NCBI GenBank assembly: GCA_012797975.1 | Contig: JAAZOD010000009.1 | Span: 62,001 to 126,000 of the forward strand | Direction: 5' to 3' | Source of the DNA: Pelolinea sp. | Lineage (GTDB): Bacteria; Chloroflexota; Anaerolineae; Anaerolineales; Anaerolineaceae | DNA: 64,000 bases | Shown here: one piece after another, positions 1 through 64,000 of the stretch | How positions within the stretch are numbered: position 1 is the first letter of the stretch | How the letters are laid out: each line of letters begins with the position of its first letter | Program-made: the position numbers and the translations under genes | The notes under the pieces: model-generated | Database searches by the model: none | Seen by the model: only the letters and a program-made list of their open reading frames with translations | Told to the model about the DNA's origin: nothing

Positions 1-121
1 ATCGGTCATCCAGCAATGTTCCTGCACCTTTGGCTGCCCGGCCTGCGTGGGTCCGGTCAACCAGGAATTCCTGAATCCCAAAGAGGCCACATTGGCGCTG
101 CTGCAGGAGATATTAAAATAG
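1..121 (+). CDS. C-terminal end of a YprA-like DEAD/DEAH-box helicase (partial)
   Basis: Only the last 39 codons are in the window, read from base 2 to a TAG at 119-121. The peptide contains CSCTFGCPACVGPVN, a Cys-rich signature seen at the C-terminus of YprA/DUF1998-type superfamily 2 helicases (C-x-C then CPxCxGP), followed by a short helix. Such helicases are commonly encoded directly upstream of a YprB-like exonuclease. Here the YprB-like gene is on the same strand but about 12.1 kb away, so the pair appears to be separated by the minus-strand island. The helicase core lies outside the window, so its state cannot be judged. Confidence 0.75.
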   Translation, partial: SVIQQCSCTFGCPACVGPVNQEFLNPKEATLALLQEILK

Positions 122-690
122 ACCAAGGGCTTATTAGTCCTATGACTTAATTCGGACTCTCACTGCCCACAGATGTGGCCTTCTTCATGGTTTTCATGCC
201 TGTTTTCCCAGATATGGCGGTGTGTTAAGATTCAATAGTCCTATGCTCTAATTTTACCATTCATAATAAACTTACTGACATTTATCCCCTTCAGGGGATT
301 AAAAGTCAAGCTCCAATCCTATACATCCATAGGGATCTATACATACTGCCTAAATTGTCTTTTGTCTCTATATTTTTCACCCATTTTCATCCCAAATGCA
401 CCAGAGATGCCTTCCTAATCGAGGAAGGCATCTCATTATTTTTAAAAGGGTACTAATCGAGAACAGGTAGTAAAAAACCGTTTAAAATTTAGTTTCCAAA
501 TACCCTATATTTTTTTAGGGTAATGCACCCTGCAGCATAGATATTCACCTATGCGGTTTTGATAATTTGATATTGATTCTTTTAATCCCAACAACTGAAT
601 TTTCATACTTTGGGGATTTATCTACTGAGAATTCTGAATTAGTATTATTTCCTCGCTGTCTATGTTTCGGTAAATAGTCAAATTCGTAGA
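122..690. other. Non-coding stretch downstream of the yprA-like gene
   Basis: I see no convincing gene here. The stretch is AT-rich. It holds an imperfect 18-bp direct repeat (TAGTCCTATGACTTAATT at 135-152; TAGTCCTATGCTCTAATT at 236-253), the strong hairpin at 404-434 listed separately, and a 7-bp inverted repeat TACCCTA/TAGGGTA at 501-522 with a T-rich loop. It may include the boundary of the inserted island, but no clear terminal repeats or target duplication could be recognised. Confidence 0.6.
404..443 (+). terminator. Rho-independent terminator
   Basis: A perfect 12-bp stem, GAGATGCCTTCC (404-415) with GGAAGGCATCTC (423-434), encloses a 7-nt loop and is followed on the + strand by ATTATTTTT. 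It probably ends transcription coming from the yprA-like helicase, although it sits 280 nt beyond that stop codon. Confidence 0.8.
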
Positions 691-1346
691 TTACTGAATG
701 AAATTACGAATGTCAAGTATTTGAATCTCTAATTTTTCAGGAATAGAATCTCCAGCATTTATTAAAACCTTGGTTTTTGAATTTGATAACACTAATGCTT
801 CAATAAACCAAACACTGGTTTCTTGGTCATTAATCAATACATCTTGCAATCGAATTGCACTATTATTAATTTCAATAAAACCCCAATTCTCAAGGGTTTG
901 AATCACTCTACTCCCAGTTCGATTCCCCGAACTGGGAGTAAGAAATGTCTGGGCGACTCGCTCAATAAGTGTGTTTTTACTCACTTCTGGTTGTACTTTG
1001 GTAAGATATCCTAGCCTTCTGCATACTTCTTGAAATATGGGAAACACATTAATTGCCATCCCAAGATGGAAAATTGATTGGTTGTTAACTTGTTTTGTTT
1101 TAAGGATCTGAGCGGAGCCCATTCTTAATTCTTTTTTTCCATCTTTGTTATTTAGCCATAAACGTTTGAGTTGGTTAGATGTTTTTCTGGCGGATTCGAC
1201 ACCTGTAATCTCCTTCTGCAAAAATGCCTTTAATAGTTGATAATTTTCGCCCTCTTTTTCAGACGTTAAAAATAATTCTAGGGCATAATCTGCCCATTCA
1301 CGCGCGATGAATCGGTCAAACCCAATTCTTACTTTTTTTCAGTCAT
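691..1346 (-). CDS. Defence-island protein with winged-helix-like region; needs a -1 frameshift (or is broken)
   Basis: The long frame (691 up to the helicase stop) has no plausible start of its own. It is open upstream through codons reading KVRIGFDRFIAREWADYALE. The only good start, ATG at 1346-1344, overlaps the helicase stop but reads MTEKK and then TAA. Sliding back one base in the A7 run at 1333-1339 gives MTEKKVRIGFDRFIAREW and a protein of about 218 aa. The N-terminal half is helical with many Arg/Lys; the region around LIERVAQTF and RVIQTLENWGFIEI looks like a winged helix. I recognise the style of a defence-island accessory protein but cannot name the family. The gene may be read by programmed frameshifting, be a pseudogene with a one-base deletion, or reflect a homopolymer sequencing error. 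Confidence 0.6.
1309..1338 (-). promoter_or_regulatory. Candidate -1 ribosomal frameshift signal (A AAA AAG, stop, stem-loop)
   Basis: On the minus strand the five-codon start frame reads ATG ACT GAA AAA AAG TAA. This places the heptamer A AAA AAG (1338-1332) in the correct phase, immediately followed by TAA (1331-1329). A stem-loop follows: GAATTGG (1328-1322) pairs with CCGATTC (1315-1309) with one G-U pair and a 6-nt loop. GGGA lies 8 nt upstream of the heptamer, similar in placement to the Shine-Dalgarno stimulator of E. coli dnaX. Slipping back one base joins MTEKK to the long downstream frame. The elements are seen directly; their function is inferred. Confidence 0.4.
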
Positions 1347-4300
1347 GTCCCAACATTGCTTGCAATATTTTTATTGCGTAACCTCGTTGTAATTCATCAT
1401 GAAATCGTTGGTTTCGATAATTTCTCAAACAATTGTAACAGCTGGTATCCTCTCCACAGCTACAGGCTTCCATCTTCTTCAAAGCTGATTCAGCTGCATC
1501 CCTTAGGTGGTCTTTAATATTTTCAACATGTCCTGCCCCACCCGGAACAGTGTCATAAAGGATGAATGATGGGCTGCTTCCAAAATAGCGGTAATACAAC
1601 GTTCCATCAATATCGTCTCTTCGGATCCCTTGTGACTCACTTGCGCCTTCAAGCAAAGCATACAACAAGCTTCGGTAAGCAGCATCTATACGCAATGGTT
1701 GGGGGATCCCTTGTATGCTAATTTCCAGAACATCGGTAAGATAATGATGCCCAATGTCACGTATGATTACTTTACCATTACAGGGTTGGTTCGTAATAGG
1801 ATTGTTATGCCCATGATTGGCATTTGCCTTTCCTAGAGGGACTCCACCGGGGCCGAATTTTATTGCCTCACCCCAACCACAAGTTTCGCAAATTCTAAAT
1901 CCTTGCCCATATCCATCATTTACAAGCGCCATCCAGCCATATTTGGAATAACGTCTTTGAGTAACCAAGTTCAAGCTCTCATCGAGCGTCATTTCAGTAG
2001 ATTCATGGAATCTGTGTACTTTGTCCTCTTCATAATCTGCAAAGAATGTCTGGCTCGCGTAAGTTCTCTGCGGAGGTTCATCTCCCGTTGGTCGCACTTC
2101 CGTGCTTGCGACAAAACCCGCTTCCGGGATAATGAACTCCCTAACCTTAGTAAATGGCTCTCCACACGTACATGTGCTCGGTATTTCTTGCCCATGAATG
2201 AACTTATTGCATTTTTTACATATTGCATATTTCACCGTTTGCCAAGTTCGTCTAGGTTGAATTTTCAAACCTGCACTGGTCCATACTCTTTTCGCAGCAA
2301 TTACCTCGCTTCCCGGAGCGAATTCAGAAATAGCAACTCTCAGATCGCGGGAAAGTTCGATCTTTAAAGCTTCAGGTGTAGAGACAAGATGATTCGTTCT
2401 CAATTCAACCACATCAGTTGGAAAACCATATTTGGGTAACACATTACGGGAACCAAGGAAACCGAGCAAATCTCTCTCCCGAATTTGATTGATTATTTTG
2501 TCCTGTTGATCCGCTAATTGGGCAATTTTTAAGTTGTGAGTATTATTGGATTCCGCCCATAGTTCCGCCTTTCGCTTTTCAAGAAAATTAAGATCTCCAA
2601 TCACGTCGTCAAAAGCCAGATCCAATACACCAGTTTCTTCCTGGTTTGTAAGAGAAGTCACCCAACTCCAATCCTCAACACCCAGCACCTCAAATAAACC
2701 CACTGGAATTGTGTTCATGATCTGCTGCTTGAGATATTCTGGCTGACCATCTAGATAGTCTAACAATATTGCCCGGCCATTTCTGCCTTCATTTGGCGCA
2801 AAGAATTCCCCAACATTCCTATACTCGATACCAGAGTTCATCTTCACCCACTTAAAAAAACTTGCAAACACAACGGAATGCAGATGGCGCCTAATGATTT
2901 TTTCATTTTCGAGTGGGGTGAAAGGTGGTCTCAACTTTCCTGACACCATTTTCTCTGGTTCAGCATAATGACTAAGGTCGTGGGATCTTCGTTGGGCATA
3001 GGTTAGAACAAAAGCCGCCGCATCCGTCCGTCTGCCTGCCCGGCCTGCGCGTTGGATATAATTGGCTGTCGTCGGCGGTACATTACGCATAACCACAGCC
3101 TGCAAGTCACCCACATCCACGCCCAATTCAAATGTGGTTGAGCAGCTTAATACATTGATCTCTCCTTTGATAAATTTATCTTGAATTTCAGCACCGGCAC
3201 GCGGGGTCCATTGGGCAGTATGTTCCTCTGCTTTCAATGGAATTAGTTGTTTCGAAAGATAATTCGTACGATAGAGATTTGTTCTAATTTCATCTTCATG
3301 TTTATCCAATGGCTCTAACTTTCCCATACAGGAATACGTCATGCAAGTCCGATCTACACCAATTGGATAAATATTATGGCATTTATTGCAAATCATCCAA
3401 TCGCTGAGTTTATCCGGTGACGAATCAACCTTCCAGAATTCATGCCCAATCGCATAAACAATTCCAATTGATTTTTTTTGATGATTGACCTTCTTTATAA
3501 CGTTCTGCCATGCTGAACCGGTTGCAGTGAGATAATTCCACAATCCCTTCAAAATATTTCTGGCATTCTCATCAGCCTGGTCTTCGGGCATTCCTCGATT
3601 AATAAGTATTCGTTTGAGATAATCCAGACGCGCATTATTATGTTTTTCGGATGGCATCCAGGAAAAAAGATGATCCATGGGTTTTGCTGTATCCATTCGG
3701 ATGTAATATAACCTGTTTCTCGGGTGAAAATCATATTCTCTTTCAATATTCTGATACGGCAGCAAGTAAGTAATTGCTCCCTGCCACCTCAAAGTATTGA
3801 TAAGATGCTTGATCAACCGAAAAGCATCATCTTTATTCAGGTTGAATGGTTGCCCTGTAAGAAAATCCGGGACATTCCAAGATTCAGGAACTAAAGGCTC
3901 AAAGCTCATTAAACCCAATCCTTCTAGGCTGTTACGTCGGTCTATGGGCGAGAAATCCTGCATCAACCAGATCGCCATCATTTTTTCTCTTTCGGCTGGT
4001 GATGTTTCGAGTGGGAATAAGTCTATCTTCTCGGCCTCGCTGACCAAAGGCTGTAGGAGATCTGGAAATCGGATCTCTCTTGAACTATTCTCCTTGCACG
4101 TTTGGATAGCGCGCAGAATCAGCCCCCTCCGGATCTCGCGTACATGTGTCCGTTCAAGGTAGGGTGCAAAGAAAGCGGCATTTTGCCGGCTGTCTGTAAA
4201 ATTCAACATTTTGCGCCCTGCGCCGGGTATATCTGAAAATCTTTTTTCTTTGGCCGGGGGAATTTGTTGATATAAGCTACCGGCTATCACACTGACCGGG

Positions 4301-6303
4301 GCATCTTGGCCGGTCAAGAAGCGATACACCGCACCTGCGCTGGATCGTACCGAGCAATTGACACAACGCCGTAAAGTCTTTTTCTTTTTTAGGTCAACCC
4401 TATTAATTTTCAGCAGTTGGGGTTTGCAGTTGCATTTCCGAGGTGTTTCAGAATCTTGAATTTGTCCGCAAGAAGGGCATAACCAAGCTTCGCTCAATTG
4501 TTTATTCTCAATATCCTTTTTAATTTCAGCTTCTTCTGCTACGACCTGGTCCTCGTCATCCTCCGATTCGTGGTCAGTAAAAACATAGTAATTCGTTTGC
4601 GTAGCAATCTCTCCGCCATATAGGGTACTATTCTGTAGGACATATAAATTGTTGACGTCTATTTTAAATTTCTCATTTTCCTCTTGAATCATACTACCCG
4701 GAGTTTCTTTCCCCACAATATAGGCCGTTCCGCAGCGCGTGCAGTTAGCCAACTCAAACATACGACTTTTGCACACGGGACAGTACTTCTGCCGATGGAG
4801 ATACAATCTGGGTTTATCAGCGGGATGATCTTCCGTATTGAGGCAGATAAACGCACCTTCAAGTGCTCTGGCAAAGACGTGATACCTAGCCGGTAGTAGT
4901 GGCATTTCTTCATTGGAGACCCTAGCCATCACCGCCAATTCCACCATGTCGACTAAAGCTTCTTCCGGATCTTTGGCATCCGGGAAAATTTGGTAAGAAA
5001 CATTATAAAGTAAAGCTGGTTCATCTTTTAAATCATTTAAAAGAGATCGGATATTCTCATCCCCTCTTAGAATTGAATATAAGTAGGCCTGAACAGACAG
5101 ATCACTTTCACCTGACACCATCTCATCTGCATGTTTTATAAACTTTTCTGGAATATTATATTGCCGAACAATCTCCTTGATCTGCCTCAAGATTTGTTTA
5201 TTTTCATGGTCTGGCTCTTCAATCGCATCCACCAGCCGTCCATACATTTCAGGCATTCCTTTCCCCCAGGTTTCACCTGGTTTGGAGATCGGTAATAATT
5301 CTGCCCCGACGACATTCTGCTGGTCGTCATCACCCTCCACCCAGGCAAATCCTTTATTAAATAATTTGGACGCGAAATTGGCTACAGCAGGATAATCTTC
5401 TTTCCCGGAACCAAGAGTAGCGCTAGTTGCAATTGCCTGTATCTTGCCATGCCTCTCACCCGCAACGCGATCCTGTACCCGCCTTAACAGCATTGCCATT
5501 TCTGTTGCATTTGCGCCATTATAAATGTGAGCTTCATCCAACACAATAAATCGCCAGAACTGACCTTTCTCCCCATCAAATAATGGGGAGGATTCTGGCC
5601 GTAATAATAGATATTCGAGCATGGCATAGTTGGTCACCAAAAAGTGAGGTGGTGCAGCATGCATTTCATCGCGGGAATGTAATTCGTTATCGATGGGAGG
5701 TTCATCTGGGTAAGTCTTAAGAAAATATTCCTTTGCAACCTCTTTTTTATATGGCGTTTCATCTACATTGATGTAACGTCCAAATGTGATCTGAGGGTAT
5801 TTTTTCAATATCCTGCGCAAGCGTTTCATCTGATCATTGGCTAATGCATTCATTGGATAAAGAAGTAGTGCACGTACACCAGGTTGTGTGAGTGTACCGG
5901 CACTCTCTTCTTGAAGTAGGTGATTTAGGATAGGAATTAAAAATGTCTCTGTTTTACCGGAACCTGTGCCGGTGCTGACCACCAAGTTTTGCCTTTTTAC
6001 AGCCTTACGAATTGCTTTTACCTGATGAGCATATAGAGGGCGATCGTATGGCAGTGCATCTGAACAAAGCGTCGAAAACAAAGGGGATAATACTCCCTCA
6101 TCAACCAATTGATGAATACTGACATCTTTCTTATACGGCAGCGCAATCTGCACCAGTGGACCTTTAACCAGCATGTCCTGTTCTTCAATCGCACGCGCGA
6201 ATTCTTTGCGTAGTTCTTCATCCTGAAAAGGTTTGATGGTCTTCAGGTAGTTAATATATGATTCTCGAATTTTTTGCGTAGTTTCTATGGGATGTATTGC
6301 CAT
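1339..6303 (-). CDS. Giant SF2 DEAD/DEAH-box helicase with DUF1998-like zinc-binding tail (1654 aa)
   Basis: An ATP-dependent nucleic-acid translocase of the class found in anti-phage systems (DruE-, DrmB- and YprA-like enzymes share this layout). Walker A TGTGSGKT is at residues 111-118 and the DEAH box at 256-259, followed by SATLGSG. The second RecA domain, around residues 1060-1110, has TTFELGVDVG and QRAGRAGRR. Several CxxC pairs lie in the middle (CPVCKS, CTRCG, CPSCGQ, CNKCH), and the C-terminus carries CSCGEDTSCYNCLRNYRNQ, typical of DUF1998/MZB tails. The start at 6303 follows an AGAGG-type ribosome site. The gene begins 18 nt after the 1278-aa gene and its stop overlaps the next start, so the three look translationally coupled. 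The ORF is uninterrupted. Confidence 0.85.
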   Translation of the reverse strand: MAIHPIETTQKIRESYINYLKTIKPFQDEELRKEFARAIEEQDMLVKGPLVQIALPYKKDVSIHQLVDEGVLSPLFSTLCSDALPYDRPLYAHQVKAIRKAVKRQNLVVSTGTGSGKTETFLIPILNHLLQEESAGTLTQPGVRALLLYPMNALANDQMKRLRRILKKYPQITFGRYINVDETPYKKEVAKEYFLKTYPDEPPIDNELHSRDEMHAAPPHFLVTNYAMLEYLLLRPESSPLFDGEKGQFWRFIVLDEAHIYNGANATEMAMLLRRVQDRVAGERHGKIQAIATSATLGSGKEDYPAVANFASKLFNKGFAWVEGDDDQQNVVGAELLPISKPGETWGKGMPEMYGRLVDAIEEPDHENKQILRQIKEIVRQYNIPEKFIKHADEMVSGESDLSVQAYLYSILRGDENIRSLLNDLKDEPALLYNVSYQIFPDAKDPEEALVDMVELAVMARVSNEEMPLLPARYHVFARALEGAFICLNTEDHPADKPRLYLHRQKYCPVCKSRMFELANCTRCGTAYIVGKETPGSMIQEENEKFKIDVNNLYVLQNSTLYGGEIATQTNYYVFTDHESEDDEDQVVAEEAEIKKDIENKQLSEAWLCPSCGQIQDSETPRKCNCKPQLLKINRVDLKKKKTLRRCVNCSVRSSAGAVYRFLTGQDAPVSVIAGSLYQQIPPAKEKRFSDIPGAGRKMLNFTDSRQNAAFFAPYLERTHVREIRRGLILRAIQTCKENSSREIRFPDLLQPLVSEAEKIDLFPLETSPAEREKMMAIWLMQDFSPIDRRNSLEGLGLMSFEPLVPESWNVPDFLTGQPFNLNKDDAFRLIKHLINTLRWQGAITYLLPYQNIEREYDFHPRNRLYYIRMDTAKPMDHLFSWMPSEKHNNARLDYLKRILINRGMPEDQADENARNILKGLWNYLTATGSAWQNVIKKVNHQKKSIGIVYAIGHEFWKVDSSPDKLSDWMICNKCHNIYPIGVDRTCMTYSCMGKLEPLDKHEDEIRTNLYRTNYLSKQLIPLKAEEHTAQWTPRAGAEIQDKFIKGEINVLSCSTTFELGVDVGDLQAVVMRNVPPTTANYIQRAGRAGRRTDAAAFVLTYAQRRSHDLSHYAEPEKMVSGKLRPPFTPLENEKIIRRHLHSVVFASFFKWVKMNSGIEYRNVGEFFAPNEGRNGRAILLDYLDGQPEYLKQQIMNTIPVGLFEVLGVEDWSWVTSLTNQEETGVLDLAFDDVIGDLNFLEKRKAELWAESNNTHNLKIAQLADQQDKIINQIRERDLLGFLGSRNVLPKYGFPTDVVELRTNHLVSTPEALKIELSRDLRVAISEFAPGSEVIAAKRVWTSAGLKIQPRRTWQTVKYAICKKCNKFIHGQEIPSTCTCGEPFTKVREFIIPEAGFVASTEVRPTGDEPPQRTYASQTFFADYEEDKVHRFHESTEMTLDESLNLVTQRRYSKYGWMALVNDGYGQGFRICETCGWGEAIKFGPGGVPLGKANANHGHNNPITNQPCNGKVIIRDIGHHYLTDVLEISIQGIPQPLRIDAAYRSLLYALLEGASESQGIRRDDIDGTLYYRYFGSSPSFILYDTVPGGAGHVENIKDHLRDAAESALKKMEACSCGEDTSCYNCLRNYRNQRFHDELQRGYAIKILQAMLGHD

Positions 6304-6321
6304 TATCGATAGATACCTCTT

Positions 6322-9300
6322 TTATTCAGATTTTTCAATCATGACCTGTATTTCTTGATTTTCAAAAGATATAGGCAGTGTTAATGGTACTAATGATACT
6401 AACGAATGCTTGCTCCTTGAGTGCTTCATAACCTTATCTTGCGAGGGATTCATATAGTCACATCGCCCACATTTCCAAATTTTGGATTTTCCTTCAATAT
6501 TGATGGTCATATCGTGATAATTGATTAATAAATGGATTCTTTCGTCATCTGAACCCACCACTGCTTTCAAGTAAAAATCAGGTTCCCCAAATTGGATCTG
6601 GTCAACACACACACCTTCGCAATTCTCAATGGTTTGAATAGTAGCTTGACCAAAGGGTGTCATTAGTATACTTCCTGGCCTAACTATCCCTGCAGCCGAT
6701 GGATATTTCTCAATCAACCGATTAATCCATAATTGATGCGCTTCATGCTCTGGAGCGGTATGTAATACTTCCAATGAGATTTTTGGATCATGGGAAAGAA
6801 ATTTCATGACATCTTCTTCGGCTATTTTCCCTGCTAAGTAGACCTTCATCAGACTCTCAAACCTAAATGGTATATTCTTCTTAAATAGATTCTCAAGATA
6901 AACCAGAATTAGCTGATCATCATTTTCATAGGGTAGAGCCCGTATCATCCATTCCTGTAAACGATCATCTCCACTTAGTTCTTCCATTAAGGCAACCTTG
7001 GGTAATAGTCCGGCAACCAATCTATCCGCGTAAGAACTTGGAGTAAGCTTCGCAACCTTCTCCATTGCCCAGATCGGATTATTCGAAAGCAACTCCACCG
7101 CATCGCGCTCTGAAAGCCGTGCCTCATGCATCATCTTTACTATGATATTAAGTAGTTCATCATCTTCCTTCTTAAGTAATTGTCGTAAGCAGCTTGCAAT
7201 AGTGAGTGGGTCGTTGACCCGCCCTAAAAGCAATTTGGCACTGTCGGTAGGGATGGTTTTTACTTCGCTCGTGAAAGCCAAGTACTCGACCATTGCACGA
7301 GAACGGAGTTGATAATTTTTCAACATAGTCTCAACAATAGCGGCATGAAACATTCTGCTAAAGAAAAAGCTTTTAATGGATTTCTCAATATTTTTCGAAC
7401 TAATCCACTTAATGGTGCGGGTCAGCAAGCTCGGATTTGTGAGATGGATAATGTTCACGGCAGCTTTGGAAAGAGTCTCGTCGCGTCCTTTTTCATCTCC
7501 TAAACTGTCTTGGATATTTGCGATCTCAACCTGATTCTTGAATCTTTCATTATGATTCGGACAGTCCTCAGATAACACTTCTATCCGTTCCTGTGGGGTA
7601 CATAAATCGATCTGGACAGGTTCCAATGCCTGGGGTGGTTCAGCTAAAGGATCTTCATAGCTCGGCATAATATAGAAATATAAGTGATAGCGAGATGGCG
7701 GTAAGGAAATATTCTCAAGCATGAACTCCCCCCGAGCCTGATCAGGTATTTTATATTCCCATGATTCTTGCCAAGGCTGCCAGGCAGGACGCAGCATCAC
7801 ACGCCGGTTCTTTAGTGGATGATCTTCCCGCCAGGTTAACTTCCATGAAGTTACACTGACTGGCATTAATTCAACATCAGTGATTTCTAGAGCACGGCTC
7901 ACTTCCAATAATGGGAAGTGGATCGGTTGAGTATCTGTTCCTGCTGGGGTATACACAAGCACAAACCGCCCTAGTGAGTGGATCGCACGAATTGAGTCAC
8001 TGAATTGTCCTAGCGTCACTCTCATCCAGTCTTTGGTAAAGTCTGTATGAATGAGATTCACTTCCTGAAGCATGGTCTCAGTTTCTCCAACATCTACTAG
8101 GCGAACTTTAATCTGATTGAACAAGGCATTAAGGCCATACATCTCTAAATGAATGGAAGCGCTGTCCGCCTGGCGTATTTGATCGATAGAGAGGTGAATC
8201 AATGCCTGCCCCCATTCCACCGGATCTTTTTCGATTGCTAAGCCCCAACGCAGTCTGGCTAAAGGAATAGTGATTGGTACGCGCACCATCCCGCCACTGC
8301 TTGATGCCTTTGTTAGATTCAGCTGGACACGATTGGACTCTGGCGGAACGCTGACTTGCCATACGCCCGCATTTTGGATAAGGCCTACTCCCTCAAATCC
8401 GGCTTGGATTTCACAAACGGCTCCATCCTGTAAACGCAAACTAAAAACGGATGGCTTGGGATTCTGTTCCAATTCAGTTAACTTTAAAGAGTGCCCAATT
8501 ACGAATATTTTAGGCCAAACACGGATTCGAAATGTACCGGTCAGACCGCGTGGTCCGCTTGCGCGAATCTCATAGGTGCCTGCTGCATTTTCTCCCAGAA
8601 TGTATTTAAGTGGGAAAATCCCTCGGTCGTTTTTGATTTCCATTTGATCGATAAAATCGCTGAGTCGAGTATTTGTGTCTATTTGCGGGTCCGTTTCCCA
8701 TAGTGAGTGTATATACACATTCCAGCTAGATAAACGAGCTTTTTGATCTTTGCCTGATGCCAACGGTATACTTAAGTTAGGTAATTCAGCTGTGTAAAGA
8801 GGATCATCCTGATCTTGGAATTGGAACAGATGGCCACCCGTCAGCTCCGGTTGGGCAATAACACCTTGTATTGGGATGACATCTCCCAGTGGCTGGCCAT
8901 CACGTACCAGCATCAAAGACCAGGCTTGACTCAAGTCAAGGTAATCGATCTTCCAATCTTCCCATGCACCCACCAATGGTATCAATACCTCAATTTGCCG
9001 ACTTTTGCCATCGAATATCATCTCGCTATCCGCTGGTGTAAGCAAATAGAGAGCTTCGGCTGGCAGCTGTCGCATGGAATTGATCTGATTACCCTTTTCA
9101 TTGAATGCTACGATTGGTGTTCTGCCCGCAGATTGAATGAATGGAAGATTCCATCTGCGCAGTTCTTTCTCTTCATCGGTTTCTGCTTGAATAGCATTCA
9201 GGGAAACCTCAATCCCTTCTAACGCTTCCGGAATAGACAGATAATCCTTCTCTATGACCATGCTTTGTCGACTTCGACTCACTCGGCAAGGTCGCTTCTG

Positions 9301-10158
9301 GGTAATGTTTAAATTTGGATAGGTTATTCGCCAAAATAAACGGCTGGCTGATAATTCAAGCGTAATTTCTTGCTGAGGAAGTTTCAGAATAACAGCTGTG
9401 TCTTCTGAATAAGGCGCCACTTGCAGGTAGGGTTTAATCCAATGTTGCTTGCTGTCCTCACGGCATTCCCACCACTCCGCGAAACCGCTAACGATGTACT
9501 CCGGCAAGTCAACCTCATCCATACCGAGAATGGCGCCGTAATTATCCAATGCATGTCGCGCCAACTTGCAGCTCTCTGAAAAGAATTCCACACCCAGGTC
9601 ACCGCTGTTATTCAGAAAATCCAGTACCGGCGAATCGATGAAATAGGCATGTGTAAGCAGGTATTTCAATGTTTGTTTGACCGGTGCTTCCCTTAGAGCC
9701 GGTCGCTCAACTGCCGGCAGCACCATTCTTTCAAAATAATCCGGTAAGGAATGAGAGGGAATGCCTCCCTGAAAGCGAATCGAAGTAACGTATGGTTTGG
9801 AATTGTCCTCAAAATCGAAGACCTTGAGTCCGTGTTCTTTAGCGAGAGATTTAAAATTCTTATGCCAGCTGTGGTAAAGATATTGTTTGTTTACGCCGAT
9901 CGCATCCGCAAACGCCTGCCAGTAATTCTGTTCATTATTATAGCTAGCGAAGCTGGCCATGAATGTCAACAGTGTAAGCGGAAATTTCAGCGTGAGAATA
10001 TCAGTAGCGTTACCCAACCCGTTTTTTTGGATCAACGCCTTTACCTCACCGCTCATGTCGTCCAAGTCACTAGCCGAAATAGATATTTCCCCGATAAATC
10101 CCAACTGATGATCGAAATATGGCGTCAGCCTTTTTTCCCACTGTTCTAAAGTGCTCAT
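6322..10158 (-). CDS. Giant uncharacterised defence-island protein with C-terminal C2H2 zinc finger (1278 aa)
   Basis: Not assignable to a named family by eye. The N-terminal roughly 170 residues are helical (LYHSWHKNFKSLAKEHGLKVF). The middle, about 230-880, is rich in alternating beta strands with Gly/Pro turns, as in tandem Ig-like sandwiches. Residues about 890-1190 look like an all-helical repeat region. The last 50 residues hold a classical zinc finger (C1230, C1233, H1246, H1251). The start has a GGGG-type ribosome site and the stop is 18 nt before the giant helicase gene, so the two are probably one operon and one system. A large partner next to a DUF1998 helicase recalls two-gene Druantia type III (DruH-DruE), but homology to DruH is a guess. 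Both giant ORFs are intact although their neighbours are not. Confidence 0.7.
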   Translation of the reverse strand: MSTLEQWEKRLTPYFDHQLGFIGEISISASDLDDMSGEVKALIQKNGLGNATDILTLKFPLTLLTFMASFASYNNEQNYWQAFADAIGVNKQYLYHSWHKNFKSLAKEHGLKVFDFEDNSKPYVTSIRFQGGIPSHSLPDYFERMVLPAVERPALREAPVKQTLKYLLTHAYFIDSPVLDFLNNSGDLGVEFFSESCKLARHALDNYGAILGMDEVDLPEYIVSGFAEWWECREDSKQHWIKPYLQVAPYSEDTAVILKLPQQEITLELSASRLFWRITYPNLNITQKRPCRVSRSRQSMVIEKDYLSIPEALEGIEVSLNAIQAETDEEKELRRWNLPFIQSAGRTPIVAFNEKGNQINSMRQLPAEALYLLTPADSEMIFDGKSRQIEVLIPLVGAWEDWKIDYLDLSQAWSLMLVRDGQPLGDVIPIQGVIAQPELTGGHLFQFQDQDDPLYTAELPNLSIPLASGKDQKARLSSWNVYIHSLWETDPQIDTNTRLSDFIDQMEIKNDRGIFPLKYILGENAAGTYEIRASGPRGLTGTFRIRVWPKIFVIGHSLKLTELEQNPKPSVFSLRLQDGAVCEIQAGFEGVGLIQNAGVWQVSVPPESNRVQLNLTKASSSGGMVRVPITIPLARLRWGLAIEKDPVEWGQALIHLSIDQIRQADSASIHLEMYGLNALFNQIKVRLVDVGETETMLQEVNLIHTDFTKDWMRVTLGQFSDSIRAIHSLGRFVLVYTPAGTDTQPIHFPLLEVSRALEITDVELMPVSVTSWKLTWREDHPLKNRRVMLRPAWQPWQESWEYKIPDQARGEFMLENISLPPSRYHLYFYIMPSYEDPLAEPPQALEPVQIDLCTPQERIEVLSEDCPNHNERFKNQVEIANIQDSLGDEKGRDETLSKAAVNIIHLTNPSLLTRTIKWISSKNIEKSIKSFFFSRMFHAAIVETMLKNYQLRSRAMVEYLAFTSEVKTIPTDSAKLLLGRVNDPLTIASCLRQLLKKEDDELLNIIVKMMHEARLSERDAVELLSNNPIWAMEKVAKLTPSSYADRLVAGLLPKVALMEELSGDDRLQEWMIRALPYENDDQLILVYLENLFKKNIPFRFESLMKVYLAGKIAEEDVMKFLSHDPKISLEVLHTAPEHEAHQLWINRLIEKYPSAAGIVRPGSILMTPFGQATIQTIENCEGVCVDQIQFGEPDFYLKAVVGSDDERIHLLINYHDMTINIEGKSKIWKCGRCDYMNPSQDKVMKHSRSKHSLVSLVPLTLPISFENQEIQVMIEKSE

Positions 10159-10177
10159 TTTGCCCCTAACCGATAAT

Positions 10178-10357
10178 TCATATTAACCGTTCTTGTTTGA
10201 TCTCCGCAGGCGCACGATTCAACGCGTTGTCATAATATAGTTTTAACTTGGGATCCTCCTGCAAGGCTTGCTCAGGCAAGCGTTCCGTTTTATTGGCAGA
10301 GATTAATTGGATAACTTCTGTTACAGCTTCAAACAGGATTAAATCACGATATTTCAT
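10178..10357 (-). pseudogene. 59-codon remnant, possibly the N-terminus of a large island ATPase
   Basis: A short open frame starts at ATG 10357 and ends at TGA 10178-10180, 19 nt before the 1278-aa gene. It begins MKYRDLILFEAVTEVIQL. This resembles, from memory, the opening of a family of very large ATPases in BREX-like islands (DUF6079 type: MKY-DL--FE--E-VIQL). The second half (EDPKLKLYYDNALNRAP) does not continue that pattern, which suggests an internal deletion joining the two ends of a much longer gene. It may still be translated as a small peptide. The family assignment is low-confidence. Confidence 0.4.
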
Positions 10358-10372
10358 TAGATCACCTGCCCT

Positions 10373-11726
10373 TCAAGTATAAGGATTAATTCTGTCACCA
10401 ATCTGATTGGGAGTTTTTTCGTCAGATAGAATGATAAGGTGAACACGAGCTCTTGAGCAACCTACATACATCACCATGTCATGATTATAATTCGTGTGAT
10501 TATCGATTTCTGCAAGGATTACTACCTTTTTTTCGAGTCCTTTGAACTTATAAACACTGGTTGCCTGGATCTTGGACCTTTGATCGGGAGATTGGTTTGT
10601 TAGAATAGTTAAATAGATAGCCTTCTTCTTTCAACAAAGGATAAAGAGCAATCCAATAGTTTTCTTTAAAGTCCTGCCCCTCATCAACAATGATGACATC
10701 ATAAACAGGTCCGATCTCATCTGTGACCCCAAGCAATGCATTCGGAAGAACCACATCATAGAGATCTCCCATCTCTTTAGTGTATTGCAAAGTAAATCCA
10801 GCTTGTTTCAAAGCCACTCTGCAAATATCATGAAATGTGTACACTTCGATTGTATCAGGCAGTTTTTTCCGTAGATCTTCAGATAGAGCTTTATTGAAAC
10901 AGAGTAGTAAAACACTCATTCCAAGGTCAGAAAACTGTTGAGCTTTACGGGTAGCCAGCATTGTCTTGCCTGATCCTGCACAGCCAGCAATAGCAACACG
11001 CTTGCGCTCCCCAAGTAATGATAAAGCAATGTATTGTTGTTCGGTGGGCTTAATTAGCTGCCGGTCTTCAATTTCCAGTTCCATACCTAATGGGGATAAA
11101 AACTCGAATGAATTTGTAAGCAAGCCCTCAATAATCTGCATCCGATCAAGGCCAGGTGCACCATCTTTAATGTTTTCCCCAAAACAATGTATAAAAACCC
11201 TTTTTATAGTTGATGCAATATCATTCAAATCATTTGCGTCTATGATTATTTCTCGAGGTAGATCTGGTTTAAATGATTGACCGGATTTGAGATACACATC
11301 AGGGAAACAGATAGCATGCCAGATATTAAATTTTCGTTGAGGCCAACCAGGGAGCTGTTCAAGTTTATTTCTAATCTCATAATGGTTACGCCGGCCCTGG
11401 ACTATAGGATCCTTAATTTTATGCGTCTCACCATCCCGACTTTGGCTGTACCACTGGCCATTCTCTGCATCATATTGGATTCCCCCACCCTTGACCTCTA
11501 GGATAAGCACGCCCAAATCGGGATGCGCAATAATGAAATCCGCTTCATCCTCGTTTACACCATTTTGTTTTTGGTAACCTTGTCAGTGCATACTGTAAAA
11601 AACTTGGTATTTATCAGGTAAGTCCTTTAGCACTTCAAAAACATGAAGTTCAGCTCGTCGCAAGGGATCATCCAGAGAACGGGCAACCTCTCTGCCAGTT
11701 TCATATACAACGATGTGTGCTCCTTG
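10373..11726 (-). pseudogene. Degraded NERD-domain / UvrD-like superfamily 1 helicase
   Basis: The protein is recognisable across the span but broken in at least four ways. No start codon exists in frame before the N-terminal segment (RSLDDPLRRAELHVFEVLKD). An in-frame TGA at 11585-11583 interrupts YSMH*QGYQKQNGVNEDEADF, where NERD proteins often have Trp. After the NERD core (LGVLILEVKGG), Walker A (AGCAGSGKTMLA) and motif II (IIVDEGQDF), the frame shifts near 10600. The segment carrying helicase motifs III-IV appears deleted. The C-terminal motifs KFKGLEKKVVILAE and MYVGCSRAR follow in another frame to the TGA at 10375-10373. NERD-helicase fusions are common in defence islands; this one is presumably non-functional. 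Confidence 0.8.
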
Positions 11727-11869
11727 TCAGTCAATTTCTCAGCCAGGAGGTTACCATAGTATTGAAATTCGTAATACAGTTGGGATTCTTTCTTCCGCGT
11801 TTTACGTGCTTGCAGCATGTCCGCGGCTACTATAAAACTTGAAATTTTTTGATTCATTATGCTTTTCAA
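11627..11869 (-). CDS. Truncated small ORF (80 codons) fused out of frame into the NERD pseudogene
   Basis: The first 57 residues look like a real helical protein (KESQLYYEFQYYGNLLAEKL, then LYMKLAER). The last 20 codons (PVLWMIPCDELNFMFLKC) are the NERD gene read in the wrong frame. The simplest reading is that a deletion removed the 3' end of this gene together with the start of the NERD-helicase gene. Function unknown. It is the first gene of the minus-strand island, about 400 nt from yprB. Confidence 0.45.
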   Translation of the reverse strand: MKSIMNQKISSFIVAADMLQARKTRKKESQLYYEFQYYGNLLAEKLTDKEHTSLYMKLAERLPVLWMIPCDELNFMFLKC

Positions 11870-12077
11870 TACTGCACGATAGTGTTATTCCCTTTTAACA
11901 ACAAAACAGATTATTGGCTAATCAACTGTGGATTAATTTCGTGCCAATTACTCACACTGACCTTTAATTTGGTTGGCCAGGAAATCAGTTCTGTATATAA
12001 AATTCTCGATCACCCACGATTTATGCAAATCAGAAAAGTTCATTGCGACATACCAATTGATTGACCTTGCTTTGAAC

Positions 12078-12111
12078 AGACCCTTCGATCGCTGCGCTCT
12101 CTCAGGGTGAC
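12078..12111 (-). repeat. REP-like short palindromic element
   Basis: On the minus strand the element runs from GTCACCCTGAGAGAGCGCAG to GATCGAAGGGTCT, with ACCCT/AGGGT ends that can pair. Elements beginning CACCCTGAG and ending GAAGGGTC are scattered through intergenic DNA of many bacteria. I know this pattern from general experience; copy number in this genome cannot be seen from one window. Confidence 0.55.
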
Positions 12112-12231
12112 ATAATAACATAGTCGTGGCGGTGTCAGCTAGCCATCTGTCCACCCACGAAATTGAATAAAATAGTTGAAAGTACCTAATAAAGTAAGCT
12201 AGCTATTCTCTTTCCATGTAGCCAAAAAGTA

Positions 12232-12258
12232 TTGATTTTTATTGTAAAATAGTATAAA
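12232..12258 (+). promoter_or_regulatory. Promoter of yprB, probably leaderless
   Basis: TTGATT (12232-12237), a 15-nt spacer and TATAAA (12253-12258) lie so close to the ATG at 12265 that transcription should begin at or within 1-2 nt of the start codon. No Shine-Dalgarno sequence precedes the ATG. Confidence 0.45.
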
Positions 12259-12264
12259 AGTTCT

Positions 12265-13491
12265 ATGAATAGCTTATTGGATCAGTTGAAATCGCTGGGT
12301 GTTGAGCTGGGGAAAGACAAAAAAGAATATAAAACGCGCGAACCGGTGGATCTGTGCTCCGTTTTGGGCGGTGAATGGCTGGAAACACCCTATGGCCGCA
12401 CTTTGCACATCCGGCAAACCTTTCCTGCATATACAATGCAGGGAAACATTCCGTTATACTGTACCCAGGTCGATCCGGCCGTGTTTGATCTGTTCAATGT
12501 TGCCCAGATACTGGATGATTCTGCAGCATCCCCCACCCAAATCTGCTTCTTTGATACCGAAACCAGCAGTTTGAACCTTGGCAGCGGTGCTTTCGTGTTC
12601 CTGACCGGCTTCAGCCATTATCTTGCAGATGGAAATCTGGGCGTTGACCAGTTCTTTCTGCCGCATCCCGCCGAAGAACGGGCTTTCATCCATGCCGTTC
12701 AGGAATTTCTGGGCCAGTTCACCATTCTTTCCTCATATAACGGAAAGAGTTTTGATGTGCCCATGCTGCGCTCGCGTTTCATTTTCAATGACATGCAAGA
12801 TAATGGGTTGGAAAAGACCCATCTTGACCTGCTGTTCCTGGCGCGCGCTTTGTGGAAGAGGCGACTGGAATCCTGCCGGCTGGTGGAAGTGGAACGTTCC
12901 ATTTTGCATTTCCAGAGGAGCGGCGAAGATGTGCCGGGTTGGCTGGTCCCCATTCTGTACCAGGATTACCTGCGCGAGGGCGATGCCAACCCGCTGCAGA
13001 GTGTGATTTATCATAATTCCCAAGATGTGATCTCGCTAGCAGCTCTGTTCAATGTGATCCATGCCATGCTGGACCAGGAATCTGCTTCTCCGCTTGAATT
13101 TCCTGATGATTATGCTGCACTGGCCGCTTTATATGAGAAACTGGGCAATCATCAGCAGGCGGAGATGTATTTCCATGCCTATTTTTCTGCAGTACGGACT
13201 TCCGCTGACCCTGAAGTGATGTATGATTATGCTTGGCAACAGCGCAGAAAGGAAAACTGGTCTGAAGCAGTGCAGTATTGGGCTCAAGCAGCCGAACAGG
13301 AGCATCTGCCTTCCATGGTGGAGCTTGCCAAGTACTATGAACACCAGGAAAAAGATGTCCAGCGGGCAGTTCAGTGGCTGGAAAGGATCAGCAGGCATGA
13401 TATGGTTGCCCGTAGACAGGTAAAAGACGATCTGGCGAAACGAGCGCAACGTTTGGAGAGAAAGGGATTGAAAAATGACAAAGATCGATGA
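12265..13491 (+). CDS. YprB-like RNase H-fold 3'-5' exonuclease with TPR tail (408 aa)
   Basis: A predicted nuclease of the DnaQ-like superfamily. The first acidic motif is DTE at residues 97-99 (CFFDTETSSL), then YNGKSFDVPMLRSRF with the second Asp, HLDLLFLARALW, and YHNSQDVISL with the last Asp, matching the YprB ribonuclease H-like domain. After about residue 270 the chain becomes helical with TPR-like spacing (YAALAALYEKLGNHQQAEMYF). YprB proteins usually pair with a YprA helicase, whose tail is at 1-121. The stop overlaps the start of the DUF2007 gene by 17 nt. Substrate unknown; a role in DNA repair or mobile-DNA control is an inference. Confidence 0.85.
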   Translation: MNSLLDQLKSLGVELGKDKKEYKTREPVDLCSVLGGEWLETPYGRTLHIRQTFPAYTMQGNIPLYCTQVDPAVFDLFNVAQILDDSAASPTQICFFDTETSSLNLGSGAFVFLTGFSHYLADGNLGVDQFFLPHPAEERAFIHAVQEFLGQFTILSSYNGKSFDVPMLRSRFIFNDMQDNGLEKTHLDLLFLARALWKRRLESCRLVEVERSILHFQRSGEDVPGWLVPILYQDYLREGDANPLQSVIYHNSQDVISLAALFNVIHAMLDQESASPLEFPDDYAALAALYEKLGNHQQAEMYFHAYFSAVRTSADPEVMYDYAWQQRRKENWSEAVQYWAQAAEQEHLPSMVELAKYYEHQEKDVQRAVQWLERISRHDMVARRQVKDDLAKRAQRLERKGLKNDKDR

Positions 13492-13720
13492 TTTTGAAAG
13501 CGTTTACTCCGCTTCCGGTAGACTGGATGGCGAAATGATGAAGAACTTACTGGAATCCTTTGAAATTGAGTGTATTTTGCTTGGTGAAAGCGTTGGTTCC
13601 ACCTACGGGCTTACCGTTACCCCCGTCGGCAAGGTGGAGGTTATGGTGCGTTCCTCCGCTGTGGCAGAAGCCACCCGCATCATTCAGGAATATCAAAATG
13701 GCAAATTGGAGGGTGATTAG
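13475..13720 (+). CDS. DUF2007-type small protein (81 aa)
   Basis: The 81-residue sequence fits DUF2007, a small ferredoxin-like domain sometimes labelled a putative signal-transducing protein: ESVYSASGRLDGEMMKNLLE, GLTVTPVGKVEVMV, and a closing helix EATRIIQEYQ. The biochemical role is unknown. The ATG lies inside the last codons of yprB, which suggests translational coupling, and its stop overlaps the convergent mocA-like gene by 3 nt. Confidence 0.75.
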   Translation: MTKIDDFESVYSASGRLDGEMMKNLLESFEIECILLGESVGSTYGLTVTPVGKVEVMVRSSAVAEATRIIQEYQNGKLEGD

Positions 13721-14298
13721 CCCAGCTTTTGCATGTCTTCCGGAGTGTCAATATCCCATAGAAGGCGTGCATCGCCCCACTCCACCCGCTGCAAGGGGTA
13801 GCGGGAGAACAAATTTTTGCCTCCTTCTTCACCCTGCAATGTCAAAAAAGCGGAAAATGTTCTTCTTTTGAACAGGACAGGGTTGATCAGTTGTTCCCCG
13901 ATTGCTGGAGCAATGATATCGGCCGGTGAACCCTCCCCTGTCTGAATGATTTTTTGTATGAGTTCAGCCGTCAGGTACGGTTGGTCGCACAGAAAGATTA
14001 AAACACCTTCCGCGGCACGTGAAATGGCATTCAGTCCCGCTCTGATCGAACTGGCTTTTCCGCTCTTCCAGGATGTATTATAAACTATGCGCAAAGCAGG
14101 TTTATTTAGTGACTTCTTGATCAGCTCCGCATTGGAGCCCAGAACCAGCACTATATCTTCGATTCCGCTATCACGGATGGTCGAAATGGTGAAATCGAGC
14201 AGTGTGCTCTCCTGCCAGGGGAGCAACTGTTTGGGGGTGCCCAACCGCGCGGATTGGCCGGCAGCCAGAATGATGGCGGAAATCTGGTTACAATTCAC
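13717..14298 (-). CDS. mocA: Molybdenum cofactor cytidylyltransferase-like protein (MocA/MobA family, 193 aa)
   Basis: Transfers a nucleotide to molybdopterin; in this context probably makes the cytosine dinucleotide cofactor used by xanthine-dehydrogenase-type hydroxylases. The N-terminal signature AIILAAGQSARLGTPKQLL is typical of MocA-like nucleotidyltransferases, followed by LGSNAE, SIRAGLNAI and the metal-binding FLCDQPYLTAE; WDIDTPED lies near the C-terminus. It is the last gene of the Mo hydroxylase operon and its start overlaps the preceding Mo-subunit gene by 11 nt, which supports cofactor maturation for those enzymes. GTP versus CTP use cannot be decided from sequence alone. Confidence 0.88.
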   Translation of the reverse strand: MNCNQISAIILAAGQSARLGTPKQLLPWQESTLLDFTISTIRDSGIEDIVLVLGSNAELIKKSLNKPALRIVYNTSWKSGKASSIRAGLNAISRAAEGVLIFLCDQPYLTAELIQKIIQTGEGSPADIIAPAIGEQLINPVLFKRRTFSAFLTLQGEEGGKNLFSRYPLQRVEWGDARLLWDIDTPEDMQKLG

Positions 14299-16501
14299 CC
14301 AGACCCCGCAAGATCACTTCCTGCGTCAGCGGGAATTCATTGAACCACAGACCGGTGGCGGAATGCACGGCATCACAAACTGCTGCGGCAAAGGGCAAAA
14401 AGGGCATTTCTCCCATACCGCGCGCACCATTTGGCCCTAAGGGGTCGGGCGTTTCAACAATTAAAGCCAGTGTTTCTTGTGGAATATCTTTGATGGTAGG
14501 TACCAAATAGGTCGAAAAGCCAGTGCTTTTCACAATTCCCTTTCTTTGAACAAACTTTTCCATGCTGGCGTATCCCATGGCCTGGACGATGGCGCCTTCA
14601 ATTTGCCCTCTGACCTGTAATGGATTAATGGCCTTGCCAACATCATCCGCGCAGATGACGCGTTTATAGGTCATTTCCCCCGTACTTTTCCTGATCTCCA
14701 CTTCTACGGCCTCTGCTACATAACCATACGCAAAATTGGGGTAACATTCCCCGGTTTCGTGGTCAAAGGGACTGGTGGCAGGCGGGCGATAGGTAAAAGT
14801 GGCAATGGCAGGTCTTTCTTCAGCATGCCATTTTTCAAGTGCTGCCTGGGCAGCGCCAATGATGGAGTTGCCTGCCATAAAGGTCATGCGCGAAGCGGAA
14901 GCGCTGCCTGAATTGGGAGTTTGCGCCGTATCCGAAGCAACCAATTCCACCTTTTCGATATCCACATTCAAAGCCGATGCGGCGAACTGCCGGAAAGCGG
15001 AATGAGATCCCTGCCCCACATCAGCGCCGGCGTGGTGCAAAATGACTTTTTCGATCTCCGTTTTTCCATGCAGTTCAACGGTTGCCCAGCAATTTTCCTT
15101 CGCTCCAAATGAGAAGCCCACATTTTTGAATCCGGCAGCAAAACCAATCCCGTGTACAACATCAGGGTCATCCGTTTTCGGATGATTCTGCAGTTTCCAG
15201 CCCGCTTGCGTTTTTTCCCATCCAGCCGTCCGGGCGCATTCCTGCATGACCGTTTCAATGCTGATCCCTTTGGGCAAAGCGGTGCGTGTTGCCGTGGGCT
15301 GACCTTCCTGGATGGCATTCAGCATGCGCAGTTCCACCGGGTCCATTTTCAGCGCTTCAGCCAGTTTGTTCATTTGCATTTCCACCGCATAGCAACCTTG
15401 CGGACCACCAAACCCACGGAAAGCGCCGTTTGGAATGTTGTTGGTATACACCGAATAAGAGTCGATCTTGACATTAGGTACAAAGTAAGGGCCCGTCGAC
15501 AACAGCGTGGCATTCCCCTGCACTTTGGTGGAAGTGTAAGCATAGGCCCCCGCATCTGCGATCAACGTAGTTTCCACCGCCAGTAATTTACCGCTTTTGT
15601 TGACGCCCCATTTGGTATGAATGTAATATGGGTGGCGTTTGTGGTGCCCAATGATGGATTCTTCCCGGCTCCACACCGTTTTCACCGGGCGCTGGATGCC
15701 GTGTTGGTGCAAGTACAGGGTGGCCAGAGCCAGAACGATCTGCACAGACATATCTTCACGCCCCCCAAATGCACCTCCGATGGCAGGATAAATGACACGT
15801 ACCTTCTCCAGTGGCAAATTCAAGGCATGGGCGATCTGTTCCTGGTCTTCATGCGCCCACTGGCCACCTACCACCACAGTAACTCGGCCTTCATCATCGA
15901 TATAACTGATGCCGGCTTCAGGCTGCAGATAAGCATGCTCCTGGGCAGGGGTGGCATAATCGCTTTCAATGATTACATCCGCATCTTGAAAACCTTCATC
16001 GACATCCCCTTTCCGAACTTTATAATGCAGCAGGATATTTTGTTCTTTATCCGGGTGGATTTGGAATGCTCCCGGCTGCATAGCGGTGCGTGGGTCATCC
16101 AGAATGGGCAGATCTTCGTATTCCAGGCCAACCAGCCGGCTTGCTTTTTGGGCGATCTCTTCGGTTTCCGCGATCACCAGTGCTACCTGATCGCCGTAGA
16201 ACCGGACATGGTCGGCGTCTTTCTTTGCGGAACCGGGCCCGCATAGTACCGGTTGGTCGAAAATGCCCAATCCGTATTCATTGCAGGGCACATCTTTGGC
16301 GGTAAGCACTGCCAGAACGCCTGGATACGCTTCTGCTTTGGAAGTATCGACTCTCTTTAAAATGGCATGGGGTCTGCCGGCAAATACGATCTGCATTGAT
16401 GTCTGGTTGGGAAATGAAAAATCACTGGGATATTTCGCATGTCCTGTGACCTTGTCGATGGTGTCAAACCGAGGAACGGAATTTCCAATATAATTCGCCA
16501 T
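14288..16501 (-). CDS. Molybdopterin-binding subunit of a xanthine dehydrogenase-family hydroxylase, copy 1 (737 aa)
   Basis: The catalytic large subunit that hydroxylates a heterocycle or aldehyde carbon using water. It has the aldehyde oxidase/XDH N-terminal hammerhead (VTGHAKYPSDF) and the Mo-site loops GGQWAHEDQ, GGAFGGRED and AFRGFGGPQ. Close to the C-terminus is GARGMGEMP, whose Glu is the expected catalytic base. Length fits two-domain Mo subunits without fused FeS or FAD domains. An AGGAGG ribosome site lies 5 nt before the ATG. It is third in the operon after the second Mo subunit and the FAD/FeS protein, and is clearly paralogous to the former. The substrate cannot be named; purine-like compounds are plausible given the nearby SsnA-like gene. 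Confidence 0.92.
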   Translation of the reverse strand: MANYIGNSVPRFDTIDKVTGHAKYPSDFSFPNQTSMQIVFAGRPHAILKRVDTSKAEAYPGVLAVLTAKDVPCNEYGLGIFDQPVLCGPGSAKKDADHVRFYGDQVALVIAETEEIAQKASRLVGLEYEDLPILDDPRTAMQPGAFQIHPDKEQNILLHYKVRKGDVDEGFQDADVIIESDYATPAQEHAYLQPEAGISYIDDEGRVTVVVGGQWAHEDQEQIAHALNLPLEKVRVIYPAIGGAFGGREDMSVQIVLALATLYLHQHGIQRPVKTVWSREESIIGHHKRHPYYIHTKWGVNKSGKLLAVETTLIADAGAYAYTSTKVQGNATLLSTGPYFVPNVKIDSYSVYTNNIPNGAFRGFGGPQGCYAVEMQMNKLAEALKMDPVELRMLNAIQEGQPTATRTALPKGISIETVMQECARTAGWEKTQAGWKLQNHPKTDDPDVVHGIGFAAGFKNVGFSFGAKENCWATVELHGKTEIEKVILHHAGADVGQGSHSAFRQFAASALNVDIEKVELVASDTAQTPNSGSASASRMTFMAGNSIIGAAQAALEKWHAEERPAIATFTYRPPATSPFDHETGECYPNFAYGYVAEAVEVEIRKSTGEMTYKRVICADDVGKAINPLQVRGQIEGAIVQAMGYASMEKFVQRKGIVKSTGFSTYLVPTIKDIPQETLALIVETPDPLGPNGARGMGEMPFLPFAAAVCDAVHSATGLWFNEFPLTQEVILRGLGEL

Positions 16502-16510
16502 TCTTTCCTC

Positions 16511-17935
16511 CTATCGCTGGTTTTCCATTAACTCAGCAGCTTTATCTACTGCGCGCAGAATACTGTAGTAGCCGGTGCAGCGGCAGATATTCCCAGCCAG
16601 TCCAATCTCGATCTCCTCTTTGGAAGGATGAGGAAACTCTTCCAGCAGCGTCAGGGTTGACATGATGAAACCAGGGGTGCAAAAACCGCATTGAACTGCA
16701 CCTTCGTCCACATACGCTTGCTGGACGGGATGCATCGTGCCGGCCGGTGCAACGCCTTCGATGGTTTTTACCTGGGCCTCATGCGCACGCGGGGCGGGGA
16801 TCAAGCAACTCAATACGGGTATTCCATCCAGAAGCATCGTGCAGGCACCGCACTCCCCTTCACCGCAGCCCAGTTTGGAACCGGTCAACCCGGCACCCTC
16901 ACGGATCAATTTCAACAGGGTTTGATCATGGTATCCTGCGATGGTCTGCTCTTTCCCGTTGATGACAGATTTTATGGGTATAGTGGCATTATGGAGGGTG
17001 GGAGTATTCAAGGTGCTTGGCTGGTAGGGTTTGCTGCCCCACAGCAGCACGGGTTTTTCTGGAAAATCCTTCTTTTCTTCACCAGCGGCCAGCGCCTGCA
17101 AAGCATTTTTGACCAGCACTGCGACCAAGCGACTGCGGTACTGATCCGAAGCGCGGATATCGCTGATGGGTGTCGCATCCTGCACTGCACGATCAGCAGC
17201 CTTTCCAATGACCTCAGCGGTCAGTACTTTTCCTTGTAGATATTCTTCACAGCGTTGGGCATGGATGATGGTGGGAGCCACTGCCCCCAAGGTGACCACA
17301 GCAGTACGGATTGTATCCTGTTCCATGGTCAGGATGATGGCTACGTTCACAACCGAAATGGCATGCACCTTCCGCAGCATGAATTTAAGAAAAACACTGT
17401 GCTGGTTGTCTTGCAGCGGTTTGAAATAAACATCGGTGACCATTTCAGCGGGTTTCAGATCGATCTTGCGAACCCCATAATAGAAATCGCGCAATGCAAC
17501 GGTGCGCCGGCTGCTTTTGGAGCGTATCTCCAGCATGGCATCCAAAGCCACCAGCGCTGGAATCGTATCGTTAGCAGGTGACGCGGTGATCAGGTTTCCG
17601 TAGATTGTGCCGGTATTGCGGATCTGCGGTGTGCCGATGGAATAAGAAGCTTGCGAAAGCAAAAATGCTTTTTGCTTCAAAAGTGCAGAATGGATAATAT
17701 GGTTATGGGTAGCGTTTGGACGGATATGGATAAAGCCATCCGGACCCTGCCAGATAACCTCACCCGACTGCAGACGGCTTACATCCACCAGTGTTTCAAC
17801 CTGCGGGTGAAGTTCATGCTTCAATTCCAGCATCAGGTCTGTTCCTCCGGCAATGATGCGAGCTTTTTCCTTTTCCTCTGCCAAAATATCCAGCGTTTCC
17901 TCGATCGTAGAAACCGTCCAATACTTATTCCACAT
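16511..17935 (-). CDS. Fused FAD-binding and [2Fe-2S] subunit of a molybdenum hydroxylase (474 aa)
   Basis: An electron-transfer subunit combining what are often two proteins. Residues 1-280 are the CoxM/XdhB-type FAD domain (RIIAGGTDLMLEL, then YGNLITASPANDTIPALVAL). From about 315 onward is the CoxS/XdhC-type iron-sulfur domain with Cys ligands GCGEGECGACTMLLDG and a later C, then QCGFCTPGF and NICRCTGYY. I chose the ATG at 17935 because CGGAGG lies just upstream; an earlier in-frame codon adds 11 unlikely residues. It lies between two Mo-subunit genes and may serve both. Confidence 0.92.
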   Translation of the reverse strand: MWNKYWTVSTIEETLDILAEEKEKARIIAGGTDLMLELKHELHPQVETLVDVSRLQSGEVIWQGPDGFIHIRPNATHNHIIHSALLKQKAFLLSQASYSIGTPQIRNTGTIYGNLITASPANDTIPALVALDAMLEIRSKSSRRTVALRDFYYGVRKIDLKPAEMVTDVYFKPLQDNQHSVFLKFMLRKVHAISVVNVAIILTMEQDTIRTAVVTLGAVAPTIIHAQRCEEYLQGKVLTAEVIGKAADRAVQDATPISDIRASDQYRSRLVAVLVKNALQALAAGEEKKDFPEKPVLLWGSKPYQPSTLNTPTLHNATIPIKSVINGKEQTIAGYHDQTLLKLIREGAGLTGSKLGCGEGECGACTMLLDGIPVLSCLIPAPRAHEAQVKTIEGVAPAGTMHPVQQAYVDEGAVQCGFCTPGFIMSTLTLLEEFPHPSKEEIEIGLAGNICRCTGYYSILRAVDKAAELMENQR

Positions 17936-17967
17936 ACTGCCTCCGTTTAGTAAAAGCTGGCTGCGCA

Positions 17968-20205
17968 CTAACCATTTAATTTTATAGTACCAACCTTCTT
18001 TTTATTCAAGATATTGAAAATGACCTTTTCTTGTTTTAAAGGTAATGAATTGAACCAAACTCCGGTTGCCGCGTGCACAGCAGCGCAGAAAGCTGGCGCC
18101 AGCGGTCCGTATGGTATCTCACCCATGCCTTTGGCTCCCATGGGACCATTTGGATCGGGAACTTCTACAAGAATACTTTCCATTACGACCGGTATATCTT
18201 TGATGGTTGGAATCAGGTAGGTGGAAAAATTCCTGGTTAGTAACCTGCCATTACGTTGGATCAATTCTTCGGTTTGGGCATAACCAAGCGCTTGGGTCAG
18301 ACAGCCCTCCATTTGGCCGCGCACCTGCTGTGGATTGATCGCTTTGCCCACATCGTCTGCACAAATGACCGCAAGAATGTCGATCACCCCGGTTTCCATG
18401 TTTACCCTTACCTGTACGGCTTCGGCCGCGTATCCGACACCGAAATTGGGATATCCCTTTCCGGATTGTTCGTCCAGTTCCGTTGTTACAGGAGAATGGT
18501 AAACTGCTTCCCCAACTGCAGGACGTTCTTCTTTGTTCCATTCCTGCAATGCCATTCTGGCAGCTGCCTGTACTGCGTGACCGGCCATATAGGTCATACG
18601 AGACGCGGAAGAACTGCCTGAATTGGAAGAAGTGGCAGAATCGCTGGCGATGATCTCGATTTGGTCGGTGGGGATGGAAATCTCATGTGCGGCAAACTGT
18701 TTCAATATGGAATGTACGCCCTGCCCCATGTCGGCTGCTGCATGAAAGACTTTCACACGTTCAATGTTTTGATTCCCAATAATTTCTACTTTTGCCCAGC
18801 ATTCGTCAGGGGCAATGCCAAACGATTTCATCCCTGCAGCAAATCCCCACCCATACGAATACCGCTCTTCTTCAGTTAGATATCCCTTTTGATAGTTCTG
18901 CGAGAAACTCCCGCCCTTTTCATGCACTGCATGATTGCATTTCTCTACCACCTCTTGAATACCGATTCCAGGCGGAAGCGGCGTTTGATTGATGGAAAGA
19001 TCGCCCTCGTGCATGACATTCTTCAAACGGAATTCCGCAGGATCCATCTTCAAAGCCTCTGCCAATTTGTTCACCTGCATTTCCGCTGCAAAGCAGGCCT
19101 GGGGAACACCGAATCCTCGAAACGCTCCGCTGGGAATATTATTGGTATAAAAAGCGTCAGCATCCACATGGACGTTGGAGATTTGGTAGGGTCCGATGGC
19201 GGCAATCGTCGCAGCATTTAGCACCACTTCCGTTGAAGATGCGTAGGCGCCCGCATCCGCGATCATCTTTATTTGCGCTGCAATGATCTTGCCGGAACGC
19301 AGCGCGCCCCATTTGGCCTGGATCTGGAAGGCATGCCGTTTAGGATGCCCTAAAAAGGATTCTTCCCTGCTCCATACTGTTTTAACCGGTCTTCGAATAC
19401 CTGCTTGTGCAAGTTTGTATACCGCTAAAGCCAGTGCGATTTGAATGGAAATATCTTCCTTTCCTCCAAAAGCGCCACCAATCGCTGTGTATTCAATGCG
19501 TATCTTTTCCTCCGGCAAAGCCAGTGCATGAGCAATCTGGCGCTGGTCTCCGTGTACCCACTGTCCGGCAGTGATCACATGGATGACGTCATTGTCATCA
19601 AGAAATGCAATGCCCGCTTCGGGTTGCAGGAAAGCATGTTCCTGCGCAGGTGTGAAGTAACTATCTTCAATGATCACATCCGCCCGGGAAAAGGCAGCTG
19701 TGACATCTCCCTTCCGTATCTGATGATGACTGCAAAGGTCGCTTCCCAACTCCGGATGGATCATGGGGGATTGGCTTTTTCCGGATCGGTCCGGGTCATC
19801 TATCACAGGCAGTTCTTCATAGTTTATTTTTATCAATGATTCTGCCTGCTGAGCGCTACGCGCATCAGCAGCAATGATGAAAGCCACCCTGTCACCAAGG
19901 AAACGTACATGATCAGAACCTTCTTTGGCCGATCCCGGTCCGCACAGCACCGGTTGATCGTTGATCAGAAGTCCATATTCGTTGCAGGGGACATCCTTTG
20001 CAACCAGGATCTTCACCACTCCGGCATGTGCTTCCGCTTGACTGACATCCACAGAGTGGATAACGGCATGCGGAGAAGGTGAAAAGACCGTTTTCAAATA
20101 CAATTGATCCGGAAAATTAAAATCGGAAGGGTATCGGGCTGCACCGGTGACTTTCTCGTAAACGTCAAAACGTGGAATCGATCTACCAATAATTGTTTGT
20201 GCCAT
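17968..20205 (-). CDS. Molybdopterin-binding subunit of a xanthine dehydrogenase-family hydroxylase, copy 2 (745 aa)
   Basis: A paralogue of the subunit at 14288-16501 with the same motif order: VTGAARYPSDF, AGQWVHGDQ, GGAFGGKED, AFRGFGVPQ and GAKGMGEIP. Differences within the Mo-site loops (AFRGFGV versus AFRGFGG) and a C-terminal extension (NKKKVGTIKLNG) suggest different substrates. It is the first gene of the operon. The 162 nt upstream contain TATAAA and a CCTGC/GCAGG hairpin but no riboswitch I recognise, and the ribosome site is weak. With only one FAD/FeS partner available, either two alternative complexes or a mixed complex would form. Confidence 0.92.
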   Translation of the reverse strand: MAQTIIGRSIPRFDVYEKVTGAARYPSDFNFPDQLYLKTVFSPSPHAVIHSVDVSQAEAHAGVVKILVAKDVPCNEYGLLINDQPVLCGPGSAKEGSDHVRFLGDRVAFIIAADARSAQQAESLIKINYEELPVIDDPDRSGKSQSPMIHPELGSDLCSHHQIRKGDVTAAFSRADVIIEDSYFTPAQEHAFLQPEAGIAFLDDNDVIHVITAGQWVHGDQRQIAHALALPEEKIRIEYTAIGGAFGGKEDISIQIALALAVYKLAQAGIRRPVKTVWSREESFLGHPKRHAFQIQAKWGALRSGKIIAAQIKMIADAGAYASSTEVVLNAATIAAIGPYQISNVHVDADAFYTNNIPSGAFRGFGVPQACFAAEMQVNKLAEALKMDPAEFRLKNVMHEGDLSINQTPLPPGIGIQEVVEKCNHAVHEKGGSFSQNYQKGYLTEEERYSYGWGFAAGMKSFGIAPDECWAKVEIIGNQNIERVKVFHAAADMGQGVHSILKQFAAHEISIPTDQIEIIASDSATSSNSGSSSASRMTYMAGHAVQAAARMALQEWNKEERPAVGEAVYHSPVTTELDEQSGKGYPNFGVGYAAEAVQVRVNMETGVIDILAVICADDVGKAINPQQVRGQMEGCLTQALGYAQTEELIQRNGRLLTRNFSTYLIPTIKDIPVVMESILVEVPDPNGPMGAKGMGEIPYGPLAPAFCAAVHAATGVWFNSLPLKQEKVIFNILNKKKVGTIKLNG

Positions 20206-20367
20206 GGTTTCTACATCATAGACGACCTAAAAATCATCATTTTATTTCAACATCCCTGCTCTTGCAGGATAGGGCCGACCATTTCTGTGATTTTATACAT
20301 AATTGTGAGAGGTCTCTAACACTGGGCAGATGGTTCGTTTACGATTGCCATGTCATGAAGAGCAGTT

Positions 20368-21708
20368 TTACACTTCAAGTTGGCTGAGAATGATGGGTAC
20401 CAGTTGCTTTTTCCGCGATACCATCCCTTCTGCCAACAAGGTGCCATCTGCAGCGGGGTTAAACGGCAAATCTTCCAGAATGGCGGGAGGATTGACCATC
20501 AAAATGCGGCTGGAGCCGCGCACCACATCCGTGACCATTAACACCGCAAAATGATATCCCTTGCTTTCTCGATATTCCTGCAACGCGCTGCGCAAAGCTT
20601 CGGCATGATCATCCAGTTCATATAGGTCACTCACCTCAACCTGCGAAATGGAGAAACGGTATTCCCCCGCATCATACGTTTTTACATCGCTGGTAACGAT
20701 TTCGCGTGGCGGGCGAACAGTCAATCCTGAGCCAGCGTTGAGCACCTTTTCTGCATAAGAATCCAGGTTTTCGGTGGTTAATGGAGAATCGCTGGTAAAC
20801 GCCCAGCGCGACAGGCGCTTAACGGCATTTTTATCGCGCTCGGTAGTGGTTGGGGAGATGAGGTTCAGAGTATCCGAGATGATGCCGGCCAATAGTACCC
20901 CTGCAATCTCAGGAGTAGCAGAAAGCCCTGCCTCAATAATTCGCTCGGTCACCAAGGTAGAGGTACTACCCACCGGTACCACTGTGAAATGAATGGGTGA
21001 ATTGGTAGGTAAATTTCCCAGACGGTGGTGATCAAGGATCTCGATCAATTCCGCTTCCTCAAATGAAGAAACTGCCTGTTGAGCTTCATTATGGTCAACC
21101 AAAATCAATTTGATACGCGGTGGATGAATCAGATCGCTCTTACGGGCTATTCCGAAATATTTTCCATTGTCATCCACCACCCAGAAATCATCCCCTTCTT
21201 CACGCAGTACTTTACGGATCAAGTCCTTGATTCTGGTGGAAGAGTTGAAATGCTGAACGGTCGTATCCGCTGCTTCACGGCAGGGCAGCTCCAGTATCTG
21301 GCTGACCGCCGTATCGCTGCTGCGCGCGTTCGGCCCGACAAATTCAGCCATCAGTTTAAACAAACTCGCTCCGGTGACCAACCCAAACGGCTTGTTATCT
21401 TCGGTCACGATCGGAGCGACTCCACCGGTGCGGCTGGCGATCCCCCACGCTTCCCACAACGGTCGTTCGGGCGTGGTAGTATCAAGCCGCACTGCCACTG
21501 AACCAAATTTTGGTGAGGCATCGTTCAGCAAGAACGGCGGCTTTATATGCAAGAAATCTAGCACCCAGGCGCTCTGAGGATTAATAACGCCAGAACGGGC
21601 TGCGACCGCTTCGATCCCATCGCGCTCATGCAGCAACCAGGCATAGCCCAGCGCTGCAGCGATGGAATCAGTGTCAGGGTTGACATGTCCGATTACGTAT
21701 ACTGGCAT
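20368..21708 (-). CDS. Manganese-dependent inorganic pyrophosphatase with inserted CBS domains (446 aa)
   Basis: Hydrolyses pyrophosphate to phosphate. The family-II DHH signature GHVNPDTDSI is near the N-terminus, followed by a roughly 150-residue insertion with two CBS modules (FGLVTGASLFKL; YFGIARKSDLI). The second catalytic segment has LVDHNE and LDHHRLGN, and the C-terminus is a DHHA2 domain. No DRTGG domain is evident between the CBS modules. Adenine nucleotides usually regulate this subtype. I place the start at ATG 21708, with AAAGGA 7 nt upstream, rather than the TTG two codons earlier. It is last in the F420 cluster, where CofC releases PPi. Confidence 0.9.
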   Translation of the reverse strand: MPVYVIGHVNPDTDSIAAALGYAWLLHERDGIEAVAARSGVINPQSAWVLDFLHIKPPFLLNDASPKFGSVAVRLDTTTPERPLWEAWGIASRTGGVAPIVTEDNKPFGLVTGASLFKLMAEFVGPNARSSDTAVSQILELPCREAADTTVQHFNSSTRIKDLIRKVLREEGDDFWVVDDNGKYFGIARKSDLIHPPRIKLILVDHNEAQQAVSSFEEAELIEILDHHRLGNLPTNSPIHFTVVPVGSTSTLVTERIIEAGLSATPEIAGVLLAGIISDTLNLISPTTTERDKNAVKRLSRWAFTSDSPLTTENLDSYAEKVLNAGSGLTVRPPREIVTSDVKTYDAGEYRFSISQVEVSDLYELDDHAEALRSALQEYRESKGYHFAVLMVTDVVRGSSRILMVNPPAILEDLPFNPAADGTLLAEGMVSRKKQLVPIILSQLEV

Positions 21709-21726
21709 TTTCAATTCCTTTATCCG

Positions 21727-22722
21727 TTAATTAGCAAATGTATCGATCAGTAAATGCACATCTCCACCCACCGGATACAAGATCGGGCAGGTGCAGCCAT
21801 TCTTCATATACTCTTTTACCTTCGCTCTGGCTTCATCCGGAGTGCCGGAGGCGGTAATGCGATGGATTAACTCTTCCGGAACCAGATGTTTGGCTTTCTG
21901 TATTTGTTCATGGGTAGCAGGCCAACCCAGAATGGATTGGATTTCACGCACAATATCAGGTGCAACGCCGGATGCTTTGGCAATGTGCGGCTGCTGGGCG
22001 AGGTACTGCGTCAGCAGTTCGCGAGTAGTGTCAATGGCTTTGTCATGATCAAGATCCACAGAACAAACCACCAGTTGTGGCAGATCAAGATCCGTTAGTT
22101 TTCTTCCAGCTTTTTTAGCACCTTTTTCAATCAACTCCAATGCTTTCAGGTTGTATTCCGGGGGTACGCAGTAATTCATCACCACGCCGTCAGCAATTTC
22201 TCCGCTCATTTCGAGCATCATATCTCCAGTAGCACCAATGTAAATCGGCACATTGCGAGGTTCTTTTCGTCCATGCACAACATCCAATTCAATATTATTG
22301 ACATGAATGAACTCCCCATCAAAACTCACTCTTTCCATGTTCAACAGCTGTTTCAAAACAGTGACAGTTTCTTTCATGGCCAACAGCGGTTTGCTGCGGT
22401 CAATACCCACATTCTTTGCCAGCGGGTCCCACCATGCACCAATACCGCAGATGATGCGATCGGGTGCAAGGTCATCCAGTGTAAGAAACGTCGAAGCCAA
22501 CAACCCAATATTTCTGGTCCAATTGTTGATAACTCCCGATCCAATCTTCAACTTTTCCGTTACAGCGGCATAAGCAGCCATGGGAACAATAGCGTCGCGC
22601 ACCAGGCGGCTTTCCGCCTGCCAGACCGCTTCGAAACCTTTTTGTTCAGCATAGCGAACATAATCCAGTCCATCTCGTAAATCATGTGCATCCTGCAAGT
22701 ACAATGCAACTCTGTTCTTCAC
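21727..22722 (-). CDS. LLM-class F420-dependent oxidoreductase, Mer-like (331 aa)
   Basis: A TIM-barrel oxidoreductase of the bacterial luciferase-like superfamily expected to use reduced F420. Features include [42 protein letters not shown] and [20 protein letters not shown], in the order found in methylenetetrahydromethanopterin reductase-like proteins. The start is GTG at 22722 behind GGAGG. It sits between cofC and the pyrophosphatase, so F420 rather than FMN is the likely cofactor. The substrate is unknown; a true Mer role would need a tetrahydromethanopterin or folate pathway that is not visible here. Confidence 0.88.
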
Positions 22723-22741
22723 GGTAACCTCCTTGGATCGG

Positions 22742-23350
22742 TTATTTTTTAATTTTACTGGCTTTCAGGAAGATTTCCAAATCTTCCGGCAAATCCAGGT
22801 CAAATGTGAGAGACTTTTCGTTTTTCACCTTGACATTGATCTTTTTTTGTTCGGCCTGTTCAATATGTTTGCGAAATGACCACTCTCCAAAATTGTATTC
22901 CAGTATTCCGATGGGATTGGTCAAGAGCGCATTCGTCCCATCCGAGCGCTGATCGGAGGAAATGATGATCTCAGGCGGTGTGCCCTGTTGGGCGATAAAA
23001 TCTTCAATATCTTCTTTATTAATGAATGGAAGATCGGCGGGAATAATGATCGCTTTGCTGGCATTATAGGCTTTGGCAGCCACAGTTGCTCTGCGCAGCG
23101 CATTATTGAGATTGGTGCGTTTGCCTTCCTGAACGGTCATCGTGCCCAATTCACGCGCTTTTGCCAGCACTTCGGGATCATAACTGATCACCAATACCTG
23201 GTCGATGGCAGGGATGGACTGAAGACAATGCAGGGTTCTGATGAGTAGGTCATTATTAAGAGCGGAACGTTCTTCGTCGGTTAGAACGTTTGCAAGACGG
23301 GATTTTCCTCTGCGCAATGATTTTACAGGAACAATCGCCCAAAGCGACAT
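22742..23350 (-). CDS. cofC: 2-phospho-L-lactate (or PEP) guanylyltransferase CofC (202 aa)
   Basis: Activates the three-carbon side-chain precursor of F420 with GTP, releasing PPi. It begins [20 protein letters not shown], the typical CofC opening, with [13 protein letters not shown], the acidic metal site [10 protein letters not shown], and [13 protein letters not shown]. Length matches the family. It lies 9 nt after cofD in the same direction. Whether the substrate is 2-phospholactate, phosphoenolpyruvate or 3-phosphoglycerate cannot be read from sequence. Confidence 0.93.
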
Positions 23351-23359
23351 GTTTTATCT

Positions 23360-24304
23360 CTACGTCTGTTCGTCAAGTATTTTCAAGATTTGGCCGGCCA
23401 GGCGCTTGCGCGCCGGTCGATCTGGCATAAAGATATCCAGTGCCTTGCAAATTATACCCCACCCTTCAATAAGTGCAATTTGAGCTTCATCCTTGTGGTC
23501 CAAGACGAACAAATCGAGGATCGCTCGGTAATGATCGGCAACCGCACTGGAGCCGGGTTTCATTCCCAATTCATGAAACATCTTTGCCGCCGGCCCTTTC
23601 AACGCTTCTCCGCCGATCAAAGGAGAAACTGCGATCACTTTTTTCTGAGCGATGATGCTGCCGACGGCTTCGATCTGTATGATCGGATCAATGCTAACAA
23701 AGGGATTGGAAGGGCAAAATAGCACAAAATCGGCATTTTTCAGGGCAGTAAGTGCTTTTTCAGGAACCACAGCATTTTTCATGTTTTCAAATTCGATCGA
23801 TCGAATCTGCGGTTCAAAATGATATTTCACAAAATACTCTTGAAAAGCTAAACATCTTCCATCTTGGCAGTGCACATAAGTGCGCACCGGTGTATCGCTC
23901 ATCGGAAAGATCGGCACATGAATTCCCCACCGCCTGCAAAAATGAGCGGTGATTTCGGAAAGCGTTTGCCCCTCTCTCAAACGGCGTGTGCGTTCCAGAT
24001 GTGTTGCCAGGTCCAGGTCACCGATGGCAAACCAGTCAGGACCTTGTAATTTTTTAATTTCTTCCAGGGTACGCCAGCTCTCCTGGTCTCTGCCCCATCC
24101 CGAATCCGGGTTTGCAAGCTCTGCCAGTGTATAACATACCGTATCCAGGTCAGGGGAAATAGAAAGCCCCAGGTGCTCCAGGTCATCGCCGGTGTTGACG
24201 ATGATCGCCAATTCATCCGGTTCCAGACACTGTGCCAATCCATCTGCCAGCTTTGCTCCCCCCACTCCACCAGCCAGCGCTACGATCTTTTTTCCATATT
24301 TCAT
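23360..24304 (-). CDS. cofD: 2-phospho-L-lactate transferase CofD (314 aa)
   Basis: Joins the activated precursor from CofC to the deazaflavin Fo, giving F420-0 or its dehydro form. The N-terminal glycine-rich VALAGGVGGAKLADGL is the family signature, followed by NTGDDLEHLGLSISPDLDT; CPSNPFVSIDPI is the other conserved segment. The ATG overlaps the cofE stop in an ATGA arrangement, so the two are translationally coupled. The Fo synthase genes (cofG/cofH or fbiC) are not in this window. Confidence 0.95.
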   Translation of the reverse strand: MKYGKKIVALAGGVGGAKLADGLAQCLEPDELAIIVNTGDDLEHLGLSISPDLDTVCYTLAELANPDSGWGRDQESWRTLEEIKKLQGPDWFAIGDLDLATHLERTRRLREGQTLSEITAHFCRRWGIHVPIFPMSDTPVRTYVHCQDGRCLAFQEYFVKYHFEPQIRSIEFENMKNAVVPEKALTALKNADFVLFCPSNPFVSIDPIIQIEAVGSIIAQKKVIAVSPLIGGEALKGPAAKMFHELGMKPGSSAVADHYRAILDLFVLDHKDEAQIALIEGWGIICKALDIFMPDRPARKRLAGQILKILDEQT

Positions 24305-25077
24305 CGAAACAGGTCATCTTTCTTTTCGCGCAACACCTCTTGAAAGGGTGCATCCGAAAGAGGGTATGGGAAACCACGCACATGTACCAGAGGGATCAAT
24401 TCGTCCGCCTGGCCCATCACCAGTGAGGCAGAGGCCGCCAGTTCATCCGCCGCAGCGATCTGCGTAACCTTGAGATGATAATGAAAAAGGTCTTCTTTGC
24501 CACGCATATCCACAATTCCAGGAACGCCGGAAAATCCGATGGATATGCCTACCGTCCCCTTACGCCAGGCGCGCCCATGCGAATCGATGATCATCACACC
24601 GACATTGACGTGCTCTGTTTCTGCAACAGACTGACGGATCTTCAATGCCGAGGCATTGGGGTCTTGAGGCAACAAGAGATACCAATCTTCTTCATTTCCC
24701 CACTTCCCCTGCACATTGGAATGATCGATGCCTGCATTCGCACAGATGAAACCCAGTTTGTGTTCCACAATGAGGGTATTTTCGCGGGTGCGGATGATGG
24801 CGTTGCTTTCAGAGAGGATCAGTTCCACCAAACGTGGGTCTTTTTGCGTGATGGTCGCTACTTCCAGAGCGCGCTGCGATGGTTTTACCGTGGAGAGATT
24901 TACCAGTCTTCCCTCGGCTTTGGAAACGATTTTTTGCGTGATGACCAGAATGTCGCCATTTTCGAGCGTTATCGCACAATCCAATAGTGCTTGATGGATG
25001 ATTTCACCCAGATCCTGACCAGGTTCGATAAGCGGAAGGGTGTGAATCGGTGTGAAAATCAAGGGTTGGTGAGGCAT
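24301..25077 (-). CDS. cofE: F420-0:gamma-glutamyl ligase CofE (258 aa)
   Basis: Adds the glutamate tail to F420-0 in a GTP-dependent reaction. Motifs include GDILVITQKIVSKAEGR, the catalytic-site stretch CANAGIDHSNV, and IDSHGRAWRKGTVGISIGFSG. Its length equals the single-domain archaeal-type enzyme; the nitroreductase-like C-terminal domain of actinobacterial FbiB is absent, so saturation of a dehydro-F420 would need another enzyme or a 2-phospholactate route. Its stop overlaps cofD and it starts 12 nt after npdG. Confidence 0.94.
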   Translation of the reverse strand: MPHQPLIFTPIHTLPLIEPGQDLGEIIHQALLDCAITLENGDILVITQKIVSKAEGRLVNLSTVKPSQRALEVATITQKDPRLVELILSESNAIIRTRENTLIVEHKLGFICANAGIDHSNVQGKWGNEEDWYLLLPQDPNASALKIRQSVAETEHVNVGVMIIDSHGRAWRKGTVGISIGFSGVPGIVDMRGKEDLFHYHLKVTQIAAADELAASASLVMGQADELIPLVHVRGFPYPLSDAPFQEVLREKKDDLFR

Positions 25078-25089
25078 GCACAGTTCGCT

Positions 25090-25740
25090 TTATTCAATCC
25101 CGGTGATCTTGATGCCGGCATTTTGAATGCCGAAATGTTTGTTGATATTGATCAAAACGGATGTCAGACCCTCGCTGACAATGGAATTCTGCAAAGGTCC
25201 GGCGTCATAGCCTTTCAAATGGGCATCGCTGACCAATCCCAGAACAATTTGCTTGGCTTCTTTGTCATTTCCACATACCAGCACATCGCACTGCAGGTCT
25301 TCATCTTTCAACAATTTTTCATACGATACATTTTGAAACGCAGAAACCACCCTGACCGCTTCGCCAAGTACTTGCTGTGCTTCCATTGCTGCACATCCGC
25401 TGGTGGGGATCTGCACATGGGTCACTTTGGGTGGAACCAAAGGAACGGTCACATCGATCACGATCTTGTTCTGGACGGAATCTCGGATGGACTCGAGGGT
25501 TGGAACATGAGCGGAGAAAGGGACCGTGACCACCACCACTTCTGCATGGTCGGCTGCATCGATATTTTGCTCTCCCTGAATAGGCCGAATCCCGGTGAAG
25601 CTGTCGTTCATTTCCAGGACCACAGTTTGTGCTTTTTCATAATCGCGTGAACCGATGATCACTTGATGCCCGGCCTTTGCCCAGCGATAAGCCAGGCCCT
25701 TTCCTTCTTTTCCTGTGCCGCCGATGATGCCTATGACCAT
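25090..25740 (-). CDS. npdG: F420H2:NADP oxidoreductase NpdG (216 aa)
   Basis: Exchanges hydride between NADPH and F420. The Rossmann N-terminus reads GIIGGTGKEGKGLAYRWAKA, then GHQVIIGSRDYEKA, both hallmarks of NpdG/Fno. Further conserved stretches are VVVTVPFSAHVPTLES and SGCAAMEAQQVLG. Length is typical. Being inside the cofactor biosynthesis cluster, it is probably the main route for recharging F420 in this cell. Confidence 0.94.
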   Translation of the reverse strand: MVIGIIGGTGKEGKGLAYRWAKAGHQVIIGSRDYEKAQTVVLEMNDSFTGIRPIQGEQNIDAADHAEVVVVTVPFSAHVPTLESIRDSVQNKIVIDVTVPLVPPKVTHVQIPTSGCAAMEAQQVLGEAVRVVSAFQNVSYEKLLKDEDLQCDVLVCGNDKEAKQIVLGLVSDAHLKGYDAGPLQNSIVSEGLTSVLININKHFGIQNAGIKITGIE

Positions 25741-25767
25741 GAAATGCCTCCTTCTATCTATGGCTTG

Positions 25768-27111
25768 CTATGCGAAGTATTGTGAATATCGCTCCCATAC
25801 CGCTGGAGCCAAACGTAACGCATCATGGATGATCTTTTCTTCATCCAAAACAAGGATTTTACCATCGCGCATGAGAAACTTTCCATCCACAACAGTGGCG
25901 GTAATCATGCTGTTTTGAAAACCAAAGATCAATTGCCAGGGCAAGTTCCCTGCTGTCAAAGGCGTATAAGGTTTGTAATCCACAAAGATGAGATCGGCTT
26001 TGGCGCCTTTCCGCAGGATACCGACTTCGCTTCCACTGAGTTTCTTCACCAGATTGGCGTTATTGGTCCATGCCATGCGGGCAATGCTATCAGCACCCAT
26101 CCTACGCGGGTCCCGATGGATCAATTTATGTGCAAAATAAGCCGCTTTCCATTCATCCCACATGGTATTGGAGAACCCATCGTTTCCCAAACAGACGGGG
26201 ATGCCCATGTGCAGCATGGATTCCACCTGCGGCAGCCCCACCGCATTATTCATGTTCGAACGCGGCTGATGTGAAACCCATGCTTCCTGCTCTTTGATGA
26301 TCTGCATTTCTTTTGCATCAATATGGACCGCATGCACAATGAGCGCATGGGAATTAAGGATATGGAAACTATCCAGCCGTTCGATGGTGCGTTTTCCACT
26401 GCGATACAAGCTGTCAAATTCATCCACCTGGTGTTCGGCAACATGGATATGAACACCAAATCCCTGCGGAATACTGGCTGCACAGTGTTCTAATGTGTCA
26501 TCGTTTAGCGTTAAACTGGCGTGCAGGCCAAATGTTGGAAAAATTCTCTCTGGCAATTCTCCAGCTTGATAACGTTTAATAAAGCGAATATTCTCATCAA
26601 TGCCGGCTTTTGCTTTTCCTTTTCCATCTCGATCGGTCACTTCATAGCAGGTCGATATGCGCAATCCGCTTTCCAGCGCTGCCTGGGCAATGTCATCCAG
26701 TGAACCGTCAATGGCGTTGGGTGAAGCATGATGATCGATCAGCGTGGTTGTGCCATGCCGAATGGCATCCAGCATGCTGACCAGCGCGGAGTAATAGACC
26801 GCTTCATGATCCAGCGCTTTATCCAGTTTCCACCATAATTTGTCCAGGATCTCAGGAAAATCTGCCGCAGGTTTGCCAGGTATGCTCATTCCTCGGGAAT
26901 ATGCGCCATAGAAATGAGTGTGCGCACAAATTGAGCCAGGCATCACATATTGTCCGCCGGCATCCACGACCTCTTCTTGTGGATAATCGATTTTTGTAAC
27001 AGGTTCATCTTTGATGTCCAGGATCGTATCACCTTGGATAAGTATTGAACCATTTTCGATGATCCGGTTGGGATCTTCACAGGTGATGATATTCGCATTT
27101 GTTATGATCAT
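25768..27111 (-). CDS. SsnA-like amidohydrolase / aminohydrolase (447 aa)
   Basis: A metal-dependent hydrolase of the amidohydrolase superfamily, closest in feel to SsnA and chlorohydrolase/guanine deaminase-like enzymes. Metal ligands are visible in ICAHTHFYGAYSRGM, HIHVAEHQVDE, IVHAVHIDA and CLGNDGFSNTMWDE, and a C-terminal composite beta domain closes with VDGKFLMRDGKI. The start is set at MIITNANIITCE (27111). SsnA is usually encoded beside molybdenum hydroxylases in purine-related clusters, which fits the operon some 5 kb downstream. It appears to be the first gene of the F420 group and is divergent from the M20 peptidase. Confidence 0.85.
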   Translation of the reverse strand: MIITNANIITCEDPNRIIENGSILIQGDTILDIKDEPVTKIDYPQEEVVDAGGQYVMPGSICAHTHFYGAYSRGMSIPGKPAADFPEILDKLWWKLDKALDHEAVYYSALVSMLDAIRHGTTTLIDHHASPNAIDGSLDDIAQAALESGLRISTCYEVTDRDGKGKAKAGIDENIRFIKRYQAGELPERIFPTFGLHASLTLNDDTLEHCAASIPQGFGVHIHVAEHQVDEFDSLYRSGKRTIERLDSFHILNSHALIVHAVHIDAKEMQIIKEQEAWVSHQPRSNMNNAVGLPQVESMLHMGIPVCLGNDGFSNTMWDEWKAAYFAHKLIHRDPRRMGADSIARMAWTNNANLVKKLSGSEVGILRKGAKADLIFVDYKPYTPLTAGNLPWQLIFGFQNSMITATVVDGKFLMRDGKILVLDEEKIIHDALRLAPAVWERYSQYFA

Positions 27112-27179
27112 GATTTTTCTGCCCTCGGTTACAAAATATTGTAGCATAGCGCAAAAAAACAGGTTTCTTTATTCTGTAA

Positions 27180-27185
27180 TATAAT
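27180..27185 (+). promoter_or_regulatory. -10 element for the M20 peptidase gene
   Basis: A consensus TATAAT lies 26 nt before the ATG at 27212, in the divergent spacer shared with the SsnA-like gene. No good -35 was found at the usual distance. Confidence 0.4.
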
Positions 27186-27211
27186 CTGCCTATCTGCGCA
27201 TGGAGAGAATA

Positions 27212-28594
27212 ATGACAAACAATACACAACTGAATAAAGCAATCGATGCATTCCAATCCAACTATCAGGGTCATTTTAACAAATTCATTGATTTCTTAAA
27301 GATCCCCTCCATCTCTGCCGATTCGCAGAACAGCGAGGACATTCAAAAAGCCGCCCAATGGCTTGCGAATTATCTAAGAAATATGGGAATGGATGCTGTC
27401 CAAATCTTCCCTACCAAAAGGTATCCAATTGTATATGGAGAATATCTGAAAGCCGGATCGAACAAACCAACCGTCTTGATCTATGGTCATTATGATGTTC
27501 AACCCCCGGATCCCATGAACGAGTGGAAAAGCGGGCCATTTGATCCGATCGTGAACGGTGATTTGCTGGTTGCACGCGGCGCGTCGGATATGAAAGGTCA
27601 GATCCTTGCTGGACTATACGCAATCGAGTCACTGCTGGCTGTCGATGCCCTCAATGTAAATCTGAAATTTATCTATGAAGGGGAAGAAGAGATTGGTTCT
27701 CCTTCCATCGTTGATTTCCTGCGCGATCACACTGCATTGTTGAAATCTGATTTTGTTCTCAACCTGGATGCTGGCATGGTGGGAGAAAATGCTCCGACCA
27801 TCGTCTATGGATTGCGCGGATTGGCTTATTTCGAAATCTACGTACAGGGCCCCGATCATGATCTGCATTCGGGGTTATTTGGGGGTGTCGTTTATAATCC
27901 TGCCCAAGCGCTGGCTGAGTTGATTGCCGGGATGAAAGATAAAAACGGGAGGATCACGCTGCCCGGATTCTATGACTCTGTGATCCCCCTTTCAGAAGAT
28001 GAACGGAAAGAACTAGCCCGATTGAATATTGATGATGAATTTTACAAAGAACAGACCGGCGTTGAAAAATTGTTCGGAGAAGCAGGTTACACAGCCATCG
28101 AACAAGTAGGCGCCCGGCCTACTCTGGATGTAAATGGATTCAAATCCGGATATCTTGGTGAAGGCCCCAAGACCGTGATTCCTTCCACCGCGATGGCAAA
28201 GATCTCCATGCGTTTGGTGCCCAATCAAACTCCACAACTGGTGAACGAACAATTGAACGCATACATGAAAGCTCATGCACCGGAAGAGGTTAAGTGGAAA
28301 GTGATTCAACTTTCCAGCGACCCCGCCAGTGTTGCAGATCCCAATTATTTTGCAACGCAAACCTTTGCCAGAGCGCTGAAAGAAGTTTGGGGTGTTGATC
28401 CGATCTACAAACGTGAAGGTGGTAGCATTCCGATTGTTTCTCATATGAAGAATTTTTTGGGAACCGAATCTGTGTTAAGTGGTTTCTGCCTGCCGGGTGA
28501 CCTGATTCACAGCCCCAATGAACATCTCCACCTTCCCACCTGGAAGAAGGGCATTCTGGCAACCATCCACTTCCTGTACGAATTGGGAGAATAA
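27212..28594 (+). CDS. M20-family dipeptidase (460 aa)
   Basis: A cytoplasmic zinc metallopeptidase that cleaves dipeptides or acylated amino acids. Metal-site motifs are YGHYDVQPPDP, GASDMKGQ, EGEEEIGSPS and the C-terminal HSPNEHL; the dimerisation domain lies between about residues 210 and 360 (DLHSGLFGGVVYNPAQAL). The ATG at 27212 is preferred over 27200 because GGAGAG precedes it at the right distance. It leads a run of + strand genes continuing to 32812. Confidence 0.92.
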   Translation: MTNNTQLNKAIDAFQSNYQGHFNKFIDFLKIPSISADSQNSEDIQKAAQWLANYLRNMGMDAVQIFPTKRYPIVYGEYLKAGSNKPTVLIYGHYDVQPPDPMNEWKSGPFDPIVNGDLLVARGASDMKGQILAGLYAIESLLAVDALNVNLKFIYEGEEEIGSPSIVDFLRDHTALLKSDFVLNLDAGMVGENAPTIVYGLRGLAYFEIYVQGPDHDLHSGLFGGVVYNPAQALAELIAGMKDKNGRITLPGFYDSVIPLSEDERKELARLNIDDEFYKEQTGVEKLFGEAGYTAIEQVGARPTLDVNGFKSGYLGEGPKTVIPSTAMAKISMRLVPNQTPQLVNEQLNAYMKAHAPEEVKWKVIQLSSDPASVADPNYFATQTFARALKEVWGVDPIYKREGGSIPIVSHMKNFLGTESVLSGFCLPGDLIHSPNEHLHLPTWKKGILATIHFLYELGE

Positions 28595-28599
28595 ACGAA

Positions 28600-29490
28600 A
28601 TGGCCGAAAAGAGTTCCGCCAAACTGGAGAGCTACGGTGGCCAGGCTTTAATTGAAGGGATTTTAATGCGCGGCAAAAAATATTTGACCGCTGCCTTCCG
28701 AATGCCGGATGGTTCAATTGAAGTGGTCGAAGAAAAATTGACTGGCATCTATACAAAAAGGATCAAGGATATTCCCTTCTTGCGCGGCCTGATTGTTCTC
28801 TGGGATTCCCTGGTTTTGGGAATGAAATATTTGACGATTTCTTCCAATAAACAGATACAGGAAGAGGAAGAAAAGATCGAAGGCCCGGCATTGTATCTGA
28901 CACTGGCATTTTCACTTCTGATCGGCTTGGTCATCTTCTTTCTCCTGCCCACATTGTTAATGCAGTTGTTATATAAAACAACCCATCTTTCCTCCATTGC
29001 CATTAACCTCATCGAGGGAGTTGTGCGCATGGCAATCATGATCCTCTATCTTACGTTGATCCAGAGAATGGAAGATATCAAAAGGGTTTTCTCCTATCAT
29101 GGTGCTGAACATAAAACGATCCATGCCTATGAAAATGGTGATGCGCTGGATGTAAAGTCCATCCAAAAATATTCCACCGCTCATCCACGCTGTGGTACCT
29201 CCTTCCTGGTAACGGTGATGATCATTTCTATTTTGGTTTTTTCAGTGGTCTCGACCCCCAATGTCGGATTGCGTTTATTAAGCCGCATCGTGCTGATACC
29301 CATTGTGGCAATGATCTCCTATGAAGTGATCCGGTTGTTAGGAAAATATGAGAAGAATCCCATAGTCAGGATTATTGCCAAACCAAACCTCTGGCTGCAG
29401 AGTCTTACGACCAATCAACCGACTGATGAGATGGTAGAAGTAGCTGTGCAAGCCTTTAATCGGTTGCTTGCGCTGGAAAAAATGGAATGA
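28600..29490 (+). CDS. DUF1385 (YqhQ-like) membrane protein (296 aa)
   Basis: A conserved integral membrane protein of unknown function. The family pattern is clear: YGGQALIEGILMRG at the N-terminus, YHGAEHKTIHAYE, and HPRCGTSFLVTV. Hydrophobic segments occur at about residues 95-125, 140-155, 200-225 and 230-250. It starts 5 nt after the peptidase stop and is followed by the YqeY gene. Confidence 0.9.
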   Translation: MAEKSSAKLESYGGQALIEGILMRGKKYLTAAFRMPDGSIEVVEEKLTGIYTKRIKDIPFLRGLIVLWDSLVLGMKYLTISSNKQIQEEEEKIEGPALYLTLAFSLLIGLVIFFLLPTLLMQLLYKTTHLSSIAINLIEGVVRMAIMILYLTLIQRMEDIKRVFSYHGAEHKTIHAYENGDALDVKSIQKYSTAHPRCGTSFLVTVMIISILVFSVVSTPNVGLRLLSRIVLIPIVAMISYEVIRLLGKYEKNPIVRIIAKPNLWLQSLTTNQPTDEMVEVAVQAFNRLLALEKME

Positions 29491-29512
29491 GAAAAAAAGA
29501 GGAAGGTCGATT

Positions 29513-29959
29513 ATGAAAATCGTTGACAAGATTGAACAAGATATGTTCAACGCGATGAAAGAGAAAGACGCTGATACGGTACGCGCTTTGCGGATGGCAT
29601 TGTCCTCTATAAAATATGCTGCAAAAGAAAAACGCGGGGAATTGGATGAACTTGCCATCATCGCCGTTTTACAGAAAGAGGTCAAAATCCGTCAGGAGAC
29701 AATCGAAGAAGCAAAAAAAGGAAATCGCCAGGATATTATCGATGAAAATACACGGGATATTAAGATCCTGGAAAGATACCTGCCCCAACCACTTTCAGAA
29801 GCGGAGTTGGATGCGCTTGTGCAAAAAATCATCAAAGAGACCGGCGCTCAATCCATGAAAGAAATGGGAAAAGTAATGCAAGTTGCAGTGCAAGAAGTGA
29901 ACGGTCGCGCCCCGAATAATGTGATCAGTCAATCGATTCGGAAATTTCTTGCGGGATAA
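29513..29959 (+). CDS. GatB/YqeY domain protein (148 aa)
   Basis: A small helical protein related to the tRNA-binding tail of GatB. It has the YqeY features: RMALSSIKYAAKEKRGELD, LQKEVKIRQETIEEAKKGNR, ILERYLPQPLSEAEL and GKVMQVAVQEVNGRAPNNVI. The start at 29513 follows AGGAAGG; the longer in-frame version lacks a ribosome site and overlaps the DUF1385 gene. Exact role is unsettled, though a tRNA amidation link is often suggested. It lies 3 nt before the PgpH-like gene. Confidence 0.9.
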   Translation: MKIVDKIEQDMFNAMKEKDADTVRALRMALSSIKYAAKEKRGELDELAIIAVLQKEVKIRQETIEEAKKGNRQDIIDENTRDIKILERYLPQPLSEAELDALVQKIIKETGAQSMKEMGKVMQVAVQEVNGRAPNNVISQSIRKFLAG

Positions 29960-29962
29960 TCC

Positions 29963-32014
29963 ATGGATAAAATACAGTCGAAGTTTAGCCCCAAAATACT
30001 TCTGACTTTTCTGATTTTTGCCGCGTTCTGCTATGCTTCATTGATATTACCCTTTACCTACCGTCAATCACCGGTATCTTTAAGCGTGGGAAGCGTATCA
30101 ACGCAGGATATCCGTGCACCGCAAACCTTTTCATTTATCAGTGAGACTCTGACGGAAAATGCGCGTGATCAAGCCGAGCAGTCGGTAATGCCCATCTATC
30201 TGGCTGCCGATCCCACCATCAGCCGTCAGCAGCTTGAACGCATGAAAGCTGTTCTCAATTACGTCAGTTCCGTGCGTTCGGATGAATTTGCCACCCAGGA
30301 ACAAAAAATCGCAGACCTTCAGGCAATTGATAACATTACCATCACAACCGAAATGGCAACCAATATTCTGACCTTCGGTCAAGATAAATGGCAAGAAATA
30401 CAAAATGAAACCTTGTTCGTACTGGAAGAGGTGATGCGCAGCACCATTCGTGAGGATCAGATCACGCAGGCCAAGCGCAGTGTTCTGCCCTTGATTAGTT
30501 ATTCCTTCACCTCGGCAGAAACGGAAGTCATCAACTCATTGGTTACCCCCATGGTAACCGCCAACAGTTTATTCAGCAGTGATAAGACCAATGAAGCTAT
30601 CGAACAAGCCCGCGCAGAGGTGGAACCGGTTTCGAAAACCTATATGGCTGGTGAAACGATCGTCTCCACCGGCCAGGTGATCACGCCGGTTATCTGGGAA
30701 GCGTTGCAGGAATTGGGGTTGATCTCTCCGCAGAGCACCATGCTGAAGTATATATCTTCGGCATTGCTGATATTCTCTGTGGTGATCATGGAATATATCT
30801 ACGTATTTCGCTATCGCAAAAATCTGATGGATACTGATTTCCGATCCCTTGTCACCATACTCGCTTTGTATTTGGTTTTTCTATACCTGGCGCGCATCTT
30901 CATATTGAATCGTGCGGTCGTTCCCTATATTTTCCCCATTGCCGCATTTGGATTAACCATCTCCAGTCTGATCAATTATGAAGTCGGTATCATCTTTTCT
31001 ATCGGGTTGAGCACACTCACTGCATATGGGCAGAGCAATTCGGTGGAACTGACTCTGTTCTATATCATTGCCAGTATTGTCGCCATTTTCATATTACAGC
31101 GCGGGCGGAGAATCACGGTTTTCTTTTATTCTGGTTTGGTCCTTGGATTGGTTGGAGCTGCAACAGTAGTGTCCTATCGTTTGATTTCTGCGTATTTTGA
31201 TATGGAAGGCATCTTGACCTTAATTGGTGCTTCGTTCTTGAACGGTATGGCATCGGTAAGTCTAACGCTGATCCTGCAATATGCTGTTGCATCTCTGTTG
31301 GGCAAGACCACCGCATTACAGTTGATGGATCTTTCCAGACCAGATCACCCATTGTTGCAATTGATCATGACCAATGCACCCGGCACTTATCAGCATAGTC
31401 TACAGGTAGCAAATCTGGCGGAACAAGCCGCACGCAGCATCGATGCTGACCCACTGTTAACCAGGGTTGGTGCTCTATATCATGATGCAGGTAAAGCATT
31501 AAATCCCGCATTCTTTATCGAAAACCAGGTGACCGGAAATCTGGATGCCCATGATGATCTCGATCCGGCAGAAACTGCCACTACTATCATCAAACATGTG
31601 GAAGATGGATTGAAGCTTGCACATGAATATCGGCTCCCACCCGAGGTAGAAACATTCATCTCGGAACATCATGGAAAATCAACCACAAAATATCAACTCA
31701 GCAAAGCCAAAGAACAGTTGAAAGACGGCAAAGAAGTGGATTTATCCAAATTCGAATACCCAGGTCCCAATCCACACACCAGAGAGACAGCCATTTTGAT
31801 GATGGCCGATAAAGTAGAAGCTCGTGCCCGAGCAGAAATACCAAAAACGGATGAAGAGATCACAAAATTGGTTGAAACATCCATTGATACATTGTTGCAT
31901 GATAAATTCCTGGATAATACCAGTTTGTCCATGAAGAACATTCAGGCTATTAAGGAATCCTTTTTCCAAACCTTGAAAAATACGTATCACCACAGGTTAA
32001 AATACCCAAAATGA
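29963..32014 (+). CDS. PgpH-like 7TM-HD phosphodiesterase, probably c-di-AMP specific (683 aa)
   Basis: A membrane phosphodiesterase. One N-terminal helix (residues 12-31) leads into an extracellular 7TMR-HDED domain of about 230 residues, then seven hydrophobic segments (about 265-450), and a cytoplasmic HD domain with TYQHSLQVANLAEQAA, LYHDAGKALNP and SEHHGK. In Firmicutes this architecture hydrolyses cyclic di-AMP. The gene overlaps ybeY by 4 nt, the same PgpH-YbeY-DgkA order as in Firmicutes, which supports the assignment. Confidence 0.9.
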   Translation: MDKIQSKFSPKILLTFLIFAAFCYASLILPFTYRQSPVSLSVGSVSTQDIRAPQTFSFISETLTENARDQAEQSVMPIYLAADPTISRQQLERMKAVLNYVSSVRSDEFATQEQKIADLQAIDNITITTEMATNILTFGQDKWQEIQNETLFVLEEVMRSTIREDQITQAKRSVLPLISYSFTSAETEVINSLVTPMVTANSLFSSDKTNEAIEQARAEVEPVSKTYMAGETIVSTGQVITPVIWEALQELGLISPQSTMLKYISSALLIFSVVIMEYIYVFRYRKNLMDTDFRSLVTILALYLVFLYLARIFILNRAVVPYIFPIAAFGLTISSLINYEVGIIFSIGLSTLTAYGQSNSVELTLFYIIASIVAIFILQRGRRITVFFYSGLVLGLVGAATVVSYRLISAYFDMEGILTLIGASFLNGMASVSLTLILQYAVASLLGKTTALQLMDLSRPDHPLLQLIMTNAPGTYQHSLQVANLAEQAARSIDADPLLTRVGALYHDAGKALNPAFFIENQVTGNLDAHDDLDPAETATTIIKHVEDGLKLAHEYRLPPEVETFISEHHGKSTTKYQLSKAKEQLKDGKEVDLSKFEYPGPNPHTRETAILMMADKVEARARAEIPKTDEEITKLVETSIDTLLHDKFLDNTSLSMKNIQAIKESFFQTLKNTYHHRLKYPK

Positions 32015-32451
32015 TAGAGATTATTTACCCACCAGTTTTCATGGCACGAATTAAATTAGGAAATTTTCGGAAGTGTGCAGCTACCGTGATGCAGTTGTTG
32101 CATTTGCAGAACAAAGCGATCACCGTCAAGATTTGCAGTGACGCAGAAATGCAATCTTTCAATAAAACATATCGTGGCATCGATCAGACAACGGATGTGC
32201 TCTCTTTTTCACTGGATTTCAAAGAACCCCAATCCAACGAAGATTATCTGGGCGACATCATCATCTCCTATCAAACAGCAAAAAAACAAGCCAAAGAACA
32301 TCAGCAATCTTGGGAAAATGAAATGATATTCCTGTTGATTCATGGTTTGTTGCATTTGTCAGGATATGATCACGAGACACTTTTGGATGAAAAAAAGATG
32401 TTTGCCTTGCAAGATAAAATCTTCCGACAAGTAACAGGGAAAAATGAATAA
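32011..32451 (+). CDS. ybeY: rRNA maturation endoribonuclease YbeY (146 aa)
   Basis: A zinc-dependent RNase involved in 16S rRNA 3'-end processing and ribosome quality control. The metal-binding motif HGLLHLSGYDHE (H-x3-H-x5-H) is present, preceded by the conserved YRGIDQTTDVLSFS and LGDIIIS segments. Its start overlaps the PgpH stop and its stop overlaps the dgkA start by 8 nt, so these three genes are translationally linked. Confidence 0.95.
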   Translation: MIEIIYPPVFMARIKLGNFRKCAATVMQLLHLQNKAITVKICSDAEMQSFNKTYRGIDQTTDVLSFSLDFKEPQSNEDYLGDIIISYQTAKKQAKEHQQSWENEMIFLLIHGLLHLSGYDHETLLDEKKMFALQDKIFRQVTGKNE

Positions 32452-32812
32452 CAAATACACCATTTGGGAATCTTTTCATTTTGCATTTGAAGGTTTTCGC
32501 TATGCTCTCCAAACGCAAAGAAATCTTCGCATTCAACTGATTGTGGCGGTTGCGGTCATAGCCATCAGCACTTTTTTACCAATGCAATTAATCGAATGGG
32601 CACTCTTATTTGTGCTGATCGCTCTTGTCATTGTTGCTGAAATTCTCAACACGGCTATCGAAAAAACTATTGATTTAATTGTAAAAGAGTTCGATCCGTT
32701 GGCAAAGACCATTAAGGATCTCAGTGCGGCGGCGGTTCTGTTTATAGCATTTACAACAGTGATCGTGGGTTCCTTGATTTATCTTCCGAAATTACTTGCC
32801 TTTCTTAAATAA
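32444..32812 (+). CDS. dgkA: Diacylglycerol/undecaprenol kinase family protein (122 aa)
   Basis: A small inner-membrane lipid kinase. The family signature EILNTAIEKTIDLIV is complete, with three hydrophobic helices (about 33-47, 50-68 and 95-117) and the amphipathic N-terminal segment WESFHFAFEGFRYALQTQRN. In Gram-positive-type genomes this protein usually phosphorylates undecaprenol rather than diacylglycerol. Last gene of the + strand run before a strong terminator. Confidence 0.92.
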   Translation: MNNKYTIWESFHFAFEGFRYALQTQRNLRIQLIVAVAVIAISTFLPMQLIEWALLFVLIALVIVAEILNTAIEKTIDLIVKEFDPLAKTIKDLSAAAVLFIAFTTVIVGSLIYLPKLLAFLK

Positions 32813-32842
32813 AAATGGTGGATGAACACATCCACCATTTTT
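32812..32842. terminator. Bidirectional Rho-independent terminator
   Basis: A perfect 13-bp stem, AAAATGGTGGATG (32812-32824) with CATCCACCATTTT (32829-32841), has a 4-nt loop and A/T runs on both sides. It separates the converging dgkA and response-regulator genes and can serve both strands. Confidence 0.9.
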
Positions 32843-32846
32843 ATGG

Positions 32847-33503
32847 TCAATTCAGATAATCTTTGAGATTGTGCTCAACCGCATAAGCAGCCGCCTCTGC
32901 GCGATTGCTTACATTGAGTTTGGAAAGGATGCTGCTTACATAGTTGCGCACAGTCCCCTCACCCAGAAAGAGATTTTGGGCAATATCCCGGTTGGTCTTT
33001 CCTTCAGAAACAAGCTTGAGCACCATTTTTTCTTGCTGACTTAAACTGGAGAAAGCAGAAGCTTCTTCTTCTCGTACAGCTTTTCTCACTTCTTGAAAAA
33101 CACGCTGTGTTACTGCAGGGTCAAGAGAAGCCTCTCCACGTGCAACAGATTCAATGGAATTGATGAGATCCTTGGCATTGATTTGCTTGAGCACATAGCC
33201 TGAAGCACCTGCTTTGATAGCGGAGAAGAGCATTTCATCTTCCGCGAAGGATGTCAGCATGATCACTTTAGTACTAGGGAATTTTTTACAGATTTGTTCG
33301 CAAGCTTCGATCCCAGACATTCCTGGAAGACGAATATCCATTAAAACGATGTCGGGTTTATGCGTTTCTACTTTCTTAATGGCATCCAGCGCATTATCGG
33401 CTTGAGCAACCACCTCATATTGCGAGTTTTGTTCTAAAAGAGAAATTAATCCCAACCTGACGACTTCATGGTCGTCCACAATCATGATCTTACTTTTCGG
33501 CAT
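32847..33503 (-). CDS. NarL/FixJ-family response regulator (218 aa)
   Basis: A two-component transcription factor. The receiver domain has the acidic pocket DD (10-11), phospho-acceptor D56 in LMDIRLPG, and a conserved Thr and Lys (MLTSFAED; YVLKQ). The C-terminal LuxR-type helix-turn-helix reads KTNRDIAQNLFLGEGTVRNY. No histidine kinase gene lies nearby, so it is an orphan here and its signal is unknown. Confidence 0.92.
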   Translation of the reverse strand: MPKSKIMIVDDHEVVRLGLISLLEQNSQYEVVAQADNALDAIKKVETHKPDIVLMDIRLPGMSGIEACEQICKKFPSTKVIMLTSFAEDEMLFSAIKAGASGYVLKQINAKDLINSIESVARGEASLDPAVTQRVFQEVRKAVREEEASAFSSLSQQEKMVLKLVSEGKTNRDIAQNLFLGEGTVRNYVSSILSKLNVSNRAEAAAYAVEHNLKDYLN

Positions 33504-33518
33504 TCAACCTCCATATCA

Positions 33519-34283
33519 TTAGATTTTTATTTCCAGTGTTACTGGACAATGATCAGATCCGAGGACCTCATCATGGATGGTCACATCTACAATCTTTTCT
33601 TCCAGTGATGAAGAAACTAGGTAATAATCCAACCGCCAGCCAATATTTCGCTCTCTGGCTTTAAAACGATAGGTCCACCACGAATATTGTACTTTATCAG
33701 GATGACGTTTGCGAAATATGTCAATCAGGTCATGCTCAAGATAATGGTCAATCCATACCCTTTCTTCGGGCAAGAAACCGGTATTTTTCTCGTTTTCTTT
33801 GGGATTCTTGAGATCTATTTCGCGATGTGCGGTATTGAAATCACCAGTAATGATGACCTGTTTCCCTTCACCGTGCAGCGCATCGCAAATCTTCAGCAGT
33901 TCTGCGTAAAAATCCAACTTGAAAGGAACCCGTTCATTTTCCTGGCCGCCATTCGGGAAATAGCTATTGAAAAGTTCAAAACCAGGATAACTGGTTCGAA
34001 TCACACGGCCTTCAATATCGAAGCGCTCAATGCCCAGTCCTTTGATTATTTTTAACGGTTCATTCTTATAAAAAGTGGCAACACCGCTATATCCCGGCCG
34101 CTGGGCAGCATTCCAGATTACGGTGTATCCGAGATCGAGGATCGGTGCTAAATTCACTTGTTCAAGAGTTGCTTTCACTTCCTGCAGGCAAAGAACATCC
34201 GGTTGATATTCCCCTACCCAAATCGCAATATCTTTCTGAAGAGCTGCACGAATTCCGTTTATATTCCAGGTTGTAATTTTCAT
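33519..34283 (-). CDS. xth: Exodeoxyribonuclease III / AP endonuclease (254 aa)
   Basis: A base-excision repair nuclease. The active-site signatures are all present: TTWNINGIRAAL, LCLQEVKA, TGDFNTAHREIDL, WWTYRFKARERNIGWRLDY and SDHCPVTLEI. I place the start at ATG 34283 (MKITTW), three codons inside the longest frame. It is divergent from the LysM/M23 gene with a 75-nt spacer. Confidence 0.95.
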   Translation of the reverse strand: MKITTWNINGIRAALQKDIAIWVGEYQPDVLCLQEVKATLEQVNLAPILDLGYTVIWNAAQRPGYSGVATFYKNEPLKIIKGLGIERFDIEGRVIRTSYPGFELFNSYFPNGGQENERVPFKLDFYAELLKICDALHGEGKQVIITGDFNTAHREIDLKNPKENEKNTGFLPEERVWIDHYLEHDLIDIFRKRHPDKVQYSWWTYRFKARERNIGWRLDYYLVSSSLEEKIVDVTIHDEVLGSDHCPVTLEIKI

Positions 34284-34358
34284 TGTCACCACTGTGGTAA
34301 ACTTAATCGGCTTCTACTGGTTAATTGTAGCAGATTGGAAGCACATACACAAAACATT

Positions 34359-35774
34359 ATGCGAAGAAAAATTGTTTATTCCATTCTGATCTCATTTCTT
34401 TTACTATCACTCAACGTAAAAACAAGTTTTGCACAGGATAATCCTAATTACCCGATCTATATTGTGCAATCCGGTGAAACACTCACATCCATTGCAGAAA
34501 AATTCAATACAACAGTGGCTGAGATCATCAATATCAACGGCATTGTCAATGAAAATCTGATTACAGAAGGCACAGAACTGTATATTCCCGGACTGGAAGG
34601 AATTACCGGGCGTTTGGTCACTCATGCAATTAATATCGGAGAGACCCTCGAAGACCTATCGATCGAAAATTCCATCCCATTGGAAACACTTCTCTCTATA
34701 AATAAAATCACCTCGCCAAATGAGATTTACGTGGGCACCAATATCATTCTCCCCGTGCCTGACGAAACATCCGCTTTATCCATTGCTCATACCATGCAAA
34801 CTCAGGATACCATGCTTGAAAATGCAGTTCGCGAACAAATGAATCCCTGGGTTCTGCTTCTACAGAATGATCTACGCACTGGCAACATCCTGATCCCCAA
34901 TTCACCCATTTTTGCCAAGATCAATACCGACCAGGCGGTGAGCAAGATTTCTCCGTTCATCCGCATGGTTGAAATATCTCCACTTCCTCTGGTTCAAGGA
35001 ACAACGATTGTGATCAATGTGGAAACAACAGAGCCGCTTGATTTAACAGGTATTGTAGGGGACCATACCCTGCACTTCTTCCCCTACAGCGATCAACCCA
35101 ACCGTTATTATGCCATACAGGGAATCCACGCGATGGCTGAGCCGGGATTGATAACTTTCAACCTGACCGGCAGTTCTCAGGGAACCGTTATTTTTTCCTA
35201 TGACCAAATGCTTCTGCAAGAAGCTGGCACTTTCATTCAAGACCCTCCCCTTTATGTTCAGGATGAAACGGTGGATCCTGCGATTACTGGCCCGGAAGAA
35301 GATCTGGTGCGCTCGTATACCACACAGGTATCTTCGGAAAAATACTGGCAGGGAGCTTTTCGATATCCGGTGGATGGTTCTGTGGAGGATGATACGATCG
35401 GATTCATGTCCACTTATGGTAATCGCCGATCGTATAATGGCAGTGATTATACTTATTTCCATACCGGGTTGGATTTTGGTGTCTATACGAACAGTTTGAA
35501 CATTTATGCGGCGGAAGCTGGAGTGGTCGTTTATACCGGTTCCCTGACTGTTCGAGGAAATGCGACTTTTATTGATCACGGCCAAGGTGTTTTCAGCGGT
35601 TATTTCCATCAAGCTCAGATCTTGGTGAATGTGGGCGACCATGTTGAAAAAGGGCAATTGATCGGACAAATCGGCTCCACCGGCCGTGTTACCGGGCCGC
35701 ATCTGCATTGGGAAATTTGGGTGAATGGCGTGCAGGTAAATCCGGTGGACTGGGTTTTAAATACATACCCATAA
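34359..35774 (+). CDS. Secreted LysM-domain M23 peptidase (471 aa)
   Basis: A cell-wall-associated endopeptidase. An N-terminal signal peptide (RRKIVYSILISFLLLSLNV, cleaved near FAQ) is followed by two LysM modules (YIVQSGETLTSIAEKFNTTV, and a second from about residue 88), a beta-rich middle region of about 200 residues without a clear match, and a C-terminal M23 (LytM) domain with HTGLDFGV, a central GNATFIDHG and GPHLHWEIWVNG. The ATG at 34359 gives the signal peptide directly; longer frames run into the xth gene. Confidence 0.92.
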   Translation: MRRKIVYSILISFLLLSLNVKTSFAQDNPNYPIYIVQSGETLTSIAEKFNTTVAEIININGIVNENLITEGTELYIPGLEGITGRLVTHAINIGETLEDLSIENSIPLETLLSINKITSPNEIYVGTNIILPVPDETSALSIAHTMQTQDTMLENAVREQMNPWVLLLQNDLRTGNILIPNSPIFAKINTDQAVSKISPFIRMVEISPLPLVQGTTIVINVETTEPLDLTGIVGDHTLHFFPYSDQPNRYYAIQGIHAMAEPGLITFNLTGSSQGTVIFSYDQMLLQEAGTFIQDPPLYVQDETVDPAITGPEEDLVRSYTTQVSSEKYWQGAFRYPVDGSVEDDTIGFMSTYGNRRSYNGSDYTYFHTGLDFGVYTNSLNIYAAEAGVVVYTGSLTVRGNATFIDHGQGVFSGYFHQAQILVNVGDHVEKGQLIGQIGSTGRVTGPHLHWEIWVNGVQVNPVDWVLNTYP

Positions 35775-35791
35775 AATAAATACTGCTAAGG

Positions 35792-35797
35792 TATAAT
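35792..35797 (+). promoter_or_regulatory. -10 element upstream of the 522-aa unknown gene
   Basis: A consensus TATAAT lies 32 nt before the ATG at 35830, in the short spacer after the M23 peptidase gene. The -35 region is not clear. Confidence 0.4.
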
Positions 35798-35829
35798 TAT
35801 TGCGCTTGAAAGGAATTTAGCAATTTCAC

Positions 35830-37398
35830 ATGGTTCTATCCAATACCTCAACCAAAAATGTGTGGGAAGATTTTCAACTGGAAGATGCTGATATAGAGTT
35901 TATTTATACCTACCTTTTGGAAAAAGAAATTCCTCTCCCCGCATCCGATCTGCTGGAAGCAATCATCGTCAATCGTATCAAGAAAGAAAAAGAAACAATT
36001 CTCAAGAAAACGCGCGGGAAAGGCAAGATCTTTTTGCCCAAAGACTCCTATGAGCTGAAGGATGAACTTGTTTTTCCTGCCTTTGGATGGAAGAATGGGA
36101 AAGTCATTGAAGTCCGCAATGGTTTCAATCCTGATTTTTCCAGTTTCAAGGTCATAAAGGTTCAATTTGATGATGGTGAAACAAAGGAACTGGCATGTGA
36201 ACTGGCAGACCATAGCTTGAATACCCCCGTCGACTTGATTGGTGATGATCCTTCCTTCGATAAAGAAAAAGTGCTTGCCGAACATCAAGAGGAATTTCTC
36301 GAATGTATTCAAGCGACACTGTCCAAGAACAAGGATCTTGTTCAAATTGCTGGCGCTTGGTTTCCGAGAGCTTTGTTAGTTGACATCAATGGTGGGTATC
36401 TAAACCTCATTGAAGCAATCCTTGAAGAGGCCAAAGGTGGCCCAATGACCACCAAAGATTTGATGCAGCAGATCGAACTAAATACCATCGAGAACCAGAA
36501 ACTGGCTGAATTTTCCTTGAATTTGGCGCTGCAGGAAGACGATCGATATGACGAAGTGGGTCCCTCGGGCGAAGTTCTCTGGTATTTACGCTCTATGGAA
36601 CCGGACGATGTACGAAAAGTGCCGGTTTATTTGCAGTATAAGGGAAATCCAGTCGAGAATCCGGAAACAAGTCAGTATTTGTCGCTCTTCGAAGGCACCC
36701 TTGCAGATGAATTGGAAGAAAATGAGCCAAAAACTTGTGACCTGTCTGTCACCATCAGTCTGCTTTTCCCTCATTGGCGTTCCGGAACCCTCCCCTTCTC
36801 CAATTCGCTTTCCCATATTTTCCCCACCGCATTGGAATCGCCACGTGTCCGCTTTACCTTTCGAGATGAAGAAACGGGTGAAAGTTTCAATGGCTGGGTA
36901 ATTCGAAAACAGCGCTATGTGTATGGATTGAAGGATTGGTACGAGAAGAAAGGCATCATCCCCGGCAGTTTAATTAGTGTGCAAAAAGGCACAAAACCCG
37001 GCGAAATTCTGATCAAAAGCGAGAGAAGCCGCCAAAACAAGGAATGGGTCAAAACAGTGCTGGTTGGAGCGGATAAAGGGATCGTTTTTGCCATGCTCAA
37101 GCATCCCATCGAAGTGAATTTCAATGAACGCATGTCCATTGCCATTCCTGATGTTGAAGCCGTAGATGCGGTGTGGAAAGAACGAGAAAAACTAAACCCT
37201 GAAAAGATTTTCCTGCAGATTGGTCGAGAATTGGCTAAATTGAATCCACAGGGTCACATTCATGCTCAAGAAATGTATGCAGCGGTAAATGTCATTTTCC
37301 GCTGTCCGCCTTCTCCGGTTTTGAATTTTCTGCTCACCAGCCCTGCCATCCAGCATTTGGGCGATCTGTATTTTCACCTCAAAGAAGGAGAAGGATAA
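35830..37398 (+). CDS. Uncharacterised protein (522 aa), first of a two-gene unit
   Basis: I do not recognise a family. The protein is soluble, acidic and has no signal peptide or membrane helix. Residues about 50-130 form a small beta-rich module (VIKVQFDDGETKELACELAD) like a chromo- or KOW-type barrel. Around 190-260 lies a helical stretch (NLIEAILEEAKGGPMTTKDL) resembling a HARE-HTH winged helix, which would suggest nucleic-acid contact. The C-terminal half is mixed alpha/beta. It has its own -10 element and is followed after 6 nt by the 144-aa gene, with which it probably works. Likely lineage-restricted. Confidence 0.7.
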   Translation: MVLSNTSTKNVWEDFQLEDADIEFIYTYLLEKEIPLPASDLLEAIIVNRIKKEKETILKKTRGKGKIFLPKDSYELKDELVFPAFGWKNGKVIEVRNGFNPDFSSFKVIKVQFDDGETKELACELADHSLNTPVDLIGDDPSFDKEKVLAEHQEEFLECIQATLSKNKDLVQIAGAWFPRALLVDINGGYLNLIEAILEEAKGGPMTTKDLMQQIELNTIENQKLAEFSLNLALQEDDRYDEVGPSGEVLWYLRSMEPDDVRKVPVYLQYKGNPVENPETSQYLSLFEGTLADELEENEPKTCDLSVTISLLFPHWRSGTLPFSNSLSHIFPTALESPRVRFTFRDEETGESFNGWVIRKQRYVYGLKDWYEKKGIIPGSLISVQKGTKPGEILIKSERSRQNKEWVKTVLVGADKGIVFAMLKHPIEVNFNERMSIAIPDVEAVDAVWKEREKLNPEKIFLQIGRELAKLNPQGHIHAQEMYAAVNVIFRCPPSPVLNFLLTSPAIQHLGDLYFHLKEGEG

Positions 37399-37404
37399 TT
37401 CTTT

Positions 37405-37839
37405 ATGAACCCTGCCGGTCACTTCAGTTTAGTCAAACCCACCCTTGAAACGCCGTTTCATATTGATTTTGATTGGTGGATCGAACATGATGCGAACTGG
37501 AGAGTTTTCTTGCTTGATTTTCTGTGCGATGAACATCGCGCACTCTATGCAGAAAAAGATCAGAATATCCAAATTGATTCCATTGACCCGCAAACTGCCG
37601 AAGTGAAGCGTGTGGATGGCTTGTTGAACACCCTGGTGGAACATTGCGCACAGCAGGAAGGTTTCATTTCCAAAAATACAACGCTGGTCAATATGATTTT
37701 TAAAATATTTCTTGCCAATGGCAATAAACCTTTGAATGCTAACCAACTGGCCGAATTAACAGAAAAGCCTGCCGCAACCATCCTACGAACCTTTTCAGGA
37801 GCCCAAATCTTTAAAGGTATCCGTCCTTTGCAGGAATAA
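37405..37839 (+). CDS. Uncharacterised protein (144 aa), second of a two-gene unit
   Basis: Family not recognised. The N-terminal half is rich in aromatic and acidic residues (FHIDFDWWIEHDANWRVFL). The C-terminal half reads like a small helix-turn-helix (NANQLAELTEKPAATILRTF) with a closing beta turn, hinting at DNA or RNA contact. Spacing of 6 nt after the 522-aa gene suggests co-translation. The tRNA-Arg gene starts 39 nt further on. Confidence 0.65.
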   Translation: MNPAGHFSLVKPTLETPFHIDFDWWIEHDANWRVFLLDFLCDEHRALYAEKDQNIQIDSIDPQTAEVKRVDGLLNTLVEHCAQQEGFISKNTTLVNMIFKIFLANGNKPLNANQLAELTEKPAATILRTFSGAQIFKGIRPLQE

Positions 37840-37858
37840 AAGAAACTTGCGGTATAAT
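37828..37858 (+). promoter_or_regulatory. Promoter of tRNA-Arg
   Basis: TTGCAG (37828-37833) and a consensus TATAAT (37853-37858) with a 19-nt spacer lie 20 nt before the mature tRNA 5' end. The -35 falls inside the last codons of the upstream gene. Confidence 0.55.
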
Positions 37859-37878
37859 TTTTGCCGATAGTCGTAAAT

Positions 37879-37952
37879 GCCCTCGTAGCGCAATTGGACA
37901 GCGCATCAGACTTCTAATCTGGCGGTTGTGAGTTCGAGTCTCACCGGGGGCA
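37879..37952 (+). tRNA. tRNA-Arg (anticodon TCT)
   Basis: A full cloverleaf can be drawn. The acceptor stem GCCCTCG pairs with CGGGGGC with one T-G pair, and A is the discriminator. The D arm is GCGCAATTGGACAGCGC, the anticodon stem CAGA/TCTG holds loop CTTCTAA with TCT at the centre, and the T arm is GTGAG-TTCGAGT-CTCAC. The terminal CCA is not encoded. Confidence 0.97.
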
Positions 37953-37979
37953 TTATTTTTTTAACCGGATTCATTGGAT

Positions 37980-38963
37980 CTATCTTTTATAAAGAAGCCA
38001 AAGACTGGCAATATAGATAAGAACCAGTGCAATGGCATCCACTTCAAAAAGAACAATGCGTTTTTCTAGTTTCGCGAGATTCCCGATCAATCCCATTCCG
38101 GTCATCAATAAGCCGGCCATTCCGATTATCAGAAAACTCGGATCGATGGATGACAGAAAGTTTCCCTGTGTATAGAAAAGGTCCGTTAAACCCAGTGCAA
38201 AAACATTGAACATATTACTGCCAAAAAGATTGCCAATGGCCATATCGTCTGCCCCAATGCGAACGGCAACGATCGCCGTCACCAATTCAGGCAAGGATGT
38301 GACCAGAGCGACCAGTACGGTACCTATAAAAGTCGCCCCCAAACCGGTTATATCGGCAATCTGATTCGCGCTTCTTACCATAAAGGGATTGATCAACACC
38401 AAGAGGCCAGCGGCAATGAAAAAACCTGCCAATCCTCTCCAAAGGGTCGGCGTTCCTTGCGGTATCTCTTTCTTGGTAGAAAAGCCGGATCCATGGGATG
38501 AATTTTTTTCAATCAATCGTACACCGATAAAATAACAAAGAATGATGAGCAAACTATCCAGTCCGATCCAACCGAGTTGAACAGGTATTTTCACCATCAT
38601 GAAATAAACAGCCAAACCAATCAGGAAAACGGAAATGCTGCCCGTTAGCGCATGTTTGAAAGCCGCTTTACGCAAAATACGACGCCTACAATGAATCATA
38701 TCGATCACTGCCAGAATGAGCATATTGATAGTATTGCTTCCAAACAGGTTTCCTGCAGCGAGATTGGGCGTTCCTTGCTTGAGAGCGTTGATGGAGGTGA
38801 GAACCTCTGGCAGAGAAGTGGCTCCGGCCAACAACAATACACCGATGAACATCCCACTTAATCCGGTGCGAATAGCGATAATGTCGCCATATTTGGCTAG
38901 TTGTGTTGCGGCCAGTGTGATCAATATTGCAGAGAGGACAAATTCAACCCAAACCATGCTCAT
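37980..38963 (-). CDS. Calcium/sodium:cation antiporter, YrbG type (327 aa)
   Basis: A membrane exchanger of the CaCA superfamily. The two inverted alpha-repeats are plain: GATSLPEVLTSINAL with GNLFGSNTINM, and TSLPELVTAIVAVR with GNLFGSNMFNV. About ten hydrophobic segments cover the protein. The start overlaps the stop of the preceding small gene (ATGA, 4 nt), so the two are translationally coupled and probably functionally linked. The transported ion pair is not certain from sequence. Confidence 0.92.
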   Translation of the reverse strand: MSMVWVEFVLSAILITLAATQLAKYGDIIAIRTGLSGMFIGVLLLAGATSLPEVLTSINALKQGTPNLAAGNLFGSNTINMLILAVIDMIHCRRRILRKAAFKHALTGSISVFLIGLAVYFMMVKIPVQLGWIGLDSLLIILCYFIGVRLIEKNSSHGSGFSTKKEIPQGTPTLWRGLAGFFIAAGLLVLINPFMVRSANQIADITGLGATFIGTVLVALVTSLPELVTAIVAVRIGADDMAIGNLFGSNMFNVFALGLTDLFYTQGNFLSSIDPSFLIIGMAGLLMTGMGLIGNLAKLEKRIVLFEVDAIALVLIYIASLWLLYKR

Positions 38964-39310
38964 TTCCTCATTTCAAAGTGGGATCGTACGCCTTTGGTTG
39001 CCATTAAGGGCCAGGCAGAAAAAACTCCAGTATTGGGCGCGTCAAGATCTCCAACCACACTCTCGGCAGCTTCCAAACATTTTTCAATCATTCCTTTGTC
39101 AAGTACGATGGTAAAAAGAGTGATATTGCCTATTTCTTCAGTTACTCCTTCCCCACTGTAATTAAAACGCATGGGGATCCGTTGCTGTTGACGGCGGTGT
39201 AATCCACTCGATTCGATAATGGTCGCTCCGGTTACCCCCAGTTCTGACCATTTTTCAAGCACTTCATCTAGATAATCGACATTATCCAAAACGAACATCA
39301 CCATAAACAT
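38960..39310 (-). CDS. Small PII-like protein coupled to the cation exchanger (116 aa)
   Basis: No named family recognised with certainty. The order of strands and helices, starting MFMVMFVLDNVDYLDEVLEK and then LGVTGATIIESSGL, resembles the ferredoxin-like fold of PII and CutA-type signalling proteins. The C-terminus carries TLFTIVLDKGMIEKCLEAAE and ends TKGVRSHFEMRK. The ATG at 39310 follows a perfect AAGGAGG; the longer frame lacks one. Translational coupling to the exchanger suggests it senses a ligand and adjusts transport, as PII-like proteins do beside other transporters. Confidence 0.65.
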   Translation of the reverse strand: MFMVMFVLDNVDYLDEVLEKWSELGVTGATIIESSGLHRRQQQRIPMRFNYSGEGVTEEIGNITLFTIVLDKGMIEKCLEAAESVVGDLDAPNTGVFSAWPLMATKGVRSHFEMRK

Positions 39311-39474
39311 TGGGTTATCCTCCTTATAATTGAATTCTGCTTGGACACGTAACGATATAATGGGCGGAAATACAAGAAGTTTCAGAATCAGGTGAACGAT
39401 GAAAAGAACCTGAATTATGCCATCGACAGACACTGATGGACAATATTATTTTATCAGGTTTCAAAAAATAAATG

Positions 39475-39515
39475 AAACAGGACGGGCAAGTTCACAAAAA
39501 CTATCCGTCCTGTTT
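39475..39515 (-). terminator. Terminator of the phosphonate transporter operon
   Basis: AAACAGGACGG (39475-39485) pairs with CCGTCCTGTTT (39505-39515), 11 bp around a 19-nt loop. It lies 15 nt past the phnE stop and is followed on the minus strand by CATTTATTTTTTG. Confidence 0.75.
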
Positions 39516-39529
39516 GTTAGTTGCTATGC

Positions 39530-41053
39530 TTAATTATATTTTTCGCGAATCTCAGCGCTGACATTATCAAGGATCATGACCGTGATCGTGATAAACCATA
39601 CCGCAATACCGGCAGATTTATAATCCAACAATCGGATCCATTGCTGCAGCAAGAAGCCGATGCCTCCGCCACCCACAAAACCGATTACAGTGGACATGCG
39701 GATGTTGATATCCCAGCGATAAATGGTGAAAGAAATAAATGGCGGAACAATTTGTGGAATTACGGCATATACGATGGTCTGGAACCAGTTAGCTCCGGTC
39801 GCTTGAACGGCTTCGATGGGCCCTTGGTCGATTCCCTCGATCGCTTCTGAATACATCTTTGCCAGTGCTGCAATAGAATGCAGGGTCAGTGCTAAAATAC
39901 CAGCAAATGGGCCCAATCCAACGATAATGGTGGCAATGATTGCCCAGATCAGGGGCTCGATCGAACGAACGATGTTCAGCACCGTTCGAACAAAGTAATA
40001 GATGGATTTGGTAAGGAAGTTCTGTGACATCAAATTCCTTGCCGCAAGGAAGCTGATTGGAATAGCCAGGATCACGCCGAACAGGGTTGCCATCATGCCA
40101 ATGATGATGGTTTCGATCATTTTTTCAACGGAGAGGGTCAGTTCTTCACTTAACTGTGCTTTTCCAACGCTTTGAACCTGCCTGCCCTGTACTTCCCAGA
40201 TTTTTGGTCCTTCCCCTGCCACCGGCGGGATCAAGCGGTATGGCATAATCACTTTAATTTCAAAATCGCCATTTGCATCGGGCATGACTTTCACATATTC
40301 CCCACTCTGTCGCTGCCTGAATTCATTCCCGATTGGATCACTCCACCAAATTTCAACCTCCTGCCCGGGGTTGAAATTACCGCCTATCAGGGTAAACTCT
40401 GTTCCCGCTGTACCGTCGGATTCGGTTGGATTACCACAGGTGGGGCTGGTGACAAGATATGGTTCGTCTTCCTTGATTTCCCCTGTTGGATATTCCACAT
40501 CAGTGCAGGGGGATTGCACGGTTGTGCTGATAATCAAGATCTCTTCAGGACGTGTGACCGCTTTTTCCCATGGCCACAGCAACCTCCCCATGGTTGGGAG
40601 CGCTTCTCCTGCCTGCGAGAAAAATTCACCCATATTAATATCGCCGATCTGCCAGCCAAGCAGGAAAAAAACCGCCAGGATGAAAAATACCAAACCTGAA
40701 CCATAAGCTCGGCTTCCTTTGTTGCTCTTTCGAGCGGTAAGGTAAGCATCAAGGATGATCCAAAGATACAGGACTATTAACAGGATGAAAACAAAACGCA
40801 AAATCGGTGAAAATTGGAAAGCTTTTAATATGATTGTTTTTATATCGGTATAGCGTCTACCTTCAAGATAGATTCGCCATGCCAGCAATCCGGCAATGGT
40901 AACAAAACTGAGTAGGATAGTTAACCCTCGTTTGAATGCACGTGCCAGCATTTGTCCCAAACCGGGAATAATCGCGGAGAGGATAGAAGCGATAATTGGT
41001 GGTACAAGACTTGGTTTCTGTGGTTCTTTCTGTGCGGATTGTTTTTTTGCCAT
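39530..41053 (-). CDS. phnE: Phosphonate-type ABC permease with an extra N-terminal membrane and Ig-like domain (507 aa)
   Basis: The C-terminal roughly 230 residues are a standard PhnE permease (EKMIETIIIGMMATLFGVIL, PISFLAARNL, and SEAIEGIDQGPIEAVQATG as the ATPase-coupling loop). The first roughly 145 residues add about four hydrophobic segments, the first with IPGLGQMLARAFKRG as in DUF5683-type proteins. Residues 145-275 form a beta-rich, Cys-containing extracytoplasmic domain (IGGNFNPGQEVEIWW) resembling an IPT/TIG fold. PhnE is normally about 260-280 aa, so this is nearly double. GGAGGG precedes the ATG, 10 nt after phnC. The added domain might receive the binding protein. Confidence 0.88.
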   Translation of the reverse strand: MAKKQSAQKEPQKPSLVPPIIASILSAIIPGLGQMLARAFKRGLTILLSFVTIAGLLAWRIYLEGRRYTDIKTIILKAFQFSPILRFVFILLIVLYLWIILDAYLTARKSNKGSRAYGSGLVFFILAVFFLLGWQIGDINMGEFFSQAGEALPTMGRLLWPWEKAVTRPEEILIISTTVQSPCTDVEYPTGEIKEDEPYLVTSPTCGNPTESDGTAGTEFTLIGGNFNPGQEVEIWWSDPIGNEFRQRQSGEYVKVMPDANGDFEIKVIMPYRLIPPVAGEGPKIWEVQGRQVQSVGKAQLSEELTLSVEKMIETIIIGMMATLFGVILAIPISFLAARNLMSQNFLTKSIYYFVRTVLNIVRSIEPLIWAIIATIIVGLGPFAGILALTLHSIAALAKMYSEAIEGIDQGPIEAVQATGANWFQTIVYAVIPQIVPPFISFTIYRWDINIRMSTVIGFVGGGGIGFLLQQWIRLLDYKSAGIAVWFITITVMILDNVSAEIREKYN

Positions 41054-41063
41054 AAATCCCTCC

Positions 41064-41855
41064 TTATCCTTCCTTCACCGTACCGATCAGGTTGCCGCCA
41101 ATTCGCTCCGCTTCTTCCCCGTAGATTTCTTTGAACTCTTCATCGGTCAATTTCATGATCTGGGCCTTGGTCCCTTCATAGACGATTTCACCCAATCGCA
41201 AACCGATCACTCTGGAAGCATACCGCTGGACCAAATCAAGGTAGTGCAAACTGCAAATGATAGTGATCTTGTCTTCTTGGTTCAACCTTTCCAGATTGGA
41301 AAGAATGGAATGTGCCAGCACCGGATCGAGACTGGCAACCGGTTCGTCGGCCAGGATCATTTTGGGATCCTGCATCAATGCTCGGGCTATTCCTACGCGC
41401 TGTTGTTGACCGCCGCTCAGTTCATCCGCTCTTTTGTTCACCTGATCCTGAATATTCAAACGTTCGATGGTCTTTTTTGCCTTTTGTTGATCTTCCACGG
41501 AGAATTTCCCTATCATGCTCGGCAGTGTCTTTGCGTACCCGAGACGTCCAGACATGACATTCTTCAGGACGGATGATCGTTTCACAAGGTTAAAATGCTG
41601 AAAGATCATTCCGATTTCACGTCGATACTGTCTCAGTTCCTCCCCTTTCAAAGGGGTTACGTCCACACCGTTCCAAATCACCTGTCCTTCAGTTGGTTCG
41701 ATCAACCGGTTAATGCACCGCAGCAGTGTCGATTTTCCGGAGCCGCTGAGACCAATGATGACAAGAAATTCTCCGTCAGGAACTGTAAAACTCACATTTT
41801 TCAATGCGACAGTTCCATCATCATAAATCTTGGTAAGATTCTTGATTTCAAGCAT
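41064..41855 (-). CDS. phnC: Phosphonate-type ABC transporter ATP-binding protein (263 aa)
   Basis: The energising subunit of the importer. Walker A GLSGSGKSTLLRC, Q-loop region IGMIFQHFNLVKRSSVLKN, signature LSGGQQQRVGIARAL, Walker B MILADEPVASLDP and the switch His in CSLHYLDLVQRYA are all in place, and the family-typical KRSSVLKNVMSGRLG is present. It follows phnD after a 119-nt gap holding a terminator hairpin, and precedes phnE by 10 nt. Substrate could be phosphonate, phosphite or a related oxyanion; no C-P lyase genes are nearby. Confidence 0.93.
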   Translation of the reverse strand: MLEIKNLTKIYDDGTVALKNVSFTVPDGEFLVIIGLSGSGKSTLLRCINRLIEPTEGQVIWNGVDVTPLKGEELRQYRREIGMIFQHFNLVKRSSVLKNVMSGRLGYAKTLPSMIGKFSVEDQQKAKKTIERLNIQDQVNKRADELSGGQQQRVGIARALMQDPKMILADEPVASLDPVLAHSILSNLERLNQEDKITIICSLHYLDLVQRYASRVIGLRLGEIVYEGTKAQIMKLTDEEFKEIYGEEAERIGGNLIGTVKEG

Positions 41856-41917
41856 AGATTATTTTCCACTCCTCGCATTCAAATCTTTAAAAAATTATAT
41901 CCTTAATTTTGCCCATC

Positions 41918-41950
41918 AAAAAAGAGAAAGGGATTCCCTTTCTCTTTTTT
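41918..41950 (-). terminator. Perfect-palindrome terminator/attenuator between phnD and phnC
   Basis: A 15-bp perfect stem with a 3-nt loop: the left arm AAAAAAGAGAAAGGG (41918-41932) mirrors CCCTTTCTCTTTTTT (41936-41950). On the minus strand the stem ends in a T6 run. It sits after phnD and before phnC, so most transcripts should end here, giving more binding protein than transporter. Confidence 0.85.
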
Positions 41951-41974
41951 GTTTGATTGGTTCTTCGCACTGCC

Positions 41975-42895
41975 CTATTCTGCGGTCAGTGAAGCGTAAT
42001 CTACACCCGCAGCATCCAGGATCTGGCGGAAGGCATCATAGAACTCATCACCGTGCTCTTCCATGCCAGTATATTGATATGCTTCGTCCATGGCTGCAGC
42101 ACCTTCTTCGGTTTCGAAGAGATGCAAGAACTCAGCCACCAGGGTAGCTTTGAGATCAGCAGGGAAATCTGGGCGGAATTGGAAGCCATCATTCGGGATA
42201 TCAGGTTCCAGGGCGATGACTTTGGTCTTGTCCATGATATCAGGATAGGTTTCCTCTACCGTGCTGCGCGCATCCACATAAGTGGTTCCGAAATCGCAAT
42301 CGCCATTGTAAACTGCTGCAGCAACTGCATCATGTGAACCAGCATCCACGATACCGGCCAGGTCTTTGTCAGGATCAATTCCAGCAGCCTTCAGCATGAT
42401 GGATGGAATGATCCAACCACTTGCACTGGTTTCATCAACACGGCAGTAGGTTTTTCCGACAAGATCCTCAATGGATTCAATGCCGCTGTCAGTGCGCACA
42501 ATGAATTGACCATTGTATGAGGCGCTTCCATAGCGGGTTGAGACCAACGCTGCATCTGCGCATCCTTTTTCATGTGCCAGGACGTATGCAAATGTTGCCA
42601 GAGAACCCATGTGTGCCTGTGGAGGATTGGCGCACAACGCTTCGATAGCTGCAGCATAACTGGTTGCGACATACGGTTTGATCACGATACCGGTGTCAGC
42701 GTATACCAGGTCGGCTACTGTTTCAAAACTGGCGAGTACGCGTTCTGTCTCCCCCGAGGGTACCGCAACAAAAATAACGGGGTTTTCTTCCGTGCCGATA
42801 TTTTCATACGGATCGGCTTTGGCCTTGCAGGCGGTTAATGCTAATGCGGCAATAATCAATAATGCACCAAAAGCGAATAACCTGTTTTTTGACAT
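41975..42895 (-). CDS. phnD: Phosphonate-type ABC substrate-binding lipoprotein (306 aa)
   Basis: Extracytoplasmic receptor of the importer. Starting at ATG 42895 (behind GAGGAGAG) gives a lipoprotein signal: LLIIAALALTAC with the lipobox Cys. The mature protein follows the PhnD family: VAVPSGETERVLASFETVAD, CANPPQAHMGSLATFAY, LVGKTYCRVDETSASGWIIP and VAAAVYNGDCDFGTTYVDA. As first gene of the operon with a terminator behind it, it should be made in excess over PhnC and PhnE. Exact ligand unknown. Confidence 0.92.
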   Translation of the reverse strand: MSKNRLFAFGALLIIAALALTACKAKADPYENIGTEENPVIFVAVPSGETERVLASFETVADLVYADTGIVIKPYVATSYAAAIEALCANPPQAHMGSLATFAYVLAHEKGCADAALVSTRYGSASYNGQFIVRTDSGIESIEDLVGKTYCRVDETSASGWIIPSIMLKAAGIDPDKDLAGIVDAGSHDAVAAAVYNGDCDFGTTYVDARSTVEETYPDIMDKTKVIALEPDIPNDGFQFRPDFPADLKATLVAEFLHLFETEEGAAAMDEAYQYTGMEEHGDEFYDAFRQILDAAGVDYASLTAE

Positions 42896-43020
42896 CTTTT
42901 CTCTCCTCTTTTTTTGGTTTATTTCAATACTATATATCACAACCATATTTTTTTCAAATGTTTATTCTTAAATAATCCGCTTTTCGTGGATTTGTCTGTA
43001 CAGGTGAATCGTTTTCTTCC

Positions 43021-43049
43021 TTGACCTTTCTCACTTTATCGCATAAAAT
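43021..43049 (+). promoter_or_regulatory. Sigma-70-type promoter of the L25 gene
   Basis: TTGACC (43021-43026), a 17-nt spacer and TAAAAT (43044-43049) form a good housekeeping promoter about 75 nt before the ATG at 43124. Confidence 0.7.
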
Positions 43050-43123
43050 CAACCTCTGCAATTTTGGGTTTCCCAGCGAAGGTAACTCAAGAAATCAAAA
43101 GAGTGAGAGGCGCAAAAGGAAAA

Positions 43124-43795
43124 ATGGAAAAAGTAATTTTAAAAGCTGAAAAACGTGATGTCATCGGTAAGAAAGTAAAAAACCTCCGGTTGGAAGGAAA
43201 GTTGCCTGCGATCATGTACGGTCATAACATCCAACCAACCCCGATTGTCCTTGATGCACATAAAACCGCATTGACCCTCAGAAAGATCAGTGAATCCACC
43301 ATCGTCACCATCGAATTGGAAGGAAAAGAATACTCGGCACTGATCAGAGACAAGCAAGTTGATTTTCTCAAAGGAAGTCTATTGCATCTGGATTTTCAGA
43401 CCGTATCACTGACCGAAAAACTCCGCACCGATGTCCATATTGAACTCACCGGTGTGGCACCTGCTGTGGCAGAGTTCAATGCACTGATTGTCAATGGAAT
43501 CACTGAAGTGGAAGTGGAAGCCTTACCGCAAGATCTTCCCGAACGAATCACAGTGGATATCTCAAGTCTTACAGAGATTGGAAAGGCGATCTATGTCAAA
43601 GACATTCCTGCAATTGAGAAGGTTTCTATTTTGACTGATCCAGAGGAATTGGTTGCCATCGCATCTGCTGTGAAGGAAGAAGTCATTGAAGAACCTGTGG
43701 CCGAAACTATTGAAGGTGAAGCTGCTGCGGCAGAACCAGAAGTGATTGAACACGGTAAACGTGAAGAAGAGACCGAGGAAGAAGAAGCAAAATAA
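43124..43795 (+). CDS. rplY: 50S ribosomal protein L25 (CTC form, 223 aa)
   Basis: Binds 5S rRNA in the large ribosomal subunit. The N-terminal L25 domain has ILKAEKRDVIGKKVKNLR, GKLPAIMYGH and KGSLLHLDFQ; the C-terminal TL5/CTC beta domain follows (PQDLPERITVDIS). The tail is a long acidic extension rich in Glu and Ala. The start at 43124 with AAAGGA upstream is preferred to an earlier in-frame ATG that would add 20 basic residues. Monocistronic, with its own promoter and two downstream hairpins. Confidence 0.95.
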   Translation: MEKVILKAEKRDVIGKKVKNLRLEGKLPAIMYGHNIQPTPIVLDAHKTALTLRKISESTIVTIELEGKEYSALIRDKQVDFLKGSLLHLDFQTVSLTEKLRTDVHIELTGVAPAVAEFNALIVNGITEVEVEALPQDLPERITVDISSLTEIGKAIYVKDIPAIEKVSILTDPEELVAIASAVKEEVIEEPVAETIEGEAAAAEPEVIEHGKREEETEEEEAK

Positions 43796-43833
43796 TCGGT
43801 TCTTTGGACAAATAAAAGCAGTGCAAATAAAGT

Positions 43834-43863
43834 GAATGCACCCACAAAAGGGTGCATTCTTCT
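43834..43863 (+). terminator. Terminator of rplY (first hairpin)
   Basis: GAATGCACCC (43834-43843) pairs with GGGTGCATTC (43850-43859) around a 6-nt loop, followed by TTCTTCT, 38 nt after the rplY stop. Confidence 0.75.
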
Positions 43864-43877
43864 TCTATGATTATACA

Positions 43878-43912
43878 AACTGACATCGGAATGCAAACGA
43901 TGTCAGTTTTGT
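43878..43912. terminator. Second hairpin between rplY and the ABC operon
   Basis: AACTGACATCG (43878-43888) pairs perfectly with CGATGTCAGTT (43898-43908) and is followed by TTGTTTT on the + strand. It lies 27 nt past the stop of the converging ABC exporter gene and may also end that minus-strand transcript. Confidence 0.7.
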
Positions 43913-43934
43913 TTTCACTTGAATGTGCTGATAG

Positions 43935-45839
43935 TTAGAACACTTCCGCTGTTTCAAACTGGCTGTTATACATGGAAGCATAAAATCCGTTACGTGCCAA
44001 CAGTTCGTTATGGGTTCCCTGCTCCACAATGTCTCCGTTGTTCATGACCAGGATCAGGTCTGCGTTTCGAATGGTCGACAGCCGGTGGGCAATGATAAAG
44101 CTGGTACGATTCTTCATCAAATTATCCATAGCTTTCTGGATCAGCACCTCTGTGCGAGTATCTACCGAACTGGTCGCCTCGTCCAGGATCAGTATTTTGG
44201 GGTCTGCCAGGATGGCACGCGCGATGGTCAACAGCTGTTTTTGTCCCTGTGATACATTGGATGCTTCTTCATCCAGCACCATATCGTAACCATCGGGCAA
44301 TGTCCGGATGAAGTGATCCACGTATGCAGTCTTTGCTGCAGCCACTACCTCTTTATCCGTTGCATCCAGTCGCCCGTAGCGAATGTTCTCCATAATGGTC
44401 GTGTTGTACAGCCAGGCGTCCTGCAACACCATGCCAAACATCTGACGCAGGTCTTGCCGAGTAAATTCCTGGATGTTATGGCCATCCACCATGATCGATC
44501 CACTGTTGATATCGTAGAAGCGCATCAATAATTTCACCATAGTCGTTTTTCCGGCTCCGGTTGGGCCAACGATGGCAATCTTCTGCCCCGGTCTTACGGT
44601 AGCACAAAAATCATTGATGATGATCTTATCGGACAAATAACCGAAATGCACGTCCTTGAATTCCACACTGCCTTTCACAGTCTCCAGCTTTATCGGAGAA
44701 GCGGTCTCAGGCTTCTCTTCGCTTTCGTTCAGGAATTCAAAAACTCTCTCCGCGGCGGCGGCAGTTTGCTGCAACGTGTTAGAAATATTGGCAACCTGGG
44801 TAATGGGCTGCGTAAAAGACCGTACATACTGTATGAATGCTTGAATATCGCCAATAGTGATCGCATTCCTTACTGCCAAATATCCACCCAGAATACAAAC
44901 GACAACATACCCAAGATTACCGATGAATGTCATGATGGGCATCATCAATCCCGAAAGGAATTGCGATTTCCACGCGGCTTTGTAAAGAACATTATTCGAT
45001 TGATCGAACTTTTCAACGCTCTTCTGTTCACCATTGAAAGCTTTCATGACCACATGGCTACCGTACATTTCCTCCACATGGCCGTTCACATGCCCCAGAT
45101 ATTCCTGTTGCTGTTTGAAATACTTTTGTGATCTTTTTACAATCATGCTGATAAAAACGGCAGACAATGGCACAATCACCATCGTGACGACGGTTAACAA
45201 CCAGCTGATCGAGAACATCATGACCAGAACACCAATCATGGTCACAACGGATGTAACGATTTGCGTTAGACTCTGATTCAACGTCTGGCTGACAGTATCC
45301 ACGTCGTTGGTGATGCGTGAAAGCACTTCGCCATGGGTAATTCCATCAAAATAGCGCAACGGCAGCCGATTGATCTTGGCAGATATTTCCTTGCGAAAAC
45401 GATAGGTCATCTTCTGTGAAATATCAGTCATGACCCAGCCCTGGGCATAACTCAGCAGCGCGGAGATCAGATACAGTGCAATCAAGATCAGCATAATACG
45501 ACCGATGTAAACAAAATCGATGCCCGTCCCTGTTCCAGCGATCTGTGCAACGACGCCTTCGTAAAGTTTCGTGGTAGCTTTTCCAAGGATCTTCGGGCTA
45601 ACGATGGAAAAAACGGTTGAGGCGCTGGCTGCCAGCAATACCAAAATAATCTTGGTCTTGTATTCGGATAGATAATTGACCAGTTTGCTCATGGTACCTT
45701 TGAAATCATGCGCTTTCTCCCCACCGCGCATCATCCCGCCACCCGGACCACCACCCATGGCACCACCGCCAAATTCACCTCGTTTTTGAGTGCGTTCTTT
45801 ATTCTGGTTGGATTGTTGAAAATTGTTATGGGTGCTCAT
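43935..45839 (-). CDS. ABC exporter half-transporter, second of a heterodimeric pair (634 aa)
   Basis: A membrane-spanning plus ATPase half-transporter (type IV/MdlB-like). The first 50 residues are cytoplasmic and rich in Gly, Met and Arg (GGGAMGGGPGGGMMRGG), unusual but seen in this subfamily. Six hydrophobic segments follow, then an ATPase with Walker A GPTGAGKTT, signature NVSQGQKQLL, Walker B ILILDEATSSVD and the switch His in IAHRLSTI. The start overlaps the 746-aa partner by 4 nt. With a MarR-type gene first in the operon, drug or toxic-compound export is likely. Confidence 0.9.
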   Translation of the reverse strand: MSTHNNFQQSNQNKERTQKRGEFGGGAMGGGPGGGMMRGGEKAHDFKGTMSKLVNYLSEYKTKIILVLLAASASTVFSIVSPKILGKATTKLYEGVVAQIAGTGTGIDFVYIGRIMLILIALYLISALLSYAQGWVMTDISQKMTYRFRKEISAKINRLPLRYFDGITHGEVLSRITNDVDTVSQTLNQSLTQIVTSVVTMIGVLVMMFSISWLLTVVTMVIVPLSAVFISMIVKRSQKYFKQQQEYLGHVNGHVEEMYGSHVVMKAFNGEQKSVEKFDQSNNVLYKAAWKSQFLSGLMMPIMTFIGNLGYVVVCILGGYLAVRNAITIGDIQAFIQYVRSFTQPITQVANISNTLQQTAAAAERVFEFLNESEEKPETASPIKLETVKGSVEFKDVHFGYLSDKIIINDFCATVRPGQKIAIVGPTGAGKTTMVKLLMRFYDINSGSIMVDGHNIQEFTRQDLRQMFGMVLQDAWLYNTTIMENIRYGRLDATDKEVVAAAKTAYVDHFIRTLPDGYDMVLDEEASNVSQGQKQLLTIARAILADPKILILDEATSSVDTRTEVLIQKAMDNLMKNRTSFIIAHRLSTIRNADLILVMNNGDIVEQGTHNELLARNGFYASMYNSQFETAEVF

Positions 45840-48076
45840 GCTAATTCCTCCTTGTTCAACTGCGACAAGGCTATTTCTTGATATGTTTTACAGTTCTTCA
45901 TCAGTTGCTCATGGGTTCCTTTTCCAACCACTTTGCCATCGTCTAAAACAACGATCTGTTCGGCGTTTTTAATGGTTGAGATGCGTTGGGCAACGATCAA
46001 CACAGTACTGCCACCGGTACTCTTTTTCAATGCCTTTCGCAAGGCAGTGTCGGTTTTATAGTCTACAGCAGAAAAACTATCATCGAAAATATAGATGGGC
46101 GGAGCTTTCACCAATGCTCTGGCGATCGCCAATCGTTGTCTTTGACCACCGGATACATTCATCCCACCCTGTGCAATTTCGCTCTGCATTTCTTCGGGCA
46201 TAGCTGAGATAAATTCAGTTGCTTGGGCAACCGCGGCCGCATTCCGGATGATTTCTTCGCTGGCATTTTCGTCCGCATAACGCAGATTGCTTTCAACGGT
46301 TCCGGAAAAGAGCATTCCTTTTTGTGGAACATAGCCAATCTTATCTCTCAAATCGATTTGCTTCACATCGCGTATGTCAACCCCATCGACATAGATTGCT
46401 CCCCCCGTTACATCATAAAAACGTGGAATCAGGTTGACTACCGTTGATTTTCCAGAGCCGGTCGACCCAATTATGGCAGTTGTCTGACCAGGTAAAGCTG
46501 TAAAACTGATATCATGCAAAACATCCTCTTCCGCATCCGGGTAACGGAAAGATACGTTACGAAATTCAACGCTCCATCGAGCGTTTTTACCAAAGGGTTT
46601 CGGTTCCTTTGGATCTTTCACCACCGGTTCCACCGCCAGCACATCAGCAATACGGTTGGCTGAAACAGTCGATCTTGGCAAAATTATGAACAGCATAGAA
46701 AGCATCAAGAAAGACATCACTACCTGTGTGGCATACTGCAGAAATGCCATCATATCCCCTACTTGCATGGTTGCTTCAGCAACTGCATGGGATCCAACCC
46801 AGATTATCAACAATGACAAACCGCTCATCAGAAGAGTCATAATTGGCATCATGACCACCATAACACGGTTGACAAACAGATTATTTTTCGTCAAATCCTG
46901 GTTGGCTTTGTCAAAACGCCCTTCTTCAAAATTCTGATTATTGAATGCACGTACCACCATCATCCCTGAAAGATTTTCACGAGTAACCAAGTTCAATTTG
47001 TCAACCAAACTTTGAACGATCTTAAACTTTGGCATCACAATGGAAAAAACTGTCACTACAAGGCAGATTAAAACCAGCACTCCCAATGCAATGATCCAGG
47101 ATAACGACGGACTTTTATCAATTGCATGTAATATTGCACCAATGCCCATAATGGGTGCATAGAAAACCATGCGAACGATCATCATGACAGCACTCTGTAT
47201 CTGGGTTATATCGTTTGTGGTACGGGTGATTAACGATGCAGTGGAAAATCGGTCAAATTCTGTTTTTGAAAAACTTTCTACTTTCTTGAATGTATCACGG
47301 CGTAAATCACGCGCCACCCCAGCCGCTACTTTCGAGGCAATGTATCCCACCGTGATTGAACAGGCAACGGTCGCCAGTGTCAGCAACAACATGTATCCGC
47401 CGATTTTCAGAAGGTAATTGGTTTGCAGTTTCGCAACATCCACACCCAAGGCCTTGTATTCATCCTTTACCGACCCGATCGCTGACTGAACGATCATACT
47501 ACTACCCATGGCAGAAAGTTTCTCATCAATACTATTGATCACTGCTGAGCGCTGCGTTTCTGGCATGCTGGATAGCATGCTGAAAACATCCATCCCTTGA
47601 GGAAATTTGGATAAATCAAACCCCATTTTCTGAGAAACCTCAGCAGCTTTTTCCGGATCGTTGCTTGCCTGATCAATGGTAGAAACAATCATCAGTCCTT
47701 TTGCCATCATCGGATTGATCTTTTCAACTTCGGCTTCGTTCGTTGTATTTAGTACATAGATAGCTTCCGTTGCCAGGATCGGATATTCTTTCAGAAAATC
47801 TTTGTAATCGGGGGAATTTTGATCGACCAGAGTGTAATCATTGGACACGGCTGCTCGTTCATCCGCATTGAGAAAAATAGTGACTTTATCCATTTCATTT
47901 TGCCGGATGGCTTCTGGAACAGCATTAACAATTCCCCCCTGCTGAATACCAACATTGATAATATCTGACATATAATCTGGCAATGCAAGATCAGCCATCA
48001 CTTGCCCATACAACATTCCAATTGCCAGAAGAATCATCAAGAGATACGGCTTTAAATATTTCATAATGCGAAGCAT
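45836..48076 (-). CDS. ABC exporter half-transporter, first of a heterodimeric pair (746 aa)
   Basis: The partner of the 634-aa gene. Between the first and second membrane helices it has an inserted extracytoplasmic region of about 190 residues (positions ~30-220), which explains its larger size. The ATPase domain has Walker A GSTGSGKST, signature NVSGGQRQRL and IYIFDDSFSAVD; the catalytic Glu after Walker B is replaced by Asp, and the switch position reads VAQRIST with Gln for His. This degenerate site is typical of one half of asymmetric heterodimers, so ATP hydrolysis would depend mainly on the partner. Confidence 0.9.
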   Translation of the reverse strand: MLRIMKYLKPYLLMILLAIGMLYGQVMADLALPDYMSDIINVGIQQGGIVNAVPEAIRQNEMDKVTIFLNADERAAVSNDYTLVDQNSPDYKDFLKEYPILATEAIYVLNTTNEAEVEKINPMMAKGLMIVSTIDQASNDPEKAAEVSQKMGFDLSKFPQGMDVFSMLSSMPETQRSAVINSIDEKLSAMGSSMIVQSAIGSVKDEYKALGVDVAKLQTNYLLKIGGYMLLLTLATVACSITVGYIASKVAAGVARDLRRDTFKKVESFSKTEFDRFSTASLITRTTNDITQIQSAVMMIVRMVFYAPIMGIGAILHAIDKSPSLSWIIALGVLVLICLVVTVFSIVMPKFKIVQSLVDKLNLVTRENLSGMMVVRAFNNQNFEEGRFDKANQDLTKNNLFVNRVMVVMMPIMTLLMSGLSLLIIWVGSHAVAEATMQVGDMMAFLQYATQVVMSFLMLSMLFIILPRSTVSANRIADVLAVEPVVKDPKEPKPFGKNARWSVEFRNVSFRYPDAEEDVLHDISFTALPGQTTAIIGSTGSGKSTVVNLIPRFYDVTGGAIYVDGVDIRDVKQIDLRDKIGYVPQKGMLFSGTVESNLRYADENASEEIIRNAAAVAQATEFISAMPEEMQSEIAQGGMNVSGGQRQRLAIARALVKAPPIYIFDDSFSAVDYKTDTALRKALKKSTGGSTVLIVAQRISTIKNAEQIVVLDDGKVVGKGTHEQLMKNCKTYQEIALSQLNKEELA

Positions 48077-48121
48077 ATTTTCAATTTACTCCTTTTGCTT
48101 TTCATTTCATCAATGGAATTT

Positions 48122-48703
48122 TCATCGAAAATCTTGCATGGTTTTTTGTGGAAAAGAAGAATTCATTTGCAGCGAATGCAACAATTTTGTGAGCAAAGCG
48201 ATCAATTGCTCTTTTTCCCCATCATCCAATTCCGACGCCAAGCTATTCATATATTCCATTTGTTGAGGAACCAGTTGTTTCACAAGGTTTCGTCCCTCCT
48301 CGGTCAGTCTCAAATGATGCATTCTGCGGTCATTCGGAACATTTTCGCGTTGGATGAATCCCTGTGTTTCCAAACCATAGATCAGAGAACTCATAGTATT
48401 TTTCCCAACACCCTGGAAACGGCTCAAATGAGAAGAAGTAATCCCTTCTCTTTCCTCAATATCCTCTTGTAAATAGAGATTTATTAATATCGCCATTCGT
48501 GGACCGGATATCTCTGATTCATGAAAAGTGATATTTGACATTGAGTCATATAACCTGTTGATTCTGCGAATGAGACTGCCGATTTCAAAACCTTTAACAG
48601 ACTTTTCACCCGCCAGGTTCTTAATGTTTTTTTCAATGACTTGGTGTATTTTTCGATACTTCTTTCTTTCCTCTTCCGATAGACAAGTATGGGGTCGATT
48701 CAT
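48122..48703 (-). CDS. MarR-family transcriptional regulator (193 aa)
   Basis: A winged-helix repressor, first gene of the three-gene export operon. The C-terminal two thirds match MarR: helix 4-5 region THLSRF-like segment TSSHLSRFQGVGKNTMSSLI, wing NVPNDRRMHHLRLTEEGRNL, and a long dimerisation helix. The N-terminal about 45 residues are an extra basic helical extension. The upstream region has a well-formed promoter overlapped by TCGTACTA-type half-sites, so autoregulation is likely, with the exporter genes induced by a ligand. Confidence 0.9.
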   Translation of the reverse strand: MNRPHTCLSEEERKKYRKIHQVIEKNIKNLAGEKSVKGFEIGSLIRRINRLYDSMSNITFHESEISGPRMAILINLYLQEDIEEREGITSSHLSRFQGVGKNTMSSLIYGLETQGFIQRENVPNDRRMHHLRLTEEGRNLVKQLVPQQMEYMNSLASELDDGEKEQLIALLTKLLHSLQMNSSFPQKTMQDFR

Positions 48704-48719
48704 TCTGTTCCTTTCAATA

Positions 48720-48752
48720 TAGTACGATGTCGAACTATACTACCTCGTACTA
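48720..48752. promoter_or_regulatory. Probable MarR operator: three TAGTnCGA half-sites
   Basis: TAGTACGA (48720-48727) and TCGAACTA (48730-48737) form a near-perfect palindrome with a 2-bp centre, and TCGTACTA (48745-48752) is a third, exact inverted copy of the first. The palindrome covers the -10 and start-site region and the third half-site lies in the promoter spacer, a placement suited to repression. Confidence 0.65.
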
Positions 48753-48762
48753 CTTTTGTCTA
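48734..48762 (-). promoter_or_regulatory. Promoter of the marR-ABC exporter operon
   Basis: On the minus strand, TAGACA (48762-48757), a 17-nt spacer and TATAGT (48739-48734). The ATG of the regulator is at 48703, with GAAAGGAA as ribosome site. Confidence 0.65.
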
Positions 48763-48851
48763 TCGAGAAAGACAATTTCATATATAAAATTAATAATTGT
48801 GTGTGAAAAGGGCTGAGAAACCAGCAGAATGGATCTTTGAATATTCAACAA

Positions 48852-48883
48852 AAGAAGCACCCACTCCAGGTGCTTCTTTCATG
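48852..48883 (-). terminator. Terminator of rpmB
   Basis: AAGAAGCACC (48852-48861) pairs with GGTGCTTCTT (48869-48878) around a 7-nt loop. On the minus strand the stem is followed by TTGTTGAAT. It lies 26 nt past the rpmB stop. Confidence 0.7.
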
Positions 48884-48903
48884 ACAACATTGGGAAAATA
48901 TCC

Positions 48904-49086
48904 TTATTTATCTTTTGCAATGGTTTTTAAGCACTTGGCGCAGACAACTTTTTTCACCGGTTTTCCATCTTGAAAAATGGTGGTTTTCTGTAAATTTGGT
49001 CTGAATTTACGATTGGTTGCCCGTTGTGAGAAACTGCGATTGTGCCCAAAAGTGGTTGTTTTTCCACAAATTTCACATTTAGCCAT
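48904..49086 (-). CDS. rpmB: 50S ribosomal protein L28 (60 aa)
   Basis: A small basic ribosomal protein. Characteristic features are MAKCEICGKTTTFGHNRSFS with the zinc-type CxxC, TNRKFRPNLQK, and the second CxxC in VVCAKCLKTI; the four Cys suggest the zinc-binding C+ form. AAAGGGATTAAAAA precedes the ATG. Monocistronic, divergent from the Asp23 gene. Confidence 0.97.
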   Translation of the reverse strand: MAKCEICGKTTTFGHNRSFSQRATNRKFRPNLQKTTIFQDGKPVKKVVCAKCLKTIAKDK

Positions 49087-49212
49087 TTTTTAATCCCTTT
49101 CAAAGATTCGCCAATCTTTTAAAATCAATGTAAAATAACGAGAAGAAAGTTTACCATAGTCCGTAACTATCGACAAGTTTTTTTGTTCTATATACAAGAT
49201 GTTGAAAGAAAG

Positions 49213-49218
49213 TATCAT
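49213..49218 (+). promoter_or_regulatory. -10-like element 6 nt before the Asp23 gene
   Basis: TATCAT ends 6 nt before the ATG at 49225 and no Shine-Dalgarno sequence is present, as expected for a leaderless message. No good -35 at the usual distance. Confidence 0.3.
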
Positions 49219-49224
49219 TAGAAT

Positions 49225-49584
49225 ATGAATGTAACCGAAAATCAATTAGGCAATATTTATATTTCTTATCATGCGATCGCTGTCATTGCTTTTCAAGCTG
49301 CCCTGGAGTCTTATGGCGTAGTTGGGCTTGCTTATGAAGGCATGGCAAGAGGGATCACGAAACTCTTCCAGAAAGACCCCACTTCCGGTGTTGTTGTCCA
49401 CTACAATGATAACAATTCTATATCTGTCGACATGTTTCTGGTCATTGAATACGGAACACGAATTTCCTCTGTGGCAAACAGTGTTGCCAGCAATGTTAAA
49501 TTCCAGATCGAAAAAACCACCGGGATTTCTGTGCAGGATGTTAATATCCATGTACGTGGGTTAAGAGTAAGCGACCCAGATTAA
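49225..49584 (+). CDS. Asp23/Gls24 family protein, YloU type (119 aa)
   Basis: A small alpha/beta protein of the Asp23 envelope-stress family. It has GNIYISYHAIAVIAFQAALE, a central VVVHYNDNNSISVDMFLVIEYG and the closing TGISVQDVNIHVRGLRV. In Firmicutes the same gene (yloU) lies directly before the DAK2-domain gene yloV, as here with a 26-nt gap. Molecular function is not settled. Confidence 0.92.
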   Translation: MNVTENQLGNIYISYHAIAVIAFQAALESYGVVGLAYEGMARGITKLFQKDPTSGVVVHYNDNNSISVDMFLVIEYGTRISSVANSVASNVKFQIEKTTGISVQDVNIHVRGLRVSDPD

Positions 49585-49610
49585 TTAGAAATTATCTTTG
49601 AGGTTTATAT

Positions 49611-51308
49611 ATGCCGCATGTCGAATCAAACCCACTGAAAGTGGATGAGAATGTCAGTTTGCCTTGCACGGAGATTAACGGCCAGGACCTAAAAAAATAT
49701 TTTTACGCAGGGCTCACCTGGCTTAAAACCAATCAACCACTGGTGAATTCTCTCAATGTATTTCCTGTTCCCGATGGTGACACCGGTACCAATATGTTTT
49801 TGACGCTAAAAACCGCCTATGCTGAAATCGAAAGCGAGACGGATACAAATGCCGGTTCCATCGCAAAGAAATTTGCACATGGAGCTTTGATGGGCGCCCG
49901 TGGAAATTCCGGTGTGATCTTGTCACAGATCCTGCGTGGTTTCGCCAGAGCTTTGGATGAGAAAGAATTCCTGGATGCAGACCTTCTAGTTACCGCATTG
50001 GCAGAAAGCCGCAATACAGCATACAAAGGTGTGGTGCGCCCTGTTGAAGGCACCATCCTAACCGTTATCAAAGATATTGCACGCGCATCAGAAAAATCCC
50101 GCCAGGGTACGGCAGAGCTGGTAAAGGTTCTTGAAGAAATCGTCACAGCAGCAGATGTTTCAGTAAAAAATACTCCTGAACTGCTGCCCATTCTCAAGCA
50201 AGCAGGAGTGGTTGATTCTGGTGGAAAAGGCCTTTTTATTATTTTTGAAGGCATTTTCCGATTCATTAAGGGGGAATCGATCGATGTGGCAGAAGAAAAA
50301 ATTACCACCATCTCGCTGGAACAAATGGAAAGTGACGAATTGAATGAATCCATTGAAGCCGGTCAGGATTTTGAGATCGTGGTCGATTTTGAACCTGAAA
50401 CAAACTTCAACCTTTCTGCGTTCTATAGTGCTCTGGAAAAGGTTGGCACTTCGATTCAAGTAGGTGAAGGCGAAGATCTATATCGCATGCATATCCATGT
50501 TCCAAAAGAAAAAAAATATGATCCGATTGACTTGGTAATGGGATATGGCACAATCAAAAAAGTGTATATTGAAAATCTGATGGAGCAAATGAAGGAGCAA
50601 AAAGAATCGAAGAAGACCGCTCCTGCCATCACCCCTCCCAAAATTCAGGAGGGTCAAATCGGTGTCGTTGCAGTTTCCCCTGGTGAGGGGATCACTCGTA
50701 TTTTTTATAGCCTTGGAGTAGCAGCGGTAATTCAAGGTGGGCAAACCATGAATCCCAGCACAGAAGAGATAGTGGATGCATTCAAAGACCTGCCAACGGA
50801 CAAAATAGTCATTCTTCCGAATAACAAAAATATCCACTTGGCTGCCCAATCCGCCAGTTCCATGACCGATAAAAAAGTGCGCGTTGTGTTGACCCGCAGT
50901 ATTCCCGAGGGACTGACTGCTTCTTTGATGATCAACCCGGATGGCGAACTGGATGCCGTAGTGGAAAGTATGAATGAGATTATCAAAGATGTTGACTCCG
51001 GTGAGATCACTACCGCCACCCGCTCCATTACCATTAACGGGATCGATGTGAAAACAGGTGAGGTGATTTCCTTGCTGAACGATGAACTGGTCGGCTCTGC
51101 GGCTTCACTGGAGGAAGCCTGTGATAATCTTCTGACAGCGGTTGACCTGGATGAAAAGGAACATCTCACTATCCTGTATGGTAATAATGTCACCAAAGAA
51201 GAAGTTGATGGGGTGATGGAACACATCAAGAAAAATTATCCTGACTTGGAGTTGGAATTACACGAAGGTGGTCAACCTTTCTATCAATTCATCATTGCGA
51301 TTGAATAA
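49611..51308 (+). CDS. DAK2-domain protein, fatty-acid kinase FakA/YloV-like (565 aa)
   Basis: The N-terminal domain is a dihydroxyacetone-kinase-like L domain that binds ATP (VFPVPDGDTGTNMFLTL, HGALMGARGNSGVILSQILRGF, VDSGGKGLFIIFEG). The middle and C-terminal parts correspond to the YloV/FakA domains that contact a fatty-acid-binding DegV-like partner. In Firmicutes FakA phosphorylates FakB-bound fatty acids. No DegV/FakB gene is in the window. The ribosome site is GAGG 7 nt upstream. Confidence 0.9.
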   Translation: MPHVESNPLKVDENVSLPCTEINGQDLKKYFYAGLTWLKTNQPLVNSLNVFPVPDGDTGTNMFLTLKTAYAEIESETDTNAGSIAKKFAHGALMGARGNSGVILSQILRGFARALDEKEFLDADLLVTALAESRNTAYKGVVRPVEGTILTVIKDIARASEKSRQGTAELVKVLEEIVTAADVSVKNTPELLPILKQAGVVDSGGKGLFIIFEGIFRFIKGESIDVAEEKITTISLEQMESDELNESIEAGQDFEIVVDFEPETNFNLSAFYSALEKVGTSIQVGEGEDLYRMHIHVPKEKKYDPIDLVMGYGTIKKVYIENLMEQMKEQKESKKTAPAITPPKIQEGQIGVVAVSPGEGITRIFYSLGVAAVIQGGQTMNPSTEEIVDAFKDLPTDKIVILPNNKNIHLAAQSASSMTDKKVRVVLTRSIPEGLTASLMINPDGELDAVVESMNEIIKDVDSGEITTATRSITINGIDVKTGEVISLLNDELVGSAASLEEACDNLLTAVDLDEKEHLTILYGNNVTKEEVDGVMEHIKKNYPDLELELHEGGQPFYQFIIAIE

Positions 51309-51347
51309 CCCATATTGATTATTTGAAGCATGCAGGAATCATTAGAG

Positions 51348-51353
51348 TAAAAT
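51348..51353 (+). promoter_or_regulatory. -10-like element 6 nt before recG
   Basis: TAAAAT ends 6 nt before the ATG at 51360, and no Shine-Dalgarno sequence lies between. TTGAAG at 51323-51328 could act as -35 with a 19-nt spacer. Consistent with a leaderless recG message. Confidence 0.35.
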
Positions 51354-51359
51354 AATTTC

Positions 51360-53762
51360 ATGCATGCTTCTTTTATTGAACTCTCCAAATTCCTAAAACA
51401 CGAAATCAAATTGGGCTTTAATAATAAAGCCGTCATTGGTGGTATGGAGAGTATGATCCCGGCCTGGCAGGCACGCGCTCTGCATGCCGGCGCTGATGAA
51501 GAAACTGTCCGGCAGATTGCCTCATTATTCGATTCTTACGCTTCAGATGACGTGCTTGCGCGGAAAGACATTATTCAATCCGCACTGGAAATTATTAAAA
51601 AGCAACAATCCACACAAGAAGAAAACTCGACCACTGCTGCTTTTGATCTGCCAAAACACACAACTTCTCATCCTGCTCCCATTTCATATCAACCCAAAGC
51701 CGTTTATGCATCCCTTACAGTCATTCAAGGAATCGGGGATAAAATGGTGCAAAAACTAGAGAAGCTTGGACTTTTTACAATTCATGACCTTCTCCATTAT
51801 TTCCCTCGTCGCTATAATGACTATTCCCACCTTACACCGATACGTGACTTGCAGTCAGGCGATGAAGTAACCATCAGCGGAGCCATCCAATCGATTCAAA
51901 AAAGGAAATCAAAAAACAATCGTCTGCAGATCATAGAAGCGATCATTGGAGACGGAACCGGAAACCTTTGGGTCACCTGGTTCAACCAACCGTGGCTCAC
52001 TAGCCGATTGAATTTAGGAACGCAGATTGTTGCCTCCGGGAAGATTGATACGTATTTGGGCAGAGTATGTTTGAACAATCCCGAGTGGGAGCCGATCAAC
52101 GCTGATCACTTGCATACGAACCGCATCGTGCCCGTCTATTCACTGACCGCCGGCATTCAACAGAAATGGCTGCGCGAAAGAATTTATCAAGCCATCAACT
52201 ATTGGACCGAAAAGATCAAAGATTATCTTCCGGAATCCATCCGCCAGGCCGAACAGCTGTATCCCCTCGATCAAGCGTTACGATGCATTCATTTTCCCAA
52301 CTCGCAGGAAGAATTGGAAAAAGCCAGAGAGCGCCTTGCTTTCGATGAACTGCTTTTTATGCATTTGGGTGTGCTTCGTCAACGACATAAATGGCAGGCG
52401 AACGTGGCCGGCTCTTACCAAATGGATCAAACAATCCTGGAGCAAGAGATCCAAAAATTGCCTTTTCAGCTTACCGCATCCCAACACCTTGCATTGAAAG
52501 AAATTCAAGCGGACCTCCAATCAGGCATACAGATGAATCGATTGCTGCAAGGTGATGTTGGATCAGGAAAAACTGTGGTCGCACGTTTTATTATGGAAAT
52601 TGTGATACGCAATGGAAAACAGGCCGCTTTTCTGGCTCCAACCGCAATATTGGCTCAACAACACTATGAAACGATTCGATCCATGTTTATGAATGATCAG
52701 GTACTCAAGGAAAACGAAATTGTTCTGCTGATCGGAGACACATCAGAAAGGCAGAAAGCGCAGATTCGTGAGGGTCTTGCATCAGGAAATATCAAGCTTG
52801 TTATTGGCACTCATGCGTTGCTGGAAGATCCGGTAGTGTTTCACTCCTTGCAGATAGTTGTCATTGATGAACAACATCGTTTCGGGGTGGCTCAGAGAGC
52901 AGCCCTGCGATCGAAAGGAGAAAATCCGCATATCCTGATCATGTCCGCCACACCCATTCCCCGCTCATTGAATTTGACTATTTATGGAGATCTGGATATT
53001 TCTGTGCTTACGGACATGCCTGGAGGACGTGTTCCGGTAAAAACTTACCTGCTGCATCCACAACAAAAGGCGATTGCACATGAAAAAATCACCCATCAAA
53101 TAGAAGCCGGACATCAGGCATTCATCATTTACCCTCAGATCGAAGGAAGCGATGAAGAAACATTTTCGCCGGCTGTTATTCCGGGGTACGAGGAACTGGT
53201 TGAAAAAGTATTCCCCCAATATCGCATCGGATTGCTGCATGGAAAGTTGAAACAGGAAGAAAAAGATACTATCATCCAAAGATTTCGCGACCATGAATTG
53301 GACATCCTGGCATCCACCACTGTGATCGAGGTTGGCATGGATATTCCCAATGCCACCATCATCCTGATCGAAGGGGCAAACCATTTTGGTCTGGCGCAAC
53401 TTCACCAACTCCGTGGGCGTGTTGGCCGTGGAAATACGGAATCCTACTGCTATCTGGTGCCTGACCAGGATATGGCAATAGAAAACGAGCGTTTACGGAA
53501 ATTGACGGAAACCAATGATGGTTTTGAACTGGCAGAATTCGATCTGAAAACGCGCGGTCCTGGTGATTTCTTTGGCACTCGTCAATCCGGTTATAGGGGA
53601 TTGAAATTAGCAAATATATCTGATATAAAGCTAATATCAAGAGCAAGGGAACAGGCACAGGCACTGATTGAACAGGATCCTGACCTGGTAAATGAACAAA
53701 ATAACGCACTCCACTTTGAACTGGAGAATCTATGGAATGCAGCGAATGGAGAATTAAGCTAA
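51360..53762 (+). CDS. recG: ATP-dependent DNA helicase RecG (800 aa)
   Basis: Remodels stalled forks and Holliday junctions. A helical N-terminal extension of about 115 residues is followed by the wedge domain (IQGIGDKMVQKLEKLGLFTI, FPRRYNDY, OB-fold GDEVTISGAI). The helicase domains carry Walker A LLQGDVGSGKTVVA, the DEQH-type box VVIDEQHRFGVAQ, MSATPIPRSL, STTVIEVGMDIPNA and QLRGRVGRG, with a complete C-terminal TRG region (GPGDFFGTRQSG). At 800 aa it is longer than the E. coli enzyme (693), owing to the N-terminal extension. Confidence 0.96.
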   Translation: MHASFIELSKFLKHEIKLGFNNKAVIGGMESMIPAWQARALHAGADEETVRQIASLFDSYASDDVLARKDIIQSALEIIKKQQSTQEENSTTAAFDLPKHTTSHPAPISYQPKAVYASLTVIQGIGDKMVQKLEKLGLFTIHDLLHYFPRRYNDYSHLTPIRDLQSGDEVTISGAIQSIQKRKSKNNRLQIIEAIIGDGTGNLWVTWFNQPWLTSRLNLGTQIVASGKIDTYLGRVCLNNPEWEPINADHLHTNRIVPVYSLTAGIQQKWLRERIYQAINYWTEKIKDYLPESIRQAEQLYPLDQALRCIHFPNSQEELEKARERLAFDELLFMHLGVLRQRHKWQANVAGSYQMDQTILEQEIQKLPFQLTASQHLALKEIQADLQSGIQMNRLLQGDVGSGKTVVARFIMEIVIRNGKQAAFLAPTAILAQQHYETIRSMFMNDQVLKENEIVLLIGDTSERQKAQIREGLASGNIKLVIGTHALLEDPVVFHSLQIVVIDEQHRFGVAQRAALRSKGENPHILIMSATPIPRSLNLTIYGDLDISVLTDMPGGRVPVKTYLLHPQQKAIAHEKITHQIEAGHQAFIIYPQIEGSDEETFSPAVIPGYEELVEKVFPQYRIGLLHGKLKQEEKDTIIQRFRDHELDILASTTVIEVGMDIPNATIILIEGANHFGLAQLHQLRGRVGRGNTESYCYLVPDQDMAIENERLRKLTETNDGFELAEFDLKTRGPGDFFGTRQSGYRGLKLANISDIKLISRAREQAQALIEQDPDLVNEQNNALHFELENLWNAANGELS

Positions 53763-53765
53763 CCA

Positions 53766-54287
53766 ATGACAAAAGCGATCTTTCCAGGAACTTTCGACCC
53801 CATCCATTACGGGCATATTGATATCGCCCTGCGAGCAGCAAAATTGTTTGATACGCTCTACGTGGCAGTCTACGACCGCCCGCTAAAATCACTGCTCTTC
53901 TCACCCGAAGAACGGATCGATCTTGTAAAACGCAGCTTCCATGAAGCCAATGTGGAGGTGATTGGGTATAGCTCGCTTACCGTTGACTTATGCAAAGAGG
54001 TAGGTGCAGCGGTGATCGTTCGCGGTCTGCGCGTATTCTCCGATTTCGAATATGAATTCCGTATGGCACTGGCAAATAATCGACTGGCCCCCGATATTGA
54101 CGTGGTAGCTTTCATTACCAGCGAGAAACACACATTCTTATCTTCCACCACGGTGCGGGAAATTGCTGCACTGGATGGCGATGTTAGCAGCATGGTTCCA
54201 CCGCATGTGGTCTCTGCATTGGATGTAAAATTAAAGAAAATTGACATAGAAAAACGTCATGGGTATTCATCTTCATTGCGCGATTAA
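53766..54287 (+). CDS. coaD: Phosphopantetheine adenylyltransferase (173 aa)
   Basis: Fourth step of coenzyme A synthesis. The nucleotidyltransferase signature FPGTFDPIHYGHIDIALRA is at the N-terminus, followed by VIVRGLRVFSDFEYEFRMA and the adenylate-binding LSSTTVREIAALDGDVS. It begins 3 nt after the recG stop, so the two are co-transcribed. Length is typical. Confidence 0.96.
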   Translation: MTKAIFPGTFDPIHYGHIDIALRAAKLFDTLYVAVYDRPLKSLLFSPEERIDLVKRSFHEANVEVIGYSSLTVDLCKEVGAAVIVRGLRVFSDFEYEFRMALANNRLAPDIDVVAFITSEKHTFLSSTTVREIAALDGDVSSMVPPHVVSALDVKLKKIDIEKRHGYSSSLRD

Positions 54288-54302
54288 GTACAAAGGAAAC
54301 GT

Positions 54303-54818
54303 ATGGATATTCTACATTTGATCGACCAATTGGAAGAGTTGTTCAATGATAGCAAATCTTTTTGGCTGACCAATGAGGTCATGATCAAAGAAGATCGCCT
54401 GCTGGACCTCATCGACCAAATGCGCCTGGCGGTTCCTGACGAAATAAAACAATCACAGCAGATCATTAATCAAAAAGAGCGCATCCTGGCTCAGGCACAG
54501 GAAGAGGCCACCCGTACAGTTAATCTGGCGCGTGAAAAAAGTGTCGAAATGGTGGAACGGGATGGAATCGTAGAGGCCGCCCGCGTGAAAGCAGATCAGA
54601 TCATTAAAAAAGCAGAAGAGCAGAGCAGAATGATGAAACGGGATGCCGATGAATATTCTATTGAAACCCTGAAAGAACTTCGCGATGAATTGACAAAGAT
54701 ACTGAATCAGGTGAACAATGGAATCAACGCCCTGGAAGACGAATCCAATCCTTCTGACGAAAGAAAAACTCAATTAGCTGAAGGATATAAGGATATTTCC
54801 AATACTTCATCCAGGTGA
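54303..54818 (+). CDS. Coiled-coil protein of unknown function (171 aa)
   Basis: A charged, mostly helical protein. Residues about 50-145 form a long coiled coil with Ala/Glu/Lys heptads (IINQKERILAQAQEEATR, VKADQIIKKAEEQSRMMK), similar in style to ATP-synthase b-subunit-like and DivIVA-associated proteins often found next to coaD. No membrane segment. It starts 15 nt after coaD. The last 16 codons overlap the 3' end of the converging lon gene by 49 nt. Confidence 0.75.
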   Translation: MDILHLIDQLEELFNDSKSFWLTNEVMIKEDRLLDLIDQMRLAVPDEIKQSQQIINQKERILAQAQEEATRTVNLAREKSVEMVERDGIVEAARVKADQIIKKAEEQSRMMKRDADEYSIETLKELRDELTKILNQVNNGINALEDESNPSDERKTQLAEGYKDISNTSSR

Positions 54819-57163
54819 TCGACTTTTAAAATCTCCAAATCCTTTATTACCGATTGAGGTATTTCAACCAAATCTTTTTCATTTTTACGCGGAATGATGA
54901 TGCGTTTTATGCCCGCCCGCTTGGCAGCGGTGATCTTTTCCCGCAATCCGCCCACTGGGAGAACCTTTCCACGCAACGTGATCTCCCCGGTCATTCCAAT
55001 ATCCTTGTAGACTTTCCGTTTGGTCAATGCGGAAACGAGTGCGGTTGTGATGGTTACACCAGCGCTCGGACCATCTTTTGGAATTGACCCCTCGGGAATG
55101 TGAATGTGGATATCGATCTTTTCGAAATCCACTTTTTTCAACCGGAGTTCGGTGCCCTTCGATTTCAAATAAGATAGTGCGGCCTGTGCAGATTCTTGCA
55201 TTACATTTCCGACCTGCCCTGTGATCTGCAAATTTCCTTTTCCATCTGTGATCAGCACTTCAACCGGCATGATCTCCCCGCCATTTTCCGTCCAGGCAAT
55301 CGCAATGGCAGTGCCGGTCTCATCTTCGGCACCTGCTTCAAAGAAAAAATATTTGGGTGGCCCAAGAAACAGTTCGATCATTTCGGGGGTAACCGATTTG
55401 GGCAATTTTTGTTTTTCGGTATATTGACGGGCAATTTTCCGAAAAATTTTCCCAATTTCTCGTTCCAAATTACGCACACCTGCTTCATAGGTATAATCAC
55501 GAATGACTTTGCTGACGGTTTTATCGGGCATCTTGACCAAGATGTTTTTTAATCCATTTTCTTCAAGCTGCCGCGGAATTAAAAATTGCTTGGCAATTTC
55601 AATCTTTTCTTCTTCGATGTATCCGGGGAACTCGATCACTTCCATGCGATCTAATAAAGCAGAAGGGATGGTATCCGTTGAATTGGCAGTTGTAATAAAC
55701 ATGATCTTGGAAAGATCGTAGGGCATTTCAAGGTAGTGATCAGAGAAGGCATAGTTTTGTTCTCGGTCCAGCACTTCCAGAAGCGCTGCCGCAGGATCAC
55801 CGCGGAAATCGTTTCCGATCTTATCCACTTCATCCAACATGAAAACAGGGTTGATCGTCCCTGCCCGGCGCATGGTCTGGATCACTCTGCCCGGCAATGC
55901 ACCGACATAGGTGCGCCGATGACCGCGTATCTCTGCTTCATCTCTGATCCCCCCCAAACTCAATCGGACAAATTTACGTCCAAGCGATTGGGCGATAGAT
56001 TTGCCCAAAGATGTTTTCCCCGTTCCGGGTGGTCCCACGAAACATAAAATGGGTTGCTTGGTTTCGCCCTTTCCCAATTTTTCTACCGCAAGGTATTCGA
56101 GAATTCGATCTTTCGCTTTTTCCAATCCAAAATGGTTTTCCCCCAGGATCTGGATAGCGTGATTGATATCCAAATTGTCTTCTGACTGTTCGACCCATGG
56201 CAGATCAATGATCCAATCCAAATAGTTACGAATAATCCCCATTTCAGGAGAGAAGGACGGACCTTCCTTCAAGCGGCTTAGTTCTTTATTGGCTGTCTTG
56301 CGCACCTCATCTGGCAATACCAGTTTTCCCAATTTTTGTTGGTATTCAATGATTTCCTGCTCCCAAATATCTTTTTCTCCCAACTCCAATTGGATAGCCT
56401 TGATTTGTTCGCGCAGGTAAAACTCGCGCTGGTTTTTATCCACCTCGCGTTGGACCTTGCTTTGCAGGTCATCTTCAATTCGCAAAACGTCCAATTCCTG
56501 TGCCAGACAGGAATTGATGAACTGCAATCTTTCTTGAATATCCACCATCTGCAGAATTTTGATGCGTTTCTCTATGGGCAGAGAGATGGCAGAGGCAATG
56601 ACATCGGCCTGCCAGTTGATCTCTGAAATGCTCATTACATAGACCCCAATATCCTCTGGCAAACTGCGATCGAGCTGCACACACTGAGTGAAGAGATCAA
56701 GCGTGATCTTACTTAATGCTTTGGTTGTCTTGTCATATTCCAAGTTTTCTGAAACCGGTCTGGCAATCACATCAAAACCAATTTCTGTGGTCACTGTCTT
56801 TTCGATGAATACACGGCGCCTTCCCTGGATCAATGCGGAATAATTTCCTTCTCCCAGGTCAATCAGCTTGCCAATAGCGAATTCAATGCCGACTTTGTAG
56901 AATTGATCCGCATCATTTGCTTTAACCAAACCAATCAAAGTCTTCTTTTCCTGCAAGACATTCAGGATAACCTGAATATCGTTCATCTCTGTTACAAAAA
57001 TGGGAGAAATCATTTTGGGAAAGATAATGAAATCTTTCAAAACGAGAGCATTGGAATGAACGAAACCATTCGCATCCTGCGCTAAATTTGGAATTTCATT
57101 CAATTCGTCAGATCTCTGTAAGAGTGCTGCAGAAATATTCTCATTCTTATCAGAATTATTCAT
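54770..57163 (-). CDS. lon: ATP-dependent protease La (Lon, 797 aa)
   Basis: A cytoplasmic AAA+ serine protease for damaged and regulatory proteins. The N-terminal LON substrate domain spans about 1-230. The ATPase has Walker A CFVGPPGTGKTSLGKSIAQ, FMLDEVDKIGNDFRGDP as Walker B, and sensor regions. The peptidase has the Ser-Lys dyad in PEGSIPKDGPSAGVTITTAL and LREKITAAKRAGIKRI. The ATG overlaps the folC stop (ATGA), so lon is translated behind folC. No HrcA/CIRCE element is seen. Confidence 0.96.
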   Translation of the reverse strand: MNNSDKNENISAALLQRSDELNEIPNLAQDANGFVHSNALVLKDFIIFPKMISPIFVTEMNDIQVILNVLQEKKTLIGLVKANDADQFYKVGIEFAIGKLIDLGEGNYSALIQGRRRVFIEKTVTTEIGFDVIARPVSENLEYDKTTKALSKITLDLFTQCVQLDRSLPEDIGVYVMSISEINWQADVIASAISLPIEKRIKILQMVDIQERLQFINSCLAQELDVLRIEDDLQSKVQREVDKNQREFYLREQIKAIQLELGEKDIWEQEIIEYQQKLGKLVLPDEVRKTANKELSRLKEGPSFSPEMGIIRNYLDWIIDLPWVEQSEDNLDINHAIQILGENHFGLEKAKDRILEYLAVEKLGKGETKQPILCFVGPPGTGKTSLGKSIAQSLGRKFVRLSLGGIRDEAEIRGHRRTYVGALPGRVIQTMRRAGTINPVFMLDEVDKIGNDFRGDPAAALLEVLDREQNYAFSDHYLEMPYDLSKIMFITTANSTDTIPSALLDRMEVIEFPGYIEEEKIEIAKQFLIPRQLEENGLKNILVKMPDKTVSKVIRDYTYEAGVRNLEREIGKIFRKIARQYTEKQKLPKSVTPEMIELFLGPPKYFFFEAGAEDETGTAIAIAWTENGGEIMPVEVLITDGKGNLQITGQVGNVMQESAQAALSYLKSKGTELRLKKVDFEKIDIHIHIPEGSIPKDGPSAGVTITTALVSALTKRKVYKDIGMTGEITLRGKVLPVGGLREKITAAKRAGIKRIIIPRKNEKDLVEIPQSVIKDLEILKVDHLDEVLEISLYPSAN

Positions 57164-58536
57164 TGAGTGTTTTTCTCCGCGAATTTTTCAAACCATGACT
57201 CCCTGATTGCAGCGGCGATAAAAACGCTTCCACATGCCAGGATGATGTCATCTTTTTTGGCATGCTCTAGCGTGTATTCCAACGCTTGCTGAACATCTTC
57301 AATGATAATTGTATCGCAGGAAAGTGCCGGCAAGACCTGCTGAATTACTTCGGGTTTCGCAGCTCGGGGATGGATGGACTTTGTCAATATGATCCTGTTC
57401 GCGATCTTGATAAAATTCTGCATCATTCCTGGAATATCCTTATCTTCAGAAGCGCCGAAGATAATCGTGACCTTTTTTTGAGGGAACAATTCTTGTATGG
57501 TCTCAACCAACCGTTTCGAGGAATCAAAATTATGAGCGGCATCAATAATCAAATAGGGGTTTTTATGGAGCAGTTCAAATCTTCCTGGCCAATTTACAGT
57601 TTCGAAACCTTTCTGAATAGAACGATCGGAAATTGTGAATCCCTTTTCCTGCAATATTTTTAATGCGCAAAAAGCGGTACCGGCATTCTCCATCTGATGT
57701 TTTCCAAGGAGTGGAATATTGATTGATATCGCAGTTCTTTGTTCTTCGCGCGCCTCAAGTTCATCCAAAACTTTAATCGGATATCGGATTTGGAAAAATT
57801 GTTTTTCCAGATTACTTCTTCGTTCTGCGAATTCCAAAATTTTCCCGGTCTCGATCAGCGGTGCTTCTCTTTCTCGTGCGATCCTCCGAAAAACATCCAA
57901 CACGGAGGGTTGTTGAGGAGAGACGACCACTGGAATATTCGATTTTATAATGCCGGCTTTTTCTCCAGCGATCGCTTCCACCGTATCGCCAAGGATTCCC
58001 ATGTGATCCAAGGAAATGGACGCAATGACAGAAATCTCAGGCTCTATGATGTTGGTGGCATCCAATCGCCCTCCCAGACCAACTTCAATGACACCAAAAT
58101 CAATTTGCATTTCATGGAAATATTGAAATGCAACAGCGGTGGTGATTTCAAAAGTAGTTAATCCGTGGATTTTCTCAATAAAGGGATATAGCTGATTAAT
58201 GACCCTTACAAATTCTTCCCGTGGAATCCGGGCTGCATCTACCTGGATCCGTTCAGTGTAATCGGATAAATGCGGTGAAGAATAGAATCCCGTATGATAT
58301 CCTTCTGTGCTCAATACTGAAGCAACCATGGCAGAAATGGAACCTTTTCCCTTTGTTCCCGCCACATGAATGGTTTTGAAGGATTTTTGCGGGTCTCCGA
58401 TCGATTTCATGAACGAAAACATGCGGTCAAGATTAAATACTTCTTCAGAATATCGTTGCTGTTTCGTAAAACTGAAGTCAACTTTTGAGTATACGTAATC
58501 GAGCGCTTGATCGTAGGTTGCAATACTATGTTCCAT
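57160..58536 (-). CDS. folC: Folylpolyglutamate / dihydrofolate synthase FolC (458 aa)
   Basis: Adds glutamate to folates, and in bifunctional forms to dihydropteroate. The P-loop is HVAGTKGKGSISAMVASVL, followed by TGFYSSPHLSDYTERIQV, EVGLGGRLDATNII, SLDHMGILGDTVEAIAGEKA and, in the C-terminal Mur-ligase domain, IIDAAHNFDSSKRL. I use ATG 58536; a TTG nine codons earlier is possible. Divergent from the DUF503 gene, 4-nt overlap with lon downstream. Confidence 0.94.
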   Translation of the reverse strand: MEHSIATYDQALDYVYSKVDFSFTKQQRYSEEVFNLDRMFSFMKSIGDPQKSFKTIHVAGTKGKGSISAMVASVLSTEGYHTGFYSSPHLSDYTERIQVDAARIPREEFVRVINQLYPFIEKIHGLTTFEITTAVAFQYFHEMQIDFGVIEVGLGGRLDATNIIEPEISVIASISLDHMGILGDTVEAIAGEKAGIIKSNIPVVVSPQQPSVLDVFRRIAREREAPLIETGKILEFAERRSNLEKQFFQIRYPIKVLDELEAREEQRTAISINIPLLGKHQMENAGTAFCALKILQEKGFTISDRSIQKGFETVNWPGRFELLHKNPYLIIDAAHNFDSSKRLVETIQELFPQKKVTIIFGASEDKDIPGMMQNFIKIANRIILTKSIHPRAAKPEVIQQVLPALSCDTIIIEDVQQALEYTLEHAKKDDIILACGSVFIAAAIRESWFEKFAEKNTQ

Positions 58537-58589
58537 TTCAATCAAAAACCTTTCAAGGGACAATCTTACTATTAATCCTTCACAACGAC

Positions 58590-58595
58590 TATAAT
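58590..58595 (+). promoter_or_regulatory. -10 element 7 nt before the DUF503 gene
   Basis: A consensus TATAAT ends 7 nt before the ATG at 58603, with no room for a Shine-Dalgarno sequence, suggesting a leaderless transcript. Confidence 0.4.
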
Positions 58596-58602
58596 TTTGT
58601 AA

Positions 58603-58887
58603 ATGATTGTAGGTGTATTGAACTTTCGGGTATTGCTGTATAATTCCAGGTCGCTAAAGGCAAAGCGCAGCCAAGTCAAGCCATTGCTGAACTACTTACA
58701 CAGAAAATTCAATGTGAGCGCTGCGGAAATCGGCCTTTTGGATAATTGGGATCAGGCTCTGCTGGCCTGTGTGATGATAGGAAACGACCGCCGATTTCTG
58801 GAAAGCAGTCTCATGAAAATATATCATCACATGGAAGCTTACTTTAGAGATATTCAATTCGTAGAATCGAAAATTGAGATTTGGTAG
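58603..58887 (+). CDS. DUF503 (YlxP-like) protein (94 aa)
   Basis: A small protein of the YlxP/DUF503 family, often near translation factors and rbfA. It shows the hallmark LLYNSRSLKAKRSQVKPLL, followed by FNVSAAEIGLLDNWDQALLA and a helix before the C-terminal strand. The role is not firmly known. It starts a + strand run with the SDR gene 6 nt later. Confidence 0.9.
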   Translation: MIVGVLNFRVLLYNSRSLKAKRSQVKPLLNYLHRKFNVSAAEIGLLDNWDQALLACVMIGNDRRFLESSLMKIYHHMEAYFRDIQFVESKIEIW

Positions 58888-58893
58888 ATCGCT

Positions 58894-59685
58894 ATGGACC
58901 TATTATTAAAGGATAAAATCGCGTTAATCACTGCTTCAAGCAAAGGACTGGGGCTGGCAACTGCGCGCCAGCTTGCTCTGGAGGGCGCACTGGTTGTGAT
59001 CAATGGGCGAGATGAGAAGAATCTTCTAGAAGCAAAACAGGAATTGGAAAATGATCTTGCTGCACAGGTATTTGCGGTATCTGGGGATGTTTCCCATCCT
59101 GATTTTCCTACATTCCTGATGCAGGAGATACAGTACCATTTTGATGGGCTGGATATTCTCGTCACCAACGCAGGGGGTCCACCGGCTGGGACATTGGATG
59201 ATTTTTCGAATGAAGATTGGGAAAATGCGCTACAAGCCACCTTTCTCAGCCACGTTCGTCTGATTCAGGCGGCCAAACCACTCTTAATGAAATCGCAAAC
59301 ACCCAGTATTCTTACCATCACCTCCGCAGCGGTAAAACAACCCATGCCAAATATGATTCTCTCCAATTCTATTCGTGCTGCCACGGTTGGCTTGACAAAA
59401 TCATTGGCCAATGAATTGGGTCCGTTGGGGATTCGCGTGAATTCTATTTTGCCTGGTTGGACGGATACTGAGCGTGTTCAAAAACTGATGCAAGCGCGCG
59501 CTGATGCCAATCACACAACCGTCGCAGAGGAATATCAGAAACAGGCCTGTGAATCACCAATGCGCAGGATTGGAAAACCGAAAGAATTTGCTCGGGTAGC
59601 AGCATTCCTGGTCTCCCCTGCTGCTTCCTATATAAATGGGGTTATGTTGGTCGTGGATGGTGGCCTCAATAAAGGATTATTTTAA
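58894..59685 (+). CDS. SDR-superfamily oxidoreductase lacking the usual Tyr/Lys pair (263 aa)
   Basis: A Rossmann-fold protein of the 3-oxoacyl reductase-like SDR group. The dinucleotide-binding turn is TASSKGLGLATARQL (Ala for the usual second Gly position), NGRD and DVSHPDF follow, and VTNAGGPPAGTLDD is the central NAG motif. Where classical SDRs have YxxxK, this one has SNSIR before AATVGLTKSLANELGPLGIRV, so the catalytic Tyr is Ser and the Lys is Arg. The C-terminal VVDGGLNKGLF is normal. A recognised SDR-like subgroup has this property; its activity is unclear. Confidence 0.88.
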   Translation: MDLLLKDKIALITASSKGLGLATARQLALEGALVVINGRDEKNLLEAKQELENDLAAQVFAVSGDVSHPDFPTFLMQEIQYHFDGLDILVTNAGGPPAGTLDDFSNEDWENALQATFLSHVRLIQAAKPLLMKSQTPSILTITSAAVKQPMPNMILSNSIRAATVGLTKSLANELGPLGIRVNSILPGWTDTERVQKLMQARADANHTTVAEEYQKQACESPMRRIGKPKEFARVAAFLVSPAASYINGVMLVVDGGLNKGLF

Positions 59686-61500
59686 TTGAAAGACGCTTCC
59701 ATCTCTCCTCAAGAAATCAACGCATTCCTCGAAAGAACGCTTTTCAATATTGAAAAACCCGGTCGTTATATTGGCGGCGAATACAATCAAATTTTAAAGA
59801 ATTGGGATTCTACTCCTGTCAAAACAGTATTGGCTTTCCCGGATGTTTATGAAATCGGTTTTTCGAATTTGGGTCTGAATATTCTGTATGATGCTGTAAA
59901 TAAAGAGCCCTCTTTTTTGGCAGAACGATGTTTTTCTGTGTGGAAGGATATGGAAATGGCTATGCGCATTTCTGGAATCCCATTGTTCTCCATTGAGTCG
60001 AAACACCCCGTACATGATTTCGATGTTTTAGGGATATCCTTACCCTATGAAACCCTCTATACGAACACTTTAAATATGCTGGAACTATCCGGCATTCCCA
60101 TTTTGAGAACGGAACGCCAAGATTCTGACCCTTTGGTCATTGCAGGCGGGCATGCCACATTCAACCCATCGCCCATGAGCGCTTTTATTGATGCATTCGT
60201 CATTGGGGATGGCGAGCATATCTTCCTATCCATCTTGGAACTTGTCCAAGAAAGGCTGCCCCGTGAGCAACTCCTTGAAAAAATCAGCAAACTGGAAAGT
60301 GTTTATGTTCCAGCTCTCTATGATGTGCAAAAATATTTCAGTGGTACCGGGCGAACGATTAAGAAGAACATGGTCGCCCACCTCCCCCCTGCACCCGAAA
60401 AGCCGCTGGTTCCAAACATTGAGACCACCCATAACCGCATCGCCATCGAAGTGATGCGCGGTTGTTCGCATGGCTGCCGTTTTTGTCAGGCAGGTTTTAT
60501 CACCCGACCGGTAAGAGAACGCCCTCTTGCTGAAATTCTTTCCGCACTACGGACCTCAATCCGACAGACTGGATTTGATGAAATATCTCTGCTCTCGCTG
60601 AGCATCAGCGATTATTCGGCAATTCAGGACCTCATTCTTAATATCACCAAGGAATTTAAAAGCCTCAAGGTAGCTTTATCACTCCCTTCTCTACGGATTG
60701 AATCTTTTTCGGAAGATTTGATGCAGGCGATCGACCAGCGCAAAGGAAATTTCACACTTGCTCCAGAATCAGCTACGGAAAGAGTACGAAACTCCATCAA
60801 TAAACCAATTGCCGATGATAATTTGCTGGAAACAGCTTCTCTTATTTTTCAAAAAGGTTGGACTTCCATTAAACTTTATTTTTTGATCGGTCTGCCAGGG
60901 GAGACCCTAGAAGATGTAACACACATCATCGATCTGTGCCGAAAAGTTAAATCGATTGGAAAAAAGTATGTTGGCGGACGTGCCAGGATCTCTGTCAGCA
61001 TCAATACATTCATCCCGAAATGTCACACTCCGTTTCAATGGGCTGCCATGGATTCCATCGAAAACATCACGCAGAAACATATCATGCTGCGCGAGGGTCT
61101 GCGAAATACCGGTATCATCGTAAGTTTTCCTTCTTTGGAAACATCACTGCTGGAAGGATGGTTATCGCGTGGAGATGAACAGCTTGCCAAAGTGATCCAC
61201 TCCGCATGGCAAAAAGGTGCAAGATTTGACGCCTGGCAAGATCAAATGGACCTGGCAGTCTGGAAAGCAGCGTTTTCTGAACATGGAATCGATCCATTCC
61301 TCTACAGCCATCGTCAACGTTCTTTGGAAGAAGCATTGCCCTGGGATTTCATCGACGTCGGAGTGGCAAAATCCTATCTGCAGAAAGAATATAGATTATC
61401 TTTGGACGGTTCTTTGACCGGTGATTGTCGCGCAAATTGCCATGCCTGTGGAATTCAGACTTCGTATGGTGTGCTTTGCCGGAATCTGGCAGGAGAGTAA
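59686..61500 (+). CDS. B12-binding radical SAM protein, TIGR03960 type (604 aa)
   Basis: A YgiQ-related radical SAM enzyme. Residues about 60-190 form the cobalamin-binding-like domain (FPDVYEIGFSNLGLNILYDA, GGHATFNPSPMSAFIDAFVI). The iron-sulfur motif is GCSHGCRFCQAGF (CxxxCxxC), with TLAPESATERVRNSINKP later in the barrel. The C-terminus has CRANCHACGIQ, as in family members. It starts with TTG at 59686 directly after the SDR stop. It is paired with the TIGR03936 gene, the standard partner. Substrate unknown; a tRNA or ribosome-linked role is often assumed. Confidence 0.9.
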   Translation: MKDASISPQEINAFLERTLFNIEKPGRYIGGEYNQILKNWDSTPVKTVLAFPDVYEIGFSNLGLNILYDAVNKEPSFLAERCFSVWKDMEMAMRISGIPLFSIESKHPVHDFDVLGISLPYETLYTNTLNMLELSGIPILRTERQDSDPLVIAGGHATFNPSPMSAFIDAFVIGDGEHIFLSILELVQERLPREQLLEKISKLESVYVPALYDVQKYFSGTGRTIKKNMVAHLPPAPEKPLVPNIETTHNRIAIEVMRGCSHGCRFCQAGFITRPVRERPLAEILSALRTSIRQTGFDEISLLSLSISDYSAIQDLILNITKEFKSLKVALSLPSLRIESFSEDLMQAIDQRKGNFTLAPESATERVRNSINKPIADDNLLETASLIFQKGWTSIKLYFLIGLPGETLEDVTHIIDLCRKVKSIGKKYVGGRARISVSINTFIPKCHTPFQWAAMDSIENITQKHIMLREGLRNTGIIVSFPSLETSLLEGWLSRGDEQLAKVIHSAWQKGARFDAWQDQMDLAVWKAAFSEHGIDPFLYSHRQRSLEEALPWDFIDVGVAKSYLQKEYRLSLDGSLTGDCRANCHACGIQTSYGVLCRNLAGE

Positions 61501-61505
61501 TTGAT

Positions 61506-62159
61506 ATGGAAAATATCGAAATGAGAGTCCGTGTCACTTATTCCAAACAAATCCCACTCCGCTTTACCTCTATTCTCGATCTTCAAAAGATTTGGGAAAG
61601 ATCATGCCGGCGTGCTGGAATTCCCCTCCTTTACTCACAAGGTTTCCATCCGCAAGCAAGGATTCAACAGGCATCTCCTCTCCCCCTGGGTTTTTGTGGA
61701 GAGAGAGAAATCATCGATTTTTGGGTTGAACCGTCACCCGCAAAACTCTTCCAAGAAAGCTCCATTAACCCTTTTCTTCCTCAAGGTCTACAGGTTCTGC
61801 AAACTGAATTCGTCGATCCTTTCTCCAAATCGCTTCAGCCATTCGTAGATGCTTCGGATTACTCCATCTCATTTTTTGACCCGCTCTCTGAAAAGGATCT
61901 TGCTGTCCTGCTGGAGAAGATTCAAACTTCTGAGACAATTCTTTTTACCAAGCATAACGGAAAACAATATGACCTGAAGCCACTGATCCGATCCATCGGT
62001 GTAAAGACTGATCCTTCTAGCAAGCCATCCTTCACGATTTCCCTATCCAGTTCTCCCAATGCAAACGGCAGACCTGACCATGTACTACAGTATTTTCACT
62101 ATGCACCCTCTCATTGTCTAATTACCCGAACCATGATTCACTTTTTGAACTATGTCTAG
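61506..62159 (+). CDS. TIGR03936 / DUF2344 radical-SAM-linked protein (217 aa)
   Basis: The small partner normally encoded after or fused to the TIGR03960 enzyme. It begins RVRVTYSKQIPLRFTSILDL and carries RRAGIPLLYSQGFHPQARI and PLPLGFCGEREIIDFWV, the conserved core. The ATG at 61506 gives the family-typical start; the longer frame reaches back into the previous gene. The stop overlaps the next start by 8 nt. Biochemical role unknown. Confidence 0.88.
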   Translation: MENIEMRVRVTYSKQIPLRFTSILDLQKIWERSCRRAGIPLLYSQGFHPQARIQQASPLPLGFCGEREIIDFWVEPSPAKLFQESSINPFLPQGLQVLQTEFVDPFSKSLQPFVDASDYSISFFDPLSEKDLAVLLEKIQTSETILFTKHNGKQYDLKPLIRSIGVKTDPSSKPSFTISLSSSPNANGRPDHVLQYFHYAPSHCLITRTMIHFLNYV

Positions 62160-62784
62160 TTATGTGATTTTGCAATGTGGCAATAAAAAATGCAATTTTC
62201 GTTTTCCTGCGGAAAAGGAAAATTTCAATATTTACTGCCCTTTTTGCGGCGAAAGGCTTGAAGTGTTGGAATATACGTTGGATACTGGCTATGCGCAATA
62301 CAAGAGAAATCCACATCTCCATCTCGAATGTATACTGGATAACGTGCGCTCTAGCTACAATGTAGGGGCAATTTTCCGCTCTGCTAGCGCTTTTTCTATT
62401 GACCATCTCGATTTATGTGGTTTTACCCCCACCCCTGATCAGGCCAAAGTCCTGAAAACCAGTCTCGGCGCTGAAAAACAGGTTTCCTGGAGTTATGAGC
62501 GCAATGCGTTGTCCCTCATCCAGCAGAAAAAAACCGAAAGATCCTGTTCGATTTATTCTATTGAAGCATCCTTAACCGCCACTTCCTTGTTAAATGCTAT
62601 GGGAAAACGATCTGCACAGCATATTCTGCTCGTTTTTGGCAATGAAATTTTCGGAGTCGATCCTGAGATACGGCGGTTGAGCGATGCGGTCCTGCAAATT
62701 CCTATCACAGGCGATAAGAAATCATTGAACGTATCGACCGCTTTTGCGATCGCTGTATTCTACTTTTCAATGTTCCATCAGTAA
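62152..62784 (+). CDS. TrmH/SpoU-family RNA methyltransferase with N-terminal zinc ribbon (210 aa)
   Basis: A predicted 2'-O-ribose methyltransferase with the SPOUT knot. Motif 1 is LDNVRSSYNVGAIFRSASAF, motif 2 LLVFGNEIFGVDPEI, and motif 3 SLNVSTAFAIAVFYF. The first 40 residues form a zinc ribbon (CGNKKCNFRFP and YCPFCGERLEVLE) not usual in TrmH, possibly for RNA contact. It overlaps the TIGR03936 gene by 8 nt and ends 18 nt inside the converging NTPase gene. Confidence 0.9.
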   Translation: MSSYVILQCGNKKCNFRFPAEKENFNIYCPFCGERLEVLEYTLDTGYAQYKRNPHLHLECILDNVRSSYNVGAIFRSASAFSIDHLDLCGFTPTPDQAKVLKTSLGAEKQVSWSYERNALSLIQQKKTERSCSIYSIEASLTATSLLNAMGKRSAQHILLVFGNEIFGVDPEIRRLSDAVLQIPITGDKKSLNVSTAFAIAVFYFSMFHQ

Positions 62785-63324
62785 ATCATGCAAAATTCCA
62801 TCAATATAGGATTTCTTTTCTTGCATTCCGTCATCGAGATCAATGATCTGGTATGAAATATTTGCTTTTTCGCATATCTGAATAATTTTAGATAACATAT
62901 CTTTCCGAACAGTAATTACGGCATGGCGATATCGTTTCTCTTGCAATATTGCCAGCCCCGATTGCCAGCCTTTCCTCTCCATAACCTCATATATACCAAT
63001 TTCATCAAGAAAAAAAATACCGCTGCTCTCAAATCGCATATTCTTTAGTTGCTTATTTCCCCACTCAATTGTCGCTTCACGCATTAACCATTTTTTAGCA
63101 GACTTGTCGGCTTTCCAAACAGGGTTTATATCCGCCAGTATTCTTTTCTCTTTTGTGGCAACATCCCAAACCTGAATGGCTATTCGTTCATTTCCTCTGT
63201 ACTCACCAGGTGAAATCAATCCCCCAAAGGGAATACCGCTGTGCTGCACTCCCTCGATGATTTCCATCATCATGACCGTCTTTCCGGAATTTTGTCTTCC
63301 GGTAATCATCCAAACCTCTGGCAA
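62767..63324 (-). CDS. THEP1-like nucleoside-triphosphatase (185 aa)
   Basis: A small P-loop NTPase of the NTPase_1/THEP1 group. Walker A is TGRQNSGKTVMM and Walker B with the family-typical ending is FFLDEIGIYEVMERKGW, followed by RHAVITVRKD. The start is TTG at 63324, 9 nt after the PadR stop; no ATG gives a complete P-loop. Likely co-transcribed with padR. The biological substrate is not known. Confidence 0.82.
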   Translation of the reverse strand: MPEVWMITGRQNSGKTVMMMEIIEGVQHSGIPFGGLISPGEYRGNERIAIQVWDVATKEKRILADINPVWKADKSAKKWLMREATIEWGNKQLKNMRFESSGIFFLDEIGIYEVMERKGWQSGLAILQEKRYRHAVITVRKDMLSKIIQICEKANISYQIIDLDDGMQEKKSYIDGILHDLLMEH

Positions 63325-63332
63325 TTCGAAAT

Positions 63333-63866
63333 TTAAACCCCCTGTTCTTTATTTTTCAGTTCTTCCAGCCAATTTATGTAACTTTTGATCTGCATAGATC
63401 GAAAAGAGTTCACAATGCCCACAAATTCAGATTCCGGTACTGGTTGTGAGCTCGTATGTTCCACCCATTGGTTGCACTCTCTGATTTGGTCACAGATCAA
63501 TTGATGCGCAATTTGCGGGCTCTCTTTGTGTGCAAAGAATAATTTTGATAGAAAAACCTGTCTAATTTCTCTTCCATGATTGACCGGCCCACGTACCCAG
63601 CTTTGAAAAAGATCTTTTCCTTTCTCTGTGATCTCAAAATATTTTTTGGGTGGATAACTGATGTCATCCATAATCTTTGTCGAAGGCATGATGGCTTCCC
63701 CTTTTTCCAGCACATCCAGCAAGCCATAGATATTGGTGATCTTTATTTTCCAGACTGCACCGATCCCTTCAGGATCATTTAGTTCTTTATGAATCTGATA
63801 GCCATGCTTTGGACCATCCGCTAAAATTCCTAGAATAATAAAATGAATACATCGTAAGTTGTTCAT
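63333..63866 (-). CDS. PadR-family transcriptional regulator (177 aa)
   Basis: A winged-helix regulator. The N-terminal PadR domain reads HFIILGILADGPKHGYQIHK, then NIYGLLDVLEKGEAIM and a wing ending KYFEITEKGKDLF; the C-terminal about 80 residues are the helical dimerisation region of the Vir-like type. It precedes the NTPase gene on the same strand and is divergent from the FmdB gene. A TATAAT element lies on its strand at about 63900. Confidence 0.9.
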   Translation of the reverse strand: MNNLRCIHFIILGILADGPKHGYQIHKELNDPEGIGAVWKIKITNIYGLLDVLEKGEAIMPSTKIMDDISYPPKKYFEITEKGKDLFQSWVRGPVNHGREIRQVFLSKLFFAHKESPQIAHQLICDQIRECNQWVEHTSSQPVPESEFVGIVNSFRSMQIKSYINWLEELKNKEQGV

Positions 63867-63908
63867 AGATCAACTTTTTCTTCCCGGTTTTTCAATTCAT
63901 TATAGCAT

Positions 63909-63937
63909 TTGACTCCCCTTCTTTTCGAAGTTACAAT
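63909..63937 (+). promoter_or_regulatory. Sigma-70-type promoter of the FmdB-like gene
   Basis: TTGACT (63909-63914), a 17-nt spacer and TACAAT (63932-63937), followed by a GGAAGGA ribosome site before the ATG at 63961. Confidence 0.7.
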
Positions 63938-63960
63938 CATTTCTTTGGAAGGAACGGAAA

Positions 63961-64000
63961 ATGCCTATCTACGAGTACATTTGCACACACTGCGGGGCAA
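63961..64000 (+). CDS. FmdB-type zinc ribbon protein (partial, first 13 codons)
   Basis: The window ends 40 nt into the gene. The visible start MPIYEYICTHCGA matches the CxxC-containing zinc ribbon of the FmdB/CxxC_CxxC_SSSS family, small proteins of unknown function often annotated as putative regulatory proteins. Promoter and ribosome site are both good. Confidence 0.85.
   Translation, partial: MPIYEYICTHCGA

Follow-up and report, generated by a model that had tools for sequence, protein, structure and literature searches.

Why should the permease of a phosphonate-type ABC importer be about twice as long as its family model, and what does the additional protein do? The question arises in the window, by which we mean the whole 64,000-nucleotide stretch of Pelolinea sp. 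DNA analysed here, where one uninterrupted reading frame at 39530-41053 on the minus strand runs from an ATG start and encodes a 507-aa product. Residues 303-506 of this product match positions 52-251 of TIGR01097, the 252-position NCBIfam model of PhnE (E 2.8e-75; 253.1 bits, exceeding the curated cut-off of 216.7 bits), and BPD_transp_1 is matched as well (E 5.3e-15). A single ORF of about twice the model's length bears out the sequence-only reading, which had described a PhnE of nearly double size, and the IPGLGQ motif and the GGNFNPGQEVEIWW stretch on which it had remarked are both found in the ORF. The features discussed below are the following.

39530..41053, minus strand: phnE-like permease gene, 507 codons and a stop (ORF list).
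40718..41053, minus strand: N-terminal membrane module, residues 1-112, with three hydrophobic segments and IPGLGQ (hydropathy).
40562..40717, minus strand: PhnE's own first transmembrane helix and linker, residues 113-164 (hhalign).
40139..40561, minus strand: putative Ig-like domain, residues ~165-305, between helices 1 and 2 (model, position, charge).
40505..40507, minus strand: Cys183, first of a conserved cysteine pair (module alignment).
40436..40438, minus strand: Cys206, second of the conserved cysteine pair (module alignment).
39533..40138, minus strand: permease core, helices 2 onward with an EAA-type loop (structure match to MetI).
41064..41855, minus strand: phnC ATPase gene, 263 aa (TIGR02315, E 9.3e-100).
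41975..42895, minus strand: phnD-type substrate-binding lipoprotein gene (Phosphonate-bd, E 5.6e-49; TIGR01098, E 8.9e-51).

The genes phnC and phnD lie upstream of phnE in the operon. The start codon of phnD was picked by us, the ORF list beginning further upstream at 42946, and its product has by eye a signal peptide with an LTAC lipobox; it scores under the cut-off of TIGR03431, the PhnD model (135.5 vs 261.1 bits). The draft genome to which the window belongs (2,572,423 bases, 35 contigs) yielded no second match to the whole PhnE (E <= 0.001), to the Ig module (E <= 1) or to the N-terminal module (E <= 0.1). Near the operon, ORFs at 38960-39433 (minus strand), 35830-37398 (plus strand) and 37405-37839 (plus strand) have no Pfam match at E <= 0.001; our impression is that the first product may resemble a small PII-like protein. 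The ORF at 34158-35774 (plus strand) encodes a protein with LysM and Peptidase_M23 domains, likely a cell-wall hydrolase, whose listed TTG start is, by our impression, probably too far upstream.

Because the TIGR01097 match begins at model position 52, the first ~50 PhnE positions were sought upstream. When the helix-1 region (~113-168) of 120 enlarged proteins was compared with 16 canonical N-termini by hhalign, 50 columns aligned with Prob 96.2 and E 2.8e-9, the latter being the value of a one-to-one profile comparison, while the controls (four with the N-terminal module, one with helix 2) gave Prob 0.1-5.4 and E 0.007-0.56. The 120 were taken from 132 modules after exclusion of 7 named loci and of stretches that were too short, and they still contain fused forms without the Ig domain. 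The enlarged permease thus retains its native helix 1 and linker, with the beta-rich domain inserted between helices 1 and 2, and the extra sequence falls into an N-terminal piece of ~112 residues and a piece of ~140 residues between the two helices. The earlier description of about 275 extra residues ahead of the core was right in that the extra material is real, but residues 113-164 are native helix 1 and linker, and the view that all the extra sequence precedes the core was rejected on this profile-profile comparison. Pro161 of the linker is kept in 123 of the 132 upstream modules; from there to Thr315 in helix 2 the median distance is 139 residues and the range 37-199, with Ig-less forms among the short cases, and the equivalent stretch of canonical PhnE is short by alignment, the automatic measure being approximate. 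The full-length model is weak (pLDDT 57) and its fold search is useful for the core only, which matches MetI (3tui_A) with Z 20.2 and 2.6 Å over 193 residues; MetI is also found by phmmer at E ~1e-8.

The models predict strands ahead of the core, in agreement with the beta-rich region proposed there. AlphaFold2 modelled the inserted domain (four sequences) as a beta-sandwich of seven strands with pLDDT 72 and pTM 0.67, and VIA-align 2 placed neocarzinostatin-type sandwiches first (Z 6.3, 84-86 residues, 2.8-3.0 Å), where a Z under 8 may mean merely a common arrangement. A profile of 50 relatives, for which 15 loci were omitted, length limits were set and the 100 fragments that remained were halved by taking every second one, weakly matched two kinds of PDB entry, the CD276 Ig domain (E 5e-5) and, less well, macromomycin (E 0.006). 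Pfam scans of 50 members gave best E values of 0.003-0.1, with one or two members each for CarboxypepD_reg, MG2, TIG, Neocarzinostat and ig, and the first ten Foldseek rows for the Ig model were SPOP MATH domains at rmsd 6.6-13.3 Å, which we judged uninformative. "Ig-like beta-sandwich" thus seems a fair description of the modelled insert, at the level of the fold and not of a named family. Of 132 upstream modules, 112 carry both Cys183 and Cys206; at <80% identity the pair occurs in 95 of 115, and either denominator includes modules without an Ig domain. A disulfide between the two cysteines likely stabilises the domain. Asp259 and Gly262 are kept in 81% and 89% of 115 modules, respectively.

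The insert has the same position in the Ig-bearing permeases that we read. The net charge is positive before helix 1 in 120 and after helix 2 in 126 of 135 proteins, the Ig domain itself is net negative in 126/135, and the 15 residues that follow helix 1 are only weakly biased, with 54 negative and 37 positive cases among the 135. We infer that the domain lies outside the membrane, because the positive-inside rule can be applied to the charged flanks of helices 1 and 2. The extracytoplasmic Ig-like domain claimed from the sequence is thus supported by the position between helices 1 and 2, the charge bias, the model and the Ig-type matches, although each single fold match is weak and the location is deduced.

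Relatives of the enlarged permease come in several architectures. Type A proteins (~500-525 aa) consist of the N-terminal module, helix 1, the Ig domain and the core; type B is a pair of tandem genes (~455 and ~385 aa) with Ig in both and the N-terminal module in the first, and type B' one gene of ~385-400 aa that has Ig and lacks the N-terminal module. Type C comprises fused double permeases, either with two Ig domains (844-864 aa, e.g. L093, L117 and L120-L122), with one in half 1 only (L092 and L103, 763 and 787 aa), or with no recognisable Ig (L035-L040, L094 and L101); eight Ig-less fused permeases retain phnD and phnC. Type D proteins (~608 aa) have helix 1, Ig, helix 2, an insertion of ~230 residues with about six hydrophobic segments, and then the rest of the core. 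This insertion between helices 2 and 3 was seen in L041 (3527-5353), L044 and L053, and L042, L043, L045, L075 and L077-L080 probably share it, judging from split core matches or length. The ~608-aa relatives had been candidates for fused double permeases, an assignment rejected because L041, L044 and L053 show one core with the insertion of about six helices; the HMM count labels these forms "core2", and in the tree both core pieces were joined, except for L044, whose tree rows are unreliable owing to a long branch.

A quick unrooted tree of 147 cores required 7 changes of the Ig/no-Ig label. Fused halves 1 and 2 fall into separate groups, and ten Ig-less fused halves 2 cluster together (SH-aLRT 100) within the Ig-bearing rows; of the 144 inner branches of this tree 50 are supported at <80%, and the placement of several long branches is uncertain. 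Because the Ig-less halves 2 nest in this way and the halves group separately, we read the series as a probable early gain of the Ig domain, duplication together with the domain, and later losses.

What would such a domain do in an importer? We propose that the first extracytoplasmic loop (helices 1-2) of a PhnE-family type-I importer has been expanded into an Ig-like domain of ~140 residues, which would stand above the permease and keep the lipid-anchored PhnD over the channel, and which may also inform the ATPase side that PhnD is loaded, as MalF-P2 does for MalE. That it is such a permease-borne docking and signalling domain for the lipoprotein PhnD is an argument by analogy, and we put its chances at about even; it is the leading explanation because its slot equals that of MalF-P2. 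The modelled core, residues 301-507, superposes on MalF 270-512 (3fh6_F, Z 12.5), as do residues 301-506 on 270-511 (9nxc_H, Z 14.9), and MalF-P2 comprises MalF residues 91-271 and contacts MalE (PMC3150292); the insert at 165-305 therefore occupies the MalF-P2 slot. The rows displayed for the Ig-domain model do not include MalF itself, an uninformative absence in ranked lists. At the class loci L085-L124 (n=40), phnC is recognisable at 39 loci and phnD at 28, contig ends having truncated some of the remainder, and several loci, L086, L088 and L104 among them, have a phnC-phnE pair with Ig and no recognisable phnD in the stretch fetched.

We analysed covariation of evolutionary distances in 57 assembled operons, from which 6 of the ~608-aa type were removed to leave 51. 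The Ig and PhnD distances correlate with r 0.81, and the partial correlation given core and PhnC is 0.51 (0/2000 permutations as high), while that of Ig and core, which belong to the same chain, is 0.20 given PhnC and PhnD (6/2000 permutations as high). The signal is not exclusive, because the core-PhnD and Ig-PhnC partials are also positive (0.41 and 0.30). In the 25 operons of the window's subtype (495-530 aa), the Ig-PhnD partial is 0.19 raw (26/1000 permutations as high) and 0.14 by rank (68/1000), and the other raw partials with PhnD are 0.37 for helix 1 and linker, 0.28 for PhnC, 0.16 for the N-terminal module and -0.14 for the core. The 36 operons with an N-terminal module gave raw PhnD partials of 0.37 for Ig, 0.26 for the core, 0.25 for PhnC, 0.09 for helix 1 and linker and 0.06 for the N-terminal module; in the 26 operons outside the 495-530 aa type the values are 0.42 for helix 1 and linker, 0.32 for Ig, 0.25 for the core and 0.24 for PhnC. 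Distance covariation as a proof of docking was rejected, because within the subtype Ig (0.19) stays below helix 1 and linker (0.37). The covariation is suggestive over the 51 operons and weak and unspecific within the window's subtype; the docking site for the lipoprotein receptor that had been suggested is plausible from its slot. Charge complementarity between Ig and PhnD was tested and is absent, both being acidic (mean -10 and -26; negative in 56/57 operons for each), and the correlation of their charges across operons (r 0.76) is taken as a whole-proteome effect.

The Ig copies might instead pack together or on the cell wall and so stiffen the complex, as a clamp for dimerisation or stability that leaves PhnD untouched. 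Tandem and some fused forms do have one Ig per half, the domain is missing from half 2 or from both halves in some fused chains, where the covalent link could substitute for it, and the Ig profile matches, more weakly, stretches of further ORFs in Chloroflexota, for which a role at the surface or wall may be guessed (168/251 genomes at E <= 0.01, most rows listed being weak, partial and in other ORFs). We nevertheless consider such a clamp rather unlikely: the single Ig of the 763- and 787-aa fused forms is unable to pair within one transporter, the 844-864 aa forms retain both Ig domains despite fusion, and over the 51 operons the Ig distances track PhnD more than the core.

How common the enlarged form is had been raised together with the first description, and a survey shows it to be widespread in one class. 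The Ig module is matched at E <= 1e-12 in 140 of 298 sampled Anaerolineae genomes, and in 88/190 of the more complete ones at the same threshold. A class sample of the same size has a match to the PhnE model in 235/298 genomes at E <= 1e-10 and one over the cut-off in 140/298, a count separate from the identical one for the Ig module. In the phylum, 26 of 121 sampled genomes match PhnE at E <= 1e-30. The listing has 23 rows from other classes: 19 begin at model position 2-17, that of G488 begins at 91, its short frame being located at the end of a contig, and G524, G496 and G452 begin at 53-57; the Ig profile has matches adjoining these last three and also in G629, G580 and G643, in frames of 406-574 aa. 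The scope outside Chloroflexota was a plasmid collection and a Lachnospiraceae locus (L005); 1020 plasmid records match PhnE at E <= 1e-10 by tblastn, a method that may stop short of a divergent insert. The 1 record that covers >=80% of the query is from a Chloroflexota bacterium and corresponds to contig G027:C2.

Such figures bear on the idea that a surface Ig module was captured once and is merely tolerated, as a lineage-specific insertion with next to no function. Its high divergence (mean Kimura distance 1.74 vs 0.48 for the core) and the fused lineages without Ig would agree with this. Yet the module is found in nearly half of the class genomes sampled and in the same loop of the Ig-bearing permeases read, and the cysteine pair, Asp259 and Gly262 are conserved to the extent given above, which leaves a tolerated insertion improbable in our view.

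It had also been suggested that the domain is a second substrate-binding module, capturing phosphonate or phosphate directly. Other ABC importers have substrate-binding domains fused to the permease, and OpuA chains, which carry such a fused domain, are among the structure matches. The suggestion is not borne out: the domain is acidic in nearly all proteins (126/135), no Arg, Lys or His is among the positions conserved in >=50% of 100 domains, and what the model resembles are small sandwiches and MATH domains instead of a receptor with two lobes. Polar residues reach that level of conservation only at E171, N230, T258, D259 and S302 (window numbering), and the window itself has G230 and P258 at two of these positions. 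We hold a second binding site to be very improbable.

The weakest alternative, that mis-assembly fused two genes of a draft genome of 35 contigs, is practically excluded and was rejected, as was a frameshift artefact, because independent genomes share the arrangement. In the family, the whole PhnE is matched in 111/147 genomes at E <= 0.001, and 25/147, including the window's, match near full length. The 24 others dispose of the worry that an assembly error had joined two genes: in 22 the match is whole and in one frame, a layout also seen in relatives across the class, the G110 copy is interrupted by a contig end, and G022 distributes the N-terminal module and the remainder over overlapping frames of 176 and 410 aa, through a frameshift or as a genuine two-gene form. 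G022 is the sole case noticed among the relatives read where the N-terminal part has its own frame, and it is the one observation besides the draft state that would favour mis-assembly. CP069395 carries the enlarged gene in one frame, annotated only as "PhnE"; its contig is that of G027:C2, already counted among the 24, so it adds no evidence, as is also the case for L002, L003 and L004, taken as G117, G120 and G105.

The N-terminal piece is probably a separate membrane add-on, a helix bundle that stabilises the permease or binds a partner. A PG[LSAT]G[QH] motif occurs in 34/38 proteins with a long N-terminus, and among 22 members scanned at E <= 0.05, 18 are weakly DUF5683-like (best E 1.2e-6) and 17 weakly DUF6677-like (best E 1.7e-4), the window's own module being below the curated cut-offs of both. 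The module appears to be exchangeable, because an RDD-family domain precedes helix 1 in place of the IPGLGQ module in L100 (1915-3642) and L107 (2215-3855).

As to the substrate, the nearest solved relatives of the window's receptor are PtxB, HtxB and PhnD-type proteins (E 6e-16 to ~1e-9). PhnJ was not found in the window's own genome at E <= 0.01, and a link to C-P lyase was dropped on that ground. Two loci of the same genome encode Pst-type permeases, and each locus has one that exceeds the cut-off. Because PhnJ is missing at that threshold and Pst-type permeases occur at two loci, "phosphonate" would be a family label only for this importer.

Some receptors at related loci are themselves unusual. 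In L040 (182-2500) and L042 (6813-9251), SBP_bac_8 is followed by Phosphonate-bd in one chain according to Pfam, and the same fusion is seen in L039 (1-2310), judged from sequence only; these chains appear to be fusions of two unrelated substrate-binding proteins. A PhnD domain lies behind a Bmp (PnrA-like) domain in L113 (4974-6500; E 2.8e-28), the N-terminus being cut by the stretch fetched, and L096 (4669-5919) has by eye a LysM-like stretch before PhnD, with no Pfam LysM match at E <= 0.001.

In a limited search of open-licence PMC papers, we found no published description of an Ig-bearing PhnE and no papers that deal with PhnE together with Anaerolineae. The window's protein is a variant of a known permease, widespread in one class and more than a simple fusion, and the "PhnE" annotation in Anaerolineae can conceal a domain that the standard model splits or ignores. 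That Anaerolineae independently evolved a receptor-holding domain of the MalF-P2 kind, and that the architecture series shows how one copy can suffice and then be lost, is a tentative reading to which we give somewhat less than an even chance. If it is true, the series offers a natural experiment on the contribution of an extracytoplasmic docking domain to the work of a type-I ABC importer. The textbook case of a binding protein handled by a domain of the permease is MalF-P2; another, apparently independent one in that loop of a distant permease, with its duplications and losses across one class, would permit comparative tests of tethering against the signalling of occupancy.

Compared with known systems, the window's protein is closest to PhnE (TIGR01097), to which it is tied by a core (303-506) over the cut-off, the phnC/phnD operon and the native first helix; it differs from canonical PhnE in the Ig-like insert of the helix 1-2 loop and in the N-terminal three-helix module, the insert being absent from the canonical PhnE copies read from other Chloroflexota classes and Lachnospiraceae (L005). 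MetI is the best solved match of the core, but its chain of 217 residues is without a comparable insertion. For the insert, neocarzinostatin, macromomycin and other Ig-like sandwiches provide the best VIA-align rows and the weak profile matches, although nothing points to a ligand cleft in the window's domain. The likeness to MalF with its P2 lies in a folded domain directly before the equivalent core helix. It is a likeness of slot, homology not being claimed, and the MalF core is only remotely related to that of the window. MalF has two helices upstream of the P2 loop, compared with three further helices upstream of the loop in the window's PhnE. MalF pairs with a separate MalG, whereas the window shows one permease gene and a homodimer is presumed; the fused permeases L092 and L103, with Ig in half 1 only, parallel the MalF/MalG asymmetry.
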